64,000 bases of DNA from Flavobacterium sp. ASV13 (lineage in GTDB: Bacteria; Bacteroidota; Bacteroidia; Flavobacteriales; Flavobacteriaceae): assembly GCF_000745775.1 (NCBI RefSeq), contig NZ_JQJY01000002.1:744001-808000 (forward strand), given 5' to 3'. Position numbers and translations under genes: made by a program. Below are positions 1 through 64,000 of the stretch, in pieces; position 1 is the first letter of the stretch, and every line of letters begins with the position of its first letter. A model generated the notes under the pieces. It searched no databases. It was not told where the DNA came from and saw only the letters and a program-made list of their open reading frames with translations.

Positions 1-501
1 CATATTGGTTTTTTCACGCCAAATTTTTGCGGTATAAATATTACTGCTATTTGGATATTTATAAAGAATATAATTGAATGCTTCTAATGCAGGAATAAAA
101 CGCTGATCATAGTATCTTGCTTTCCCCAGCATTAGATACGCTTCATCAATCTGATAATTTTTTTCTCTTCCTCCAATATTCATGGAGTGTTTCTGAATGG
201 CTTTTGTCGCTTTCGTTTCCGCTAGTTCAAAATCGGGATTTTTTGTTTTTTCTCCTTCCGAAAAATTTTCATCAAACTGCATTTTTTCAATTGGCAGTAT
301 TTTCCAAAAATTATCCTGATTATTGTTCTGAATTGATTTTAATCCTTTTTCAAGACCAATTCCACCATTATACAAAATGTTATATTTTGTACTTAAAGCG
401 TGCGAATTTCTGTTCACGAAGGTATTATTCTTGGTAGAGCAAGCTATCAAAAAGAATAAAAAACCGAGAAAAAAACAATATTTAAGAGTATTCTTTTTCA
501 A
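1..501 (-). CDS. sprE: SprE/PorW-like gliding motility lipoprotein (partial)
   Basis: This is the N-terminal part of a gene that runs off the left edge. The start is taken as TTG at 501, because an in-frame stop lies a few codons upstream. The first residues form a lipoprotein signal peptide: KKN, a hydrophobic run, then LIAC-S as the lipobox, with the acylated Cys near residue 21. Later residues (DEAYLMLGKARYYDQRF, ALEAFNYIL) look like a TPR helix pair. This combination fits SprE (PorW in Porphyromonas), an outer-membrane-associated TPR lipoprotein needed for type IX secretion and gliding. The family is named from recognition of the N-terminal region only, as the rest is missing. A generic TPR lipoprotein is the alternative. 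Confidence 0.7.
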   Translation of the reverse strand, partial: MKKNTLKYCFFLGFLFFLIACSTKNNTFVNRNSHALSTKYNILYNGGIGLEKGLKSIQNNNQDNFWKILPIEKMQFDENFSEGEKTKNPDFELAETKATKAIQKHSMNIGGREKNYQIDEAYLMLGKARYYDQRFIPALEAFNYILYKYPNSSNIYTAKIWREKTNM

Positions 502-588
502 TAGAACTAATTTTTAAAGCATAAACTTATAAAAAGCACTTTTAGTATATGACTTGTAAAAATACGCTTCTTTTTGAAATATAGAAAC

Positions 589-1284
589 TTAAACTGCAAA
601 AAACGATTCGAGCTCTTGTAAGGTTTCTTCTGAGGTTTGAATATCTTTTACAATTTCACCTTTATTAAGCGCAACAATTCGGTCACAAACTTCAACCGTG
701 TGTTGCAAATCATGGCTTGAAACCAAAACGGTAACATTCGGATCGTCAGCTAATTCTTTAATTATTTTCTTCAAACGACTCACTGTAGTTGGGTCTAAAT
801 TTGCAAAAGGTTCGTCTAAAATTATCACTTCCGGATTGCCAATAAGTGTTGCAATAATGCCTACTTTTTTCTGATTCCCTTTTGATAAATCGCGAAGGTA
901 TTTTTTGTTGTTTAAAATTTCTCCATTGAAAAATTCTTCATGTTTTTTCAAAAGTGCATCAATATCTGCTTTATTCTGATGACGCAAATCGCCAATAAAA
1001 TAAAAATATTCCTCTGGTGTCAAATAGCCAATTAGGAAACTTTCGTCTAAAAATGAACCTGTAAAAGATTTCCAGTTTTCGCTAGTATTTACCTGAATAT
1101 CATTTGTTTTTATATTTCCAGTCGAAGGCTGAATAAGATCCAGAAGCAAACTGAAAAAAGTAGTTTTTCCTGCGCCATTATTTCCGACAAGTCCAAAACT
1201 TTGTCCTTTCGGAATTTCAAGATTATTAATATTTAAAACTGTAGTATTGTTATATTTTTTTGAAAGTTGATTTACTTGTATCAT
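589..1284 (-). CDS. ABC transporter ATP-binding protein
   Basis: This is a 231-residue nucleotide-binding subunit of an ABC transporter. It has Walker A GNNGAGKTT at residues 34-42, a signature LSKGNQKK near 133, Walker B VIILDEP near 152, and a switch His in SSHD. It has no membrane segments, so it must pair with a separate permease. The gene just upstream on the same strand encodes a multi-pass DUF5687 protein (1366-2826, gap of 81 bp), which is the obvious partner. The substrate cannot be told from sequence. The closest-looking families are exporter-type ATPases of the CcmA/NatA group. Confidence 0.93.
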   Translation of the reverse strand: MIQVNQLSKKYNNTTVLNINNLEIPKGQSFGLVGNNGAGKTTFFSLLLDLIQPSTGNIKTNDIQVNTSENWKSFTGSFLDESFLIGYLTPEEYFYFIGDLRHQNKADIDALLKKHEEFFNGEILNNKKYLRDLSKGNQKKVGIIATLIGNPEVIILDEPFANLDPTTVSRLKKIIKELADDPNVTVLVSSHDLQHTVEVCDRIVALNKGEIVKDIQTSEETLQELESFFAV

Positions 1285-1365
1285 GGTAATATTAGATTTT
1301 AGATTGTTGATTTTAAATTTTAATGGAATAAAATTATCTCATTATCAAAGTGGCAAATTTTCTAA

Positions 1366-2826
1366 TTAACTCTTTTGTTTATAAGCACTTATTGTACTGT
1401 ATTTTTCGACTTTATATCTTTTTTCAATTATTGAAAAAACTTTATTTCTAAATACAAATCCTAAAACTCCTGCTCCTGCAACCAGCATTAAGCCAAGTGT
1501 TTTATCTCCGAGATAAAGTCCGATTCCATAAAGTCCCAAAGGCAATAATAATTTTGGCAAAGTCAATAACATTGCATTTACATTAAATGCTTTTTTATCT
1601 CCAAAAGCACCGCCGGCGTTACTCAAATCAATTGGAGTTTTTGTAAATGCTCCTCCTAAAAGAACCAAATGAGAATTTACTCCAATATTGTAAATGGCAC
1701 CAACCACAATAGTCAAATAAACCTGCCATCCGTAAAAAAGATAAAATGAAGCCAAAATTGTCGATACAAAAGTGGCAATAACAATTAACCACCATTTTGA
1801 AGTAATATAACCGCGATACGGAATATTTTGTGTCATCATCAATTGATAATATGAACTGTCCCAGCTTGGTACGAATTGTCCAAAGACAAATAAAAATCCA
1901 CCTGAAACAAATATTCCCGCAAAAATATACATAACCGCAGGCTGGTGTGTATTGCCAAAAAAGATCAATCCGTAAAACAAAAAGAAGAAACTCATGATAA
2001 TAGTCGTTTTTGACCTCTTGTTTCTTTTAATCAACTTAATGTCATTTTTAAGAAAGGTTCCCAAAGTTCCAAATTGATTCAGCCAAGAAAGATTTTCAGT
2101 CGTCGCTATGTCTTCTTTCTTAGAAAGTCCGGCATCTAAATATAAATTGTTTTTGAAATATTTAAATGTAAATGCATACAACCCTCCTAATAACAAAACA
2201 GGAATCAAAAACAGTCCTTTTATGGTGTAAAGTCCCTGGAAAAAAGGAGTTGTGAAAATGGTAATATCAAAAAGCTTATAATATTGTGCAGCTCCAAAAG
2301 CTAAAGCAAGCCCAATAAAAACAACAAATAATTTGTCGATATTGCTTAAAATAATATTCAAAAAATTGTTGATATAGATTAATGAGAAAATCGCCAAAAG
2401 CCAAAATAAAATTCCCAAAATATCATATCCTTCAATAATAAGAACAATTGAAAAAGGCACAAAGAAAAGCGCATGAACCCAGTTAAAAAAGGACAATGCC
2501 GTTTTACCTAAAGAAAAATGAACAATAGTTGGTTTTTTAAAAGGCAAAACCAATAATGGTTTGATATTAAGAACCGGAATCGCCTGCATTAACAAACGAA
2601 CCACAAGATCAAGCAAAAAATAATAAATCAGGAATTTATTAATGGTTACTAACGGTTCGAGATTCATTTTTTTAAGTACATAAAATGCGCCTACTCCCAT
2701 TGCAATAAAAATTACCGAAAAGTAAACCATCAAAAACCCAATTAAAATTTTCATGGCCAGATTTGCTCCAAATGAAGCTGATCTTACAAAGGCTTTCCAT
2801 TCGAGATAAATAAACTTTTTAATCAT
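1366..2826 (-). CDS. DUF5687 family membrane protein, ABC permease partner
   Basis: This is a 486-residue polytopic inner-membrane protein with roughly ten or more hydrophobic segments spread over its length. The N-terminus (IYLEWKAFVRSASFGANLAMK) is typical of DUF5687 proteins of Bacteroidota. Its function is not established, but it lies directly upstream of an ABC ATPase on the same strand, so it is probably the membrane half of that transporter. A -7 box TACATTTG sits about 33 bp before the ATG, so the two genes are likely transcribed from here. The substrate is unknown. Confidence 0.85.
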   Translation of the reverse strand: MIKKFIYLEWKAFVRSASFGANLAMKILIGFLMVYFSVIFIAMGVGAFYVLKKMNLEPLVTINKFLIYYFLLDLVVRLLMQAIPVLNIKPLLVLPFKKPTIVHFSLGKTALSFFNWVHALFFVPFSIVLIIEGYDILGILFWLLAIFSLIYINNFLNIILSNIDKLFVVFIGLALAFGAAQYYKLFDITIFTTPFFQGLYTIKGLFLIPVLLLGGLYAFTFKYFKNNLYLDAGLSKKEDIATTENLSWLNQFGTLGTFLKNDIKLIKRNKRSKTTIIMSFFFLFYGLIFFGNTHQPAVMYIFAGIFVSGGFLFVFGQFVPSWDSSYYQLMMTQNIPYRGYITSKWWLIVIATFVSTILASFYLFYGWQVYLTIVVGAIYNIGVNSHLVLLGGAFTKTPIDLSNAGGAFGDKKAFNVNAMLLTLPKLLLPLGLYGIGLYLGDKTLGLMLVAGAGVLGFVFRNKVFSIIEKRYKVEKYSTISAYKQKS

Positions 2827-2858
2827 GGTTATTCAGTTTTAGTTTTTCAGTAAGAGAC

Positions 2859-2866
2859 CAAATGTA
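2859..2866 (-). promoter_or_regulatory. -7 promoter element for the DUF5687/ABC operon
   Basis: TACATTTG on the minus strand matches the Bacteroidota -7 consensus TAnnTTTG and ends about 32 bp before the ATG at 2826. No well-spaced -33 TTG was seen. Confidence 0.5.
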
Positions 2867-2929
2867 GGAAAACGTTACAAAAAAAGTTAAAAAAATTATT
2901 TTAGTAAGTGTCAATTACTTAGTGTTTGC

Positions 2930-2937
2930 TACTTTTG
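2930..2937 (+). promoter_or_regulatory. -7 promoter element for the PaaE-like reductase
   Basis: TACTTTTG matches TAnnTTTG and lies 15 bp before the ATG at 2953. This implies a very short leader. No clear -33 TTG at the usual spacing. Confidence 0.45.
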
Positions 2938-2952
2938 CAAAAAAAATAAATC

Positions 2953-4005
2953 ATGCCTTCATTCTTAAAACTTATAATTAAAGAGGTAAAACGTGAAACT
3001 GCAGAAGCTGTTTCAGTACTTTTTAATGTTCCTGAAGAACTAAAATCAGACTATAAATTTATAGCCGGACAATACATAAATTTAAAATTAACACTTGATA
3101 ATCAAGAAATAAGACGTGCTTATTCTATTTGCTCTGCGCCAGAAAGCGGCGAATTGCGAATTGCAGTTAAAGCGGTAAAAAATGGTCTTTTCTCTCAGTT
3201 TGCCAACACAAAGCTTAAAGCTGGCGATGTTCTTGAAGTAGGACATCCTGAAGGTAAATTTACTTTTGAACCAGAAGCTGACAGACAAAAAAATTATGCG
3301 GCGTTTGCTGCAGGAAGCGGAATTACTCCAGTTCTTTCTATCATAAAATCAGTTTTAAAAAGCGAACCAAAAAGTTCATTTGTATTGGTTTACGGAAATA
3401 AAACTCCGGAACAAACTATTTTTCATCAAGAACTGCATGATTTACAATTGCAATATGTAGGGCGTTTTTTCGTACATTATGTATTTAGTCAGGCTAAAGC
3501 GGAAAATGCTTTATTTGGAAGAATTGAAAAATCTGCTGTAAATTTTGTTTTGAACAACAAACACAAAGAACTTCAATTTGATAAATTTTTCTTATGCGGA
3601 CCTGAAGAAATGATTAATACTGTTTCAGATATTTTAAAAGAAAAGAATGTAAAAGATTCGGCAATTAAGTTTGAACTTTTTACATCTTCTTCTGAAGAGC
3701 ATGCAATTCAGGGTTCTCAGGAAGGTCATACTAAAATTACAGTTTTAGTTGACGATGAAGAAGTTACTTTCGAAATGTCTAAAAAACAAACTATTCTTGA
3801 CGCTGCTTTAAAACAAGGTGTTGACGCTCCTTATTCTTGCCAGGGCGGAATTTGCAGCAGCTGTTTAGGACGTGTTACAGCTGGTACTGCTGAAATGACA
3901 AAAAATTCAATTTTAACAGATGGCGAAATCGCAGAAGGTTTAATTTTAACTTGCCAGGCGCACCCAACATCAGATACTATTTATGTTGATTACGACGACG
4001 TGTAG
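2953..4005 (+). CDS. PaaE-like ferredoxin/flavin oxidoreductase
   Basis: This is a 350-residue electron-transfer protein with three modules. Residues 1-105 form an FAD-binding barrel with the R-x-Y-S motif (RRAYSICSAP). Residues 110-240 form an NAD(P)H-binding domain with GSGITPVLS and CGPEEMI. The last 90 residues are a plant-type [2Fe-2S] ferredoxin with ligands in C-QGGI-C-SS-C and a fourth Cys in LTCQAHP. This order matches the reductase subunit of phenylacetyl-CoA epoxidase (PaaE) and related single-chain reductases. No other paa genes are nearby, so it probably serves another oxygenase or desaturase. It stands alone between a promoter and a strong terminator. Confidence 0.88.
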   Translation: MPSFLKLIIKEVKRETAEAVSVLFNVPEELKSDYKFIAGQYINLKLTLDNQEIRRAYSICSAPESGELRIAVKAVKNGLFSQFANTKLKAGDVLEVGHPEGKFTFEPEADRQKNYAAFAAGSGITPVLSIIKSVLKSEPKSSFVLVYGNKTPEQTIFHQELHDLQLQYVGRFFVHYVFSQAKAENALFGRIEKSAVNFVLNNKHKELQFDKFFLCGPEEMINTVSDILKEKNVKDSAIKFELFTSSSEEHAIQGSQEGHTKITVLVDDEEVTFEMSKKQTILDAALKQGVDAPYSCQGGICSSCLGRVTAGTAEMTKNSILTDGEIAEGLILTCQAHPTSDTIYVDYDDV

Positions 4006-4023
4006 ACATTTAAAATTCCAATA

Positions 4024-4071
4024 AAAAAAATCCAAATTCCAATTTACTATAAGGAATTTGGATTTTTTTAT
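4024..4071. terminator. Bidirectional hairpin terminator
   Basis: AAATCCAAATTCC is followed after a short loop by GGAATTTGGATTT and a T-run, with an A-run on the other side. It follows the PaaE-like gene. A near-identical hairpin follows the next gene (about 4714-4757). Confidence 0.8.
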
Positions 4072-4294
4072 GCCGTTCTTTTTTATCAGAGTTTAAAATA
4101 TCGATTCCTTTTCAAAAAGCGATTTTAAATAATACATAAAAAAGACTATACCTATTTAAATATTTTTTAAAAAATGTCCTGAAAATTTACTATATTAGTA
4201 GTGCGCTTGAACCTGATAAATCCTTCTTTATCTTAAAGATAGATTTTATAAGGCTATATTTAATTGTCAACACGTTTTTAAAACATTCAATATT

Positions 4295-4690
4295 ATGGCA
4301 ATGCATCACTACCTCCGTTTGACTTTTATATTACTTTTTGTAATATCATCTTTTGTCGTGGTCTACTTTGTAATTAAAAAAAGAAGAAACAGAAAAGCTC
4401 CTAAACTTCTTTCAAAAGAAAACTATCCTTCAACGCTTGAAGAAATGAAAGAAATATCAGTCGAAAATGATAACTTTTTTAATATTTGGCCGTATGTAAG
4501 TGAACTAAAAGCTGCCAAGATTTTATCAAATAAAATTAAAGAATCTGAATTAATTCATAAAGTTTATAGAAATTCAACTAACAATTTGGAACACGTTTTA
4601 CTTGTTACTGAACAAGAAAACCGCTTTGTTGAAATTGTAGTTGACAGAAAGAAAAAGAAAGCAATGGGCTATCTTTTTCTGAATTTATAA
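4295..4690 (+). CDS. Small single-pass membrane protein of unknown function
   Basis: This is a 131-residue protein that I do not recognise. It has one N-terminal membrane segment (about residues 8-27, YLRLTFILLFVISSFVVVYF) followed by a strongly basic KKRRNRK stretch, which predicts an inside-positive anchor and a mostly cytoplasmic domain of about 100 residues. The C-terminus is rich in Lys and ends hydrophobic (MGYLFLNL). A second ATG two codons in (4301) could be used instead. The gene is alone between two similar terminators, so it is probably monocistronic. Its 5' region of about 290 bp has no other gene. Confidence 0.6.
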   Translation: MAMHHYLRLTFILLFVISSFVVVYFVIKKRRNRKAPKLLSKENYPSTLEEMKEISVENDNFFNIWPYVSELKAAKILSNKIKESELIHKVYRNSTNNLEHVLLVTEQENRFVEIVVDRKKKKAMGYLFLNL

Positions 4691-4713
4691 GACATCCATA
4701 ACCTTTATCAAAA

Positions 4714-4757
4714 TAAAAAAATCCAAATTTCAACTTTGTAATTGGAATTTGGATTTT
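4714..4757. terminator. Bidirectional hairpin terminator
   Basis: AAAAAAATCCAAATTTC pairs with GAATTTGGATTTT across a short loop. It lies between the converging small membrane protein gene and the GT9 gene, and closely resembles the hairpin at 4024-4071. Confidence 0.75.
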
Positions 4758-4776
4758 CTATTTATTGGAATTTCTA

Positions 4777-5823
4777 CTATAACTGAGACTGAATAGTATT
4801 AACTATTTTCTTTGGAGAAATCGTTCGCATCGCATCTTCATAACCTTCAACAATTTTATTTCCATAAACAGATGTTGGTAGTTTTGGATATTTATTTCTA
4901 TCAGAAGTTAAAGCGTTTTCCAAACTCTGATTAAAAGGCAAAAATCCAGCATATGGATGTGTTGCTCCCCAAAGCGTAATTACTTTTACGCCCAACATTG
5001 CAGCAATATGTGCGTTTCCGGAATCCATTGAAAGCATTACATCCAGATTACTTATCAATTTTAATTCCTGCTGAAATTTAATTTTCCCGGCAACATTTAT
5101 TACATTTTTAAAAGGCTCAGAAAGCGAATCTAAAATTTCGATTTCTTTTTTTCCGCCCCCAAAAAGCAAAATAGTTTGGTCTTTGTTTTCGGCTAATTTT
5201 TCAATTACTTCCTTCATTAAATCTAAAGGATAAACCTTAGAATCATATTGAGCAAAAGGCGCAATCCCGATTAATTTTTGATAATTCTCGCCGATTAAAT
5301 CCGTGATTTCAGCACTTAAAACTGCTTTTTTAGGAAATTCGGAATTTGATAAATCTACCGGAAAACCCAATTCTTCAAACACTTTGGCGTGTCTTTCAAA
5401 CATCGTTGGCAATTGCTTGAAAATCTTATTTTCAGCACGAGTTAATTCTTTTTTTCCTTCTCGGCCTTTATCAACAGTTGCTCTTTTTTTTCCGCTTAAA
5501 GCGAAAAGCAAACTCACAACTTTGGATCTTAAAACATTATGAAGATCTGCAAAAGCATCAATTTCAAGCTTTTTTAAATCTTTAAACAATCGCAAAAGCC
5601 CAGGAAAACCTTTATGTCTTTCTTTTTCATCAAAAGCAAAAAATTCAAGATTCGGAATTCCGTCAAAAAAAGGTTTGAAAAATGGACGAGAAATAACCGT
5701 CATTTTTATCTCAGGATATTGTTTTACAAAAGCGCGTAAAACAGGAACCGTCATGGCGACATCTCCCATTGCGGATAGTCTCATGACGGCTATGTGTTTA
5801 ATTTTGGTAGACAAGTCGGCCAA
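4777..5823 (-). CDS. Glycosyltransferase family 9 (heptosyltransferase-like)
   Basis: This is a 348-residue GT-B enzyme of family GT9, the ADP-heptose:LPS heptosyltransferase family. Supporting features are the N-terminal RLSAMGDVAMTVPVLRAF (sugar-acceptor side), a central LLFGGGKKE, and the C-terminal MDSGNAHIAAMLGVKVITLWGATHP donor-binding motif. It starts one base after the stop of the DUF4254 gene at 5825, so the two are translationally linked. GT9 and DUF4254 genes often sit together in Bacteroidota. The role is inferred as transfer of a core sugar to lipid A-core. Acceptor and donor are not known. Confidence 0.9.
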   Translation of the reverse strand: MADLSTKIKHIAVMRLSAMGDVAMTVPVLRAFVKQYPEIKMTVISRPFFKPFFDGIPNLEFFAFDEKERHKGFPGLLRLFKDLKKLEIDAFADLHNVLRSKVVSLLFALSGKKRATVDKGREGKKELTRAENKIFKQLPTMFERHAKVFEELGFPVDLSNSEFPKKAVLSAEITDLIGENYQKLIGIAPFAQYDSKVYPLDLMKEVIEKLAENKDQTILLFGGGKKEIEILDSLSEPFKNVINVAGKIKFQQELKLISNLDVMLSMDSGNAHIAAMLGVKVITLWGATHPYAGFLPFNQSLENALTSDRNKYPKLPTSVYGNKIVEGYEDAMRTISPKKIVNTIQSQL

Positions 5824-5824
5824 A

Positions 5825-6430
5825 TTATTTTTTATTTTGATATAAAACAGGATTCAAATCATCGTCGTTGTACATTTTCATTTGTTTGTACACTTTCATG
5901 AATTTATCGCCATTTTCGATATCGGTCAATAATTCTTCAATTGCTGTAGATAAATCTGTTCTTTGTTCTAAAAGAATGTTTAATTTTTCCTGACATTTAT
6001 CTCTATGTTCTTGCGAAGCCTCTGCACGAGTAGCTTCTTCATGCATGTGATAAATTTTTAAAGCCAAAATAGACAATCTGTCAAATGCCCAAGCCGGACT
6101 TTCAGAGTTGATTTTTGCACCATCTTTTGCTTGTACAGAACTGTATTTTTGCAAAAAGTAGCTGTCGATATATTCAACCATATCCGTTCTTTCCTGATTT
6201 GAAGCATCGATTCTTCTTTTCAAAGTCAATGCTGCAACCGGATCAATTTGCGGATCACGAATAATGTCCTCAAAATGCCATTGAACAGTGTCAATCCAAT
6301 TTTTTAAATATAATAAATGCTCAAATTTATCCTTTGGATAAGGATTGTTAATGGGCTGATCAACATTATCAAATTGGTGATAATCTTTGATACTTTGTTC
6401 GAAAACAGAATATGCTAATTTTGAAAACAT
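5825..6430 (-). CDS. DUF4254 domain protein
   Basis: This is an all-helical cytoplasmic protein of about 201 residues matching the DUF4254 family. The motif-rich part includes NPYPKDKFEHLLYLKNWIDTVQWHFEDIIRDP. The reading frame is open to a GTG at 6451, but that codon lies inside a -7 promoter element, so the ATG at 6430 (MFSKLAYS) is chosen. It is the first gene of a two-gene operon with the GT9 enzyme. No biochemical function is established. The gene pairing suggests a role in LPS core synthesis. Confidence 0.85.
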   Translation of the reverse strand: MFSKLAYSVFEQSIKDYHQFDNVDQPINNPYPKDKFEHLLYLKNWIDTVQWHFEDIIRDPQIDPVAALTLKRRIDASNQERTDMVEYIDSYFLQKYSSVQAKDGAKINSESPAWAFDRLSILALKIYHMHEEATRAEASQEHRDKCQEKLNILLEQRTDLSTAIEELLTDIENGDKFMKVYKQMKMYNDDDLNPVLYQNKK

Positions 6431-6450
6431 GTCTTTAATTATTAGAGACA

Positions 6451-6458
6451 CAAAGATA
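6451..6458 (-). promoter_or_regulatory. -7 promoter element for DUF4254/GT9
   Basis: TATCTTTG on the minus strand matches TAnnTTTG exactly. It excludes the GTG at 6451 as a start and supports ATG at 6430. Confidence 0.55.
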
Positions 6459-6541
6459 CTTTTTATACTTTTATGGTGTGAAAAAAACTATTATTTTTTC
6501 ATTTTTGCGTTAAAAACAATCAATAATTTTAAAAATTACAT

Positions 6542-7195
6542 ATGAAAATTCATTATATATCTGAAAATAACAGCGTACTGAATCATTTTTTAGGCCAGAT
6601 CAGAAATGTAAATGTTCAGAACGACAGCATGCGTTTTCGAAGAAATATTGAGCGAATTGGAGAAATTATGGCGTATGAACTGAGCAAAACTTTACCGTAC
6701 AAAAACGTCGATATTCAAACACCGTTAGGCATTAAAAAAACAACCGAAATTGCATCTGATATTGTTTTATGTCCGATTTTAAGAGCTGGATTACCACTAC
6801 ATAATGGCTTTTTGAATTATTTTGATCATGCTGAAAACAGCTTCGTTTCGGCCTGTAGATTTCATCCAAATAATGATGATGAATTTGAAATTTTAGTTGA
6901 ATATCAAGCAATTTCAAATCTCAACAATAAAACTGTATTACTGCTTGATCCCATGTTGGCAACCGGACAATCAATCGTTGCCGTTCACGAAAAATTAATG
7001 CAGAATGCCACTCCGGCCGAGTTTCATATTGTTGTTGTTATCGCTGCTCCGGAAGGTGTTGCACACTTAGAAAAAAATCTTCCTGACAATTGCCATTTAT
7101 GGGTTGCAGCTCTTGACGAAAAACTAAATGAGAAAAACTACATTGTTCCCGGACTTGGCGACGCCGGAGATCTTGCCTATGGAAGCAAATTATAA
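6542..7195 (+). CDS. upp: Uracil phosphoribosyltransferase
   Basis: This 217-residue salvage enzyme makes UMP from uracil and PRPP in the cytosol. The PRPP-binding motif VLLLDPMLATGQS lies near residues 137-149, with the flanking CPILRAGLPLHNG and the C-terminal GLGDAGDLAYG uracil-binding region. The length fits the family. Its last 6 bases overlap the end of the convergent DUF6427 gene. A small DUF6341 gene lies downstream, as is common in flavobacteria. Confidence 0.96.
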   Translation: MKIHYISENNSVLNHFLGQIRNVNVQNDSMRFRRNIERIGEIMAYELSKTLPYKNVDIQTPLGIKKTTEIASDIVLCPILRAGLPLHNGFLNYFDHAENSFVSACRFHPNNDDEFEILVEYQAISNLNNKTVLLLDPMLATGQSIVAVHEKLMQNATPAEFHIVVVIAAPEGVAHLEKNLPDNCHLWVAALDEKLNEKNYIVPGLGDAGDLAYGSKL

Positions 7196-8119
7196 TTGAG
7201 AGAAAAAAGTAAATAAACTGCAGCAAATAAGAACATAAAATACAATTTCGTTGTTTAATTTTTGCTGCATATATTCTACATGGCTCGATGCCATAAGAGT
7301 TAATGGCGTAATGCTAAACAACAGTAAATCATTGCTTTTGTTAGGTGAAAGAATAAAAACAAAAGCGGCAATAAAAAAACAAGCCACGATTTTTTTATAC
7401 GAAGTATGCACAATCTGGGGTCTATTTGATAAAGTCATTAACATTGAAACCACAAAAAATAAAGCTACCGCAACATAAATTGAAAGTGCTCCATTTTCGT
7501 AATTATTTTTAAAATAGTCGATACTTAAATCGATTACAGCTCTTTTTTCAACAAATGCAATGGCATCAAAATGAAATAAAAGCGAGACCATTAAAAAGAT
7601 TAGCGAAACTGCTAAAAGTGCTACAAAAGGCAAAACCCAGTTTCTATAATCGCGTGAAACGTGAAAAATAATGGATATAAAAACCAAAATCAGGAAAAGA
7701 ATACACCAAAATTGAAACAAAGATGCTATTAAAATCCAAAAAGAAGCATCAAATATTTTTTCTTTAGAAGATTTTAAAGACTGCAACGAAATTAATCTTC
7801 GAAGTGCCAGAAGCAGAAAAAAATTGGCATAAATAACATTCGAATCGTTAAATATCGTCGGGAAAAATAAGATAAACAGCAAGTAGAAAAAAATCGCGTA
7901 TCCGTTGTCTTTGCTGAGTCCGTTCTTTTTTGCAATGAAATTAATCAGGAAAAAAGAAGCCAAAACAAAGCACAGCAAACTTACTTTTTGGAATCCCAAA
8001 AAATAATTAGTAATCCAAGATGGATCCTGAATTTGAAACAGAAAAAAGAAAACCAGTATTAAAATTACAACCAAAGAATAATTTAATGGTGTAGATTTTT
8101 TAAAAACACTTGTTATCAT
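7190..8119 (-). CDS. DUF6427-like polytopic membrane protein
   Basis: This is a 309-residue, strongly hydrophobic inner-membrane protein with about eight to nine predicted membrane segments. The N-terminus is MITSVFKKSTPLNYSLVVIL. It matches my recollection of the flavobacterial DUF6427 family, which sits beside upp, but no function is known. The loops hold few charged or conserved residues, and nothing suggests a catalytic motif. The two genes converge and overlap by 6 bp, with no room for a separate terminator. Confidence 0.7.
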   Translation of the reverse strand: MITSVFKKSTPLNYSLVVILILVFFFLFQIQDPSWITNYFLGFQKVSLLCFVLASFFLINFIAKKNGLSKDNGYAIFFYLLFILFFPTIFNDSNVIYANFFLLLALRRLISLQSLKSSKEKIFDASFWILIASLFQFWCILFLILVFISIIFHVSRDYRNWVLPFVALLAVSLIFLMVSLLFHFDAIAFVEKRAVIDLSIDYFKNNYENGALSIYVAVALFFVVSMLMTLSNRPQIVHTSYKKIVACFFIAAFVFILSPNKSNDLLLFSITPLTLMASSHVEYMQQKLNNEIVFYVLICCSLFTFFSQL

Positions 8120-8194
8120 AAGGATATTTTATACTTTTGTGATTGTAAAGATAATACTTGTTTAAAATGAAAAACCGAACAAGTTGAAAAAAAG

Positions 8195-8210
8195 ATTCGA
8201 TTAATCGAAT
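8195..8210. repeat. 16-bp perfect palindrome upstream of the DUF6341 gene
   Basis: ATTCGATTAATCGAAT lies 53 bp before the ATG at 8263, in the gap between two divergent genes. It may be an operator, or chance in AT-rich DNA. Confidence 0.4.
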
Positions 8211-8262
8211 TTTGTCTTCAAAGCATTACACAACAATAAATAACATATAATTTTAAAAAATT

Positions 8263-8493
8263 ATGACAGCTTTTTTTGAAGGAATACAATACTTATTCGT
8301 TAACATTTTGTTTGCTCCTCTTGACTTTTTACGTCGTTTGGAATTAATTACATGGTTTGGTGCAAACACTATTAACTGGATTTTCATGATCATCTGTTCA
8401 TGTGCAATCGTTTATTGGATTAAACAATTACGCATTTTTGATGACGCTGGTACAGAAAACCAAGATACAACAGCTCATTCATTTTTAAAATAA
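8263..8493 (+). CDS. DUF6341 family small membrane protein
   Basis: This is a 76-residue protein with two hydrophobic stretches (roughly residues 8-24 and 37-54) and a short polar C-terminal tail. The aromatic-rich FFEGIQYLFVNILFAPLDFLRRLEL start is characteristic of a flavobacterial family usually found next to upp (DUF6341). The function is unknown. The ATG follows about 140 bp of leader or intergenic DNA. A weak CCCTTT/AAAGGG hairpin lies just after the stop. Confidence 0.72.
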   Translation: MTAFFEGIQYLFVNILFAPLDFLRRLELITWFGANTINWIFMIICSCAIVYWIKQLRIFDDAGTENQDTTAHSFLK

Positions 8494-8533
8494 TAAACCA
8501 AACCCTTTACTTAAAAAGGGCTGGCGATATTTT

Positions 8534-9808
8534 TTAAATTAAATCGAAGCCGATATCTTTCCTAAAATACATCTTATCAAAGCTTAGTTTATCTATGTTT
8601 TGGTAAGATTTTTTTATGGCCTCCTGGAAATTATCTCCATAAGAAGTCACAGCAATTACACGTCCTCCATTAGTAACGACATTTTCGCCATCTAATTTTG
8701 TTCCTGCATGAAAAACTATCGAATCTGTAACATTTTCTAATCCAGAAATTACTTTTCCTTTTTCAAAATCTTCAGGATATCCGCCAGAAACAACCATTAC
8801 AGTCGTTGCGCTTCTTGGATCAACTTCTAAATTAAAGTCTCCTAATTTCTGATCTGCGACAGATAAAAACAATTCAACTAAATCAGATTTTAATCTTGGA
8901 ACCACAACTTCAGTTTCCGGATCTCCCATTCTTACGTTGTATTCAATAACGATTGGTTCTCCTTTTACATTTATTAAACCAATAAATACAAAACCTTTAT
9001 ATTCGATTCCGTCTTTTTGGAAACCTTCAATTGTTGGCTTTACAATACGAGTTTCAATTTTTTCCATCAAAACAGCGTCTACGTACGGAACTGGAGAAAC
9101 TGCTCCCATTCCACCTGTGTTTAAACCTGTATCGCCTTCACCAATACGTTTATAATCTTTTGCAGTTGGAAGAATTTTATAGTTTTTTCCGTCAGTCAAA
9201 ACGAAACAGCTTAATTCGATTCCGTCCAAAAATTCCTCGATAACAACTTTTGCACTTGCTGTTCCGAATTTTGCATGAACCAGCATATTTCTTAATTCCG
9301 TTTTTGCTTCTTCAAGATCCTGAATAATCAAAACACCTTTTCCTGCTGCTAAACCATCTGCCTTTAAAACATATGGTGGCTGTAATGTTTCTAGAAACGC
9401 ACATCCATTTTCAACTGTTTCAGCAGTAAAACTATCATAAGCAGCTGTTGGAATATTGTGTTTCATCAAGAATTCTTTTGCAAATTCCTTACTTCCTTCT
9501 AATTGAGCTCCTAATTTTGAAGGCCCAATAACTGGAATATGTTTTAAACTTTCGTCGTTTTTAAAATAATCATAAATACCTTTTACCAATGGATCTTCTG
9601 GTCCTACGACTACTAAACTTATATTTTCTTTAAGTACTAATGCTTTTACAGCTTCAAAATCAGTTGCAGATATTGCAACATTTTCAGCGATTGCAGCAGT
9701 TCCTGCATTTCCAGGCACTACAAAAAGTTTTTCGCAAAGCGGACTCTGAGTCATTTTCCACGCAAATGCATGCTCTCTTCCGCCTGATCCCAATAATAAA
9801 ATTGTCAT
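8534..9808 (-). CDS. purD: Phosphoribosylamine-glycine ligase (GARS)
   Basis: This 424-residue ATP-grasp enzyme catalyses the second step of purine synthesis, 5-phosphoribosylamine + glycine + ATP to GAR. Diagnostic features are LLLGSGGREHAFAWK at the N-terminus, VLKADGLAAGKGV in the ATP-binding subdomain, GLNTGGMGAVSPVPY, and RMGDPETEVV with the metal-binding acidic residues. The length is normal. A -7 box lies 26 bp upstream. No other pur genes are in the window. Confidence 0.97.
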   Translation of the reverse strand: MTILLLGSGGREHAFAWKMTQSPLCEKLFVVPGNAGTAAIAENVAISATDFEAVKALVLKENISLVVVGPEDPLVKGIYDYFKNDESLKHIPVIGPSKLGAQLEGSKEFAKEFLMKHNIPTAAYDSFTAETVENGCAFLETLQPPYVLKADGLAAGKGVLIIQDLEEAKTELRNMLVHAKFGTASAKVVIEEFLDGIELSCFVLTDGKNYKILPTAKDYKRIGEGDTGLNTGGMGAVSPVPYVDAVLMEKIETRIVKPTIEGFQKDGIEYKGFVFIGLINVKGEPIVIEYNVRMGDPETEVVVPRLKSDLVELFLSVADQKLGDFNLEVDPRSATTVMVVSGGYPEDFEKGKVISGLENVTDSIVFHAGTKLDGENVVTNGGRVIAVTSYGDNFQEAIKKSYQNIDKLSFDKMYFRKDIGFDLI

Positions 9809-9833
9809 GGTGTTGTTGTATTTAGTTGTGGTG

Positions 9834-9841
9834 CAAAAATA
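9834..9841 (-). promoter_or_regulatory. -7 promoter element for purD
   Basis: TATTTTTG on the minus strand matches TAnnTTTG and lies 26 bp before the ATG at 9808. Confidence 0.5.
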
Positions 9842-9916
9842 CTTGCTTTTGCACGTAAAAAATAATTAAATCTTCAAAAAATTGTTGGTTCTGCCCTGTT
9901 AGTAATTCCTAAACAT

Positions 9917-9924
9917 TATTTTTG
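9917..9924 (+). promoter_or_regulatory. -7 promoter element for the CapK-like gene
   Basis: TATTTTTG matches TAnnTTTG and lies 20 bp before the ATG at 9944. No -33 TTG at standard spacing. Confidence 0.45.
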
Positions 9925-9943
9925 ACGAAAATTATCCCGAAAA

Positions 9944-11254
9944 ATGATTCGTCTTTTTGATCTTTCGCTTCAGTTAAATGGTTTTCCGGTAAAGAAGGCC
10001 AAAGCCGAATTGGATCAAATTGTTCATTTTTCTGAAGAAGAATTTACTCTGTTTCTCGAAAGTAAAAAGAAGGAAATTGTTGATTTTCATCTTAAAAATA
10101 ATTCTTTTTATAAAGAATTGGCCGGAAATGCAACTTCTGAAAATTGGGAAAACCTTCCGATTTTAAACAAGCAAAATCTTCAAAAACCTCTCGAAGAAAG
10201 GCTTTCAAACGGATTTTCAAAAAAAAACATTTACCTCAACAAAACCTCTGGATCAAGTGGAACTCCTTTTGTTTTTGCAAAAGACAAATATTCGCACGCC
10301 TTAACCTGGGCATCAAATATTATGCGTTTTGGCTGGTTTGAGATTGATTTTAATCATTCGTATCAGGCACGTTTTTACGGCATTCCGATGGATTTTATTG
10401 GATACCAAAAAGAACGTTTCAAAGATTTTTTAACACACCGTTTTCGTTTTCCGGTTTTTGATTTATCTGATGAAATTCTGGAAAAATTTCTGAAGAAATT
10501 CAAAACAAAAAAATTCGATTACATCAACGGATATACAAGTTCTATTGTTTTGTTCGCTAAATTTTTAGAACAGAAAAATATTATTTTAAATGAAATTTGC
10601 CCGACTTTAAAAGCTTGTTTTGTCACTTCGGAAATGCTTTTTGAAATGGATAAAAAGCTTTTAGAAAAACAATTCGGAATTCCAATTATAAGTGAATACG
10701 GTGCTTCAGAATTGGATTTAATTGCTTTTGAAAATCCTCAAGGCGAATGGCAGGTAAATTCAGAAACGCTGTTCGTGGAAATTTTAGATGAAAATAATAA
10801 TCCTGTTCCACATGGAACAGAAGGAAAAATTGTGATTACATCTTTATTCAACAAAGCAAATCCTTTCATCAGATATGAGATTGGCGATATTGGAATTTTA
10901 GACGAAAAAAGTACGCCTCAAAAACCAATTCTAAAAAAACTAATTGGAAGAACCAACGACGTTGCGATTCTTCCAAGCGGAAAAAAATCGCCAGGTTTGA
11001 CGTTCTATTATGTAACCAAAAGCATCATTGAAGATGACGGAAACGTAAAAGAATTTATCATCAAACAAACCAAAATTGATACTTTTGAAATTGAATATAT
11101 TGCTGATACAGAATTAGTTTCAGAACAAATTCAAAAAATAAAAGAAGCTATCAATTTATATTTAGAACCCAATTTAAACTTCACTTTTACAAGAAAAACT
11201 GTCTTAGAAAGAACCAATCGCGGGAAACTAAAACAGTTTAAATCGTATTTATAA
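9944..11254 (+). CDS. CapK/PaaK-like adenylate-forming ligase
   Basis: This 436-residue member of the phenylacetate-CoA ligase branch of ANL enzymes has an ATP-binding P-loop region (KTSGSSGTPFVFAK, about residues 100-113), a YGASELDLIAFE motif near 249, and RYEIGDIGIL for the hinge side. Proteins of this type (CapK) are common in capsule and O-antigen loci, where they probably activate an acyl or amino acid group for sugar decoration. The position at the edge of a polysaccharide cluster supports that. The true substrate is unknown, and phenylacetate catabolism is unlikely here. Confidence 0.82.
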   Translation: MIRLFDLSLQLNGFPVKKAKAELDQIVHFSEEEFTLFLESKKKEIVDFHLKNNSFYKELAGNATSENWENLPILNKQNLQKPLEERLSNGFSKKNIYLNKTSGSSGTPFVFAKDKYSHALTWASNIMRFGWFEIDFNHSYQARFYGIPMDFIGYQKERFKDFLTHRFRFPVFDLSDEILEKFLKKFKTKKFDYINGYTSSIVLFAKFLEQKNIILNEICPTLKACFVTSEMLFEMDKKLLEKQFGIPIISEYGASELDLIAFENPQGEWQVNSETLFVEILDENNNPVPHGTEGKIVITSLFNKANPFIRYEIGDIGILDEKSTPQKPILKKLIGRTNDVAILPSGKKSPGLTFYYVTKSIIEDDGNVKEFIIKQTKIDTFEIEYIADTELVSEQIQKIKEAINLYLEPNLNFTFTRKTVLERTNRGKLKQFKSYL

Positions 11255-11296
11255 ATATAAATAAAATCTTACATTTGTTTTCTCAATTAAAAACTT

Positions 11297-11818
11297 ATGG
11301 AAGATCAATCTTTACTATCTGAAGAAACAATTTCTAATAAAATATATTTTATTCGTGGCCAAAAAGTGATGCTTGATTTTGACCTTGCAAATTTATATGA
11401 AGTTGAAACAAGAAGATTAAACGAGCAAGTAAAAAGAAACATATCTCGCTTTCCCTCTGATTTTATGTTTCAGCTCACTGAAGCCGAATTACAAAACTTG
11501 ATGTCGCAAATTGCGACATCAAGTTGGGGAGGAATTAGAAAACTACCTTTTGCCTTTACTGAACATGGTGTATTAATGTTATCTAGTATCCTAAAAAGCG
11601 ACAAAGCCATCCAAACCAATATTCAAATTATGAGGATTTTCACGAAAGTGAGACAAATGCTTCTAGATACAACAGAAATTAAAGTTGATATTCTGCAGAT
11701 TCAGAAGAAGTTAGAAAATCATGATAAAAATATTGAATTGGTATTTTCTTATTTGGATGAATTGACTGAAAAGAAAGAAAATGAGTCTGAACGAGTAAAG
11801 ATTGGCTATAAAAAATAA
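11297..11818 (+). CDS. ORF6N domain DNA-binding protein
   Basis: This is a 173-residue protein with an ORF6N domain (about residues 12-110: KIYFIRGQKVMLDFDLANLYEV, then SRFPSDFMFQLT, LPFAFTEHGVLML). ORF6N/KilA-N domains are predicted DNA-binding modules first described in phage proteins and are often carried by mobile elements. The last 50 residues look coiled-coil (VDILQIQKKLENHDKNIELV). The gene contains a 31-bp perfect palindrome at codons 67-77 and is followed by three more palindromes with the same core, so the protein may bind them. It interrupts a polysaccharide locus and is probably a recent arrival. Confidence 0.85.
   Translation: MEDQSLLSEETISNKIYFIRGQKVMLDFDLANLYEVETRRLNEQVKRNISRFPSDFMFQLTEAELQNLMSQIATSSWGGIRKLPFAFTEHGVLMLSSILKSDKAIQTNIQIMRIFTKVRQMLLDTTEIKVDILQIQKKLENHDKNIELVFSYLDELTEKKENESERVKIGYKK
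11495..11525. repeat. 31-bp perfect palindrome inside the ORF6N gene
   Basis: Arms AACTTGATGTCGCAA and TTGCGACATCAAGTT flank a single A. The 15-bp centre GTCGCAAATTGCGAC is identical to that of the palindrome at 11916-11942. Confidence 0.9.
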
Positions 11819-11823
11819 CTCTT

Positions 11824-11846
11824 TAAGGTCACAGATTGTGACCTTA
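11824..11846. repeat. Palindrome 1 downstream of the ORF6N gene
   Basis: TAAGGTCACA-GAT-TGTGACCTTA is perfect and starts 6 bp after the ORF6N stop. It shares the GTCRCA..TGYGAC core with its neighbours. Confidence 0.88.
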
Positions 11847-11869
11847 GAAATCGAAACGTATTATTAAAA

Positions 11870-11904
11870 AAAATTGGAGGTCACAATTTGTGACCTCCAA
11901 TTTT
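11870..11904. repeat. Palindrome 2 downstream of the ORF6N gene (35 bp)
   Basis: Perfect arms of 17 bp (AAAATTGGAGGTCACAA and its complement) around one T. The T-run after the right arm could also make it act as a terminator. Confidence 0.9.
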
Positions 11905-11915
11905 AAGTGAAATTC

Positions 11916-11942
11916 TTCAAGGTCGCAAATTGCGACCTTGAA
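11916..11942. repeat. Palindrome 3 downstream of the ORF6N gene (27 bp)
   Basis: Perfect arms of 13 bp (TTCAAGGTCGCAA and its complement) around one A, ending 7 bp before the convergent glycosyltransferase stop. Confidence 0.9.
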
Positions 11943-11948
11943 AAAACA

Positions 11949-12716
11949 TTAAACTTTCTTTATATACTTTGGTTTAATTATCAATTGAGTAAACAAAAAC
12001 CTAATCATCAATAAAACAGAATAAACAAGATTATATCCGTGGAATTCTCTGTAAACACCAAAATTGTGTTTGATTAATTTAAATTTTGAAGAAGAAACAG
12101 AGTCTTTTCTAATTCTGTAAAATGCCAAAGGTTCTGGAACTGGTTTGGCTATTTTAATTTGTTTTAAAATCGTTAACCAAATTCTCCAATCTTGACGTTT
12201 TTGTGTAGTTTCAAGAATAATTTTTCCGAAATAATCGGCATCATAAATGGCGGTTAAATTTCCAACATAATTACAGAAAAATAATTCTTTATATGTTAAC
12301 GGATTTGGTGATTCAACCCTTCTATTTAAATCATTTCCTTCTTCATCAATTGAATCATAAAAACTAAAAGTAAAATGCAGGTTATTCGTTTTTAAAAATT
12401 CAATTTGTTTTTCCAATTTCTCAGGAAACCATAAATCATCGGCGTCTAAATAAGCAATATATTTTCCTGTAGCTTTTTCTAAAGCGGTATTTCTGGCAAA
12501 ACCATTTCCTCTATTTTCAGGTGATTTAAAGAGTTTTATTCGGCTGTCTTTTTGCGCAAATTCTTCAATAATTGCAACCGTATTATCCGTTGATGCATCA
12601 TCCGCCAAAATCATTTCCCAGTTTGTATAGGTTTGATTTTGAACTGATTCAATTGTTAATCGAATGAACTTTTCAGTATTATATGTTGGTACAATAATAG
12701 AAACTAATTCGCTCAT
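11949..12716 (-). CDS. Glycosyltransferase family 2
   Basis: This is a GT-A enzyme of about 255 residues. It begins MSELVSIIVPTYNTEKFI and has the nucleotide-binding DDASTDNT motif, the metal-binding YLDADD (DxD-type) motif, and a QKRQDWRIWLTIL region expected of family 2. The frame is open 16 codons further upstream, but that part overlaps the terminator of the preceding gene, so ATG 12716 is preferred. The C-terminal 25 residues are hydrophobic then basic and may touch the membrane. It probably adds one sugar to the O-unit or capsule. Donor unknown. Confidence 0.88.
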   Translation of the reverse strand: MSELVSIIVPTYNTEKFIRLTIESVQNQTYTNWEMILADDASTDNTVAIIEEFAQKDSRIKLFKSPENRGNGFARNTALEKATGKYIAYLDADDLWFPEKLEKQIEFLKTNNLHFTFSFYDSIDEEGNDLNRRVESPNPLTYKELFFCNYVGNLTAIYDADYFGKIILETTQKRQDWRIWLTILKQIKIAKPVPEPLAFYRIRKDSVSSSKFKLIKHNFGVYREFHGYNLVYSVLLMIRFLFTQLIIKPKYIKKV

Positions 12717-12744
12717 TGATGCTGATTTTTTTTGGAATTGAATT

Positions 12745-12781
12745 AAAAAACAGCCCGAATTCAATTGAAAATTCGAGCTGT
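12745..12781 (-). terminator. Terminator of the UDP-glucuronate decarboxylase gene
   Basis: On the minus strand ACAGCTCGAATT pairs with AATTCGGGCTGT (one wobble) and is followed by TTTTTT. It lies just after the 12790-13773 gene. Confidence 0.8.
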
Positions 12782-12789
12782 GTGAAGTG

Positions 12790-13773
12790 TTATTTTATAT
12801 AGCTTGAAAAGTCTTTGTGTTCTTCTTTAGCAAGTTCTTCAGGAGATAATGATTTGAAATATTCATAGGTAATTTTCATTCCTTCTGCTCTGTTTACTTT
12901 TGCTTCCCAACCAAGCAATTCTTTTGCTTTTGTAGTATCTGGCTGACGCTGTAAAGGATCGTTTATTGGCAACGGGTGATAAACCACTTTCTGGTTTGTT
13001 CCTGTCAATTTAATGATTTCTTCTGCAAAATCTTTGATTGTAATTTCGTCTGGATTTCCAATGTTTACTGGATAAACATAATCTGAATGCAGTAAACGGA
13101 AAATACCTTCAACCTGATCATCAACGTAACAGAAAGAACGTGTTTGCATTCCGTCACCAAAAATCGTTAAATCTTCGCCGCGTAAAGCCTGACCAATAAA
13201 AGCCGGAATTACACGTCCGTCATTTAATCGCATTCTTGGTCCGTAAGTATTAAAAATACGTACGATTCTGGTTTCTACACCATGAAAAGTATGATACGCC
13301 ATTGTAATTGATTCCTGAAAACGTTTTGCTTCATCATAAACGCCACGTGGACCAATTGTATTTACGTTTCCATAATATTCCTCTGTTTGAGGATGAACTA
13401 ATGGATCTCCATAAACTTCAGAAGTTGATGCAATCAAAATTCTGGCTTTTTTAACTCTCGCTAAACCTAATAAATTATGCGTTCCCAAAGATCCAACTTT
13501 CAACGTCTGAATCGGGATTTTTAAATAATCTATTGGACTTGCAGGCGATGCAAAATGCAAAATATAATCTAACTCACCCGGAATGTGAACAAACTTGGTA
13601 ATATCATGATGATAAAATTCGAAGTTTTCTAGCTTGAATAAATGTTCAATATTTTTAAGATCTCCCGTAATCAGGTTATCCATTCCAATAACAAAATAGC
13701 CTTCTTTAATGAATCGATCACACAAATGCGATCCTAAAAATCCTGCAGCTCCGGTAATAAGTATTCTTTTCAT
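12790..13773 (-). CDS. UDP-glucuronate decarboxylase family SDR
   Basis: This 327-residue extended SDR enzyme has an NAD-binding [10 protein letters not shown] at residues 7-16, [10 protein letters not shown] (catalytic Ser/Thr region) and the YDEAK catalytic Tyr-Lys pair. [10 protein letters not shown] and the C-terminal [10 protein letters not shown] are typical of UDP-xylose synthase (UXS), which converts UDP-GlcA to UDP-xylose. The near-identity of these motifs to UXS makes this a better fit than dTDP-glucose dehydratase. It would supply UDP-xylose or a 4-keto intermediate for the surrounding glycosyltransferases. A full -33/-7 promoter lies upstream, so it is expressed on its own. Confidence 0.9.
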
Positions 13774-13832
13774 AATTGATTTTATTGAACATTTCTGAGT
13801 TTAATTGTACAGCAAAACTCAAGATAGACGCA

Positions 13833-13862
13833 CAAATGTAATAAAATATCTTTCCTTTCAAA
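13833..13862 (-). promoter_or_regulatory. -33/-7 promoter of the UDP-glucuronate decarboxylase gene
   Basis: On the minus strand TTTG is followed by 18 bp and TACATTTG, a near-ideal Bacteroidota promoter. The predicted start near 13826 leaves a leader of about 53 nt. Confidence 0.65.
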
Positions 13863-13956
13863 TTACACTTCAAACCATATCTTGAAAGAAGTTTTGTGAT
13901 TTCAGATAATTATTAAACTCATTTATCTATTTTTACCCGCAAATAAAACCACTATT

Positions 13957-15033
13957 TTGAAAGTTGTACATGTAATTGAGGCGCTGGGCGGCGGCGTTTA
14001 TACCTATTTTAGAGATTTATCGACTTTCTTTGGAGATGATGAAATAAACCAAAACATAGAAACCACTATTATTTATAGCGGTAATCGAAAAGAAATTGAT
14101 GCTCAAAAAATCAAATCTGAATTCTCAGATGGCATTAAACTGATCCAGGTTAATATGGTTCGGGAGCTTTCTCCATTTCAGGATTTAAAATCGGCTTACA
14201 ACTTAACTAAAGAACTGAAAAAAATCAATCCGGATATCATCCATCTTCATTCATCAAAAGCGGGTGTTTTAGGTCGCGTTGCCTATTTTTTCTTATTTAA
14301 AAAAAAGAAACTCTATTATACGCCTCACGGATATTCGTTTTTAAGAACTGATATTTCAAGTACTTTCCGAACGATTTATTGGACAATTGAAAAGAATTTT
14401 CAGCGTTTCTTTGGCGGAACAATTGTAGCTTGCGGCGATACAGAACAGAAAATCGCTCAAAAATTAGGTCCCGCTAAATTAGTCCGAAACGGAATTGATA
14501 TCGTTAGTGTACAAGAACATTATAAACCTCATCAAAACGAGAAATTAACGATTGGAATTATGGCCCGAATTACAGCAGCCAGAAATCCCGAAATGTTCAA
14601 CCAAATTGCTTTAAAATTCCCTGATTTTAATTTTGTATGGATTGGTGACGGCGAATTGAGACATTTAATTACAGCTCCAAACATCAGAATAACGGGCTGG
14701 ATTTTAGATCGAAAAACGGTTTTAAAAGAACTAAATAATATTGATATTTATATGCAGACTTCTCTTTGGGAAGGATTGCCAATTGCCGTTCTTGAAGCTA
14801 TGGCATTGCAAAAACCTGTAATTGCCACTAATATAATTGGTAATAAAGATGCTATTTTGCACAACAAAACCGGATTTCTTTTTACTGATATTTCAGAATT
14901 GGATGGCTTTTTTGAAACTTTAAAAAATCCTGAAACCAGAACAGAATTTGGTGAAAATGCTTTGGCAAGATGTCACGATTTATTCGACAAAAATCAAAAT
15001 TTTAAACAGCTTTTGACGCTTTATCAAGAGTAA
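13957..15033 (+). CDS. Glycosyltransferase family 4
   Basis: This is a 358-residue GT-B retaining glycosyltransferase. Its N-terminus VVHVIEALGGGVYTYF carries the acceptor-side Gly-rich loop, and the C-terminal half has LTIGIMARIT and the donor-site SLWEGLPIAVLEAMALQKPVIAT (EX7E). HLHSSKAGVLGRVA is typical of the EpsD/WcaI-like subgroup. The start is TTG at 13957, as no suitable ATG lies near the conserved beginning. The gene faces the opposite way to most of the cluster, and its end overlaps the O-antigen ligase gene by 32 bp. It probably transfers an early sugar of the repeat unit. Confidence 0.9.
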   Translation: MKVVHVIEALGGGVYTYFRDLSTFFGDDEINQNIETTIIYSGNRKEIDAQKIKSEFSDGIKLIQVNMVRELSPFQDLKSAYNLTKELKKINPDIIHLHSSKAGVLGRVAYFFLFKKKKLYYTPHGYSFLRTDISSTFRTIYWTIEKNFQRFFGGTIVACGDTEQKIAQKLGPAKLVRNGIDIVSVQEHYKPHQNEKLTIGIMARITAARNPEMFNQIALKFPDFNFVWIGDGELRHLITAPNIRITGWILDRKTVLKELNNIDIYMQTSLWEGLPIAVLEAMALQKPVIATNIIGNKDAILHNKTGFLFTDISELDGFFETLKNPETRTEFGENALARCHDLFDKNQNFKQLLTLYQE

Positions 15034-16306
15034 ATTTCTGTTGAAGCCAATAACTTGCAAAGATTGATGACCATAATCCGCTGAAGGCAATTCCGTCAAA
15101 GCGGAGCAAAAAATCATCAGTTAGATTTGAAGTGAAAAAAATCAGAAAAAACGAGAGTATCATCGCATTTTTCAAATCGTAACCTAAATAACCAATCGTA
15201 AAAATATAAAGCGCTACGACCAAAGGTCCAAGAATTCCGAATTTTAATAAAAAATCCAAAAACTGATTATGTGTCGGAAATTCATATTTGGCTAAAAATT
15301 GCTGATTTGTGGCTTTATAATATTTATTTAATTCGGGTTTTCCATCTGATGCTCCAACTCCAAAAGGAAGGTTTTTTACAGACAATTCCCAAGCCGATTT
15401 CCATATCGAAATCCTTGTAACCAATGAATTAAAAACCTTAATTTCAGGATGATCTATTTCGTCCAATTTCCCCACTTTATCCATATAGGCAAAAGTTACC
15501 GATGAATATTTTTCTTTCATATAAGGATTCTTCTGAACGAATAAAAACAGAATTCCGCCCAATAAAATAACAATCGCAAAACCCGTTAAAACAATCTTTT
15601 TCAAATTGAATTTTGATTGGATTTCATAAAAGAAAACAATCAAAAATCCCAGTAAAACATTTATCAAAGCCATTCTCGTATTTACCAAAAGCACAAAGAA
15701 AAAGGAAGATAAAAAAACGAATAGCGTACTGATTTTAAATACCAATTTCTTCTGGTTTTTAAAACTTTCAAAAAGAAAATACAACGCACAAACCGATACA
15801 AAAGCCAAGTGCATATTCAAAGCCGGGGCATGAATTCCGATACTGTTTGCAAATTGATAACCCATTTCCCATAAATCAATTCGGTTAAGATATTTCTCCA
15901 CCAAATCTGGAAACAGAATCACAAAACGGATTAAGAAAAAAAACATAATTACCGTTGTTCCAATAACATAAGTCCGAACTATTTTAAGAAAATTGACGCG
16001 ATGATAATTTCCAATAATAAACAAAGGAAAAATCAATAACGATGTTCTTTTTTCAATAGCCTTTAATCCTTGAGCAAAAGAGTCATTGTTCCAAAAAAGT
16101 AGCAATTCTAATAAAATTGGCGAAGCAATACAGGCCATTAAAATAAACTGTTTTTTAGAGTATTTCAGCTTTTTGAAAAACACCAAATTAAATACTACAA
16201 ACAAAATAATCAGCAAAGAACATGGTTTCCTGAAAATCATCATAGCCGCAATCGCACAAAGAAAAATATGAAATATTTTATTGAAGTTCTTTTCGGAAAT
16301 GTTCAT
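15002..16306 (-). CDS. O-antigen ligase/polymerase-like membrane protein
   Basis: This is a roughly 434-residue integral membrane protein with about ten to twelve predicted membrane segments. One long periplasmic loop (roughly residues 260-360) holds a KSAWELSVKNLPFGVGASDG segment and TNQQFLAKYEFPTHNQFLDFLLKFG. Such a loop with a conserved His (THNQFL) is the hallmark of the O-antigen ligase WaaL and Wzy_C family. ATG at 16306 is preferred to TTG at 16318. It overlaps the upstream gene by 29 bp, so translation is coupled. Whether it acts as ligase or polymerase cannot be decided from sequence. Confidence 0.78.
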   Translation of the reverse strand: MNISEKNFNKIFHIFLCAIAAMMIFRKPCSLLIILFVVFNLVFFKKLKYSKKQFILMACIASPILLELLLFWNNDSFAQGLKAIEKRTSLLIFPLFIIGNYHRVNFLKIVRTYVIGTTVIMFFFLIRFVILFPDLVEKYLNRIDLWEMGYQFANSIGIHAPALNMHLAFVSVCALYFLFESFKNQKKLVFKISTLFVFLSSFFFVLLVNTRMALINVLLGFLIVFFYEIQSKFNLKKIVLTGFAIVILLGGILFLFVQKNPYMKEKYSSVTFAYMDKVGKLDEIDHPEIKVFNSLVTRISIWKSAWELSVKNLPFGVGASDGKPELNKYYKATNQQFLAKYEFPTHNQFLDFLLKFGILGPLVVALYIFTIGYLGYDLKNAMILSFFLIFFTSNLTDDFLLRFDGIAFSGLWSSIFASYWLQQKFTLDKASKAV

Positions 16307-17342
16307 AATATAATGCAAAATAGATTAAAGGAAAAATCCCAATTTTATGTCGGACAGCCGAACCTAAATCGGGCTCGAAAACGCCTTGGAGGATGAAAAA
16401 AGAAAATAAAATGAACATAGTCAAAAGCTCATAACCATATTTTTTTCTTTCTTTTAAACATTTTGAAAAACGAACCAATAAAATGTAAAACACCAAAAGT
16501 TGCCAAATTACAAAAACAATAATTTGAGGCGAAAGAATGTGTTTTAAACCGTTTACAGGAAGATTTACAGTAAAAAAACCATAAAAAATTCCGATAGCTT
16601 CTCCGTACCAAGTATCTGTTTTTACAGGCGAAGTAATCATCGAATTGGCGTCTCCGGAAACCATTCGGGTGCTGTTCACCACTTCCCTGCTGATTTCAGA
16701 AAAATATTTTCCTTTTAAAATTCCGTAGCTCAACGATAGAAAAACGGCAATCAGCAATCCGTAGAAAATTGTGCTTACGGTTTTATTTTTAAAATTGATA
16801 AAACTCACTAAATACATTCCGCCCCCAACAACGGGAATCAAAGCAAAATAAGGGCGATATAAAGCTCCAAAAACAATTAAGAGCACTGATGCTATAAAAA
16901 TGGTTTTCGGGAACGAAAACCGCTCATTTTGGCACAACAAAACAATTACCGCAATAAATAGATATGTTATAAATTCCTTTGATGGCATCGATATGAAAAT
17001 CGCTATCATAAAAATACCCAAATAGACTAAAATGTTTTTGACATTCAGTTTTTCGAAGTTATCCGGAATCCCGATTTTGTATAAAATATAGATCAATATC
17101 GGGAACTGAATTAAGGCAATTATTGGAAAAGGAAGATGCCTGAAACCTATTATTTTATAAAACAAAATAGTCAACGGATAACTCCCGAAATACCCTATTT
17201 CATTGTACTTATCATAAATAATAATAGCTGTATCAAAGAAGAATTTTGGAGGCAAAACAAAATAAGCCAGAAATGCCACAACTAAATTAGCTGAAGCAAT
17301 CAGCAAAAATGCCGCTGTACTTTTTTTGATTAATAATTGCAT
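16278..17342 (-). CDS. Polytopic membrane protein, probable polysaccharide polymerase
   Basis: This is a 354-residue protein with about nine to ten membrane segments and a long hydrophilic loop near residues 215-260 (REVVNSTRMVSGDANSMITSP). It resembles Wzy/EpsG-type polymerases by topology and place in the cluster. No family motif could be named with certainty. With the neighbouring O-antigen ligase-like gene, one may polymerise repeat units and the other ligate or export them. The ends of the gene overlap or closely abut both neighbours. Confidence 0.6.
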   Translation of the reverse strand: MQLLIKKSTAAFLLIASANLVVAFLAYFVLPPKFFFDTAIIIYDKYNEIGYFGSYPLTILFYKIIGFRHLPFPIIALIQFPILIYILYKIGIPDNFEKLNVKNILVYLGIFMIAIFISMPSKEFITYLFIAVIVLLCQNERFSFPKTIFIASVLLIVFGALYRPYFALIPVVGGGMYLVSFINFKNKTVSTIFYGLLIAVFLSLSYGILKGKYFSEISREVVNSTRMVSGDANSMITSPVKTDTWYGEAIGIFYGFFTVNLPVNGLKHILSPQIIVFVIWQLLVFYILLVRFSKCLKERKKYGYELLTMFILFSFFILQGVFEPDLGSAVRHKIGIFPLIYFALYYEHFRKELQ

Positions 17343-17351
17343 ATTTCTTAT

Positions 17352-18371
17352 TTACTTTGATGCTCTGCGTTTTTTATTCAGGCTTCTTTTTAATCGGTAC
17401 CCATTCAAAAAGAAAATCAATGTTTTAAAGGACAAAAATTTATAAAATTTCATGACTTTGTCCACTTTTACATTGCGTCCTTTTTTAAGAAGATATTTCC
17501 AAGAAATTAAATCGTGCCAAATCTTTTTTTGCGTTTCAGCCGATAAAACATAAAAATCTTTTAGAATTACCACATAATTGCACGCCCAATAATTTTCGAT
17601 TGCTTTATTTAATGGTTCTGATTGTGTTTTCTGTGAATACAAACCCGCTTTTACCATTTCATAAACATCTTCGATATGTTTTGCACTTACCGTAGTTGTA
17701 ATCGAACCTTGGCGTGCTTGGCGATACACATAAAATGATTTCGAATAAATACTGAATGTCTTGATACAATGCATCAATTTTCCGCACCATTCTATATCTT
17801 CTGATTTTCTTCCGACAGGAAAAAACAATTGATTTTCAATTAAAATGGACCTTTTAATTACTTTATCCCAAGCCGAAGCAACGTATAAATCGTGATAAAC
17901 TAAGTTTACAATTTCGTCTTCAAATTTCCCATTTTTGTTTTTTATAAATCGCTGATTGTATTTGCAGTGCACATCATTTTTTGAAAAAAAGCGACTTTCC
18001 TCATGAATAATAATATCGGGATTTGTCTGAGAAATTAAATTGTTCAAATCTTCCAAAACCTGTTTTCCCTGCCAATAATCATCGCTGTCAGTAAAAATAA
18101 TATAATCGCCTTTTGCTGATAATAATCCTATATTTCTCGCATCAGACAATCCGCCATTTTCTTTGTTAATCAGGATTATCTGTGGAAATTTTTCCTTGTA
18201 TTTCTGGCAAATTTCCAACGAAGAATCTGTTGATCCATCATTGATTAAAATTAGTTCAAAGTCAGAAAAACTTTGGCACAAAATACTTTCTAAACATTGT
18301 GGCAAATAATCCTCAACGTTATAAACAGGAATAATAATGCTAAAAAGCAAAGTCTCTTTCTGGATGTTCAT
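17352..18371 (-). CDS. Glycosyltransferase family 2
   Basis: This is a 339-residue GT-A family 2 enzyme. It has LFSIIIPVYNVEDYLPQCLESIL, the nucleotide-site NDGSTDSS, NGGLSDARNIG and the metal-binding FTDSDDY motif. The C-terminal 140 residues form the acceptor domain and include RKSEDIEWCGKLM (the conserved ED of the catalytic base). It ends in a basic tail (KRSLNKKRRASK) that could contact the membrane. It sits 9 bp from the polymerase-like gene and 11 bp from the flippase gene, so it belongs to the operon running from Wzz. Confidence 0.9.
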   Translation of the reverse strand: MNIQKETLLFSIIIPVYNVEDYLPQCLESILCQSFSDFELILINDGSTDSSLEICQKYKEKFPQIILINKENGGLSDARNIGLLSAKGDYIIFTDSDDYWQGKQVLEDLNNLISQTNPDIIIHEESRFFSKNDVHCKYNQRFIKNKNGKFEDEIVNLVYHDLYVASAWDKVIKRSILIENQLFFPVGRKSEDIEWCGKLMHCIKTFSIYSKSFYVYRQARQGSITTTVSAKHIEDVYEMVKAGLYSQKTQSEPLNKAIENYWACNYVVILKDFYVLSAETQKKIWHDLISWKYLLKKGRNVKVDKVMKFYKFLSFKTLIFFLNGYRLKRSLNKKRRASK

Positions 18372-18382
18372 AGCACAGTTTT

Positions 18383-19687
18383 TTAATGCAGAAACACTTT
18401 TATTTTATCTTTTCGATAAATAACGATTGCCGAAACAAGATTCCAGAAAAAAGAACTTGAAACAAAAGCAATCGCGGCGCCGGTCATTCCGTAAATCGGA
18501 ATTAAAAATCGGTTCAAAGTAAAATTAATTACAACCGCAATCATTAAAATAACCTGAAAAATATGCTGTCTTCCAGTCATATTCAAATAAACCGAAGCTG
18601 TTCCAAATGCCGAACAAATTCCCTGACCAATAATTAAAATTAAAAAAGCCTGCTGAGCCACAACATATTGATGTCCAAAAATGGATAATATATGTTCTGA
18701 AAAATAACTAATCAGCACAATAACCGGAAGCGTAATTCCGAAAATTATGCGAGCGCTATGTCTGGAAACTGCTTTTAATTCTATCATTTTATGGCCCGAA
18801 AAATATTCTGCAATTTTGGCTGAAACCGTAATATTTATAGAAACGATTATAATGGAAATTATCGTCATTATTTTAACTCCAACCGAATAAAAAGCAACGG
18901 TTTCATCGTTTCGATATTTCTTCAAAAACATAATATCAAAACACATTAATAAAAACAACGCCATTGCACTGATTGCAATTGGATATGATTTTAAAAACAC
19001 TTCCTTATGCGAAAATTTTTCAGCTGTTTTTAAACATTCTGTTTTTCTAAAATAGATAAAAACAAAAAGCGAGCTCAATACTGCTAGAAAAACAAATCCA
19101 AATAGAAAAATATCAACCAAATACTCTTCTTCGTGCCAATAAAACAAAATAACAGAACCGATAATCAATGGAACATATTTGATAATATTCCGAAATAATT
19201 CGGCTACATATAATTTATCTAAAGCTCTGAAAACCTCAGTATTTAATGTCGAAATTCCGGAGAAAAACAACGTTGCCGCTGCTTTTAAAAGTATCGAATA
19301 TACATCAGAATCAGCAAAATAGTTGTTAATCGTTTCTTTGCTGATAATTGCAATAATCAGCAAAACCAGCAACGAGGTGCAAAAAAGCATTAGAACCATT
19401 TTTGCATATATCTTTGTTAATTCTTCGAGCGCATTTTGGCTTGCTAATTTTCCTTTAAAATACAAAATCGACTGATCAAAGCCGAGCAAGCAAATACTTC
19501 CGATCGATAATAGAAATGAACGCACAAAATCGTACTGTCCAACTAATTTTGGGCTATAGGTTTTGGTAAGAAAAACGGTAAATCCAAACAACAATAATGC
19601 TCCAAAAACACGTAGCGATAAAGTGCTGAAAATTTGTTTTAAAAACAGATTTTTCGAAATCCTTTCTAATATAGCGTTGGTTTTCAA
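18383..19687 (-). CDS. Wzx-type polysaccharide flippase
   Basis: This is a roughly 435-residue MATE/MVF superfamily protein with about 12 to 14 membrane segments. It fits the oligosaccharide flippases that move undecaprenyl-linked repeat units to the periplasm. The N-terminal SLRVFGALLLFGFTVFLTKTYSP and the C-terminal GMTGAAIAFVSSSFFWNLVSA are typical. Two non-ATG starts are possible (TTG 19720, TTG 19687). The second lies just after the wzz stop and is chosen because it avoids a 29-bp overlap. It is followed by a glycosyltransferase, as expected in a Wzx/Wzy locus. Confidence 0.82.
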   Translation of the reverse strand: MKTNAILERISKNLFLKQIFSTLSLRVFGALLLFGFTVFLTKTYSPKLVGQYDFVRSFLLSIGSICLLGFDQSILYFKGKLASQNALEELTKIYAKMVLMLFCTSLLVLLIIAIISKETINNYFADSDVYSILLKAAATLFFSGISTLNTEVFRALDKLYVAELFRNIIKYVPLIIGSVILFYWHEEEYLVDIFLFGFVFLAVLSSLFVFIYFRKTECLKTAEKFSHKEVFLKSYPIAISAMALFLLMCFDIMFLKKYRNDETVAFYSVGVKIMTIISIIIVSINITVSAKIAEYFSGHKMIELKAVSRHSARIIFGITLPVIVLISYFSEHILSIFGHQYVVAQQAFLILIIGQGICSAFGTASVYLNMTGRQHIFQVILMIAVVINFTLNRFLIPIYGMTGAAIAFVSSSFFWNLVSAIVIYRKDKIKVFLH

Positions 19688-19691
19688 TTTT

Positions 19692-20666
19692 TTAAAGTTG
19701 GTTTTCCTTTGAAAGCGCAAGCTGTTTGCGATAAAAATTCAAAAACAGACTTACCAGAGCAAAAACAAAAATAAAGACAAATGGAAGAATCACTTTTAGA
19801 TTTCCATTCACTATTTTATTTTCATTTATATTCAGCGTCGAGTTGATCTCTTTGATTGTTTTATCAAAAGTGATTAATTTAAATCTGTTTTTTCCCTGCT
19901 CGAGAATCAGTTTTTGTTTGGTTTTAAGAATGTCGTTCAATTGCAGATTTTCATTATAATAAACCACTTTATCACTTTTTGATTTGCTCGAAAGGCCTTT
20001 TAAAACCTGATCTATTTGCGCAATTATAGTATCATTTTGGGCAATTTCTTTTTCAAGATTTTTATATCCAATTTTTTGAATCGCGTCAAAATAAGCCGAA
20101 TTGTTCAAATATTTCAACAACGGTTCAATCACTTGTTTTTCGCTTATTTCTTCATTTGAAATAAAAGTAATTGTATGATACGTATAATTTTTGCTGGTTA
20201 CATTGTCTTCTAAAACCTTTTTTACGTCGCCAACCTCAGCCATTAATTTAATCAGTTCCAGATTTTGTTCCTTGTCTTCAATAAATTTGTAAACATCGGC
20301 AACAGGTTTAATTTCAATTCTTTTGATTGCATTTCGGTCAGGAATTCCCATCTGTGATAAAAAATCAACATCGCCTGCTGCAATTTTAGCCTGAATCAAA
20401 TCAATTTTGGCATACAAATAATCGACACTTTCAAAATTTGGTGCAACAACAACCTCATTCTTAAATGTTTTTTTATTCGAATCTAAATAAAATCCAAGAG
20501 CAACCCCAAGTACAATCAAAATCAGAACTGTAATCCAGTTTCGGATAAAAAACTGAATTGTTCTAAAAATTGATCTGCTAACACGATCAAAAAAACCGCC
20601 AATGCTTTTTGAAAGCTGAAAAATATCAATTTCCTGATCTGTATTCTGGGGTACTTTTGTACTCAT
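19692..20666 (-). CDS. Wzz-like chain-length determinant protein
   Basis: This is a 324-residue inner-membrane protein with two membrane segments, near residues 45-64 (WITVLILIVLGVALGFYLDS) and near 290-312 (VILPFVFIFVFALVSLFLNF). They flank a periplasmic helical region that is rich in Lys and Glu and predicted coiled-coil (about 150-280). This layout is that of polysaccharide co-polymerases (Wzz). The proline-rich box of classic Wzz is weak here. It would set chain length for the polymer made by the downstream genes. It appears to be the first polysaccharide gene of the minus-strand operon. Confidence 0.75.
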   Translation of the reverse strand: MSTKVPQNTDQEIDIFQLSKSIGGFFDRVSRSIFRTIQFFIRNWITVLILIVLGVALGFYLDSNKKTFKNEVVVAPNFESVDYLYAKIDLIQAKIAAGDVDFLSQMGIPDRNAIKRIEIKPVADVYKFIEDKEQNLELIKLMAEVGDVKKVLEDNVTSKNYTYHTITFISNEEISEKQVIEPLLKYLNNSAYFDAIQKIGYKNLEKEIAQNDTIIAQIDQVLKGLSSKSKSDKVVYYNENLQLNDILKTKQKLILEQGKNRFKLITFDKTIKEINSTLNINENKIVNGNLKVILPFVFIFVFALVSLFLNFYRKQLALSKENQL

Positions 20667-20674
20667 TTATTCGT

Positions 20675-22354
20675 TTATTTTACGTTGAAAATTTGTTCCA
20701 AAATTTTAATAGTAATCAAATACGTTGGTTTTACGCCGGTTGTTCCTAATCCGCCTGAAGCCAATGTACTTCCGGTTTCCAAAGGATTATCTGATGCATA
20801 ATAAGCATAACGCACTTTAATGTCGTGCGGCACGCTTTTTCTAATTTTAGATGCCGACTGAATTGCTTTTTGGTAATATGATCCTTCCATTTCAAGACCA
20901 ATTACGCCCCAAGTCGATTCGTGGAAAAACTTCAATAAATCTCTGTTTTGCAAAGATGTTCCTAAAACAGTCACCATTGCGCCTTCAAAAATTGCAATGT
21001 CATTTCCTTCAAACATAGCACCTGTTAATTCATTTTCGAAGAAATAATTATCAGCCGTTCCTTCATTGATATGTGCTGTAGGAATCATGATATCGCCTTT
21101 ACCACCTTCCAGAATTCCGGCTTTACCCATAATCGAAACCGATTTTACATTTAATAAAGTTTCTTTTTTAAATGGTTTTAAAAGTTCATCGATGGTTTCA
21201 TAAGCCTGCTCGCCGAATGCATAATCCATTACGATAATTACCGGTTTTTCTTCACCCACATTTGCATTTGAAAATGCTGTTTTTGACCAATCAATTTTGG
21301 CTGTATCAAAAATCTGAACATCGATATTGGTTCCTGATGTATCTGGCAAAGAAATCATTCCGTTTTTAAGTGCTAATTCTTCAACATGACTTCTAATTTC
21401 TTTTGAACCTGAACTGCTCAATTCTTCATAAATGTGGAAATCACTTTTCCCTTTATATTTTGACGTCAATAATGGCGTCGCAAAAATCGAGTTCATCACA
21501 CTGTGCATATTAGCACTGATAACGTGAATTGGACGTTTTAAAAGATCGTTTGCTTTTAAAACTTCCTTGATGTTTGTTGCCCAGATTTCTCCGTGAATAT
21601 GGTGTCCTAAGCGCTCGCGCAAAACAGGACTGAACGTAATTGTTCGTTTATTGTTTTCAACAATCTCTTCAATTGCTAATTTTCCTAACCAATAAATTAC
21701 GTGCAAGAAACGATCTGGCGCATTTTCAGAACCAAAAGCATCATAAATATCCAAAACTTCTTCAAATGTTCTCGCTAAAATATTGGCAACATGCGAAATT
21801 GCTTTTTCTTTTTCAATCTGCGAAAGCTTTTTTGTTTGCGTAACGGCTTGTTCTAATTTTAGCCAATCGCGAGAAACTTCTCCTCCGTCGTCAATTAAAA
21901 CTCTGTTTTTGATTTTATGTGATTCTATGAAAATAAAAGTCAAATGCGTCAGAATATCATAAATGTCTGAACGTCCGCGCGTGATTTCGACATTCATTTG
22001 TTCTTCGTCGATTCGGTAGCAATTTCTTCTTCTTTTTGGAGGAACAATCGGCTGAAAATGCGATTTTGAATATCCTTCGTCTGAAGTTAAATTGATGAAT
22101 CGGCATTGTTCAATTCCTATTGGAAGACGTTCTATAACGTATAAAAGTCCGTTTAATTCTACTTTTTCTTCGGCGATATTTCCGTAAATTTCCGGACGCA
22201 ATGCCAATAATGATTCTCTTAAACTATCACCAGAAACTCCCATTGGTTTATAAAAACCACGGTTGAATAAATGGCGCATTGTAATGTACATTTTTTCAAT
22301 AGCCGCAGATGATTCCTGCGCTCTTGATCTTGATATATGTTTGGTTTCTTTCAT
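20675..22354 (-). CDS. Conserved protein of unknown function (DUF6909-like)
   Basis: This is a 559-residue cytoplasmic protein with no membrane segment or signal. It looks like the Bacteroidota family I recall as DUF6909, in which no function has been shown. The C-terminal half has short conserved-looking runs such as VIIVMDYAFGEQAYETID, GKAGILEGGKGDIMIPTAH and EMEGSYYQKAI. The last resembles nucleoside phosphorylase motifs (EMEG), which makes a phosphorylase-like fold conceivable, but this is only inference. The gene ends 9 bp before wzz, so it may lead the polysaccharide operon. Confidence 0.65.
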   Translation of the reverse strand: MKETKHISRSRAQESSAAIEKMYITMRHLFNRGFYKPMGVSGDSLRESLLALRPEIYGNIAEEKVELNGLLYVIERLPIGIEQCRFINLTSDEGYSKSHFQPIVPPKRRRNCYRIDEEQMNVEITRGRSDIYDILTHLTFIFIESHKIKNRVLIDDGGEVSRDWLKLEQAVTQTKKLSQIEKEKAISHVANILARTFEEVLDIYDAFGSENAPDRFLHVIYWLGKLAIEEIVENNKRTITFSPVLRERLGHHIHGEIWATNIKEVLKANDLLKRPIHVISANMHSVMNSIFATPLLTSKYKGKSDFHIYEELSSSGSKEIRSHVEELALKNGMISLPDTSGTNIDVQIFDTAKIDWSKTAFSNANVGEEKPVIIVMDYAFGEQAYETIDELLKPFKKETLLNVKSVSIMGKAGILEGGKGDIMIPTAHINEGTADNYFFENELTGAMFEGNDIAIFEGAMVTVLGTSLQNRDLLKFFHESTWGVIGLEMEGSYYQKAIQSASKIRKSVPHDIKVRYAYYASDNPLETGSTLASGGLGTTGVKPTYLITIKILEQIFNVK

Positions 22355-22379
22355 GCTATTTTATTTTGTAAACTCAAAT

Positions 22380-22411
22380 GTAGGGAAATACAAGGCATGC
22401 CTTGTATCTAC
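22380..22411. repeat. REP-like palindrome 3' of the RAYT gene
   Basis: ATACAAGGCATGCCTTGTAT (22388-22407) is a perfect 20-bp palindrome flanked by GTAG on the left and CTAC on the right. It has the same plan as the GTAGAGACAGGGC/GCCCTGTCTCTAC repeat inside the neighbouring transposase gene. Confidence 0.8.
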
Positions 22412-22438
22412 AATATGATTTTTTTTTAAAATCATATT
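22412..22438. terminator. Hairpin at the RAYT stop codon
   Basis: AATATGATTTT pairs with AAAATCATATT over a short T loop, and the stem includes the stop codon of the transposase gene. It is AT-only at the tip, so terminator strength is uncertain. Confidence 0.5.
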
Positions 22439-23085
22439 GATTTTGATTTATCTTCTGTTTTAAATTTATCCTTTGTCCAATTTTCCGGATTTGAAACAAT
22501 GTAATCAGAAATTCTTTGATAGTCATTATTGCTTCTAATGATATTGTCGTAAAATAATTTTTGCCATTGATGTGGATATCCTAATCTGTTGGCATGTTTG
22601 GTTACGGCAGATTTATAGGATCCAACAATTGACGAAATGGTGTTTTTTCCAATATTTTGAAATCGTTGCAAACCTGGTTTTTGAAATGGGTCGGGTGGTG
22701 ATTGTGACGATGATATCGACGGTACCGACCCCACCGATGGTAGAGACAGGGCATGCCCTGTCTCTACACGCCCTGTCTCTACGTTATCTATATCAATATT
22801 GGTCGATTGTTTATCGATAATCAAAATCCCGTGAATATGATTTGGCATGACCACAAAATCACCTAATTCAACATTTTTATGATGTATTGGAATTTGATGC
22901 CACAATAGATCAGCAATAATACCAACCTCTGACAAAACCATTTTATTATTTTGAATTTTTCCAAAATAATGTTCTCTGTCTTGTGTACAAATTGTTATAA
23001 AATAAGCACCGTTCCAACCATAATCCCACCATTGCGCTCTTATTGAAGAAATGCGATATTTATTTTGAAATTTTTCTTTATTCAT
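22432..23085 (-). CDS. REP-associated tyrosine transposase (RAYT, Y1_Tnp)
   Basis: This is a 217-residue IS200-family single-strand transposase. The start MNKEKFQNKYRISSIRAQWWDYGWNGAYFITICTQ resembles RAYTs. The HUH motif is MPNHIHGIL (near residues 79-87), and the probable nucleophile Tyr lies in GSYKSAVTK near 158. RAYTs are not self-mobile elements but are thought to spread REP palindromes. The central residues about 96-133 (DKQSTNIDIDNVETGRVETG and beyond) are not typical and come from an in-frame REP copy at 22740-22782, so this part is probably a flexible insertion. The gene stands apart from the flanking operons. Confidence 0.85.
   Translation of the reverse strand: MNKEKFQNKYRISSIRAQWWDYGWNGAYFITICTQDREHYFGKIQNNKMVLSEVGIIADLLWHQIPIHHKNVELGDFVVMPNHIHGILIIDKQSTNIDIDNVETGRVETGHALSLPSVGSVPSISSSQSPPDPFQKPGLQRFQNIGKNTISSIVGSYKSAVTKHANRLGYPHQWQKLFYDNIIRSNNDYQRISDYIVSNPENWTKDKFKTEDKSKSI
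22740..22782. repeat. REP palindrome plus half copy inside the RAYT gene
   Basis: GTAGAGACAGGGCA pairs perfectly with TGCCCTGTCTCTAC (22740-22767), and a further half copy GCCCTGTCTCTAC ends at 22782. On the coding strand it reads in frame as VETGRVETGHALSLP. Confidence 0.9.
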
Positions 23086-23155
23086 AATAACTTAATGCTT
23101 CTATCTTTTTTATTCATTAAAAAAGAGGCATTAACTTACAAATATAAATATTTTC

Positions 23156-24640
23156 CTACTTTAAATTATCCGCAATCTTTCTATCATTCGACAATCTCGG
23201 AATTTTATTTTGCCCACCCAATTTTCCTTGTGATTTCATGTATTCTTGAAATCCGTTTTTTGAAACTTTGGTTATAACTACTTTTTGCAAAACATTTCCG
23301 GTAATTAAATCGTCGTAATATATATTTTGTTTTCGCATCGAATCGTCAATTGCTTCCGCGAAAATTTCGATGCTATCCGGTTCTCTTTCAAACTCTATTA
23401 ACCATTCGTGATATGGTAATCCGCTTGACGGTGTAATTTGAGGCGCAACGGTAAATTCGTTAATTACGATATTTGTTCCGGCAGTGGCTTCTTTCATCGC
23501 ATTTTCAACTTCATTGGCTATAACGTGTTCACCAAAAGCCGAAATATAATGTTTGATACGTCCTGAAACTATGACACGATACGGAGCTAAAGATGTAAAC
23601 TGAATAGTATCACCAATATTATAACCCCAAAGTCCGGCATTTGTAGAAACGATAAGAGCATAATTTACCCCCAATTCAACTTCTCCAATAGTATATCGTT
23701 TTGGGTTTTCGGTAAAAAATTCATCGGCTTTTATGAATTCGTAGAAAATTCCAGAATTCAAAAGTAAAAGCATTCCTTTTTCTTTCTGAGAATCCTGATA
23801 CGCAAAAAATCCTTCCGAAGCTGGAAACAATTCAATACTATCTACTTTTTTGCCAATCATTTGCTCAAATTTGGCACGATACGGTTCGTAATTTACGCCT
23901 CCGTAAATGAACAAATTAAAGTTTTTGAAAATCTCACTGATTTTTTTTCCGCCGCTTTTTTGTTGTAAACGCTCAAAATACATTTGTACCCAAGATGGAA
24001 TTCCTGAAATTACCGACATATCTTCTTTGATCGTTTCGTCAACAATAGCGTTTACTTTTGTTTCCCAATCATCTATACAATTGGTTTCCCACGACGGCAT
24101 TCGGTTTTTTTGCAAATATTTAGGAACAAAATGTGCGACGATTCCAGAAAGTCTTCCAAATTTAATTCCATGTTTTTCAGTTAAAATTGGGCTTCCTTGC
24201 AGGAAAATCATTTTTCCATCAACAAAATCAGCATTTCCGGTTTCGTGAATATAATGCAGAATCGCATTTCGCGCAGCTTCAACGTGAAAAGGCATTGATT
24301 CTTTCGTCAGCGGAATATATTTTGCTCCAGAAGTTGTTCCCGAAGTTTTGGCAAAATAAATCGGTTTTCCTTTCCAAAGAATATCTGCTTCGCCAATTTT
24401 GACTTTTTCGATATATGCTTTCAAGTCTTCGTAATCTCGAATCGGAACGTTTTTTTGAAAATCTTCAATCGTTTTTATGTTTCCAAAATCATGATCTTTT
24501 CCAAATTCAGTTTCTTTGGCATTTTGAATCAAACTTTTAAAAACTTCCAATTGTGTTGCAACTGGTTTATTTGACCAAGTTTGTGTTTGATTGTATATTT
24601 TTCGCGCAAAAATTTTTGCTGCTATCGATTTAATTGACAT
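23156..24640 (-). CDS. GH3 auxin-responsive-promoter family ligase
   Basis: This is a 494-residue adenylate-forming enzyme of the GH3 fold. The ATP-binding FAKTSGTTSGAKYIPLT lies near residues 110-126. FYGGVNYEPY-like FIYGGVNYEPY and LFPASEGFFAYQD follow, then YNIGDTIQFTSLAPYRVIVSGR at the hinge. Plant GH3 enzymes conjugate amino acids to acyl hormones. Bacterial members are of unknown substrate. The gene is 11 bp downstream of the 24652-25152 gene and may be cotranscribed. Confidence 0.88.
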   Translation of the reverse strand: MSIKSIAAKIFARKIYNQTQTWSNKPVATQLEVFKSLIQNAKETEFGKDHDFGNIKTIEDFQKNVPIRDYEDLKAYIEKVKIGEADILWKGKPIYFAKTSGTTSGAKYIPLTKESMPFHVEAARNAILHYIHETGNADFVDGKMIFLQGSPILTEKHGIKFGRLSGIVAHFVPKYLQKNRMPSWETNCIDDWETKVNAIVDETIKEDMSVISGIPSWVQMYFERLQQKSGGKKISEIFKNFNLFIYGGVNYEPYRAKFEQMIGKKVDSIELFPASEGFFAYQDSQKEKGMLLLLNSGIFYEFIKADEFFTENPKRYTIGEVELGVNYALIVSTNAGLWGYNIGDTIQFTSLAPYRVIVSGRIKHYISAFGEHVIANEVENAMKEATAGTNIVINEFTVAPQITPSSGLPYHEWLIEFEREPDSIEIFAEAIDDSMRKQNIYYDDLITGNVLQKVVITKVSKNGFQEYMKSQGKLGGQNKIPRLSNDRKIADNLK

Positions 24641-24651
24641 TTGATATGGTA

Positions 24652-25152
24652 TTATTTTTTGTCGCTTTTCTTTTTCTTGGTTTTGTTTTCGCCCGATTCT
24701 TTCTCTATTTTGGCAACATCTTCTCTGAGTTTTATTTCTTCTTCAGAAGCTTTCATATTGAGTTCACCTGGTTCGTCAACTTCTGCCAAAATGGAATCTT
24801 TATTGAATTTTGCATAATCCAGTTCGCCTCTCAAAACTTTCTGAACACCTTGTAAATAGGCTTCATTTTTCTTTAGCGCAGTTTCTAATGAATCTGATTT
24901 TATGGCCAATTTAGTCGCATTTCGTTTCAATTCAGTCGAAGAATAACCCGGAATAAATTCGCGCAATGGTGTAAATGCGATAATAAAAGTGGTTACTAAA
25001 ATTAAAAATATTCCACCTAAAGTAAACGTAACAAAGACATTCATTAACGTTAGCCGAAATGAAAAAATCTCTTCAAATGTGTTTTCATTCAAAATTACCA
25101 ATCGGTTTTTGATGAATAATTTTTTTCTGAAATCAAATTTTTTCTTCGTCAT
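24652..25152 (-). CDS. Membrane-anchored coiled-coil protein, M23-associated N-terminal type
   Basis: This is a 166-residue protein whose first 70 residues (FDFRKKLFIKNRLVILNEN, then a membrane segment near residues 36-60, then PLREFIPGYSS) match the N-terminal region of flavobacterial M23 peptidases. The metallopeptidase domain with HxGxD/HxH is absent. After a coiled-coil stretch the protein ends in a KTKKKKSDKK tail. It may be a truncated paralog or a structural partner of such a peptidase. No frameshift or lost domain is seen in the DNA after the stop, where GH3 begins. Confidence 0.65.
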   Translation of the reverse strand: MTKKKFDFRKKLFIKNRLVILNENTFEEIFSFRLTLMNVFVTFTLGGIFLILVTTFIIAFTPLREFIPGYSSTELKRNATKLAIKSDSLETALKKNEAYLQGVQKVLRGELDYAKFNKDSILAEVDEPGELNMKASEEEIKLREDVAKIEKESGENKTKKKKSDKK

Positions 25153-25287
25153 TTTAGATGATTATATGAGCAAATATAGCAATTAATAGTATTGATGGCG
25201 GTGAAGAAAAAACGACAAATAATGTAATTTTATTATTTTATAAAATATTTAACGCGGTAAGAAACAAATATTTTAATCCAAAATCTC

Positions 25288-25316
25288 TTGTTGTTCGTAT
25301 ATTCTATATACCTTTG
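25288..25316 (+). promoter_or_regulatory. -33/-7 promoter of tatA
   Basis: TTG (25288-25290) is followed by 18 bp and TACCTTTG (25309-25316). The predicted start near 25322 rules out the GTG at 25319 as start codon and supports ATG 25364. Confidence 0.65.
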
Positions 25317-25363
25317 CGGTGAAAATAAAAAATAAATTTGCTTCGGCATTAAATATAATAGTC

Positions 25364-25540
25364 ATGGGAAGATTAGGTCTTACAGAAATCCTTGTTATCG
25401 TAGGTATTGTGATATTACTTTTTGGAGGTAAAAAAATTCCAGAATTAATGAAAGGTTTAGGAAGTGGAATTAAGGAATTTAAAAACGCTGCTAAAGACGA
25501 TCAACCTGCTGCTTCTAAAAAAGAAGAAGAAACAAAATAA
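25364..25540 (+). CDS. tatA: Sec-independent translocase component TatA
   Basis: This is a 58-residue TatA/E protein: short N-terminus, membrane helix ([17 protein letters not shown]), then the amphipathic helix with [20 protein letters not shown] and an acidic or Lys-rich tail. TatA forms the pore of the twin-arginine pathway for folded proteins. The frame opens earlier at 25319, but a promoter covers that position, so ATG 25364 is chosen. A strong bidirectional terminator follows. tatC is not in the window. Confidence 0.92.
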
Positions 25541-25556
25541 GAAATTAAAACGTATT

Positions 25557-25597
25557 AAAAATCCCAGATTACAAACTGTAGTCTGGGATTTTTTTAT
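25557..25597. terminator. Bidirectional terminator between tatA and tex
   Basis: AATCCCAGA pairs with TCTGGGATT across a partly paired loop, with A- and T-runs on the outer sides. It serves both convergent genes. Confidence 0.85.
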
Positions 25598-25616
25598 TTT
25601 ATTTCTATTTGATTTT

Positions 25617-27740
25617 TTACAAAACCATCGTTAACTGAATTCTCTTTCTATCCTCATCAACTTCAGTAACCTTCACGTCAACATGCTGATGTAATTTCAC
25701 CACTTCGTTTACATCACTCACAAATCCGGCTTTTAACTGAGAAATGTGAACCAAACCACTTTCTTTGATTCCAATGTCAACAAAACAACCGAAGTTGGTG
25801 ATGTTATTAACAATTCCTGGTAAAATCATTCCGATTTTTACATCTTTAATCGATTTTACGTTTGCATCAAATTCAAAAACCTTAGCCGACTTTCTTGGGT
25901 CTAATCCAGGCTTTTCAAGCTCTTTAATGATGTCTTTTAATGTTAGTAAACCAATTTCAGGTGTAATATACTTTTCAGGCTTAATAAGCGCAGTTTTCTC
26001 TTTGTTTGCAATTAAGTCGTTTAGAGAAATGTTCAAATCTTTCGCCATCTTTTCAACAACCGGATAAGCTTCTGGATGCACTGCCGAATTATCCAACGGA
26101 TTTTTAGCATTTGTAATTCTGATAAACGCTGCGCCTTGCTGATAGGCTTTATCGCCCAAACGCGGTACTTTTTTTAACTGTTTTCTGTCTTCGAAAGGTC
26201 CGTTTTCAGAACGGTATTGTACAATATTTTCAGCAAGCTTCTCTCCTATTCCACTCACATAACTTAGTAAATGTTTACTTGCGGTGTTGATATTAATTCC
26301 AACCGAGTTTACGCAGCGAATTACAGTACTGTCAAGTTCTTCTTTTAGTTTCGTTTGATCAACATCATGTTGATATTGTCCAACTCCAATGGCTTTTGGA
26401 TCAATTTTTACCAATTCGGCCAAAGGATCTGAAAGTCGTCTTCCAATAGAAACCGAACCACGAACCGTTACATCATAATTAGGAAATTCTTCTCTAGCGA
26501 TTTTTGAAGCCGAATAAACCGAAGCTCCAGCTTCAGAAACAATAAAAACCTGAATCGGTTTGTCGAATGCGATTTTCTTAATGAAAAATTCCGTTTCTCT
26601 TGAAGCTGTTCCGTTTCCAATAGAAATAGCATCAATTTGATACGCATTTACCATTGAACGGATTTTCTTGATCGCCATTGATTCCTCATTTTGAGGCGCG
26701 TGTGGATAAATAGTTTCATTGTATAATAAATCGCCTTTTTCATCCAAACAAACTACTTTACAACCGCTTCTAAATCCTGGATCGATTGCCAAAATTCGTT
26801 TTTCTCCCAAAGGCGGAGCCAATAATAACTGTCCTAAATTGTTTGCAAAAACTTGGATTGAATTAGCATCAGCTTTTGCTTTTGCTTCCTGCAAAGTTTC
26901 ATTTCCAATTGCCGGATTCAATAAACGTTTATAACTATCCTCAATCGCTAATTGCAAATGAGCTGTTGTATTATTTTGTTTTTTTATGATGATTTCATCA
27001 ATAACATCGTAAGCGTCATCGATATCAACATCGATTTTCATTTTGATAAAACCTTCATTTTCTGCACGAAGCATGGCCAATAAACGGTGCGCTGGCGCTT
27101 TTGTCAACGATTCTTCCCAATCAAAATACTGACTGAATTTTTGGGCTCCTTCTTCTTCGGCTTTCTTTTTAACAACTTTTGTCGCAATAGTTGCTTTTCG
27201 CTGATATAATCTACGAAGCTGTTTACGAACATAAATGTTTTCGTTAATCCATTCCGCTACAATATCTCTTGCACCCTGAATTGCCGCTTCTTCATTAATT
27301 ACATTTTCATTAATGTATTGTGTAGAAAGGAAATCAATATCAACATCACTTTCTGAGATAATCAATTTTGCTAAAGGTTCTAAACCAAATTCGCGCGCAA
27401 CATCGGCTTTTGTTTTTTTCTTCTTTTTGTATGGAAGGTAGAAATCTTCTATTTCCTGTAAATCAAAACTATCTTCAATTTTTTTCTTCAATTCTGCTGT
27501 AAGTGCTTTTTGTTCCTCAATAGATTTAAGAACGGCTTCTTTACGCTTTACAAGTGTATCATAATCCTTTTGCAATTTTGCAATCAGCTCAATTACAGTT
27601 TCATCAAGATTTCCAGTTGAGTCTTTTCGGTAACGCGAAATAAACGGAATCGTACAATCTTCTTCTAATAATTTTACTGTGTTTTGAATACTTACTGCCG
27701 GCGCCTGAACAGACTTGGCAATGAATTGAATATTAGTCAT
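25617..27740 (-). CDS. tex: Tex-family transcription accessory protein
   Basis: This is a 707-residue nucleic-acid-binding protein of the Tex family. The order is an N-terminal helical region, a YqgF-like RNase H fold (LAIDPGFRSGCKVVCLD near residues 320-338), helix-hairpin-helix repeats (NTASKHLLSYVSGIGEKLAENI near 495), and a C-terminal S1 RNA-binding domain (VKIGMILPGIVNNITNFGCF near 633). Tex is linked to transcription and toxin-gene expression in several bacteria, but its exact task is unclear. Length and order are complete. Confidence 0.94.
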   Translation of the reverse strand: MTNIQFIAKSVQAPAVSIQNTVKLLEEDCTIPFISRYRKDSTGNLDETVIELIAKLQKDYDTLVKRKEAVLKSIEEQKALTAELKKKIEDSFDLQEIEDFYLPYKKKKKTKADVAREFGLEPLAKLIISESDVDIDFLSTQYINENVINEEAAIQGARDIVAEWINENIYVRKQLRRLYQRKATIATKVVKKKAEEEGAQKFSQYFDWEESLTKAPAHRLLAMLRAENEGFIKMKIDVDIDDAYDVIDEIIIKKQNNTTAHLQLAIEDSYKRLLNPAIGNETLQEAKAKADANSIQVFANNLGQLLLAPPLGEKRILAIDPGFRSGCKVVCLDEKGDLLYNETIYPHAPQNEESMAIKKIRSMVNAYQIDAISIGNGTASRETEFFIKKIAFDKPIQVFIVSEAGASVYSASKIAREEFPNYDVTVRGSVSIGRRLSDPLAELVKIDPKAIGVGQYQHDVDQTKLKEELDSTVIRCVNSVGININTASKHLLSYVSGIGEKLAENIVQYRSENGPFEDRKQLKKVPRLGDKAYQQGAAFIRITNAKNPLDNSAVHPEAYPVVEKMAKDLNISLNDLIANKEKTALIKPEKYITPEIGLLTLKDIIKELEKPGLDPRKSAKVFEFDANVKSIKDVKIGMILPGIVNNITNFGCFVDIGIKESGLVHISQLKAGFVSDVNEVVKLHQHVDVKVTEVDEDRKRIQLTMVL

Positions 27741-27831
27741 ACTTTTAATGAAATAAATTCTTAATTATAAATTAGCATAATTTACTTGTTAAAACATACA
27801 AGGAAAATCACTAACGATTCGGCTAAAATAA

Positions 27832-27839
27832 TATCTTTG
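27832..27839 (+). promoter_or_regulatory. -7 promoter element for the DUF1294 gene
   Basis: TATCTTTG matches TAnnTTTG exactly and lies 11 bp before the ATG at 27851, giving a very short leader. No -33 TTG seen. Confidence 0.45.
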
Positions 27840-27850
27840 TTTTTAATATT

Positions 27851-28126
27851 ATGCCAATGGAAATTTTTTTACTCTATTTTTTATTTATAAATATCATCGT
27901 TTTTATTCTTGCTGGATATGATAAACATCAAGCTCGAAAAAATAAACGAAGAATCCCTGAAAACACGCTGTTCTTTCTACAATTAATTGGAGGAACTCCA
28001 GGTTTATTAACAGCGATGTTAATCTTCAGACATAAAACGAGTAAAACTTCATTTATTGTCAAATTCACGCTGATTTTTTTAATTCAAGCTTTCTTCATTT
28101 ACCTTAAATTAAGTTCTAAAATATAG
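27851..28126 (+). CDS. DUF1294 family membrane protein
   Basis: This is a 91-residue protein with three hydrophobic segments and the family signature YDKHQARKNKRRIPENTLFFLQLIGGTPG, matching DUF1294. Its function is unknown. A second ATG two codons in (27857) is possible. A hairpin with a T-run follows at 28240-28264. Confidence 0.85.
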   Translation: MPMEIFLLYFLFINIIVFILAGYDKHQARKNKRRIPENTLFFLQLIGGTPGLLTAMLIFRHKTSKTSFIVKFTLIFLIQAFFIYLKLSSKI

Positions 28127-28196
28127 ATATTAACATTGTTAATAACCTTAAAACTTAATATTTAATTAACTTAAAATCAATTATTTATAATAAAAA

Positions 28197-28224
28197 ACCG
28201 GGCGGATTTAAAAATCCGCCCGGT
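28197..28224 (-). terminator. Terminator of rpiB
   Basis: ACCGGGCGGATTT and AAATCCGCCCGGT form a GC-rich perfect stem. On the minus strand the stem is followed by TTTTTT, downstream of rpiB. Confidence 0.85.
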
Positions 28225-28239
28225 GTATATTTATCTATT

Positions 28240-28264
28240 GGTGCGAAGCACCGAATTTTTTTTT
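28240..28264 (+). terminator. Terminator-like hairpin after the DUF1294 gene
   Basis: GGTGC-GAA-GCACC is followed by GA and nine T's. It is oriented to end plus-strand transcripts. Confidence 0.65.
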
Positions 28265-28270
28265 GACTTA

Positions 28271-28702
28271 TTATGCACAAGCGATTTTATTCACTCTATT
28301 TTGATGTCTTCCACCTTCAAAAGCTGTATCAAGGAAAGTTTCAACGATTTCAACAGCCTGATGAATAGAAGTAAAACGCGCTGGAATACTCACAATATTT
28401 GCATCGTTGTGTAAACGTGTTAAATAAGCGATTTCTTTAGTCCAACATAAGCCAGCTCTTACTTTCGGGTGTTTATTAACAGTCATTGCAATTCCATTTC
28501 CGCTTCCGCAGATTACGATTCCAAAATCAGCTTTTCCTTCAGACACATCATTTGCAACCGGATGCCCAAAATCTGGATAATCTACAGAAGCATCAGTATC
28601 TGTACCATAATTAGTTACTTCATATCCTCTAGCTTTCAGCATTTCAACTATTGCTTTTTTATATTCTGGACCTGCGTGATCGTTTCCTATTGAAATTTTC
28701 AT
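28271..28702 (-). CDS. rpiB: Ribose-5-phosphate isomerase B
   Basis: This 143-residue enzyme interconverts ribose-5-P and ribulose-5-P in the pentose phosphate pathway. It shows SIGNDHAGPEYK at the N-terminus with the active Asp/His, CGSGNGIAMTVNKHP with the active Cys, and HNDANIVSIPAR. The length and motifs fit the RpiB/LacAB family. It begins at ATG 28702, 28 bp after a -7 box. Confidence 0.95.
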   Translation of the reverse strand: MKISIGNDHAGPEYKKAIVEMLKARGYEVTNYGTDTDASVDYPDFGHPVANDVSEGKADFGIVICGSGNGIAMTVNKHPKVRAGLCWTKEIAYLTRLHNDANIVSIPARFTSIHQAVEIVETFLDTAFEGGRHQNRVNKIACA

Positions 28703-28729
28703 TTTTCTATACTATTTAGTTGTGTCTTG

Positions 28730-28737
28730 CAAATTTA
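28730..28737 (-). promoter_or_regulatory. -7 promoter element for rpiB
   Basis: TAAATTTG on the minus strand matches TAnnTTTG and lies 28 bp before the ATG at 28702. Confidence 0.45.
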
Positions 28738-28753
28738 CTTAATTAATAAATGG

Positions 28754-28851
28754 TTGCCACGAATTGCACCAATTTTCACAAATTTTTTTCTTTTTAAATA
28801 CTTTATAAACATTACATATAAATTCGTGTACATTCTTGCAATTCGTGGCAA
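28754..28851. repeat. 98-bp inverted-repeat element
   Basis: TTGCCACGAATTGCA (28754-28768) and its exact complement TGCAATTCGTGGCAA (28837-28851) bracket an AT-rich centre that contains another AATTCGTG copy. This looks like a small dispersed hairpin repeat. Confidence 0.75.
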
Positions 28852-29504
28852 AACACTTTATTTTACAACTATCTTACTTTCAAAACCTTATCAGTTATTA
28901 ACAATTTTGATAACTCTATAACTATCTCACAATCAATGAAAAATAAACATAATATTTGTTAAAATTTTGAGGTGTTAATAGGACTTTGTAATTGCTTGAT
29001 ATTCAATTAACTTTAAGTTAACAGAAAATGTTAATAAGTTCGAAAAGAAAATTAGAAGTTTTTTTTGGTTGTGTCGAAAAAAAACCTAATCCAAAACCGG
29101 AATGAAATATGCAAGAAAAGTTTCATGAATTTTTGGAAAAGTTATCAATATCAAAAATGACATTTTCAACAGAAATCAACATATCAACTTATCTACAAAA
29201 TGAATTCATTTTTGGTTGTCAACCGTTGTTAATTAAAATACAAAAAGTCTTATAAATTAATCATTTAACTAAATATAACTATGTTGATAACTCAATATAA
29301 CTAAGAGAAACTTCATTTCAATACTTTTAAAAATAAATTTATTCGACATATTAACAAGCTATAATAACCATAAATTTTTTTTAAATTTTTAAAAATCTTT
29401 TTTGTTGTATTTAATATATGTTGAAAACTAAAAAAGTTGAAAAGGAAAAAAAATTTTTTTTGAATTGAATTTTACCTTGATTTGAGTTTGTTTTGAATTT
29501 TGTT

Positions 29505-29738
29505 TCAGACGATTTTTAGAGGATTGTTGAGATTGTCCAGAATTTCCTGAACTTGTTCGAAATCGTCCGGATGAACTTTCAGGCGAATGCCTCCCAGCGC
29601 TGCAGAATACATTGGCGCGACTGAAAGTGTCATTTCGTTTTCAAAGAAATACGGAATTTCTTCCTGTTCAAGTAAGTGTTTCAGAACCACAGTTTCGTGC
29701 TGATAATTGAATATGGCGATGGTTTTAAAGCTTTCCAT
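29505..29738 (-). CDS. DUF2007 family protein
   Basis: This is a 77-residue protein of the DUF2007 group, small cytoplasmic proteins sometimes annotated as putative signal-transducing. The ferredoxin-like pattern ALLEQEEIPYFFENEM... with a glycine-rich middle (SAALGGIRLKV) and C-terminal VQEILDNL helix fits. There is no catalytic motif. It lies at the edge of the gene-free region and is divergent from rnr. Confidence 0.85.
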   Translation of the reverse strand: MESFKTIAIFNYQHETVVLKHLLEQEEIPYFFENEMTLSVAPMYSAALGGIRLKVHPDDFEQVQEILDNLNNPLKIV

Positions 29739-29847
29739 AAAGGTCTTTTTGTAAATGTACGAAAAGTTATATTTTTAATAATTCTAATTGTTAAAATCTA
29801 TATTCTGATATCTTATTTGTAATTTTAAACCTTATAAGAAAAGATAT

Positions 29848-32028
29848 ATGAGTAAGAAAATTAGAAAGCCGATAAAAAAAGAGAAAGATTTCTCTAGTAA
29901 GATAGTAAAAATTTTATCGCAAAGTGCTAATAAACCATTCAATTATAAACAAATAGCTGCAAAGCTTGAACTTGATGATACAAATAGCAGAAATCAGATT
30001 ATTAAAGATTTGAAAATTCTTGCAGCTCAAAAGAAGATTATTGAAACTGAACCTGGAAAGTATTTGATCAAAGCAATTAGTCAGGATTATTACGAAGGAA
30101 CGATAGATATGACGAGCAGAAAAACGGCGTATTTTATTTGTCCCGACTTTGCAGAAGATGTTTTTATTCCGACAAATAATTTGAATCGAGCATTAGATAA
30201 AGACAAAGTAAAAGTTTACGTTTATAACCGAAGAAAAGGAAAAAGACCTGAAGGTGAAGTAATTGAAGTTATAGAAAGAGATAAAACAGAGTTTGTTGGA
30301 GTTATTGATATTCAGGCAAATTTTGCTTTTGTTTCGACTGCAAATCCTAAAATGTATACCGATATTTTTATTCCAAAGGATAAAATGGGTGAAGCAGAAA
30401 ACGGAGATGTTGTTTTAGTTAAGATTGAAGATTGGCCAAAAAGAGCGGATAGTCCGTTTGGATCTGTAATCAGAGTTTTAGGAAAACCAGGAGAACACAA
30501 TACAGAAATTCATGCTATTTTAGCCGAGTATGGTTTACCGGCAGATTTTCCAGTAGAAGTAGAGGTTTTTGCACAAAAAATAGATACTTCGATTCAGGAA
30601 TCTGAGATTGCAAAACGTCGTGATATGCGTGATACGCTTACATTTACGATTGATCCAAAAGATGCAAAAGATTTTGATGATGCCTTGTCTTTCAAAAAGT
30701 TAGAAAACGGAAACTTCGAAATAGGAATTCATATTGCTGATGTTTCGTATTATTTGGAAGAAGGAACAATCTTAGATGATGAAGCCTATCAAAGAGCAAC
30801 TTCAGTTTATTTGGTTGATAGAGTGGTGCCAATGCTTCCGGAAGTTTTGTCTAATTTTGCGTGTTCGCTTCGTCCGAATGAAGAGAAATATACATTCTCT
30901 GCAGTATTTGAAGTTTCGCCAACTTCGCAAGTTATTAACCAATGGTTTGGAAGAACAGTAATTTATTCCGATCAGCGTTTTGCTTACGAAGAAGCACAAT
31001 ATATCATTGAAACAAAAGACAATACAATTCCGGTTGATATTTCAATTACCGGAGAATCGTATGTTGTTTCAGATGAAATTGTGGAAGCTACTTTAAAATT
31101 AGATGAATTAGCTAAAATTTTAAGAAAGAAAAGAATGCAGAATGGTGCTATTTCTTTTGATAAAGTAGAAGTGAAATTCAATTTAGATGCTGAAGGAGAA
31201 CCAGAAGGAGTGTATTTCAAAATTTCAAAAGATGCCAATCATTTGATTGAAGAATTCATGCTTTTGGCCAACAGAAAAGTGGCAGAATACATTGGTAAAC
31301 AAAAGAAAACATTTGTTTACCGTATTCATGATGAACCAAATGAAGATAAATTAATTGCAATGGCAACAGTAATTGCTAAATTTGGTTATAAAATAGATTT
31401 CAGAAATAAAGGCGATATTTCAAAATCATTGAATGCCTTGATGGAAGAAGTAAATGGAAAAAAAGAGCAAAATTTAATTGATACTCTTGCGATTAGAAGT
31501 ATGAGTAAAGCCAAATATTCGACAGAAAATATTGGTCATTATGGTTTAGCTTTTGATTATTATAGTCATTTTACATCGCCAATTCGTCGTTATCCAGACG
31601 TTATGGTACACAGATTGCTGCAATATTATCTGGATGGAGGAGCTTCTGTAGATGAAGAAACGTACGAAACAAAATGTCTGCATTGTTCAAATATGGAAAG
31701 TTTAGCGACTAATGCTGAACGTGACAGTATCAAATACATGCAGGTTAAATACATGCAGGATCATCAGGATGAAGAATTCTTGGGAGTTATTTCTGGTGTT
31801 ACAGAATGGGGAATTTATGTTGAAATCGTTTCGAATAAATGCGAAGGAATGGTAAGAATCAGAGAAATAAAAGATGATTACTATACTTTCGATGAAAAAC
31901 AATATGCATTGGTTGGAGCAACTTCAAACAGCATTTTGCAATTGGGAGACGAAATTTATGTTAAAGTAAAAAATGCTGATTTAGTTAAAAAACAACTTGA
32001 TTTTCATTTTTTACGAAGAGCCGAATAA
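29848..32028 (+). CDS. rnr: Ribonuclease R
   Basis: This 726-residue 3'-5' exoribonuclease degrades structured RNA in the cytoplasm. An N-terminal winged-helix region (about residues 14-75) is followed by cold-shock domains, the RNB catalytic domain with DPKDAKDFDDALS (the four metal-binding acidic residues) near 270 and HFTSPIRRYPDVMVHR near 572, and a C-terminal S1 domain with FLGVISGVTEWGIYVEI. The length is normal and all catalytic Asp residues are present. It starts a three-gene plus-strand run. Confidence 0.96.
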   Translation: MSKKIRKPIKKEKDFSSKIVKILSQSANKPFNYKQIAAKLELDDTNSRNQIIKDLKILAAQKKIIETEPGKYLIKAISQDYYEGTIDMTSRKTAYFICPDFAEDVFIPTNNLNRALDKDKVKVYVYNRRKGKRPEGEVIEVIERDKTEFVGVIDIQANFAFVSTANPKMYTDIFIPKDKMGEAENGDVVLVKIEDWPKRADSPFGSVIRVLGKPGEHNTEIHAILAEYGLPADFPVEVEVFAQKIDTSIQESEIAKRRDMRDTLTFTIDPKDAKDFDDALSFKKLENGNFEIGIHIADVSYYLEEGTILDDEAYQRATSVYLVDRVVPMLPEVLSNFACSLRPNEEKYTFSAVFEVSPTSQVINQWFGRTVIYSDQRFAYEEAQYIIETKDNTIPVDISITGESYVVSDEIVEATLKLDELAKILRKKRMQNGAISFDKVEVKFNLDAEGEPEGVYFKISKDANHLIEEFMLLANRKVAEYIGKQKKTFVYRIHDEPNEDKLIAMATVIAKFGYKIDFRNKGDISKSLNALMEEVNGKKEQNLIDTLAIRSMSKAKYSTENIGHYGLAFDYYSHFTSPIRRYPDVMVHRLLQYYLDGGASVDEETYETKCLHCSNMESLATNAERDSIKYMQVKYMQDHQDEEFLGVISGVTEWGIYVEIVSNKCEGMVRIREIKDDYYTFDEKQYALVGATSNSILQLGDEIYVKVKNADLVKKQLDFHFLRRAE

Positions 32029-32051
32029 GTATTAATTAAAAAAATAAAAGT

Positions 32052-32720
32052 ATGAAAAAGCTAATTATTGGAGCAGTAATTTTATTTGTTCAAATGTCTT
32101 TTGGCCAGGTTACTAAAGACTTAGGTGATTTTGATACCGTAAAAGTATTTGATAAGTTAAGTGTTAAATTAGTTCAGTCATCTGAAAATAAAATTGTTAT
32201 AAAAGGAGCAAGAGAATCTGAAGTAGAAGCCGTAAATAAAAACGGAACTTTGAAATTAAGAATGCCCTTTCCAAAGCTTTTATCAGGAAATGATCTTGAT
32301 ATTACGCTATATTACAAACATATAGAACTTATAGATGTAAACGAAGGAGCAGAGGTAAAAAGCAGTGAAGCTATCAAAGCAACTTCGTTTAAAGTAAGCG
32401 CTCAGGAAGGCGGAATAATTGATGCAGCATTAGATGTTGATAAACTAAAAGTAAGTTCAGTTTCTGGAGGTAAAATTACATTAACTGGTAAGGCCGCAAA
32501 TCAAGATGCAAGTTTAGGAGCCGGAGGTTATTTGTTAGCAAGTAAATTAGAAACGTCTCAGACTACTGTAAGCGTTTCTGCGGGAGGAAAAGCTGATGTG
32601 AATGCATCAACCCTTGTTGACGCAAAAGTAAGCGCAGGAGGCTCTATTTACATTTATGGAAAACCTAGACAAATAAACCAAAAAACAGTTTTTGGTGGTA
32701 AAATTGAAGAAGTAAAATAA
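32052..32720 (+). CDS. Head GIN domain (DUF2807) exported protein
   Basis: This is a 222-residue protein with a signal peptide (MKKLIIGAVILFVQMSFG-Q, cleavage near residue 19). It has the right-handed beta-helix GIN domain of DUF2807, seen as repeated hydrophobic-alternating segments such as LDITLYYKHIELIDV and SLGAGGYLLASKLETSQTTVSV. GIN proteins are periplasmic or surface proteins of unknown precise role in Bacteroidota. It is 24 bp after rnr, so probably in one operon. Confidence 0.85.
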   Translation: MKKLIIGAVILFVQMSFGQVTKDLGDFDTVKVFDKLSVKLVQSSENKIVIKGARESEVEAVNKNGTLKLRMPFPKLLSGNDLDITLYYKHIELIDVNEGAEVKSSEAIKATSFKVSAQEGGIIDAALDVDKLKVSSVSGGKITLTGKAANQDASLGAGGYLLASKLETSQTTVSVSAGGKADVNASTLVDAKVSAGGSIYIYGKPRQINQKTVFGGKIEEVK

Positions 32721-32726
32721 TTTTTG

Positions 32727-33407
32727 ATGATAAATGATATTCTGGCTGGACTGCCATGGGGACTTGTTCTGAGCTTTATGGTAGGTCCGGTATTTTTTGT
32801 TTTATTAGAAACCAGCATTACAAAAGGATTTAGAGCTGCAATAGCTTTTGATTTTGGAGTTGTTTTAGGTGATGTTTTTTTTATAGCTATTGCTTATTTA
32901 GGAAGTTACAGACTGATTTCCAGTTTAAAAGATGATCCTGCATTGTTTATTTTTGGTGGTATAATAATGCTTGCCTATGGTATAATTTCTTTTGTAAAAT
33001 TAAAAAAAGAAGAAAAAATCAACGATGAAGAAATTGATCGCGATATCTTGAAAAGAAATTATGGAAGTTTGTTTGTAAAAGGCTTTTTACTCAATGTTAT
33101 CAACATTGGTGTTCTTGGTTTTTGGCTTGCCGTTATTATTTCTGTCGGACCAAAATTAGATATGCAAACTTCAAGAATGATGACATTTTTTACTTCTGTA
33201 ATCATTACTTATTTATTAATTGATTGTGGTAAAATTTTATTAGCCAAACAGTTAAAATCAAAAATGACTCCAACGAATATCCTTAAAATCAAAAAGGGAA
33301 TTAGTATTGTTTTAATGGTTTTCGGATTTGCTTTAGTAATTCAAGGTTGGTTTCCGAAAGAAAAAGAAATGGTTAAAAACGCTTTTGAAAGAATAGAAAA
33401 GAAGTAG
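32727..33407 (+). CDS. LysE family translocator
   Basis: This is a protein of about 226 residues with six membrane segments. It has the LysE signature near the start (LSFMVGPVFFVLLETSITKGFRAAIAFDFG). Members export amino acids or related metabolites across the inner membrane. The ATG at 32727 is preferred over TTG at 32724. It is 6 bp from the GIN gene and precedes a strong terminator. Substrate unknown. Confidence 0.85.
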   Translation: MINDILAGLPWGLVLSFMVGPVFFVLLETSITKGFRAAIAFDFGVVLGDVFFIAIAYLGSYRLISSLKDDPALFIFGGIIMLAYGIISFVKLKKEEKINDEEIDRDILKRNYGSLFVKGFLLNVINIGVLGFWLAVIISVGPKLDMQTSRMMTFFTSVIITYLLIDCGKILLAKQLKSKMTPTNILKIKKGISIVLMVFGFALVIQGWFPKEKEMVKNAFERIEKK

Positions 33408-33435
33408 TTGTTGATAACTCAAAAATATAAAATTA

Positions 33436-33462
33436 AACCTCTGAATTTCAGAGGTTTTTTTG
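33436..33462 (+). terminator. Terminator of the rnr/GIN/LysE operon
   Basis: AACCTCTGA-ATT-TCAGAGGTT is followed by a T-run. It ends the three-gene run. Confidence 0.85.
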
Positions 33463-33513
33463 TGTTTATAATTGTTGGTTTTTAAATTTTTGCAAAGTTA
33501 TTATATACAGTTT

Positions 33514-33611
33514 GTCATTTCGAGGAATGAGAAATCTTAGCAAGTAACTCCGTAATAATTATCCAATCTTTGTAGAGCTTCTCGTGAAGATTTCTCGTTC
33601 CTCGAAATGAC
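33514..33611. repeat. 98-bp hairpin repeat (REP- or MITE-like)
   Basis: The 23-bp left arm GTCATTTCGAGGAATGAG(AAATC) and the right arm starting at 33589 are complementary with one mismatch. It occupies an intergenic gap. Elements of this TCATTTCGA...GAGAAATC type are widespread in flavobacterial genomes. Confidence 0.8.
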
Positions 33612-33630
33612 AAGATCGTGGAAAGTTTAA

Positions 33631-33919
33631 ACATAAAAAAAACTTCAAATTGCTTTGAAGTTTTAGAGACATCGTCCGGATTCGAACGTAAATCTGTATC
33701 TAATTTTTTCTAAAAATTAAACATAAAAAAACCTTCAAATTGCTTTGAAAGTTTTAGAGGCATCATCCGGATTCGAACGTAAATCTGTATCTAATTTTTT
33801 CTAAAAATTAAACATAAAAAAAACCTTCAAATTGCTTTGAAGGTTTTGAGGCATCGTCCGGATTCGAACCGGAGTAGGAGCTTTTGCAGAGCCCAGCCTA
33901 GCCGCTCGGCCACGACGCC
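33631..33919 (-). repeat. Tandem 90-91 bp repeats of the tRNA-Cys 3' end and terminator
   Basis: Three units (33631-33720, 33721-33811, 33812-33919) each contain the terminator (TTCAAAGCAATTTGAA stem, minus strand) and the last 24 or so bases of tRNA-Cys. Only the third has the whole tRNA. The two truncated units share a spacer and have one or two base changes in the acceptor strand. Confidence 0.85.
33849..33919 (-). tRNA. tRNA-Cys (anticodon GCA)
   Basis: The gene is on the minus strand. Acceptor strands GGCGTCG and CGATGCC pair fully, allowing one G-U. The anticodon arm is GGGCT-CTGCAAA-AGCTC, with anticodon GCA. The T arm is TCCGG-TTCGAAT-CCGGA. The discriminator base is U, as expected for tRNA-Cys. 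CCA is not encoded. It is followed by a hairpin with a T-run, then by two further truncated copies of its 3' end. Confidence 0.95.
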
Positions 33920-34013
33920 ATTGCTTGAACGGATGGCAAAAGTAACTAAAATCTTTAAATTTCAAAAGTTTCGAATGAAGTATTTTAAAATTTTAGATTT
34001 TTAATTTGAAAAA

Positions 34014-34373
34014 TTACTTTCTAATTTCCGTCATTTTTATTGTAACTGATTCAACATCACCGCCAATAGGTGGATTTACTTTTGAAACCCAAACTGTTGT
34101 TTTTTCTACCGTTTCTATCTCTGCAAGTACGCGAATATTGATTCTTTTGGCCACATGTTCCAATAAATGGGAACGAATTGCCATTTCTTCGGCAACAATT
34201 TTATTCAAATGAACATAATCAACAGTGTCTAAAAGATGATCTGTTTCGGCTGATTTCTGAAGATTTGTTTTAATTTTTAGATCGACAGTATAATCAGATC
34301 CAATTTTTCCTTCTTCAATTAAACATCCGTGGTAAGAAAAAGTACGAATGTTTTTTAGTTTTATAACTCCCAT
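34014..34373 (-). CDS. folB: Dihydroneopterin aldolase
   Basis: This is a 119-residue member of the T-fold family acting in folate synthesis. The start GVIKLKNIRTFSYHGCLIEEGKIGSDYTVDL carries the active-site YHGC pattern, and VTIKMTEIRK is the C-terminal strand. The length is typical. It lies between tRNA-Cys and the start of glnS and faces away from glnS. Confidence 0.92.
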   Translation of the reverse strand: MGVIKLKNIRTFSYHGCLIEEGKIGSDYTVDLKIKTNLQKSAETDHLLDTVDYVHLNKIVAEEMAIRSHLLEHVAKRINIRVLAEIETVEKTTVWVSKVNPPIGGDVESVTIKMTEIRK

Positions 34374-34396
34374 TTTTATATTGTTTCACGTTTAAA

Positions 34397-34450
34397 GTTT
34401 CAGGTTTTACGCTAGTTAAATAACTTTAAACCTGAAACCTGAAACCTTTT
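34397..34450. repeat. CCTGAAAC-type repeat before glnS
   Basis: GTTTCAGGTTT and AAACCTGAAAC pair, and a tandem CCTGAAACCTGAAACC precedes a T-run. The same motif recurs near 46045-46070 and 48036-48085. Confidence 0.5.
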
Positions 34451-34453
34451 TTT

Positions 34454-34461
34454 TATCTTTG
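34454..34461 (+). promoter_or_regulatory. -7 promoter element for glnS
   Basis: TATCTTTG matches TAnnTTTG exactly and lies 19 bp before the ATG at 34481. No -33 TTG seen. Confidence 0.45.
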
Positions 34462-34480
34462 CTAAAATTACTATAAAATA

Positions 34481-36598
34481 ATGGCATCAGAAGAGAAATC
34501 ACTCAATTTTATTGAACAAATCATAGAGGAAGATTTAAAATCAGGTCTTTCACAAACTAAACTTCATTTTCGTTTTCCACCAGAACCAAATGGTTATTTA
34601 CATATTGGTCATGCAAGTTCTATTGCTTTAAATTTTGGTTTAGGAATTGACTATCAGTCACCTGTAAATTTACGTTTTGACGATACTAATCCTGAAAAAG
34701 AAGAACAGGAATTTGTTGATGCTATTAAAAAAGATGTTGAATGGCTAGGTTATACTTGGGCAGAAGAACGTTATGCATCAGATTATTTTCAACAATTATA
34801 TGATTGGGCTGTTTTATTAATTAAAAAAGATAAAGCGTATGTTGACAGTCAATCTTCTGAAGAAATGGCAACTCAAAAAGGAACGCCAACAACTACAGGA
34901 ACTGACAGTCCATATAGAAATCGTTCAGTTGAAGAAAATCTAGATTTATTCGAAAGAATGAAAAATGGTGAATTTGAGGCTGGTACGCATATTCTTCGTG
35001 CTAAAATTGACATGAAATCAACAAATATGTTGATGCGTGATCCAATTATGTACAGAATTTTACACAAACATCACCATAGAACTGGAGATAGCTGGAAAAT
35101 TTATCCAATGTATGATTGGGCACATGGACAAAGTGATTATTTAGAAGCGATTTCACATTCATTTTGTACACTTGAATTTTTGCCTCACCGTGAATTATAC
35201 GATTGGTTTTTAGATCAAATTTTAGATGAAAATAAACTACGTCCAAAGCAAAGAGAATTTGCGAGACGTAACTTATCACATACTGTTGTTAGTAAAAGAA
35301 AATTACAGCAACTTGTTAAGGAAAAGCATGTTAACGGTTGGGATGATCCAAGAATGTCTACCATTTCCGGATTAAGAAGACGTGGTTATACAGCTGCATC
35401 TTTGCGTAATTTTGCTAATACAATTGGTATTGCAAAACGTGATAATTTAATCAATGTATCCGTTTTAGAATTCTGTATTCGTGAAGATTTGAACAAAATT
35501 GCACCTCGTGTAATGGCTGTTTTAGATCCTGTAAAATTGGTAATTACAAATTATCCAGAAGGAAAAGAGGAGTGGTTAGAAGCTGAAAATAACCAGGAAG
35601 ATGAAAGTGCTGGTTTCAGAAAAGTACCATTTTCTCGTGAATTATACATTGAAAGAGAGGACTTTTTGGAAGATGCTCCGGCAAAATATTTTCGTTTGAC
35701 TCTAGGAAAAGAAGTTCGTCTTAAAAATGCTTATATCATTAAAGGTGAATCGGTTATAAAAGATTCTGAAGGAAATATTACAGAAATTCATGTGACATAT
35801 GATACAGATTCTTTGAGTGGAAGTGGGACAGAAGCAAGCCAAAGAAAAGTGTCTGGAACATTACACTGGGTTTCTATTAAACATGCCTTGGAAGCAGAAG
35901 TTCGTTTATACGATCGTTTGTTTACAGATGAAGCTCCGGACAGTTATAAAGAGAAAAATTTCTTAGATTTTGTGAATCCAAATTCGTTAGAAATTGTGAC
36001 TGGATATGTTGAACCAAGTTTATCAACAGCTCAAAATGAGGATAAATTCCAGTTTCAACGTTTAGGTTATTTTACTGTTGATAAAGACTCAACTGCTTCA
36101 AAATTAGTATTTAATAAAACTGTTGGATTGAAAGATGCCTGGGAAGAAAAAGGTAAAAAAGAAGAAAACAGCATCAATAATTCTTTGAAAGATATCAACA
36201 AATATTTTAAAGTTGAGACAAAACCAGAACGTATTGCAATTGAAAGTGCAATAGGGGAGAACATCAAAAATATCTCTAGTTTTTCACTTTTACAGAATTC
36301 TTTGAAGAAGAATATCAACAATAATAAGGCTTCGTTGTTGTTTTCTCAGTTTATTTTGAAGTATTCAAACTGGAAATCTACAGATTTTGAAGAAGAGGAT
36401 ATTAAGAAATTATATTCAATGTCGTTAAAAAGTGAATCAACTTATGTTCGATCAAAAGCACTTTTGAATTTAAGAGATATTGAAAGTGAAAGTTTGAGAA
36501 ATCAATTTTCTGACGAAATTTTAAAATTAAATTCAAATCCACCAAAAAATGCTTCGGAAAGAGAAATAGAAATTCTTTCTGAGATGGTGAAGAAATAA
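34481..36598 (+). CDS. glnS: Glutaminyl-tRNA synthetase with C-terminal extension
   Basis: This 705-residue class I synthetase charges tRNA-Gln. It has the signature PNGYLHIGHAS near residues 38-48 and KMSKS-like VVSKRKLQQL near 269. The catalytic and anticodon-binding domains end near residue 550. The last 150 residues form a helical extension, which in this family has been annotated as a YqeY (GatB/YqeY-like) fusion. Here YqeY sequence motifs are not evident and the region reads as helical repeats (SLLQNSLKKNINN, ESTYVRSKALLNLRD). It may help in tRNA binding. Confidence 0.93.
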   Translation: MASEEKSLNFIEQIIEEDLKSGLSQTKLHFRFPPEPNGYLHIGHASSIALNFGLGIDYQSPVNLRFDDTNPEKEEQEFVDAIKKDVEWLGYTWAEERYASDYFQQLYDWAVLLIKKDKAYVDSQSSEEMATQKGTPTTTGTDSPYRNRSVEENLDLFERMKNGEFEAGTHILRAKIDMKSTNMLMRDPIMYRILHKHHHRTGDSWKIYPMYDWAHGQSDYLEAISHSFCTLEFLPHRELYDWFLDQILDENKLRPKQREFARRNLSHTVVSKRKLQQLVKEKHVNGWDDPRMSTISGLRRRGYTAASLRNFANTIGIAKRDNLINVSVLEFCIREDLNKIAPRVMAVLDPVKLVITNYPEGKEEWLEAENNQEDESAGFRKVPFSRELYIEREDFLEDAPAKYFRLTLGKEVRLKNAYIIKGESVIKDSEGNITEIHVTYDTDSLSGSGTEASQRKVSGTLHWVSIKHALEAEVRLYDRLFTDEAPDSYKEKNFLDFVNPNSLEIVTGYVEPSLSTAQNEDKFQFQRLGYFTVDKDSTASKLVFNKTVGLKDAWEEKGKKEENSINNSLKDINKYFKVETKPERIAIESAIGENIKNISSFSLLQNSLKKNINNNKASLLFSQFILKYSNWKSTDFEEEDIKKLYSMSLKSESTYVRSKALLNLRDIESESLRNQFSDEILKLNSNPPKNASEREIEILSEMVKK

Positions 36599-36615
36599 TA
36601 TCAACTAAATTTATT

Positions 36616-36643
36616 AAAAGCGCTTTTATAAGCGCTTTTTTTT
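36616..36643 (+). terminator. Terminator of glnS
   Basis: AAAGCGCTT pairs with AAGCGCTTT across a 4-nt loop, followed by eight T's. Confidence 0.85.
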
Positions 36644-36669
36644 ATTATATAGATTAACTATTGAAATCT

Positions 36670-36998
36670 AAATTTTAATAATTTTTATAGATTAAAATTG
36701 ACTTTCATAAATTAATTTTAAGGCATTTTTTAATTTTGTCCATCTCTTGAATCCTTTTTTTAGAAATGTTTTTTTAAAACTCTTTATTTTAAGTTTTGCT
36801 TTTTTTGACCCATTTTTCTAGATTTTTAAGATTAAAAAATGAAAATGCATCGTTTTTATTATTATTAATTATTTCTATATAATTATATATTTAATTGATT
36901 TTTATTATTATTTATAAAAACTATTAAAAAATATATTTTAATAATTTATTTAGATTGAAATCAACCTTCATAAATTGATTTTAAGCGAATATTTTTAA
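36670..36998. repeat. Two diverged direct repeats in the gap
   Basis: The segments starting at 36670 and 36939 both read TTTTAATAATTT, then AGATT, then CTTTCATAAATT or CTTCATAAATTG, then ATTTTAAG. The copies are 269 bp apart and clearly mutated. Confidence 0.55.
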
Positions 36999-37427
36999 AG
37001 GTTGGATAGATAACTCGTTTTTTAAATTATTGTTTATTTTTGGCTTTAATTTAAGTTTTTACTATCATTTTTGTCAGTTTAACGGGTTGTTAACATACAA
37101 TTGTTTATAAAGTTGGTATTTTTATCTCAATACTAAAAATCAGAGATGATTTTTATAAAAATTAAAATTTGCCGTTATAGAAACGAAACTGAAATTTATT
37201 GGTTTTAAAAATTTATAATTTTTACTGCAGTAGATTTTCAATATTGATTTCTTGAAAAGACAATTTTATGTTCTCATTTTTATTGTGATGTAATTTTGAT
37301 AATATTTCGCGTAAAAGGTATTTTTCAAATTATTTCATAATGTACAAAATTCCATAACATTGAATTTGTGTGAAGCTTTAGTTTTTAAATTTCAAATCTG
37401 ATCATTTTTAATTTAAATCTAATAATC

Positions 37428-37907
37428 ATGAAAATTTTATATTTTACGCTAGCAATGTTATTTGCAAATATTGCAATTTCTCAAACACATCAAATTACAA
37501 AACACAATGGTGAACAACTTGATGTTAATTTCATTAAAAATGAAAATGGTTTAATTTATTATTCACTGAACGGAAGTACAGAAGAGGTGAAGATCAGTAA
37601 ATATGCAGTTGCAAAAATTACGAATAAACAAACCAATCAAACTCAAAAAATCTCTGATAAAATAGTTGTTGATTCAAAAGATGATTACAAAATGGTAACT
37701 GTTTTGCCTCAAGAAAAGACAATAGGATTAAAACAAGCTGCTAATTTTTCTGGAGTTTCGACAAGGACAAAAGGTGAACCGCCAATTGCAAATCAAAATC
37801 ATACAGCAATGAGAATCAAAACTCAATCTGCTACAAATGGTTATCCTTTTGTGAGTTATATTCAAAAGTCAGATGGTAAATACGAAGCTGTTGCTTATAT
37901 GTATTAA
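37428..37907 (+). CDS. Exported protein of unknown function
   Basis: This 159-residue protein has a clear signal peptide (MKILYFTLAMLFANIAIS-Q). The middle (ITKHNGEQLDVNFIKNENGLIYYSLNGSTEEVKISKYAVAKI) resembles the small beta domains that many Bacteroidota exported proteins carry (IVxxDGxxIxGKV-type). No family can be named. It has a long AT-rich upstream region and is alone on its strand. Confidence 0.7.
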   Translation: MKILYFTLAMLFANIAISQTHQITKHNGEQLDVNFIKNENGLIYYSLNGSTEEVKISKYAVAKITNKQTNQTQKISDKIVVDSKDDYKMVTVLPQEKTIGLKQAANFSGVSTRTKGEPPIANQNHTAMRIKTQSATNGYPFVSYIQKSDGKYEAVAYMY

Positions 37908-37997
37908 TTATATTGTTAAATTTATGTAAATACCATTTATTCAGTAATTTATATTTTAAAAAAGTTTACCTTTATTACTCATTTAAATTTTAATATT

Positions 37998-38324
37998 ATG
38001 TCAAAGAACTTAAATACTGCAGCCGCAATTTTAGCTGCTGCTGCTGCTGGTGCAGCAATCGGAATTTTATTTGCTCCAGACAAAGGATCAAAAACTCGTG
38101 CAAAATTAAAAGAAGGTATTGATGATGCTACACATAATTTAAAGGATTCACTTTCTGCAAGTTCTGAAGTACTTCGTGAAAAATTTACGCATGCAAAAAA
38201 GAATCTTGATGGAACTTACGACGAGTTACTTTCAAATATGAGTTACAAAACAGAAGAAGTAATTTCTTTTTTAGAATCTAAATTGGCTGATTTAAAAGCT
38301 CAGAACGCTAAACTTCAAAAATAA
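37998..38324 (+). CDS. YtxH domain protein
   Basis: This is a 108-residue protein with one membrane segment (AAAILAAAAAGAAIGILFAPDKGSKTR), the signature of YtxH. A Lys-rich coiled-coil tail follows. YtxH proteins are linked to general stress in Bacillus. Here the gene heads a group of small envelope proteins. A hairpin with a T-run lies between it and the next gene, so read-through is only partial. Confidence 0.87.
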   Translation: MSKNLNTAAAILAAAAAGAAIGILFAPDKGSKTRAKLKEGIDDATHNLKDSLSASSEVLREKFTHAKKNLDGTYDELLSNMSYKTEEVISFLESKLADLKAQNAKLQK

Positions 38325-38333
38325 TATTATTCT

Positions 38334-38380
38334 AAAAACACATTACTTGTTTATATTTGATCAACAGTAATGTGTTTTTT
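38334..38380 (+). terminator. Terminator between the YtxH and holin-like genes
   Basis: AAAAACACATTACT pairs with AGTAATGTGTTTTT over an 18-nt loop, followed by T's. It suggests attenuation between the genes. Confidence 0.7.
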
Positions 38381-38397
38381 TATTTAAAATCAGAATT

Positions 38398-38748
38398 ATG
38401 GCTTTTGAAGAATTAAAAGAAAATACTGAAAATATTCAGGATCAGGCTAAAGAATATATTGAAAGTCATTTGGCTTATTATAAACTTTGGGGTTTTAAAG
38501 TGGCAATGAAATCAACCACTTTAATTTTTAAGTTTACTTTGATTTTGGTTTGTTTTACAATGGTTTTAATTTTTGGATCTTTTGCTGCAGCGTATGCTTT
38601 TGGAAGTTTGTTTGAAAGTAATGCCCTGGGATTTTTGACAGTAGGAGGGATCTATTTATTTTTTACAATTTTACTTTTCTTTGTAAAAGACAAGTTTGTG
38701 GAAGGACCAATTTTGGAGAAATTTTCAGAAATCTTTTTTAATGATTAA
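38398..38748 (+). CDS. Phage holin-like membrane protein (DUF1469 type)
   Basis: This is a 116-residue protein with an N-terminal helix, then two membrane segments separated by a short loop (KFTLILVCFTMVLIFGSFAAAYAFG and GFLTVGGIYLFFTILLFF). This is the DUF1469/holin-X layout common in bacterial envelopes. It is not phage in origin here: no phage genes are nearby. It sits 5 bp before the DUF6327 gene. Confidence 0.75.
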   Translation: MAFEELKENTENIQDQAKEYIESHLAYYKLWGFKVAMKSTTLIFKFTLILVCFTMVLIFGSFAAAYAFGSLFESNALGFLTVGGIYLFFTILLFFVKDKFVEGPILEKFSEIFFND

Positions 38749-38753
38749 GAATT

Positions 38754-39008
38754 ATGGAAAGGAAAAAATACTCATCGTACGCAGAACTTGACAGAGATCT
38801 GGAAATTTTAAAATTAGAAAAAGAGATCAATTATCAGAAATTAGTTTTAAGTATTCAAAAAACAAAAGAGAGCATAACACCGCAAAAAATTGTAAATGGT
38901 TTTGTTTCTTCTTACACAGATTACTTTAAAAAATCGTATCCGAAAATTTTACAGTCAATAATACCTTTTGTTATCAATTGGTTTATGAATAAAAAAAGAG
39001 GCAATTAA
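38754..39008 (+). CDS. DUF6327-like small protein
   Basis: This is an 84-residue protein rich in Lys and Glu. The start MERKKYSSYAELDRDLEILKLEKEI matches the flavobacterial family I recall as DUF6327. A hydrophobic C-terminal segment (YPKILQSIIPFVINWFM) could anchor it. It follows the YtxH and holin-like genes and probably shares their function. The stop codon lies in the loop of the terminator. Confidence 0.75.
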   Translation: MERKKYSSYAELDRDLEILKLEKEINYQKLVLSIQKTKESITPQKIVNGFVSSYTDYFKKSYPKILQSIIPFVINWFMNKKRGN

Positions 39009-39020
39009 GCCTCTTTTTTT
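38997..39020 (+). terminator. Terminator of the YtxH/holin/DUF6327 group
   Basis: AGAGGC pairs with GCCTCT, and the loop holds the stop codon of the DUF6327 gene. It is followed by seven T's. Confidence 0.8.
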
Positions 39021-39033
39021 ATTTTAACATTAT

Positions 39034-40020
39034 TTATTGAGCTGTTTCTGTTGGCTCTGAAGTATCTGATGGATTGTAGTTTATATCAGAATTGTTTGTT
39101 TTTTTAACTTTTCTAGGTTGTCTTTTCATCTCTTCTCCAATTATATTTGAAGCTGAAAAACTAGTTACCATACTATTTAACATATCACTTGCAGCTTGTG
39201 GAGAGTTTGGTAATAATATCAAATTTGAATTTGTATCAGCTCCAATAGCTTGTAGTGTATCATAATGTTGTGTAATTACGATCAATGCAGATGCTTCCTG
39301 TGAATTGATTCCAACATGGTTTAAAACTTCAACACTTTCTACTAATCCACGTGCGATTTCTCTACGTTGATCGGCAATACCTTGACCTTGAAGTTTTTTA
39401 CTTTCGGCTTCAGCTTTTGCTTTGGCTACAATTCTAATTCGTTGTGCTTCAGATTCAAACATTGCTGCTGTTTTTTCTCTTTCGGCTGCATTGATTCTGT
39501 TCATTGCATTTTTTACCTGAATATCTGGATCAATATCTGTTACAAGTGTATTGATGATGTCATAACCATAAGTTGTCATCGCTTCGTTCAATTCTCGTTT
39601 TACTGCAATTGCAATATCATCTTTACGAACAAACACATCATCCAGGATTAATTTAGGAACTTCGGCACGAACAACGTCAAATACATAAGCAGTAATTTGA
39701 TCATGTGGATATTCTAGTTTGTAAAAAGCTTCATATACATGTTCCTGTATTACTTTAAACTGAACAGAAACTTTCATTTTGATAAAGACATTGTCTTTAG
39801 TTTGTGTTTCAATAAGAACATCTAATTGTTGAATTTTCAGATTTACACGACCTGCAATTCTATCAATTATTGGAATTTTTAATTGTAAACCCGAATTTCT
39901 AACACTTGTAAATTTTCCAAAGCGTTCTACGATAACACTTGTTTGTTGTTTTACAGTAAAGAAAGACGACAGTAAAATAAATAATCCGAAGACTATTAGA
40001 ATAATAAATGCTGTACCCAT
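39034..40020 (-). CDS. SPFH/Band 7 domain membrane protein
   Basis: This is a 328-residue protein with one N-terminal membrane anchor (FIILIVFGLFILLSSFFTV) followed by a Band 7/PHB domain (TSVIVERFGKFTSVRNSGLQLKIPIIDRI onwards to about 190) and a coiled-coil with Ala/Glu repeats (AEREKTAAMFESEAQRIRIVAKAKAEAESKK). This is the QmcA/stomatin-like plan. Such proteins form oligomeric membrane rings and regulate proteases such as FtsH. No NfeD-like partner gene is adjacent. Confidence 0.92.
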   Translation of the reverse strand: MGTAFIILIVFGLFILLSSFFTVKQQTSVIVERFGKFTSVRNSGLQLKIPIIDRIAGRVNLKIQQLDVLIETQTKDNVFIKMKVSVQFKVIQEHVYEAFYKLEYPHDQITAYVFDVVRAEVPKLILDDVFVRKDDIAIAVKRELNEAMTTYGYDIINTLVTDIDPDIQVKNAMNRINAAEREKTAAMFESEAQRIRIVAKAKAEAESKKLQGQGIADQRREIARGLVESVEVLNHVGINSQEASALIVITQHYDTLQAIGADTNSNLILLPNSPQAASDMLNSMVTSFSASNIIGEEMKRQPRKVKKTNNSDINYNPSDTSEPTETAQ

Positions 40021-40090
40021 GGTGATAATTAATTTAGATTTTTGATCTTGGTAAATTACGAAAATTCTTCTAAAAGAAAATTTTAAAACA

Positions 40091-40134
40091 TTAAAAAAAC
40101 GCTAAGAACATTTATTAGATGTTTCTTAGCGTTT
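40091..40134 (-). terminator. Terminator downstream of gltX
   Basis: AAACGCTAAGAA pairs with TTCTTAGCGTTT (12 bp perfect). On the minus strand a run of seven T's follows. Confidence 0.75.
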
Positions 40135-40140
40135 GCTTTT

Positions 40141-40271
40141 TTTACCATTAAGGTATTAAGTTAATTAAGTTCAAGCTTTGTCAAGAGAATTAAGTTTGGC
40201 TTTATGAACTTAAAATATTATATTTTTTACCATTAAGTAAAGCTTAATTAACTTAATATCTTAATGGTAAA
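40141..40271. repeat. 131-bp element with 29-bp inverted ends
   Basis: The left end starts TTTACCATTAAGGTATTAAG (40141) and continues to 40169. The right end (40243-40271) is its complement with one mismatch. TACCATTAAG occurs once more inside. It separates gltX from its terminator, like a small palindromic mobile element. Confidence 0.8.
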
Positions 40272-40276
40272 TTTTT

Positions 40277-41782
40277 TTATAAAGTTGCTATTGCTTTCTG
40301 AATTCTCGAAATAGTTTCTTGTTTTCCAATGATTTCAACAATGTCAAATAGGTGAGGACCTTTCAAAGCTCCAACCAAACTTAGACGGAAAGGTTGCATT
40401 ACTTTACCCATTCCAATTTCATTTTTAGTCAACCAATCTTTTACGATTGCTTCGATATTTGCCGAATCAAAACCATCAATATATTCAAGAGTTGAAATCA
40501 ATTCCTGCATCAAAGCCGGAGTTTCTTCCTTCCAGTTTTTGCTTGCTTTTTCATCATAAGATGTTGGTGCCTGGAAAAAGAAATCAGTTAAATCCCAAAA
40601 ATCTGAAACGAAATTTGCTCTTTCTTTAATCAATGAAACGATTCTTGTAATGTCATATTTAGAAACATCAATGCCTTTTTCAGCCAAAATAGTAGAGAAG
40701 TCTTTCGCTAAATCTGCATCATTTTGTTTGATTAAGTATTGGTGATTGAACCATTTGTTTTTCTCCGGATCAAATTTTGCTCCCGCTTTATGAACTCTGT
40801 TTAAGTCAAAAGCTTCAACTAATTCTTCTAAAGAAAATAATTCTTTATCAGTTCCATCATTCCAACCTAACAAAGCAAGGAAGTTTACAACCGCTTCCGG
40901 GAAAAATCCTTTCTCTCTGTAACCAGATGAAATACCTTCTTCAGTTTTCCATTCTAATGGAAACACAGGAAATCCTAATTTATCACCATCTCTTTTAGAT
41001 AATTTTCCATTTCCAATTGGTTTCAAAATCAAAGGTAAATGTGCAAATTCTGGCGCATCCCAACCAAAAGCTCTGTATAATAAAACGTGAAGTGGCATTG
41101 ATGGCAACCATTCTTCACCACGAATTACGTGTGAAGTTTCCATTAAATGATCATCAACAATATTAGCTAAATGGTAAGTTGGCATTCCGTCACTTTTGAA
41201 AAGAACTTTATCATCAAGTAGATTCGTTTCAAATTTTACATCACCACGAATGATATCTTTTAAATGTAAAGTTTCATCAACTGGAGTTTTAAAACGAATC
41301 ACATAATGTTCTCCATTTGCAATTCTTTTAGAAACTTCGTCAGCAGAAATTACTAAAGATGTATCTAATTTTTCACGGTTATGATGATTGTATATAAAAG
41401 TTTTTCCTTCAGCTTCGTGTTGTTTTCTATGTGCATCAAGAGCTTCCGGAGTATCAAAAGCATAATATGCCCAACCAGAATTGATTAGTTGATCAGCATA
41501 AGATTGATATAATTCCTTACGATCACTTTGTCTGTACGGACCAAATTTTTCATTTTTTCCAACTGTTTCTTCAGGAGAAATTCCTAACCATTCCAAAGCT
41601 TCCATAATATATTCTTCGGCACCTGGAACAAAACGTGTTTGATCTGTATCTTCAATTCTCAGATAAAAAACACCGTTATGTTTTTTTGCAAATAAATAAT
41701 TAAATAGGGCAGTACGAACTCCGCCAATATGTAATGGTCCAGTCGGACTTGGTGCAAAACGCACTCGAACTTGCTTTGACAT
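40277..41782 (-). CDS. gltX: Glutamyl-tRNA synthetase
   Basis: This is a 501-residue class I synthetase. It shows RFAPSPTGPLHIGGVRTALFNYLFA (HIGH) at the N-terminus, and KLSKRDGD (KMSKS) near residue 261. The C-terminal anticodon-binding domain is complete. The frame is open to TTG 41803, but that codon is part of a -7 box, so ATG 41782 (MSKQVRVRF) is used. Confidence 0.96.
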   Translation of the reverse strand: MSKQVRVRFAPSPTGPLHIGGVRTALFNYLFAKKHNGVFYLRIEDTDQTRFVPGAEEYIMEALEWLGISPEETVGKNEKFGPYRQSDRKELYQSYADQLINSGWAYYAFDTPEALDAHRKQHEAEGKTFIYNHHNREKLDTSLVISADEVSKRIANGEHYVIRFKTPVDETLHLKDIIRGDVKFETNLLDDKVLFKSDGMPTYHLANIVDDHLMETSHVIRGEEWLPSMPLHVLLYRAFGWDAPEFAHLPLILKPIGNGKLSKRDGDKLGFPVFPLEWKTEEGISSGYREKGFFPEAVVNFLALLGWNDGTDKELFSLEELVEAFDLNRVHKAGAKFDPEKNKWFNHQYLIKQNDADLAKDFSTILAEKGIDVSKYDITRIVSLIKERANFVSDFWDLTDFFFQAPTSYDEKASKNWKEETPALMQELISTLEYIDGFDSANIEAIVKDWLTKNEIGMGKVMQPFRLSLVGALKGPHLFDIVEIIGKQETISRIQKAIATL

Positions 41783-41800
41783 TTGTTTATAATTTTGATG

Positions 41801-41808
41801 CAAAGATA
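41801..41808 (-). promoter_or_regulatory. -7 promoter element for gltX
   Basis: TATCTTTG on the minus strand matches TAnnTTTG, 19 bp before ATG 41782, and fixes the start choice. Confidence 0.55.
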
Positions 41809-41837
41809 CGATTCTAATTAGAGAATTAGAAAATGAG

Positions 41838-41905
41838 TTTAATTAGATAATGCCTTGTTTGTAGCTTAATTGACTAATTTTCTCATTGATCATTATCTAA
41901 TTAAA
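41838..41905. repeat. 15-bp inverted repeat between gltX and the DUF4175 gene
   Basis: TTTAATTAGATAATG (41838-41852) and CATTATCTAATTAAA (41891-41905) are exact complements with 38 bp between them. The gap between divergent genes suggests a regulatory site or a small repeat. Confidence 0.6.
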
Positions 41906-41945
41906 ATTACTACTTTTATAGGTTATAATTAAAAGAGATTTTATT

Positions 41946-44900
41946 TTGAAAACATCATCTGCAATATATCAGAAGTTAGAAGGATTTATAAAGAAATATT
42001 ACATGAATGAATTGATAAAAGGAGGGCTTCTTTTTATTGGTTTCGGACTTTTGTATTTTCTTTTTACACTTTTCATTGAGTATTTTCTTTGGCTAAAACC
42101 ATTAGGAAGAACACTTTTATTCTGGATATTTATTGGAGTAGAAGTTTTTCTGTTGTTTCGATTTATCTTATTTCCAATTTTCAAGTTGTTCAAACTTCAA
42201 AAAGGAATCGATTATAATCAGGCTTCGGCTATTATTGGAAATCATTTTACAGAAGTAAGTGATAAACTAACGAACTTTTTACAGCTTTCTTCAAACGAAA
42301 ATTCAGCAGAAAGTTCAGAATTAATGTTGGCTTCAATTGAACAAAAGGCAAATTCATTGCAACCAATTCCGTTTGGAAATGCCATCAATTATAAATCAAA
42401 TAAAAAGTATTTGCCATTAGCTTTAATTCCGGTTTTATTGTTTGCAGTCTTTTTTGTTTCTGGAAACAGCAATATCATTTCTCAAAGTTTTAATAGAGTA
42501 GTGCATTTTAATGCTTCGTTTTTACCACCGGCACCTTTCAAATTTGTGGTTTTAAATGACAATTTACAGACAGAACAAAACAAAGATTTTATTGTAAAAG
42601 TTGAAACTGAAGGAAAGGTTGTTCCAGAAAATGTGATGATCCATATTGGTAACGAAAGTTATTTTATGGAATCTTCTCAAACAGGAAAGTTCGAATTCAA
42701 GATTGAAAAACCAACTTCAGATGTTCAGTTTTCTTTAGAAGGAAATTCAGTTTCATCAAATGAATATGAATTAAAAGTTATTACAGTTCCATCAATTGCC
42801 AACTTCGAAATGGTTTTGAATTTTCCTTCTTATCTAAAAAAGAAATCAGAAACCATTCAGGGAACTGGAAATGCAATCGTTCCTGAAGGTACATCTGTAA
42901 CATGGAAAATGTCTACAAAGTCAACTCAGGAAATTGTTTGGAAAGATGAGAACTCAGCATCTAAATTTAATAAAATAGAAGATGAATTTAAGTTATCAAA
43001 AAGCATTAATCAAAATACAGAATATCAAATTTTAACTTCAAACAATAAAGTTAAGAACTACGAAAAATTAGATTATCAGCTTTCGGTTATCAAAGATCAG
43101 CATCCAACAATTTCAGTTTCGCCTGCTCCGGATAGTTTGAAATTAGATAAGAATTATGTTCTTGGAAGGTTAGGAGATGACTACGGTTTGTCAAAATTAC
43201 AAGTTGTTTATTATGAAAAAAACAAACTACAAACTGCAAAGCGCGGAACCATTCCTGTTAAGCAAGCAGTATTCGACCAGTTTGTTTTTAACTTTCCGAG
43301 TAATCTTCCAGTAGAAGAAGGAGTATCTTATGAATACTATTTTGAGGTTTTTGATAATGATGCACCACACGGATTTAAGAGTACAAAGTCTTCTACATTT
43401 TCAGATCGTGTTGCGACAACAGATGAAATTCATGATGCAGAATTGCAACAACAAAATGCGAATATTAATAGTTTGTCGAAGTCATTAAAGAATCAGGAAA
43501 AGCAATTTTCTGAAATGGATAAACTGAAAAATACCGGAAAAGAAAAAGATAATTTAGAATTTAAAGACCAGCAAAAAGTAAATGATTTTATCAAACGTCA
43601 GAAACAACAAGACGAATTGATGAAACAGTTTACTGAAAAGATGAATAAGAATTTAGATAAATACAGCGCTGAGAAAAAAGATAAAACTGCCGAAGATTTA
43701 CAAAAGCGTTTAGACAATGCCGAGAAAGATTTAGAAAAGAATCAGAAGTTACTAGACGAATTAAAGAATTTAAATGATAAATTAAACAGCGATGAGTTGT
43801 TTGATAAGATGGAAAAATTCAAACAAATCAGTAAAAACCAATCTCGTAATTTAGAACAATTAGTTGAATTAACGAAACGTTTTTATGTAGAAAAGAAAGC
43901 AGGACAAGTTGCTGAAAAATTAAATAAACTGTCAGAACAACAAGAACAGTTATCAGATAAAGACAAAGAAAATACAAAAGAGAAGCAAGACGAAATCAAT
44001 AAAACATTTGATAAAATTCAGGAAGATCTTAAAGATTTGAAAGAGGAAAACAATACTTTAAAATCTCCTTTAGATATTCCGAAAGATGCTTCAAAAGAAA
44101 AAGATGTAGAGAACGATTTGAATAAAGCTTCTGAAGAATTGAGTAAAAAGAATACTTCTTCGGCTAAGCCAAAACAGAAAAGTGCTTCTAAGAAAATGAA
44201 GAGCATGGCACAACAAATGGAATCTAATATGGAAGCCGGCGACCAGGAACAATTGGAAGAAGATGTTGCAATGCTTCGTCAAATTTTGGATAACCTTTTA
44301 GCTTTTTCATTGTCTCAAGAAGATGTTATGAAACAATTTAAATCGATGAAATTAGGTTCTTCTGCTTATACGAAGAACATAAAAATTCAGCAGAATTTAA
44401 AACAACAGTTCCGTCATGTCGATGATAGTTTGTTTGCAATGTCTCTTAGAAATCCAAAAATTGCAGAAGATGTAACCAAGGAAATTGGAAACGTACAATA
44501 TAATATGGATAAAGCAATCGAAGTTTTAACCGATGTTCAAATCCCAAAAGGAGTATCACATCAGCAATATGCAGTTTCATCAGCAAATAAATTAGCAGAC
44601 TTTCTAAGTGATCTTTTAAATAATATGCAAATGTCAATGGCTAATCCTGGAGCTGGAAAACCAAAACCAGGTGACGGACAAGGAATGCAATTACCAGATA
44701 TTATCCAAAAACAAAAAGGTCTGGCTGATAAAATGAAGGAGGGAATGAAGCCTGGTGATAAGCAAGGAAGTGGCCAACAAGGAAAAAGTGGAGAGAGCAA
44801 ACCAAGTCAAGATGGTCAGCAAGGGAAAGATGGAAATGGAAAAGATGGAAAGAATGGACAGGGTAAAAATGGTCAAGGTGGAAAAGAAGGAGGAAAAGGA

Positions 44901-45338
44901 AAAGACGGAAATGAAGGTGAAGATGGAGAAGGCGATGCTGAAAAAATAATGGAGATATATAAAGAGCAAGTCAAACTACGTGAAGCATTGCAAAATGAAT
45001 TAGCTAAAAAAGGTTTAGACGCACAAGGAAGATCTGCAATCGAACAAATGAAAGCTTCAGAAAAACAGATTTTAAATAAAGGTTTTAAGAATGAGAACCT
45101 TCAAAGAATTTTAAATATTCAACAAGAATTGCTAAAATTAAACAATGCAGTTCAGCAACAAGGTCAAGATACGAAGCGTCAATCTGAAACAAATAAGACA
45201 GAATTTCCTAATCGTTCAAATGCTTTACCAAGCTCATTAACTGATTATTTAAATAGTGTAGAAATTTTAAATAGACAATCGCTACCTTTGCGCTCGAATT
45301 TTAATCAAAAGGTTCAAGAATATTTTAATACAAAATGA
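41946..45338 (+). CDS. DUF4175 family protein
   Basis: This is a 1130-residue protein with N-terminal membrane segments (about residues 20-50 and 55-80, plus one near 155-175) and a large region of beta then coiled-coil sequence (about 500-860). It ends in a Gly/Lys/Gln-rich low-complexity stretch (about 900-1000, collagen-like GxxGKDG patterns). The N-terminus matches DUF4175. Members lie in Bacteroidota genomes near envelope genes and have no assigned function. The start is TTG at 41946. Its stop overlaps the ybeY start (ATGA), so the two are coupled. Confidence 0.85.
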   Translation: MKTSSAIYQKLEGFIKKYYMNELIKGGLLFIGFGLLYFLFTLFIEYFLWLKPLGRTLLFWIFIGVEVFLLFRFILFPIFKLFKLQKGIDYNQASAIIGNHFTEVSDKLTNFLQLSSNENSAESSELMLASIEQKANSLQPIPFGNAINYKSNKKYLPLALIPVLLFAVFFVSGNSNIISQSFNRVVHFNASFLPPAPFKFVVLNDNLQTEQNKDFIVKVETEGKVVPENVMIHIGNESYFMESSQTGKFEFKIEKPTSDVQFSLEGNSVSSNEYELKVITVPSIANFEMVLNFPSYLKKKSETIQGTGNAIVPEGTSVTWKMSTKSTQEIVWKDENSASKFNKIEDEFKLSKSINQNTEYQILTSNNKVKNYEKLDYQLSVIKDQHPTISVSPAPDSLKLDKNYVLGRLGDDYGLSKLQVVYYEKNKLQTAKRGTIPVKQAVFDQFVFNFPSNLPVEEGVSYEYYFEVFDNDAPHGFKSTKSSTFSDRVATTDEIHDAELQQQNANINSLSKSLKNQEKQFSEMDKLKNTGKEKDNLEFKDQQKVNDFIKRQKQQDELMKQFTEKMNKNLDKYSAEKKDKTAEDLQKRLDNAEKDLEKNQKLLDELKNLNDKLNSDELFDKMEKFKQISKNQSRNLEQLVELTKRFYVEKKAGQVAEKLNKLSEQQEQLSDKDKENTKEKQDEINKTFDKIQEDLKDLKEENNTLKSPLDIPKDASKEKDVENDLNKASEELSKKNTSSAKPKQKSASKKMKSMAQQMESNMEAGDQEQLEEDVAMLRQILDNLLAFSLSQEDVMKQFKSMKLGSSAYTKNIKIQQNLKQQFRHVDDSLFAMSLRNPKIAEDVTKEIGNVQYNMDKAIEVLTDVQIPKGVSHQQYAVSSANKLADFLSDLLNNMQMSMANPGAGKPKPGDGQGMQLPDIIQKQKGLADKMKEGMKPGDKQGSGQQGKSGESKPSQDGQQGKDGNGKDGKNGQGKNGQGGKEGGKGKDGNEGEDGEGDAEKIMEIYKEQVKLREALQNELAKKGLDAQGRSAIEQMKASEKQILNKGFKNENLQRILNIQQELLKLNNAVQQQGQDTKRQSETNKTEFPNRSNALPSSLTDYLNSVEILNRQSLPLRSNFNQKVQEYFNTK

Positions 45339-45754
45339 TAAACTTTAATTACGAAACTGAATTTTCTTTAGACAACGAACAAGCTTTTACAGATTGGTTA
45401 AGCGCAGTTATTGTTTCTGAAAAGAAGAATGAGGGAGAAATAAATTATATTTTTTGTGATGATGAATACTTGCATAAAATAAATGTAGAGTATTTAAACC
45501 ACGATACACTAACAGATATTATCAGTTTTGATTATACTGTTGGCAACGAATTGAACGGAGATATTTTTGTTTCTGTAGAAAGAGTAGAAGACAACGCAAA
45601 AGATTTTAATGTTTCTTTTGAAGAAGAATTGAAACGTGTACTTGCTCACGGTATATTACACTACTGCGGATACAAAGACAAAAGTGATGTAGATGCAGAA
45701 ATGATGCGTTCAAAAGAAGATGAAAAGATCGCGATGTTTCACGTGAAACAGTAA
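45335..45754 (+). CDS. ybeY: Endoribonuclease YbeY
   Basis: This 139-residue protein matures 16S rRNA ends and supports ribosome quality control. The zinc motif region is AHGILHYCGYKDKSDVDAEMMRSKEDE. Two of the classic three His ligands are present (HGxLH), but the third (H in GYDH) is Lys/Asp here, as seen in Bacteroidota relatives. The last six codons (MFHVKQ and stop) fall in the first parS-like 16-mer (45735-45750). It overlaps the DUF4175 gene by 4 bp. Confidence 0.94.
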   Translation: MINFNYETEFSLDNEQAFTDWLSAVIVSEKKNEGEINYIFCDDEYLHKINVEYLNHDTLTDIISFDYTVGNELNGDIFVSVERVEDNAKDFNVSFEEELKRVLAHGILHYCGYKDKSDVDAEMMRSKEDEKIAMFHVKQ

Positions 45755-46094
45755 TTAAACATCTAAATAAATAGCGTAACATGTTTCACGTGGAACATGT
45801 TTTTTAAAGAAAAGTATTTTGTGTTCCACGTGAAACGTTTATAATTTTTGAATTTGAATTTTAAGATTTCGTTCCACGTGGAACATGAAAGATGATTTAA
45901 ATTTAATAAGTTGTTTCACGTGGAATACGTGAAGTTTATTTAAAAGGGAAAGATGAAATAAAATGTTTCACGTGAAACATTGAATATTTGATTTTGGAAG
46001 AAGTTGTAAGTGTTCCATGTGGAACTTTTAAGTTTGGTTTTAGAACTTGAAACCTGAAACCTGAAATCAAAATAAAACCGTTCCACGTGGAACA
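45735..46094. other. Array of eight parS-like palindromes
   Basis: Eight 16-bp sites resemble the ParB site TGTTTCACGTGAAACA. They start at 45735 (perfect), 45782, 45822, 45870, 45912, 45964 (perfect), 46011 and 46079. Typical variants are TGTTTCACGTGGAACA and CGTTCCACGTGGAACA. Steps are 47, 40, 48, 42, 52, 47 and 68 bp. The array fills the 403-bp gap between ybeY and mnmG. parS sites normally cluster near oriC and load ParB. Confidence 0.85.
46045..46070. repeat. CCTGAAAC-type repeat within the parS array
   Basis: AACTTGAAACCTGAAACCTG lies between parS-like sites 7 and 8. Similar runs occur before glnS and after mnmG. Confidence 0.5.
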
Positions 46095-46157
46095 AAAGAA
46101 AAATAAAGTTAATTCTGAGAACTGCCTTAAACGGTTTCCAGAGAATAGTAAAACAAA

Positions 46158-48029
46158 ATGTTTTTAGAAGAATACGATGTTATTGTAGTTGGTGCTGGTC
46201 ATGCAGGATCTGAAGCCGCGGCAGCGGCCGCAAATTTAGGATCCAAAACTTTATTGGTTACAATGAGTTTGCAGAACATAGCTCAGATGTCTTGTAATCC
46301 TGCCATGGGAGGAATTGCAAAAGGACAAATTGTTCGTGAGATCGATGCGCTTGGAGGTTACTCTGGAATTGTTTCAGATCGAACTGCAATCCAGTTTAAG
46401 ATGTTGAACAAATCAAAAGGACCAGCAATGTGGTCGCCGAGAGTTCAAAGTGATCGAATGCGTTTTGCAGAAGAATGGAGGATGATGTTGGAGGGAACTC
46501 CAAATTTAGATTTTTACCAAGAAATGGTAAAGGGTCTGATTATCGAGAACGGAAAGATAAAAGGAATTAGAACTTCGCTTGGAATTGAAATTCGATCTAA
46601 ATCGGTTGTGTTGACAAACGGAACTTTTTTGAATGGATTAATTCATATCGGAGAAAAACAATTCGGTGGAGGAAGAGCAGGCGAAAGTGCTGCAACTGGA
46701 ATTACCGAAGATTTAGTGAAAGCCGGATTCGAAGCTGGAAGAATGAAAACAGGAACGCCACCACGAGTTGATGGACGCTCTTTGGATTATTCGAAAATGA
46801 ATGAAGAAAAAGGAGATGCAAAACCGGATAAGTTTTCTTATTCGGATTTGACGGTTCCGTTAACGCATCAAAGATCTTGTCACATGACATACACGTCGTT
46901 GGATGTTCATGATATTTTGAGATCTGGTTTTGATCGTTCGCCAATGTTCAACGGTAGAATTAAAAGTATAGGTCCGAGATATTGTCCATCAATTGAAGAT
47001 AAGATTAATCGTTTTGCAGATAAAGAACGTCACCAACTTTTTGTTGAGCCGGAAGGATGGAAAACTTGTGAAGTTTATGTGAATGGATTTTCGACTTCAC
47101 TTCCAGAGGATATTCAATTTAAAGCTTTGCGTACAGTTGCAGGTTTTGAAAATGTAAAATTTCTTCGTCCAGGTTACGCAATCGAATATGATTATTTTCC
47201 GCCAACGCAATTGAAACATACTTTGGAAACGAAGTTAGTTGAAGGATTATATTTTGCCGGACAAATTAATGGAACGACAGGATATGAAGAAGCAGCTTCG
47301 CAAGGTTTGATGGCCGGAATAAATGCGCATTTTAAAGTGCACGAAAAAGCGCCGTTAATTTTGAAACGTGATGAAGCGTATATTGGAGTTTTGATTGACG
47401 ACTTGATTACGAAAGGAACGGAAGAACCATATCGTATGTTTACATCAAGAGCAGAATATAGAACATTGTTGCGACAAGATAATGCCGACTTTAGATTGAC
47501 GCCAATGTCATTCGAAATTGGTTTGGCTTCTGAAGCAAGAATGAGAAGAATGGAACACAAATTAAATGAGTCTGAAAAGATGGTTTCTTTTTTTAGAGAA
47601 ACTAGTGTAACGGTTGCTGAAACAAATCCAATTTTGGAAGCGAAAGAATCGGCACCAATTTCTCAAGGAGATAAAATGTTTAAAGTTTTTTCTCGTCCGC
47701 AGATCGAATTGGAAGATATGTTGAAATTTGAAAAAGTGGAAGCATATATCAAAGAAAATAATTTGGATGAAGAAATTGTTGAACAAGCGGTAATCCAAGT
47801 TAAATATTCTGGCTATATCGAAAAGGAAAGAAATAATGCTGATAAACTAAATCGTTTAGAAGAAGTAAAAATTCCAGAGAATTTCGATTACAATAAAATC
47901 AAATCCATGTCAATTGAAGCGAAACAAAAATTAAGCAAAATTCGTCCTGTGACAATTTCTCAAGCTTCAAGAATTAGCGGAGTTTCACCAAGTGATATTT
48001 CCGTGCTTTTGATTTATATGGGAAGATAA
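46158..48029 (+). CDS. mnmG: tRNA uridine 5-carboxymethylaminomethyl modification enzyme MnmG
   Basis: This 623-residue FAD enzyme works with MnmE to modify U34 of certain tRNAs. The N-terminus [21 protein letters not shown] is the FAD-binding motif, followed by [23 protein letters not shown] and [26 protein letters not shown]. The C-terminal helical region is complete. MnmG (GidA) genes are near oriC in many bacteria. Here the gene sits between two groups of parS-like sites. Confidence 0.97.
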
Positions 48030-48095
48030 AATAAATGTTTCAAGTTTCAGGTTTCAAGTTTTGTTGGAATCTGAAACTTGTTTTTATTTGTTTTT

Positions 48096-48150
48096 CGTTC
48101 CACGTGAAACTTGATACCTGAAACAAAAATAAATTGTTCCACGTGAAACT
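48096..48150. other. Two parS-like sites after mnmG
   Basis: CGTTCCACGTGAAACT (48096-48111) and TGTTCCACGTGAAACT (48135-48150) match the parS consensus at 13 to 14 of 16 positions. They sit about 2 kb from the main array. Confidence 0.7.
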
Positions 48151-48194
48151 TTTTAAAAAGTAGTGCGTTGGATTATTTCGAAATAAAATATTTA

Positions 48195-48234
48195 AAATCG
48201 TAGAGATGGACAGTTGTCCATCTTTTTACGATTT
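48195..48234. repeat. Interrupted hairpin with REP-like ends
   Basis: AAATCGTA and AGATGGACA pair with TGTCCATCT and TACGATTT around a 2-nt loop. The inner part (GTAGAGATGGAC... to ...TTTTTAC, 48200-48230) resembles a diverged copy of the GTAGAGACAGGGC palindrome. It may also act as a terminator for mnmG. Confidence 0.6.
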
Positions 48235-48328
48235 GATTGAAAATAATAAAATAAATGTTCAGATGAATTTTTGTTCAATTCTGAATAAATTCAAACCCGA
48301 ATTCTATTAAATAACTATTAATTAAAAA

Positions 48329-49177
48329 ATGGACGTTTTAAACAAAAAACATTTTCTTACCGTAAAAGACCATTCTGTTTCGAAAGAAATTTTCGAATTA
48401 TATCATGATGAAAATTTGGATATGCTGATTACATCCCCGCAACCAGATTTAGAAAATTTAGGAAGATATTACGAAAGCGAAGATTATATTTCGCATACAG
48501 ATAACAAACGTTCTGTTTTTGAAAAAGCATATCATTTCGTAAAAAGCATCGCTTTAAAAAACAAACTGAATTTAATTAATTCGGAACAATCTCAAAAAGG
48601 AAAAATTTTAGACATCGGTGCCGGAACTGGTGATTTTTTGTTAACGGCAAAAAATGACGGTTGGAATGTAATTGGAGTTGAACCAAGCGACCGAGCAAAA
48701 AATATCGCAAAGCAAAAAGGAATTTCATTTGTTGAAGAAATAAGTGAACTTGAAAATAATTCTTTTGACGTAATTACGATGTGGCACGTTTTGGAACACG
48801 TTCCAAATTTAGAACTTCAAATTCAGGAATTGAAACGTTTATTAAAACCAACTGGAACATTAATTATTGCGGTTCCAAATTTCAAATCGTTCGACGCAAA
48901 ACATTATGGAGAATTTTGGGCAGCTTTTGATGTGCCAATTCATTTTTGGCATTTTTCAAAAAAAGCCATCAAAATGCTTTTTGAAAAAGTGGACATGAAA
49001 TTAAAAAAAGTACTTCCAATGAAATTTGATTCATTTTATGTGAGTCTTCTTTCTGAAAAATACAAAACCGGAAAAATGAATTTTATAAAAGCATTTTTTA
49101 TCGGTTTACGATCAAATTTAAAAGCGTCCTCAACAAAAGAGTATTCATCGCACATTTACGTCCTAAAAAATAACTAA
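48329..49177 (+). CDS. SAM-dependent methyltransferase, class I
   Basis: This is a 282-residue protein with a Rossmann methyltransferase core. Motif I is LDIGAGTGDFLL near residue 94, followed by VIGVEPSDRAKNIA and VITMWHVLEHVPNLE near 149. N-terminal residues 1-90 form a non-catalytic lead (LDMLITSPQPDLENLGRYYESEDY), which fits the Methyltransf_23 type seen with sugar or quinone substrates. The substrate is not known. It has a roughly 300-bp upstream gap holding parS-like and hairpin sites. Confidence 0.85.
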   Translation: MDVLNKKHFLTVKDHSVSKEIFELYHDENLDMLITSPQPDLENLGRYYESEDYISHTDNKRSVFEKAYHFVKSIALKNKLNLINSEQSQKGKILDIGAGTGDFLLTAKNDGWNVIGVEPSDRAKNIAKQKGISFVEEISELENNSFDVITMWHVLEHVPNLELQIQELKRLLKPTGTLIIAVPNFKSFDAKHYGEFWAAFDVPIHFWHFSKKAIKMLFEKVDMKLKKVLPMKFDSFYVSLLSEKYKTGKMNFIKAFFIGLRSNLKASSTKEYSSHIYVLKNN

Positions 49178-49340
49178 AACGCAAAATAAGCGCGTTTAAA
49201 GCGTTTTCTTAGGTAAAACGAGGGTTTGTATTGTCTTTTTTGAGAAAACGGCTCTAATAAAAGCTATGAAAGTCACTTTTGATAGTGATATTTTATAGCT
49301 TTTTTTTCGTCCATAAAGAAAACTAATACCTTAAAATCAC
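49176..49340. repeat. First copy of a duplicated noncoding element
   Basis: About 165 bp that match 49599-49760. The shared core includes AAAATAAGCGC, TAGGTAAAACGAGG, TTGTCTTTTTTGA, AAAGCTATG-AAGTCACTTTT and CATAAAGAAAACTAATA. This copy also forms a stem with AAGCTAT and ATAGCTT. Confidence 0.75.
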
Positions 49341-49847
49341 TACAATTTTTGGGATTTTTTCTTTTTTTTTTCAATTTTAAATTTTGGATTTAATCAGGCA
49401 AAAAATTTCGGATTTTTTTTGCTTTGTGATTTTTTCTAAAAAAATGAAAATCCAAAAAAGTTTCAAAAAAAATTTCGTTTCAATTTTCAAAAAAAACGAA
49501 ATTTTAAAATAAACATTTATTGCGCCATTTTTTCATCGATTTTTAGAAACAGAAAATTTAAAAAAGTTTAGAGATGGATTATACGCTTAAAAAGGAGTAA
49601 AACTTAAAATAAGCGCATTTAAGGCGTTTTTATAGGTAAAACGAGGCTTTGTGTTGTCTTTTTTGAAAGTATATCTTAGACTAAAGCTATGGAAGTCACT
49701 TTTAATAATGATATTTTATGAAACCCTTTTATGCCATAAAGAAAACTAATATCATAAATTTTTAGCATTTTTTAAACTTTATGTTGGTGCTATTTATTTT
49801 TTTATATTTTTGTCTTTCATACCAATAAAAAAAATAGAAATTTAGAA
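49178..49847. other. 670-bp intergenic region before the Skp-like gene
   Basis: No gene is seen. It holds two copies of a 165-bp element, separated by about 260 bp of AT-rich sequence with long A and T runs. Either copy could be transcribed, but no promoter with good -33 spacing was found. Confidence 0.6.
49599..49760. repeat. Second copy of the duplicated noncoding element
   Basis: This matches 49176-49340 with scattered changes and is 423 bp from it. It ends about 90 bp before the Skp-like gene, so it may be part of the leader region. Confidence 0.75.
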
Positions 49848-50429
49848 ATGAAAAAAGCATTAGTAATTATCGGACTTTCAATTTTGGCTGTTTCTTGTAA
49901 TAAAACAGCGGAAGTTAAGGAAGTAAAAACAGCTTACGTAGATACTTCAGTTTTAATGAAAGAATACACTGAAGCAAAAGACCTTGAAGCTAAATACAAA
50001 GCTCAGGCAGAAGAAAAAGGGAGACAACTACAAGCTGAAATTACTCGTTTTAAACAAGACGCTGCTAATTTTCAAAGCCAGGCGCAGGCAAATGGTCAGC
50101 AATGGGCACAACAGAGAGGAGCTGAATTGCAAAAAAGAGAGCAACAATTGGGTTATGCTCAACAAGCTTTATCACAGCAATTACAGCAAGAAAGCGGTGT
50201 AGAAATGGATTCTTTAATCAGTGGTGTTAAAAAATTCATCAAAGATTACGGTAAAAAGAATGGTTACGCATACATTTATGGTACAGGTGATGCTGCATCA
50301 ATTTTATATGCAGAAGATAAATTTGATATCACAAAAGATATCATTAAAGAATTGAATGAGAAGTACAAAGCGACTCCAAAAACTGATGGAAAAGCTGCTG
50401 CAAAAGATGGTGAAGAGGCAAAAAAATAA
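49848..50429 (+). CDS. OmpH/Skp-like lipoprotein
   Basis: This is a 193-residue periplasmic protein with a lipoprotein signal (MKKALVIIGLSILAVSC, lipobox LAVS-C). It has a coiled-coil OmpH/Skp core rich in Gln and Ala (AQANGQQWAQQRGAELQKREQQL) and a C-terminal YAYIYGTGDAASILYAEDKFDITKDI block. Skp family proteins chaperone outer-membrane proteins. Being lipid-anchored is a variation on the usual soluble form. A terminator follows. Confidence 0.9.
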   Translation: MKKALVIIGLSILAVSCNKTAEVKEVKTAYVDTSVLMKEYTEAKDLEAKYKAQAEEKGRQLQAEITRFKQDAANFQSQAQANGQQWAQQRGAELQKREQQLGYAQQALSQQLQQESGVEMDSLISGVKKFIKDYGKKNGYAYIYGTGDAASILYAEDKFDITKDIIKELNEKYKATPKTDGKAAAKDGEEAKK

Positions 50430-50456
50430 ACTACCAAACTAACTAAATTTTATGAA

Positions 50457-50492
50457 AAACCTAAATCAGTAATTGATTTAGGTTTTTTTCTT
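50457..50492 (+). terminator. Terminator of the Skp-like gene
   Basis: AAACCTAAATCA pairs with TGATTTAGGTTT around a 5-nt loop, followed by seven T's. Confidence 0.85.
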
Positions 50493-50506
50493 TTATAAAA
50501 ATGCGA

Positions 50507-50514
50507 TATTTTTG
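50507..50514 (+). promoter_or_regulatory. -7 promoter element for the helicase gene
   Basis: TATTTTTG matches TAnnTTTG. It overlaps TTG 50512, so ATG 50533 is the likely start, 18 bp further on. Confidence 0.5.
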
Positions 50515-50532
50515 ACGTTTAATACCCGCTTA

Positions 50533-52812
50533 ATGCAAAACGTTTCAGAAGCTGCAGCTTACACCTTACAATTCATAAATCAAACGCAAAAATCAATATT
50601 TCTTACTGGTAAAGCCGGTACAGGGAAAACTACTTTATTGCGTGAAATCATTGCAACAACACACAAAAATACTGTCGTTGTGGCGCCAACTGGTATCGCA
50701 GCTTTAAATGCAGGTGGCGTTACGATTCATTCGATGTTTCAGTTGCCTTTTTCTGCTTTTATCCCCACTTATGAAGAGAGTTCACAGTTTACAGAAACAG
50801 TGAAATTTGAGAACAAAGAATCGTTGCGAAGACATTTCAAAATGAACAATGTCAAGCGTAACGTTATTCGAAATATGGAGCTGCTGGTTATTGATGAAGT
50901 AAGTATGCTTCGTGCCGATTTGCTGGATGCTATCGATTTTATGATGCAGACAGTTCGAAGAAATACGCGTGCTTTTGGCGGTGTTCAAGTGCTTTTTATT
51001 GGAGATTTATTACAACTTCCGCCCGTAATTCGAGATGAAGAATGGCGCACATTGCGAAATTATTATAAGGGAAAATTCTTTTTTCATTCGCATGTAATTC
51101 AGCAGAATCCACCGATATATATCGAATTATCTAAGATTTACCGTCAGAGTGACGATGTTTTTATTTCGGTTTTGAATAATCTTCGAAACAATCAAATCAC
51201 AAAAGAAGATATTGAAGTTTTAAACCAATATGTGAAACCCGATTTCGATTTAAAAATGAATCCGGGTTATATAACTTTAACCACACATAATGCAAAAGCC
51301 GATGCAATCAATGAACAGGCAATCAATGATTTGCCGGGAAATGAATTTTCGTATCAGCCATTTGTAGTTCACGATTTTCCAGAGAAAATTTTTCCGGTTG
51401 AAGAAAATTTGAAGTTGAAGGTAGGCGCTCAGGTTATGTTTGTGAAGAATGATTTATCTTTTGAAAAGCGATATTTTAATGGAAAAATGGGCGTGATAAA
51501 ATCGCTTTCTCCAGAAGAAATCTTTGTGCATTTTCCAGAAGAAAACAAAACCATTGAAGTCGAAAAATACGAGTGGAAAAACATCCGCTACAAAGTAAAC
51601 GAGCTCACCAAAGAGATTGAAGAAGAAGTTTTGGGTACGTTTGCGCATTATCCGTTGAAGTTAGCTTGGGCAATTACGGTTCACAAAAGCCAAGGTTTAA
51701 CTTTTGAGAAAGCAGCACTTGATGTATCGCAAGTTTTTCTGCCCGGACAAGCATATGTTGCACTTTCGCGTTTAACGTCCTTAAATGGGCTAATTTTACT
51801 TTCTTCGATGCAGATGAATGGTCTTTCGAATGATCAGGATGTTATGGATTATGCTTTGAATAAAGCGACTGAAGATGATTTGAAAAATTCACTGCATTTT
51901 GAAACTAAGAATTTTATTCATAACTATTTGATTAACAGTTTTAACTGGACAGATTTAGCGCAGGAATGGCGCAATCATCGTTTTAGTTATAACGAAAATG
52001 CGACAGGATCAGAAAAATCGAAGCATTCAGTGTGGGCACATAAACGTTTGGATTCGATTGAAGCGCTTGTAGATCCTTCCCAGAAATTCATTAATCAGCT
52101 TAATAAAATTTTCAGCAATGAAACTGTTGATTTAGTTTTTGTGAAAGAAAGGGTAGAAGCGGCATACGATTACTTTTTTAAACCGATGGATAAACTGGTT
52201 ACGGATCTTTTGAGTAAAATGGCTGAAATTCAGAAATTTAAAAAAGTAAAGGAATTTTACGAAGAATTGTCTGTTTTGGACGATTTACAAACTAAAGCGG
52301 TTTTGCGTTTAATGAAAGCAAAATTGCTTGTCGAAATTGTGGTTTCCCGTGAAACAATCAGCAAAGAAAGTTTGACTTCTCCGACGATTAAGAATTATAA
52401 AACGGATAAAATTTCTAAAATTAGAGAAGAGTTTAAAATAGCAAATACGGACATGTTTCAGGTTGATGAGCCTGTTACGCGTTATTCTTATAAAAAAGCG
52501 GATAAAACGGCTGAAAAAGCTGTAAAAAAGACAACTGTTGAAGAAACGTTCGATCTCTGGATTGAGAAAAATTCTGTTGAAGATATTGCGCGTATCAGAA
52601 AATTGACGGTACAAACGGTCGAAACCCATTTGATAAAACTGATTCAGGCGAAAAAAGTTGATATTGTTGATGTACTTTCAGATGATAAAATTTTGGCGCT
52701 TCGTGATGCTTTTGAATTTTATCAAGAAGAATCTTTGGCGCCTCTAAAAGAAAAATATGGCGATGAATTTACCTGGGATGAACTTAAAATGTTCAAAGCT
52801 AGTATAAACTGA
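50533..52812 (+). CDS. Pif1/RecD-like SF1 helicase
   Basis: This is a helicase of about 759 residues. Walker A is GKAGTGKTT (residues 26-34), Walker B LLVIDEVSMLRADLLDAI, motif III FIGDLLQLPPV, and the C-terminal UvrD-like TVHKSQGLTFEKAALDVSQVF...YVALSRLTSL. A helix-turn-helix (HTH_40-like) at the C-terminus (EETFDLWIEKNSVEDIARIRKLTVQTVETHLIKLI) is common in this bacterial Pif1-type group. The role is unwinding of structured DNA during replication or repair. ATG 50533 is used because upstream TTG lies in the promoter. Confidence 0.92.
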   Translation: MQNVSEAAAYTLQFINQTQKSIFLTGKAGTGKTTLLREIIATTHKNTVVVAPTGIAALNAGGVTIHSMFQLPFSAFIPTYEESSQFTETVKFENKESLRRHFKMNNVKRNVIRNMELLVIDEVSMLRADLLDAIDFMMQTVRRNTRAFGGVQVLFIGDLLQLPPVIRDEEWRTLRNYYKGKFFFHSHVIQQNPPIYIELSKIYRQSDDVFISVLNNLRNNQITKEDIEVLNQYVKPDFDLKMNPGYITLTTHNAKADAINEQAINDLPGNEFSYQPFVVHDFPEKIFPVEENLKLKVGAQVMFVKNDLSFEKRYFNGKMGVIKSLSPEEIFVHFPEENKTIEVEKYEWKNIRYKVNELTKEIEEEVLGTFAHYPLKLAWAITVHKSQGLTFEKAALDVSQVFLPGQAYVALSRLTSLNGLILLSSMQMNGLSNDQDVMDYALNKATEDDLKNSLHFETKNFIHNYLINSFNWTDLAQEWRNHRFSYNENATGSEKSKHSVWAHKRLDSIEALVDPSQKFINQLNKIFSNETVDLVFVKERVEAAYDYFFKPMDKLVTDLLSKMAEIQKFKKVKEFYEELSVLDDLQTKAVLRLMKAKLLVEIVVSRETISKESLTSPTIKNYKTDKISKIREEFKIANTDMFQVDEPVTRYSYKKADKTAEKAVKKTTVEETFDLWIEKNSVEDIARIRKLTVQTVETHLIKLIQAKKVDIVDVLSDDKILALRDAFEFYQEESLAPLKEKYGDEFTWDELKMFKASIN

Positions 52813-53019
52813 TTTCAATAGAGAAATTTAGAATTTCCACAAAAAACATTATGTAAAATAGAATTTAAAATAAAAGCAATTCTTAAAATTTACCCCTAGA
52901 GAAGTATTTCACGATAAACAAATTAGCGATGGCTTTAAGCCTCAATACGAACTAAATTTAATTTGATTATATTTGATTGTTTTTGTGATAGTTAGTTTTT
53001 AATTAAAAATATTTTTAAG

Positions 53020-53781
53020 ATGAAAAGAAGCTATTTATTTGTAATTCTATCGATTCTGATCTGTAATAATGTATCTGCCCAAGAGGCAAGTTCAGAGTAC
53101 CAGATATTTGCAAAGCGTTTTATTGAAAACATAAAAGACAACAAAAAAGAAGCATTGGCGGATCAGGTTGTTTACCCACTGAATAGGGAATATCCAATAC
53201 CTGATATAATCGATAAAGCAGATTTCATAAAGCGATATGATGAAGTTTTTGATGCTAATTTCAAAGATGAAATCATAAAATCGAATCCTGAAAAAAATTG
53301 GTATGATATGGGTTTGCGAGGCATAATGCTTAATAAGGGAAGTATTTGGCTCGACGTAGATGGACGCCTGACGGCAGTTAATTATTTGTCGAAATTTGAA
53401 ATCGATCTCAGAAAGAAACTTATTGCCGAGCAGAAAAATGATTTAGATGCAAGTATTAATTATTTCCAGACTCCGATATGCATCTTAGAAACGGCTAAAT
53501 TTATCATCAGAATCGATGATCTCGGAAAAAATAACTATCGTTTTGCATCGTGGGCAATTGGAAAAAAGATGAGTGAAAAGCCTGATATGATTCTTTATAA
53601 GGGCAAACTTATTGTCGAAGGTATTGGTGGCAATCATCAATATGAATTTGCAAATGATAAGTATACTTACGAATGTGCAATTATAATTTTGGGCGAAAAA
53701 AATTCGCCTCCGGCCAGATTTACGATATATCAGGGCAGCAAAAAAATACTTCTTCAAGATGCTAAAATTGTTTCACGATAA
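53020..53781 (+). CDS. Exported protein of unknown function
   Basis: This 253-residue protein has a signal peptide (MKRSYLFVILSILICNNVSA-QE). The body is soluble and mixed alpha/beta, with two Cys and no catalytic pattern I recognise. It ends in the perfect hairpin shared with the convergent coiled-coil gene. A site resembling parS (13/16) lies in its upstream gap (52905-52920), and its stop overlaps another (53769-53784). Confidence 0.6.
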   Translation: MKRSYLFVILSILICNNVSAQEASSEYQIFAKRFIENIKDNKKEALADQVVYPLNREYPIPDIIDKADFIKRYDEVFDANFKDEIIKSNPEKNWYDMGLRGIMLNKGSIWLDVDGRLTAVNYLSKFEIDLRKKLIAEQKNDLDASINYFQTPICILETAKFIIRIDDLGKNNYRFASWAIGKKMSEKPDMILYKGKLIVEGIGGNHQYEFANDKYTYECAIIILGEKNSPPARFTIYQGSKKILLQDAKIVSR

Positions 53782-53820
53782 ACAGAAAGCCTATTCAAAT
53801 CGAATAGGCTTTCTGTTTAT
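53778..53820. terminator. Bidirectional terminator between convergent genes
   Basis: ATAAACAGAAAGCCTATTC and GAATAGGCTTTCTGTTTAT (19-bp perfect arms, 5-nt loop) include the stop codons of both genes. Confidence 0.85.
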
Positions 53821-54260
53821 AGCGTTGACATGACTTTTTCGAGGTCTTTTTGCTGTGTTATTTGCGTTAATTTTAGTTTTTGAATAGTAACCTCGTTTTC
53901 TTTCGTTTTTATGCGCATTTTTTGCGTTTCTTCTTCAGATATGCTTGTCGTGGTAATTTTATTTTCTAGTTTTTGATTTGTTGCCTGAAGCTTTTCGATT
54001 TTATTTGTTGTTGATTTCAAATTATCTTCAGATTTAACCAGATTTTTCTTTTTTAATTCGATTTCTTTTAATTTGCTTTTTAATTCTGTAATTTTTGTAT
54101 CTAATGCTTTGTGATTTTTAGCGCTAGTATTTTTAAAATCGTTTTCTAATTTTCTTTGTTCCGCTTCCTGTGTTTTTTTATATGTATTTGTCTCTTGCGC
54201 AAAGAAATAAGAGCTATTCATCAGAAGAATTGTCAATACTATAATTTTAAATTTTTTCAT
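53817..54260 (-). CDS. Exported coiled-coil protein
   Basis: This is a 147-residue protein with a signal peptide (KIIVLTILLMNSSYFFA-QE) and then a near continuous Lys/Glu coiled-coil (LDTKITELKSKLKEIELKKKNLVKSED). The function is unknown. It has an unusual TCCCTATTT motif about 42 bp upstream (54302-54312) that resembles the hairpin near the histidine kinase genes. Confidence 0.65.
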   Translation of the reverse strand: MKKFKIIVLTILLMNSSYFFAQETNTYKKTQEAEQRKLENDFKNTSAKNHKALDTKITELKSKLKEIELKKKNLVKSEDNLKSTTNKIEKLQATNQKLENKITTTSISEEETQKMRIKTKENEVTIQKLKLTQITQQKDLEKVMSTL

Positions 54261-54353
54261 CTTTTTCTAAATTTAGTGAGGAAGCTAAATTATGAGATGA
54301 ACTAAATAGGGAATATCACTTGAGAGTTTTAAAACACTAGAATAAGCCAAAAA

Positions 54354-54383
54354 AAAAATCCGATTCAATTGAATCGGATTTTT
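54354..54383. terminator. Terminator of the HU/SPOR gene
   Basis: AAAATCCGATTC pairs with GAATCGGATTTT around AATT. On the minus strand the stem is followed by a T-run. Confidence 0.85.
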
Positions 54384-54388
54384 AAGTT

Positions 54389-55354
54389 TTATAAGTTTTC
54401 GACTAATATCCAGGCATCTGGATTTTCGCCTTTTTGAATTTCTTTTTGCGCTTTTGTAGCTTCGGCCATAGTAGCGTAACTTCCATATAAAACAGGGAAT
54501 AAGCCGTGTTTGTTTTCGCCGAGCATACGAGCCTGATAACCATCTTTGATTAACTGATCGTAAGCTTTTTTAGCATTTGCTTCACTTCTGAATGCTCCGG
54601 CCATAATATGATAAGGCATCAGTTTAGCTTCTGGAGATTCAACTTTTGCAGAGTCAACAGAAAGTGTAACCGCTGGCAATGGATTCTGAATGAAGAATGT
54701 AGCCTCCTGAATCTTGTTTTCAACTTTTTTCTGAACAGCACTTTCAACAACTAAAGTTTTTGAATCAATTTGATTTTGATACAAAGGATATCCAATGCTT
54801 CCTGTAATACCAAGTCCTAAAATAAAAATAGCAGCATATTTCAAGAAAGGATTTGAAGATCTTGTTTCTTCATCTTCATAAAGTGCTATGGTTTCTTTTT
54901 GTGAAACTTCGTCTAATTTTCTTTCTAAAACTTCTTTCTTGATAAGAGGAGAAATAAACGGACTTAATCCAAAAGAACTTGCTAAATAATTGGTTTGGTC
55001 ATTTGGTGTGAAAATGATGTTTTTTTCAGAATTCAAACGAATTTCACCAATATTTTTTAAGCTAATCGTGCCATCTTCTTCGAGCGTTTTTTGCCAGCTT
55101 AAAACCTCAAATGCGATTGCACTTACGGCAAAACCATAAGATGTTTTTTCAGCATTTGCTATATGATTTGCAAGCAAACCATCATTGTTTTTTAAATGGC
55201 TGTTGAAAGAAATCAATTTTTTAGGAGGATTAAACGAATTCGTGTTTTCATTCAGCTGTGCTGATTGAATTTCAGTTAAAAATGCACCAAATCCCGGAAC
55301 CGTTACACACTGATAACGATACAATAACTGTCCTATGTAAGTTTCGATTTTCAT
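54389..55354 (-). CDS. HU-like and SPOR domain membrane protein
   Basis: This is a 321-residue protein. Residues 1-140 form HU-type domains (CCDC81-like; MKIETYIGQLLYRYQCVTVPGFGAFLTEI and GTISLKNIGEIRLN). A single membrane segment follows near residues 170-190 (YAAIFILGLGITGSIGYPLY) and the C-terminal SPOR domain (HIMAGAFRSEANAKKAYDQLIKDGYQA) spans about residues 245-321. SPOR binds denuded glycan strands at septa. The pairing of DNA-like and peptidoglycan-binding domains is common in Bacteroidota and suggests a link between nucleoid and division site. The -7 box ends 6 bp before the ATG, so the mRNA may be leaderless. Confidence 0.92.
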   Translation of the reverse strand: MKIETYIGQLLYRYQCVTVPGFGAFLTEIQSAQLNENTNSFNPPKKLISFNSHLKNNDGLLANHIANAEKTSYGFAVSAIAFEVLSWQKTLEEDGTISLKNIGEIRLNSEKNIIFTPNDQTNYLASSFGLSPFISPLIKKEVLERKLDEVSQKETIALYEDEETRSSNPFLKYAAIFILGLGITGSIGYPLYQNQIDSKTLVVESAVQKKVENKIQEATFFIQNPLPAVTLSVDSAKVESPEAKLMPYHIMAGAFRSEANAKKAYDQLIKDGYQARMLGENKHGLFPVLYGSYATMAEATKAQKEIQKGENPDAWILVENL

Positions 55355-55359
55355 AGTAA

Positions 55360-55388
55360 CAAAGTTAGGGAACGAATATAGTTATCAA
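55360..55388 (-). promoter_or_regulatory. -33/-7 promoter of the HU/SPOR gene
   Basis: On the minus strand TTG is followed by 18 bp and TAACTTTG, ending 6 bp before the ATG. This leaves almost no leader. Confidence 0.6.
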
Positions 55389-55714
55389 AATTTTATTCAC
55401 AATTTTTATTAACAATTCTGATTTTTTTATAGACAATTGATTTTTAGATTTTTAATTAAAATCTTATTAAAATTTGTACTTTAGCTAATGCTTAATTTTT
55501 GTATTTTATTAAGAAATTACGTTTATTTTAATCTAAAATCCATTTAATTTTTATTTCTATTTTACATAATATTTTTTAAGCAATGCCAAATTGCAAACAT
55601 GTTTTATTTATTAGCCTCAATAAAGGTAGATGAAGTTAGTAATGGAAAAGATAAAAAAGTAAACTATTGATTTTCTTAAAATTAAAGTGTTTTAAGGTTT
55701 TGGATTATTTTACT

Positions 55715-55742
55715 AAATACCTATTTGTAGGTATTTTTTTTC
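55715..55742 (+). promoter_or_regulatory. Hairpin upstream of the histidine kinase operon
   Basis: AAATACCTA-TTTG-TAGGTATTT is a perfect stem followed by T's. No plus-strand gene precedes it, so it is either a terminator of an unseen transcript or an operator. A near copy lies at 58652. Confidence 0.6.
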
Positions 55743-55790
55743 TTTTATAAATACATAGATTTGATTATTATTAACTTAAAAAATTAAACT

Positions 55791-56198
55791 ATGGAAGATT
55801 ATTACGTACGAGGTACTATTTTAAAAGAAAGAAAAGCAGTTATTGCAGTAACATTACCTGCGCCTTCAGAAGATAATAAGTATGAGATTTATAAGGTCTA
55901 TAATCTCACAGACACACAAAAAAACAAAATTCTTATTCATTTTAAAGATCGCTTAGGAAAGCCTTTGGAAGCGGACGATAATTTAGTTTCATTTGTTATT
56001 GATTTAACAGGGAAGGAATTTGATTCAATTAAATTTCGTAAACGAATTATCGTAGGTCTTTATCATAAAAATGAAGATATAAACGAATCATTGGAACCAT
56101 TAGAAAAAATATTTGAAAAAACTCAATTACCTCATGGAGCCATTCCTGACTCAACTGGAAAAGGAACAATTCGAGAAGGTGAGGAAGATGGTTTATAA
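55791..56198 (+). CDS. Conserved small protein of unknown function, histidine kinase operon
   Basis: This is a 135-residue soluble protein with mixed beta-strand sequence (YYVRGTILKERKAVIAVTLPAPSEDNKYEIYKV) and no recognisable domain. It has no signal peptide. The stop overlaps the start of the histidine kinase gene by 11 bp, so it is cotranslated with it. It may be a regulator or partner of the kinase, but that is only a guess from context. Confidence 0.6.
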   Translation: MEDYYVRGTILKERKAVIAVTLPAPSEDNKYEIYKVYNLTDTQKNKILIHFKDRLGKPLEADDNLVSFVIDLTGKEFDSIKFRKRIIVGLYHKNEDINESLEPLEKIFEKTQLPHGAIPDSTGKGTIREGEEDGL

Positions 56199-57984
56199 TC
56201 GATTACATATAACTTTTTGTTTTATGCTCACTTTACTTTGTACAGTGAGCATTTGCATGGGGCAAAATAAAGTTTTGAGTTCCATCGAAAAATCCATTGA
56301 AAAAGGGAAGTCTAAAGAAGCATTAAAGGAACTTTCTCTCATAAATACTACTACTTTTTCGCCCGAAGATTTAGGATATTATTATTTTTTGACAGCGAAA
56401 AGTTATAGTAAACAAAACAACGATGTAAAAGCCATTGAAAATTATCTAATGGCAAAAAAACAATATCTGAAAGCCAATATTGTCGAGAAAGCTATGGAAA
56501 TAAATCTCAACATTGCTTCGTTATTAGTGACTTACAAAGACAATACTCAAAAGCATCAATTCTATCTCAAAGAATATATGGATTATGCTTTTTCTACAAA
56601 AGATGATTTTAAAATTCTTAAAGGTTATGTTCAATTAGCTTCTTTAAAAATAAACAGCAAAGAAGCTCAGGAGAGTCTTTCTTATTTTAGAAAAGCATTA
56701 ATTCTAAACAAAAAAGTAAAGGACAAAAAGCTTGAGAGTAAGATATATAATAATCTGGCTGTGCTTTTTAGTGATGTTTTATACAAACCAGATTCCAGTT
56801 TGTATTATCTGCGTAAAGATAATTTGCTTTTACATCAGGAAAAAAGACCAAATCCCAACTACATTTGTTATAACTTGATGAATCAGGCATCAAATTATTC
56901 TCAGCTTCGTCAGTACCAAAAAGCAATTGATTTATTACATCAGGCAGATAAAATAAAGCTGATTGAATATGTTAAAGTTAACAAGGAAAACATTAATAAA
57001 TTTCTTTATTTGAATTACAAAGACGCCAATAATCTTAATAAAGCATTATATCACTTAGAAATTTCAAATAAATATCATGATTCTTTAAATACAGAGCAGC
57101 AAAATATTGCCATTAATAATTTTGATACCAAATACAAAACCAAGGAAAAAGAACTTGAAAATCTTCAGTTAAAAACAGACATTAAAATAAACAATGTAAT
57201 TTTATATCTGATAGCGAGTATTTTAATTATTGTTTTGTTAATTAGTGTTTTAGGATATAAAAACATCACTAAAAAGAAAAAAATTGCAGAACAAGAGAAA
57301 CTAATTGAAATACAAAAAACCGAAAAAATACTCAGAGACCAAGAGCTAAATGATATTGATTTAATGCTCGAAAGTCAGGAAAAAGAACGTCAAAATATTG
57401 CCAACGAATTGCATGATGATTTGGGCAGCATTTTGGCTACTTTAAAATTAAATTTCCAAAATCTGAAGCGCCAAAGTGAAGTTGCAAACCAACCAGAAAA
57501 TAAGCTTTACGACAAAACCGATGTATTATTAGAAGAAGCTTATCAAAAGGTTCGAAATATTGCACATCTCAAAAATTTAGGAGTTATCGGTAGCGAAGGA
57601 TTGTTGGTTGCAGTTAATAAAATGGCAGATAAAATGAGTGTTTTAGAACATTTAATTATCAATGTTATTCCGTTTGAACTTACAGAAAGATTGGAAAATA
57701 CGATAGAAGTTGCCTTATTTCGAATGATCCAGGAACTTTGTACAAACATTATAAAACATTCTGAAGCAACAGAAGTAAATATCTATTTAACACAAGGATC
57801 ACCAAAGGAAATTAATGTCATTATTGAAGATAATGGCAAAGGATTCAATCCGAAAACGATAGTCGGAAAATCCGGCATTGGCCTTAAAAACATGGAGAAA
57901 AAAGTAGAACAGATGGGCGGAACATTTACGATAGATTCGATTTTGACTAAAGGAACTTCCATCATTATAGATTTGCCATTATGA
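56188..57984 (+). CDS. TPR-containing sensor histidine kinase
   Basis: This is a roughly 598-residue kinase. It has a signal peptide (residues 1-24), about 280 residues of TPR-like helical repeats (ALKELSLINTTTFS..., IENYLMAKKQYLKANIV...), one membrane segment near 335-357, then a coiled coil, a HisKA_3 domain with phosphoacceptor His near 409 (ANELHDDLGSIL) and a HATPase_c domain (ELCTNIIKHSEAT, EDNGKGFNP, GIGLKNMEKKV). The periplasmic TPR part probably senses a protein or peptide. It overlaps the regulator gene by ATGA. ATG 56188 is chosen over 56113, because the signal peptide follows it. Confidence 0.92.
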   Translation: MVYNRLHITFCFMLTLLCTVSICMGQNKVLSSIEKSIEKGKSKEALKELSLINTTTFSPEDLGYYYFLTAKSYSKQNNDVKAIENYLMAKKQYLKANIVEKAMEINLNIASLLVTYKDNTQKHQFYLKEYMDYAFSTKDDFKILKGYVQLASLKINSKEAQESLSYFRKALILNKKVKDKKLESKIYNNLAVLFSDVLYKPDSSLYYLRKDNLLLHQEKRPNPNYICYNLMNQASNYSQLRQYQKAIDLLHQADKIKLIEYVKVNKENINKFLYLNYKDANNLNKALYHLEISNKYHDSLNTEQQNIAINNFDTKYKTKEKELENLQLKTDIKINNVILYLIASILIIVLLISVLGYKNITKKKKIAEQEKLIEIQKTEKILRDQELNDIDLMLESQEKERQNIANELHDDLGSILATLKLNFQNLKRQSEVANQPENKLYDKTDVLLEEAYQKVRNIAHLKNLGVIGSEGLLVAVNKMADKMSVLEHLIINVIPFELTERLENTIEVALFRMIQELCTNIIKHSEATEVNIYLTQGSPKEINVIIEDNGKGFNPKTIVGKSGIGLKNMEKKVEQMGGTFTIDSILTKGTSIIIDLPL

Positions 57985-58592
57985 TCACAATAATAATTTC
58001 CGAAGACCATCAGTCGCTTATAGACGGTATTAAACTTTCTTTAGAATTTGAAGAGGATATTACCGTTGTTGGTGAAGCCAATGATGGAGATGAATTAATA
58101 CAATTGGTTCGAAATAAAAGACCACAGATTGTAATTACAGATATCCGAATGCCAAAATGTGACGGAATTAGTGCTACTAGGATAATTAAGCGTGAATTTC
58201 CTGAGATCAAAATTATTGCTTTTAGCATGTTTGATCAGTCCGAAGCTGTTCAGCAAATGAAAGAAGCCGGAGCCTCAGGATATATTATGAAAAACTCCCC
58301 ACTTAAAAAATTAATTCAAGCAATTAGAGCCGTTATAAGCAACGAAACTTTTTTTGACGACGCAATTGTTGTAAAAGACGAATTAACGAAAGAAAACATT
58401 CTTTTAAGCACTAGAGAGAAGGCAATTTTAAGACTTATTGGAGAAGGAAAAACATCTAACGAAATCGCTGAAGAACTTTTTATAAGTAAAAGCACCGTAG
58501 ATACCCATCGTAAAAATATCCTCAAAAAAATGAATCTCTATGGCAAAACCGATTTAATACGTTTTGCTGTAGAACGGAAATATGATTTTTAA
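57981..58592 (+). CDS. NarL/LuxR family response regulator
   Basis: This is a 203-residue regulator. The receiver domain has the phosphoacceptor Asp54 in VITDIRMPKCDG, and conserved Thr/Lys positions in ASGYIMKNSPLKKL. The C-terminal LuxR helix-turn-helix (STREKAILRLIGEGKTSNEIAEELFISKSTVDTHRKNI) binds DNA. It pairs with the histidine kinase upstream through an ATGA overlap. The nearest candidates for target DNA are the CCTA-TTTG-TAGG hairpins at 55715 and 58652. Confidence 0.93.
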   Translation: MITIIISEDHQSLIDGIKLSLEFEEDITVVGEANDGDELIQLVRNKRPQIVITDIRMPKCDGISATRIIKREFPEIKIIAFSMFDQSEAVQQMKEAGASGYIMKNSPLKKLIQAIRAVISNETFFDDAIVVKDELTKENILLSTREKAILRLIGEGKTSNEIAEELFISKSTVDTHRKNILKKMNLYGKTDLIRFAVERKYDF

Positions 58593-58651
58593 ATTTCCCT
58601 ATAACAGACTTAATGAAGATATAAATTAATTGAAATAAATTTTAACCAAAA

Positions 58652-58678
58652 AATCCCTATTTGTAGGGATTTTTTTTT
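58652..58678 (+). terminator. Hairpin after the response regulator gene
   Basis: AATCCCTA-TTTG-TAGGGATT is followed by nine T's. It may end the kinase operon. The loop and the CCTA/TAGG core match those of 55715-55742. Confidence 0.7.
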
Positions 58679-58764
58679 GCCTCATAATTTAGAATTTTGG
58701 TTTAATAATCAACCAGTTAGCCGAAAAGGGTAAATAGAGTAGGCAAACCTAAAAAACATAAATT

Positions 58765-59997
58765 ATGAAACCGAAAATTATGCTAATGCTAATATTAATT
58801 TGTGGCTATTCATTAAGCGCACAAACAGTAGGAACGCTCGTTGCTGGGGCAAAAACACTTGACAATACCGTTAATACAGCTATTGAAAAGGCTGATAATG
58901 TTTTATCTGATCAGCAAAGAACCTTGTATATTAATTTGCTTAACTATACATCATATTTAAACGGAGTAGTTAAATCACTTGGTGATGATGCAGACAGGAG
59001 TTTAACTCAGAAAGAATTGGCTATTCTTAATGATGTGAATGCAATAAATGGAAAATTGGAAAGTTCGATAGGGGACTTACTTAATGGACTTGAAGATGGC
59101 TCAACAACTATTGAAAATGCTGCTGCTAGAATTATTGGTTCTGATAAATCTCCTAGTCCAACATTTTTTAAAATACCAATGCTTACGGCAGCGCAAAATA
59201 AAAATATTGTGATTGATATAAAAGGGGTAAGACTTAATAATAATAAGAATTATATTGTTTTTGCGGGAAAAACTATCCCTGTAACCTCAATTAGTAGTGA
59301 GAAATTAATTTCGTTTACAATACCGTTAACTCAAGCAGATTTATTCTCTCCAGATTCAATAAACACCTTTAAATTATTTTTATTTCAGAAAAGACTTATT
59401 GGTAAAGATAAAGAGTATATATATACTCCAAGATTTATTGTTGTTCCAAAAAATTTAGCCACAGTTAAAACCTTTTATAAAGTACAATATAAAGTTAGAG
59501 AAGAAAGTAACGGACAGACCGATATAGTTCATGCAACATCAGGGAGTAACAAAACAAAGGATGTAGAGAAACAATTTAATATCTATAACTCTGCAGCTGA
59601 AGGATGGAAAATTGATAAAAATTCAGTGGTATGCTGGAAGGAAAGTGGGAATGGTGATAAACATGGTTTTGGTGGACCTTATAGACACACAATGACAGAT
59701 GTTTCATTCGTTGCAAAGGCTTATGCAAAAGATGGACATGCAACTTGTCGTTGTAAGTGGAATGAATATAGAATTGTTCCAAAAGATTCTATTGAAACGT
59801 CAGAAGTAAAAATTGATTTTAATCAGCAAGAAATTGTTTCGCTTCCTGACAATCTTATTAGTTTAGTTAGAACTGAGGCTAAGTATTACGATGGTTCAGT
59901 TTTTAAATCAGCGAGTTCCAGTTTTAAAAACAATTATATTGAGTTTAATTTTAGACAGTTAGAAAAAGTTTTTGAAGTTAAATTTTCAGCAAAATAA
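58765..59997 (+). CDS. Exported protein of unknown function
   Basis: This 410-residue protein has a signal peptide (MKPKIMLMLILICGYSLSA-QT). The middle is beta-rich (IDIKGVRLNNNKNYIVFAGKTI) and there are Cys pairs near residues 290-330 (VVCWKESGNGDKHGFG, ATCRCKW). No family is recognised. It lies after the kinase operon and a possible regulator site, so it may be one of its targets. Confidence 0.6.
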   Translation: MKPKIMLMLILICGYSLSAQTVGTLVAGAKTLDNTVNTAIEKADNVLSDQQRTLYINLLNYTSYLNGVVKSLGDDADRSLTQKELAILNDVNAINGKLESSIGDLLNGLEDGSTTIENAAARIIGSDKSPSPTFFKIPMLTAAQNKNIVIDIKGVRLNNNKNYIVFAGKTIPVTSISSEKLISFTIPLTQADLFSPDSINTFKLFLFQKRLIGKDKEYIYTPRFIVVPKNLATVKTFYKVQYKVREESNGQTDIVHATSGSNKTKDVEKQFNIYNSAAEGWKIDKNSVVCWKESGNGDKHGFGGPYRHTMTDVSFVAKAYAKDGHATCRCKWNEYRIVPKDSIETSEVKIDFNQQEIVSLPDNLISLVRTEAKYYDGSVFKSASSSFKNNYIEFNFRQLEKVFEVKFSAK

Positions 59998-60080
59998 AAA
60001 AGAATGAAATAAAACAGATGTTTTATTTTTTAATGAATTAGAAATAATCTTTAGAATGACATTTAAAGTTAGCCTACTAA

Positions 60081-60118
60081 ACAGCTGCATAAAAAAATTA
60101 TGTAGCTGTTTTTTATTT
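60081..60118 (+). terminator. Terminator of the 58765-59997 gene
   Basis: ACAGCTGCATAA pairs with TTATGTAGCTGT (one mismatch), followed by T's. Confidence 0.75.
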
Positions 60119-60142
60119 TCGAAAGAATTTACTTATATTTTA

Positions 60143-60150
60143 TATCTTTG
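60143..60150 (+). promoter_or_regulatory. -7 promoter element for dprA
   Basis: TATCTTTG matches TAnnTTTG exactly, 74 bp before the chosen ATG at 60224. No -33 TTG was found. Confidence 0.45.
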
Positions 60151-60223
60151 CAATTTTTGAAATAAATCCAATATTTGTTTTAAAAACCTATTTTTTCACC
60201 GCCATTTAATGTATTCAATATCC

Positions 60224-61324
60224 ATGTCAGATCAAGATTTATTTTATTTATTAGCCCTAATGAAAGTGGATGGAGTTGGAGATATTATGGCTAAAAAATT
60301 GTTGTCGAATTTTGGAAATGCTGAAGCTATTTTTAAAGCAAAATCAAAGGAAATAGCTGCAATTGATGGAATTGGTGCGGTTTTATTAAAAAACCTTAAA
60401 GATAAAACGGTATTCGAAAAAGCCGCAAAAGAATTAGAATTTATAAAATCGGATAATATAAAAGTTTCCTATTTTCAGGATGGAAATTATCCGGATAAAC
60501 TTAAACATTGTATCGACGGTCCGGTGCTCATATTTACTTCTGGTAATATAGATTTAAGTAGCAAAAAGATTATAAGTATTGTTGGAACTCGTCAGATAAC
60601 TTCTTATGGAACAGAATTTTGTCGAAAACTTATTGAAGATCTCGCGCCTCTGGATCCCGTTATTATAAGTGGTTTCGCCTATGGAGTCGATATCGTAGCA
60701 CATCAATTGGCCTTGGAAAATAATCTACAAACAATAGGTGTTTTGGCACACGGATTAAATCAGATTTATCCACGAGCGCATAAAAAATACATGGTAAAAA
60801 TGGAAGAAAATGGCGGGTTTATTACTGAATTCTGGAGTTCTTCAAGTCCTGACAAAGAAAAGTTTGTACGCCGAAATCGAATTGTTGCGGGCATGACCGA
60901 AGCTACGATCGTGATTGAATCTGCAGACAAAGGCGGTTCATTGATTACAGCCAATTTAGCGAATGATTATAATCGGGAAGTTTTTGCCGTTCCAGGCCGT
61001 GTTACAGACCGATATAGTCAAGGTTGCAATAATCTTATTAAAACGCAAAAGGCAAATGTTTTAACCAGTGCCGCCGATTTGATTTACGTACTAAACTGGG
61101 ATCTTGAAAATAAACCTAAATCGGTGCAAAGACAGCTTTTTGTGGAGTTAAATCCTGATGAAGAATGTATCTATAATTTCTTGATTAAAAACGGAAAAGA
61201 GTTATTAGATATCATTGCTTTAGAGTGCAATTTTCCAATTTTTAAAATATCTGGAATTCTCTTAAACATGGAACTTAAAGGCTTAATTCGACCTTTGCCC
61301 GGCAAAATGTTCGAAGCAATTTAA
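60224..61324 (+). CDS. dprA: DNA-processing protein DprA
   Basis: This is a protein of about 366 residues. It has an N-terminal helix-hairpin-helix region (MKVDGVGDIMAKKLLSNFGN), the Rossmann-type DNA-binding core with IISIVGTRQITSYG and SGFAYGVDIVAHQLAL, and a C-terminal winged-helix domain. DprA loads RecA onto incoming single-stranded DNA in transformation. ATG 60209 is also possible, but homology begins at MSDQDLFY, so 60224 is preferred. Confidence 0.92.
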   Translation: MSDQDLFYLLALMKVDGVGDIMAKKLLSNFGNAEAIFKAKSKEIAAIDGIGAVLLKNLKDKTVFEKAAKELEFIKSDNIKVSYFQDGNYPDKLKHCIDGPVLIFTSGNIDLSSKKIISIVGTRQITSYGTEFCRKLIEDLAPLDPVIISGFAYGVDIVAHQLALENNLQTIGVLAHGLNQIYPRAHKKYMVKMEENGGFITEFWSSSSPDKEKFVRRNRIVAGMTEATIVIESADKGGSLITANLANDYNREVFAVPGRVTDRYSQGCNNLIKTQKANVLTSAADLIYVLNWDLENKPKSVQRQLFVELNPDEECIYNFLIKNGKELLDIIALECNFPIFKISGILLNMELKGLIRPLPGKMFEAI

Positions 61325-61345
61325 GTGTTTTTTTAACACAGAAAC

Positions 61346-61375
61346 TTGGATTAAATGATATAAAGAATATATTTG
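61346..61375 (+). promoter_or_regulatory. -33/-7 promoter of the 61400-62257 gene
   Basis: TTG (61346-61348) is followed by 19 bp and TATATTTG (61368-61375). This fits the Bacteroidota consensus well and argues for ATG 61400 instead of TTG 61373. Confidence 0.7.
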
Positions 61376-61399
61376 TTTAACCAAAAAACTAAAGTTAAA

Positions 61400-62257
61400 A
61401 TGAACATAATTGAATTATTTGAAAATGCTGGAATTTATAAAGCAAACATACAATCTTTCAGCGCTGAAGATATTGAAAAAGCAAGAAGACAGTTTGAAAT
61501 TGAGCGATCTGGAAATACAAATGTACAGCCTGATTTAGGTAGCAATTTGGTTTTAGCAATTGAGAATTATGCCAATCAGCTGTTGTTTATTAGCAATAAC
61601 CGAATATTATATAACTTCTTTTCTAAAAAGAATTATTCGCGAAACCGATTCATTACAGATCACCCGATTTCCTCTAGTAAAGAGGATGTTAGAGTTTTTA
61701 TCGATAAATTTTTGTCTAAAGATCTAGATGCAATTTTAGAATATTATATATCAAATAACAGATTTGATAATATTGATGATTTATTTGAAGTTAAGGAATA
61801 TTTGCCTGAAAGTTCGCTTGATAAATTAAGCAATAAGGTGTCGGAAAAATTAGATTATGCTATTCAAACGGTTAATGGAAATTTACAGCCAGCTGCTATA
61901 AGTGAGACAGTTGAGTTTTTAAAATACCGAAGTTTTTATATTTTGGTTTCTCATTTTAGATCTGCTGAAAAAGACGAAAAAATCAGAGCAGTTTATAACA
62001 AAGTGTACAATTTGCACAGTAATTCAGTTGTTAGACATGAATTGTTAAACCCAATGATTTCTTCTTTAATAAACTATAATGCGGTTGATTCTGATCTGAA
62101 TAATTTATTCAGAAAAAACAAAAATCAACTTGATGCTGCACAGGAAAGAGTAGACAATGCCAGCAGTTCATCAGGCTTTTCAGGTTGGTCAATAGTCGTG
62201 ATTATAATTGTAATTATTAGAGTAATTCTGCTAATAGCTAGGCTTGGAAGAGCTTAA
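61400..62257 (+). CDS. Tail-anchored helical protein of unknown function
   Basis: This is a roughly 285-residue, mostly helical protein with a single C-terminal membrane segment (GWSIVVIIIVIIRVILLIARLG). That suggests it is tail-anchored with the bulk in the cytoplasm. No signature is recognised. ATG 61400 is set by the promoter upstream. Confidence 0.65.
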   Translation: MNIIELFENAGIYKANIQSFSAEDIEKARRQFEIERSGNTNVQPDLGSNLVLAIENYANQLLFISNNRILYNFFSKKNYSRNRFITDHPISSSKEDVRVFIDKFLSKDLDAILEYYISNNRFDNIDDLFEVKEYLPESSLDKLSNKVSEKLDYAIQTVNGNLQPAAISETVEFLKYRSFYILVSHFRSAEKDEKIRAVYNKVYNLHSNSVVRHELLNPMISSLINYNAVDSDLNNLFRKNKNQLDAAQERVDNASSSSGFSGWSIVVIIIVIIRVILLIARLGRA

Positions 62258-62279
62258 TAAACAGAATATTAAATAAGAA

Positions 62280-62318
62280 AAAAAGCCTAATAGATTTAGT
62301 TTCTATTAGGCTTTTTAA
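62280..62318. terminator. Bidirectional terminator before trpS
   Basis: AAAAAGCCTAATAGA pairs with TCTATTAGGCTTTTT over a 7-nt loop. It lies between the convergent 62257 and trpS ends. Confidence 0.85.
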
Positions 62319-62326
62319 TTTTGGCT

Positions 62327-63301
62327 TTATTTTTCAAATCCCAAAACGTTGCGAACTTTTTCTAAAACGCCATCTGCAACTACCGAAGCTTTTGCAGCGC
62401 CTTTTTTAAGAAGTGCATCAACCTCTTCAAGATTGTTGATATAATAATTATATTTTTCTCTTTCCGTTTTAAATTTTTCAGTAATCAATTCAAAAAGAGC
62501 TTGTTTTGCGTGTCCGTAACCATAATTTCCGCCTAAATAATTGGCTCTCATTTCAGCAATCTGAGTTTCATTTGCTAACAAAGAATAAATTGCGAAAGCG
62601 TTGCAGGTATCAGGATTTTTTGGTGCTTCAAGAGGTGTGCTATCAGTTTCGATGCTCATTACTTGTTTGCGAAGCGTTTTATCGTCAAGGAAAATGTTGA
62701 TGATATTATTAGCAGATTTACTCATTTTTCCGCCGTTTGTTCCTGGAATCAACATGCTGTCTTCTTGAATTTTAGCTTCCGGAATTACAAAAGTTTCACC
62801 CATTTGATGATTAAATCGCGATGCAACATCACGCGTAATTTCTAAATGCTGAAGTTGATCTTTTCCAACTGGAACGAATTCAGCATCATATAACAAAATA
62901 TCTGCCGCCATCAACATCGGATAAGTAAATAATCCGGCATTTACATCATCCAAACGATCTGATTTATCTTTGAAAGAATGTGCTAAAGTCAATCTTTGAA
63001 ACGGAAAAAAACAGCTTAAATACCAAGTCAACTCAGCAGTTTGAGTAACATCTGATTGTCTGTAAAAAGTAACTTTATCAGGATTAAGCCCACATGCAAG
63101 CCAAGCTGCCGCTGTGCTATATGTATTTTCTCTTAATGTTTTGCCGTCTTTAATTTGTGTAATCGAATGTAAATCAGCGATAAACAAATAAGATTCATTT
63201 GCAGGATTATTCGATAATTCAATTGCCGGAATAATTGCTCCCAGTAAGTTTCCTAAATGCGGCGTTCCTGTACTCTGAACACCAGTAAGTATTTTTGCCA
63301 T
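62327..63301 (-). CDS. trpS: Tryptophanyl-tRNA synthetase
   Basis: This is a 324-residue class I enzyme with VQSTGTPHLGNLLGAI (HIGH-like) and KMSKSANNIINIF (KMSKS near residue 194). It charges tRNA-Trp. Length and domain order are complete. Confidence 0.96.
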   Translation of the reverse strand: MAKILTGVQSTGTPHLGNLLGAIIPAIELSNNPANESYLFIADLHSITQIKDGKTLRENTYSTAAAWLACGLNPDKVTFYRQSDVTQTAELTWYLSCFFPFQRLTLAHSFKDKSDRLDDVNAGLFTYPMLMAADILLYDAEFVPVGKDQLQHLEITRDVASRFNHQMGETFVIPEAKIQEDSMLIPGTNGGKMSKSANNIINIFLDDKTLRKQVMSIETDSTPLEAPKNPDTCNAFAIYSLLANETQIAEMRANYLGGNYGYGHAKQALFELITEKFKTEREKYNYYINNLEEVDALLKKGAAKASVVADGVLEKVRNVLGFEK

Positions 63302-63316
63302 TATTTTTGTTTCTTA

Positions 63317-63385
63317 ACCGCAAAGATTGCAAGTTTATTTTTTTAAACCGCAAAGTTCGCAAAGTTTTTCGCAAAGATGGCAAAG
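63317..63385. repeat. CGCAAAG-type short repeats upstream of trpS
   Basis: CCGCAAAGATTGCAAG, CCGCAAAGTTCGCAAAG and CGCAAAGATGGCAAAG follow in series. Simple repeats of this kind are scattered in flavobacterial genomes. Confidence 0.6.
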
Positions 63386-63485
63386 TTTATCAAAGGTTTA
63401 GCTGTTTTTTAAATTTATGAAGTGGAAAAAACGAAATATTCAAAATTTCTAAAGATCTGGAAAACCAAATTCATTTCTGTTTTCT

Positions 63486-63493
63486 TACTTTTG
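63486..63493 (+). promoter_or_regulatory. -7 promoter element for plsC
   Basis: TACTTTTG lies only 5 bp before the ATG at 63499, so transcription would begin at or near the start codon. Confidence 0.35.
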
Positions 63494-63498
63494 AAGTT

Positions 63499-64000
63499 AT
63501 GAAAATATTAAAAATTACTTTTTGGATTCTTTGGCGCATTTGGTTTTATGTTTTAATGGCCATTCCGATATTGATTATGTTGCCGTTTTTACTGATTTCT
63601 ATCATATCAGAACGTGGTTACCCCTATTTCTTTAAAATGGCCCGCATTTGGGCTAAATTTATCCTTTTCGGGATGGGTTTTTATTACAAAGTAAAGCGTG
63701 AGCAAAAGCTTATTAAAAATACAAGCTATATGATTGTCGCAAATCATACTTCTATGACAGATATTATGCTGATGTTGGCGATTATTAAAAACCCTTTTGT
63801 TTTTGTTGGAAAGAAAGAGTTGGTGAAGATTCCATTGTTTGGATTTTTCTATAAAAGAACTTGTATTTTGGTTGATAGAAATTCTTCAAAAAGTAAAAAT
63901 GAGGTTTTCAAAAGAGCTCAAAACAGGCTTAATCAAGGACTTAGTATTTGTATTTTCCCCGAAGGCGGTGTTCCAGATGATGAAAGTATTTTGCTGGATG
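63499..64000 (+). CDS. Lysophospholipid acyltransferase (PlsC-like), partial
   Basis: The gene runs off the right edge. The first 167 residues have an N-terminal membrane segment (IWFYVLMAIPILIMLPFLLISII), the NHTSMTD block (HX4D active-site motif) near residue 83 and FPEGG near 155. These belong to 1-acyl-sn-glycerol-3-phosphate acyltransferases, which make phosphatidic acid at the inner membrane. It lies divergent from trpS. Confidence 0.85.
   Translation, partial: MKILKITFWILWRIWFYVLMAIPILIMLPFLLISIISERGYPYFFKMARIWAKFILFGMGFYYKVKREQKLIKNTSYMIVANHTSMTDIMLMLAIIKNPFVFVGKKELVKIPLFGFFYKRTCILVDRNSSKSKNEVFKRAQNRLNQGLSICIFPEGGVPDDESILLD

Follow-up and report, generated by a model that had tools for sequence, protein, structure and literature searches.

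The window analysed here is a stretch of 64,000 nucleotides of a Flavobacterium genome, corresponding to bases 744001-808000 of contig C2 (834,512 bases) in an assembly of 5.28 Mb in 21 contigs. It contains an 802 bp gap with an AT content of 78%, bounded on the left by rpiB and on the right by a gene for a DUF2007 protein, which is followed by rnr, the gene for RNase R (Table 1); the rnr protein of the window is 100% identical to that of genome G053. The original prediction, which proposed this locus as a chromosome replication origin, had described it as an AT-rich, gene-free stretch situated where the direction of genes switches. Both features were recovered: in a hand-picked set of ORFs from the window 19 of the 25 to the left of the gap are on the minus strand and 21 of the 28 to its right are on the plus strand (earlier counts 20 of 29 and 22 of 29). 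Between rpiB and the conserved core of the gap lies a palindromic repeat-like insert (GCCACGAATT ... AATTCGTGGC; 28756-28849) that is largely represented by gaps in the aligned relatives. A stretch of 330 kb from the same genome has 20 GCCACGAATT half-sites, and 16 of these are arranged as inverted pairs separated by no more than about 100 bp. Weak Rfam matches on the minus strand at window positions 28184-28326 (GibS, 34.4 bits against a cut-off of 115; L20_leader, 20.6 against 58.7) probably represent a hairpin downstream of rpiB. The distance between rpiB and the DUF2007 gene is usually about 0.8 kb, as against 2.4-2.5 kb in three relatives, with the extra DNA on the rpiB-to-core side in G042 and on the core-to-DUF2007 side in G030 and G060.

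Table 1. Features of the rpiB-rnr gap and of related sites, in window coordinates
Feature	Position	Strand	Basis
rpiB (PF02502), left neighbour of the gap	28271-28702	-	Pfam family match
Gene-free gap with the proposed replication origin (position A, rpiB / DUF2007-rnr)	28703-29504		sequence and gene calls
Conserved non-coding core of the proposed origin, used as profile	28970-29432		31-genome alignment; profile search
Box 1, TTATCAATA	29142-29150	+	TTATCAATA in 20/33 aligned rows
Box 2, TTTTCAACA (TTWTYAACA)	29163-29171	+	aligned rows: TTTTCAACA 16/33, TTATCAACA 6/33, TTATTAACA 6/33
Box 3, TTATCTACA (TTATYTACA)	29189-29197	+	27/33 aligned rows
Box 4, TTGTCAACC, plus inverted TTAACAACG at 29224-29232	29216-29224	+	sequence; conserved block
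Candidate unwinding element (AT-only at 29370-29396)	29251-29400		nearest-neighbour stability; function predicted
Box 5, TTATCAACA	29282-29290	-	aligned rows: TTATCAACA 14/33, TTATTAACA 10/33
Highly conserved motif ATTAACANNCTATAATAACC	29350-29369	+	conserved block; part of the public-genome scan pattern
Lowest point of the window's cumulative GC skew	29397-29403		computed over the window
Box 6, TTTTCAACA (TTKTCAACA)	29419-29427	-	aligned rows: TTGTCAACA 16/33, TTTTCAACA 15/33
DUF2007 gene (PF09413), right neighbour of the gap	29505-29738	-	Pfam family match
rnr, RNase R (PF00773), next after the DUF2007 gene	29848-32028	+	Pfam family match
Gap equivalent to position B	41804-41945		gene order
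Eight parS-like 16-mers between ybeY and mnmG/gidA	45735-46094		sequence; gene calls

The gap contains six box-like 9-mers (Table 1), and the three TTWTCAACA words reported earlier (boxes 2, 5 and 6) were found in place together with TTATCTACA (box 3) and TTATCAATA (box 1). For a stretch of this length 0.08 TTWTCAACA copies would be expected from the background in the same genome (34 copies in 330 kb). Among the 33 aligned rows TTATYAACA is kept at position 29282 in 24, and TTKTCAACA at position 29419 in 31. The clustering of these words is beyond chance across the gaps of 31 genomes, with TTATTAACA (57 copies) being enriched 103-fold, TTATCAACA (37 copies) 54-fold, TTGTCAACA (15 copies) 51-fold and TTTTCAACA (35 copies) 24-fold over a background of 1.03 Mb, where the folds ignore kinship among the genomes. 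As had been anticipated, the boxes are near but imperfect matches to the classical DnaA box: the exact E. coli-type box TTATCCACA does not occur in the gap, its sole copy in the window being at 26701, and neither TTATCCACA nor TTTTCCACA is present in the 31 gaps (22.4 kb). The sequence of the DnaA box varies between lineages, so an exact TTATCCACA is not a defining feature of oriC, and judging from the sequences the mismatch looks like a lineage feature, with TTATYAACA replacing TTATCCACA. The AT-only run of the original prediction was also confirmed, and it falls in the 150 bp of the gap with the lowest stability. By computed stability this candidate unwinding element takes third place among the weakest 150-bp stretches in the window, and there is other intergenic DNA that is just as weak.

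Alignment of 31 gaps of 600-900 bp delimited the conserved block, in which many columns reach at least 90% conservation. A profile of this core matches 37 of the 43 regions that we compared around rnr, 31 of these 37 having been used to build it. Model R1, which covers most of the core (29136-29432), gave a single match each in 14 of 16 Flavobacterium genomes, a set that includes the exceptions to the profile search. For other genera of the family, 16 genomes were chosen for their few contigs; 15 of them likewise have one match each, always within about 2.1 kb of rnr. The R1 search returned no match in G027, G034 (60% complete) and G079. In the last of these, a single contig, rnr is located at C1:585-2681; hence the depositors may have set base 1 near the origin, which possibly accounts for the missing match. 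A scan of public genomes with an exact pattern recovered at least 117 stretches. Among the matches listed, 78 of 80 loci have rpiB, DUF2007 or rnr as their nearest homologue from the window, and the genera named in the titles include Flavobacterium, Winogradskyella, Psychroserpens, Gaetbulibacter, Arcticiflavibacter and Lutibacter. Other genera appear in the titles of a few metagenomes, which may be mislabelled.

Conserved non-coding DNA of about 460 bp might also be expected of a non-coding RNA or of a large regulatory element unrelated to replication. We consider this explanation exceedingly improbable, given that the boxes are repeated on both strands and coincide with the minimum of the GC skew. 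An RNA element in particular was rejected: no Rfam family matches the core at gathering score, and its consensus fold amounts to only -2.9 kcal/mol, with two-sided change in 2 of 16 pairs.

A GC-skew minimum elsewhere would have contradicted the original prediction; over the window the cumulative skew reaches its minimum inside the gap (Table 1). For this genome, which is in 21 contigs, the skew was followed over the window and sampled 20-kb stretches of contig C2: to the left of the window 9 of 12 stretches are negative, the 3 positive ones being at 320, 680 and 700 kb, and to the right both sampled stretches are positive. Two relatives assembled as single contigs were sampled with 20 stretches each, the origin-bearing stretch being counted with the left arm. 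In G036, 7 of 10 right-arm stretches are positive and all 10 left-arm stretches are negative; the corresponding counts in G042 are 7 of 9 and 10 of 11. The sign of G036 changes again between 2.57 and 2.80 Mb, with the antipode at about 2.62 Mb and a value of only -0.004 for the stretch at 2.80 Mb; in G042, whose antipode is at about 4.05 Mb, the second switch falls between 3.92 and 4.30 Mb. Hence, over these 40 sampled stretches, both chromosomes display arms of mainly opposite sign and a second switch near the antipode. According to an excerpt of PMC7111523, the complete genome of F. johnsoniae UW101 (NC_009441.1) is among those whose GC skew indicates an assembly error, which matters if that genome is used as a skew reference.

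The regional comparison covered 43 regions around rnr of 20 kb each, except for one of 9.5 kb. The skew minimum lies between rpiB and rnr in 24 of the 42 regions that have rpiB, including that of G058, whose core falls outside the region drawn. In the 37 core-bearing regions the minimum is at most 1 kb from the core in 29 and at most 2.5 kb in 33; it is more than 1 kb away in 8, four of which are 3.7-8.5 kb off. The skew step across the core, computed from 8-kb flanks, has a positive sign in all 36 regions whose flanks are complete (one core-bearing region was too short and was left out), with a median of 0.233. None of 47 control stretches reaches this median, the highest being 0.225.

Gene direction alone can produce GC skew, and it does switch at the gap; accordingly, the gap might be a mere boundary between opposite operons with the true origin elsewhere, for instance at dnaA. 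However, in G036 and G042 the sampled skew is mainly switched over each entire arm and returns near the antipode. Furthermore, the core starts about 270 bp from the start of rpiB and in some species lies away from both rpiB and rnr; for the latter reason it was also rejected as a promoter of either gene. As for dnaA, the skew at this gene in G036 and G042 is near zero (-0.008 and +0.009) and lies within the left arm, and TTWTCAACA is missing from 24 dnaA upstream stretches (23 genomes), which contain two copies of TTATCAATA. They are what is left, after removal of an empty one, of 25 upstream stretches obtained from 33 dnaA loci; one is only 90 bases long, and G051 is counted twice. Taken together, these observations make it very unlikely that the gap is only an operon boundary.

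The genome encodes a single DnaA (C3:737263-737748, E 4.9e-62). An origin at dnaA was rejected, as the gene is on another contig here and lies 0.87-1.26 Mb from rnr (from the core in G022 and G058, in which the core has moved) in all eight complete or near-complete relatives checked. Six of these eight records begin at dnaA, about 1 Mb from the skew-defined origin. A further alternative accepts the origin and has TTATYAACA read by a replication or nucleoid protein other than DnaA. Relative to TTATCCACA the box has a changed sixth base and often a changed fifth, and no TTWTCAACA is present at dnaA, so autoregulation of dnaA lends no support to the box. Nevertheless, the remaining bases of the box agree with the DnaA consensus. 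The DnaA proteins examined contain RDHATVLHA in all 33 rows (31 genomes) and in nine further, partly overlapping rows, whereas E. coli DnaA has a T after the DH; this makes an altered base reading by DnaA itself possible. That the changed residue explains the changed box is a guess, and we regard a reader other than DnaA as improbable, giving it only about a tenth of our belief.

The skew minimum in the gap, the skew of the relatives, the conserved box-rich core and the single model match per genome all support the original prediction, and we conclude with very high confidence that the gap is the chromosomal replication origin (oriC) of this Flavobacterium. It resembles the DnaA-dependent oriC of E. 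coli and B. subtilis in being AT-rich intergenic DNA at the GC-skew minimum, in carrying a cluster of DnaA-box-like 9-mers on both strands beside a stretch of low computed stability, and in sharing its side of the chromosome with parS. It differs from them in using TTATYAACA boxes in place of TTATCCACA and in its neighbours, rpiB and rnr, dnaA not being adjacent. The parS-like array of the original prediction was recovered as eight copies 16.2 kb from the gap, two of which are exactly TGTTTCACGTGAAACA; the only ParB match of the genome is on another contig, C5. In the proposed mechanism DnaA, from a gene that is about 1 Mb away in complete relatives, would bind the approximately six TTATYAACA-type boxes of the 460-bp core, upon which the AT-rich stretch at about 29300-29420 might open. 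The helicase would then be loaded and two forks would leave in opposite directions, with ParB at the parS array near mnmG presumably separating the new origins thereafter.

The core can change its address: it is found next to rpiB/rnr in most of the genomes examined and near gltX/ybeY-mnmG in some Flavobacterium. Seven genomes carry it at this second address (position B), which by the gene order of the window is about 12 kb from the rpiB/rnr address (position A). The equivalent gap of the window (Table 1) contains no core, and the single R1 match in this genome is the one at position A. Adjoining this gap, window ORF 41946-45338 codes a 1130-aa protein whose sole Pfam match is below threshold (DUF4175, 26.1 bits against 27.3). 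Five of the seven genomes have the core adjoining gltX. It lies between gltX and a homologue of window ORF 41946 in G009 and G011, and between gltX and ybeY in G020 and G058, where the homologue of window ORF 41946 was not found; in G041 it is beside gltX, with its other side beyond the contig end. In these five the detected homologues from rnr to gltX are in the order of the window. In G018 and G022 the core is beside ybeY-mnmG, and gltX is elsewhere in G022 and absent from the stretch in G018. The orientation of the core relative to mnmG or rnr is kept in all seven. The core motif also occurs at position B in two named loci, L239 (both flanks) and L275 (F. enshiense; one flank). Words resembling parS (at most 2 mismatches) are present near ybeY-mnmG in 5 of the 7 moved genomes, and in four of these genomes they are about 1-4 kb away from the core.

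Only part of the moved cases show the skew clearly tracking the core, with the minimum at or near it in 3 of 7. The minimum is about 150 bp from the moved core in G058 and 2.3 kb away in G018, and in G041 it falls inside the core, 255-270 bp from the contig end. G009 and G022 show only a sign step at the moved core, with the regional minimum 8 and 25 kb off, respectively. The minimum lies elsewhere in G011 and G020, and these two of the seven moved cases speak against the origin reading.

To trace the history of these moves we relied on trees of rnr (39 of 58 rows used) and of the core, each a single locus next to the origin. In the rnr tree the position B genomes form two groups, namely G018/G020/G022/G041/G058, along with G027, which gave no R1 match, and G009/G011, so that at least two changes are needed. 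A single clade of position B genomes is rejected on this tree (AU p = 0.003, with G027 held with the position B genomes and the question framed after a first tree had been seen). The core tree likewise separates the two groups, and in it the G009/G011 core groups with those of G024 and G033, which are of the position A type (support 0.91), apart from the other position B genomes. That the moved core was passed from one of these groups to the other is therefore not favoured. Together with the retained direction of the core and the ordered intervening genes detected in the five comparable genomes, this leads us to favour, with modest confidence, at least two independent moves of the core between the same two neighbourhoods.

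Parts of this picture are already in print. In Elizabethkingia meningoseptica the passages of PMC8994065 available to us give an oriC predicted by Ori-Finder at 740,720-741,368, far from dnaA at 2,613,273-2,614,727. This is comparable to the gap in its distance from dnaA and differs from it in having three TTATCCACA boxes at no more than one mismatch; those passages name neither a conserved core nor neighbouring genes (PMC8994065). For Flavobacterium columnare a computed DoriC origin has been used to measure the distances of gyr genes; passages from that paper give these distances alone, and the likeness is that of a computed origin in the same genus (PMC8359277). In Cytophaga hutchinsonii, of the same phylum, plasmids are marked oriC in the plasmid table of PMC5288383, a likeness by label alone. 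In the literature searched we found no paper that connects oriC in this group with either rpiB or ribonuclease R.

The order rpiB-core-rnr provides a simple origin signature for a much-sequenced genus, and the box consensus of the lineage should be of use for work on DnaA and for the construction of oriC plasmids. The part most worth following is the changing address of the core. If the independent moves are real, oriC would be relocatable as a separate unit, via transposition or a stage with two origins, and there would be a preferred second site for it next to the centromere, beside parS. These genomes offer a natural experiment in which a bacterial origin changes place and its neighbours stay.
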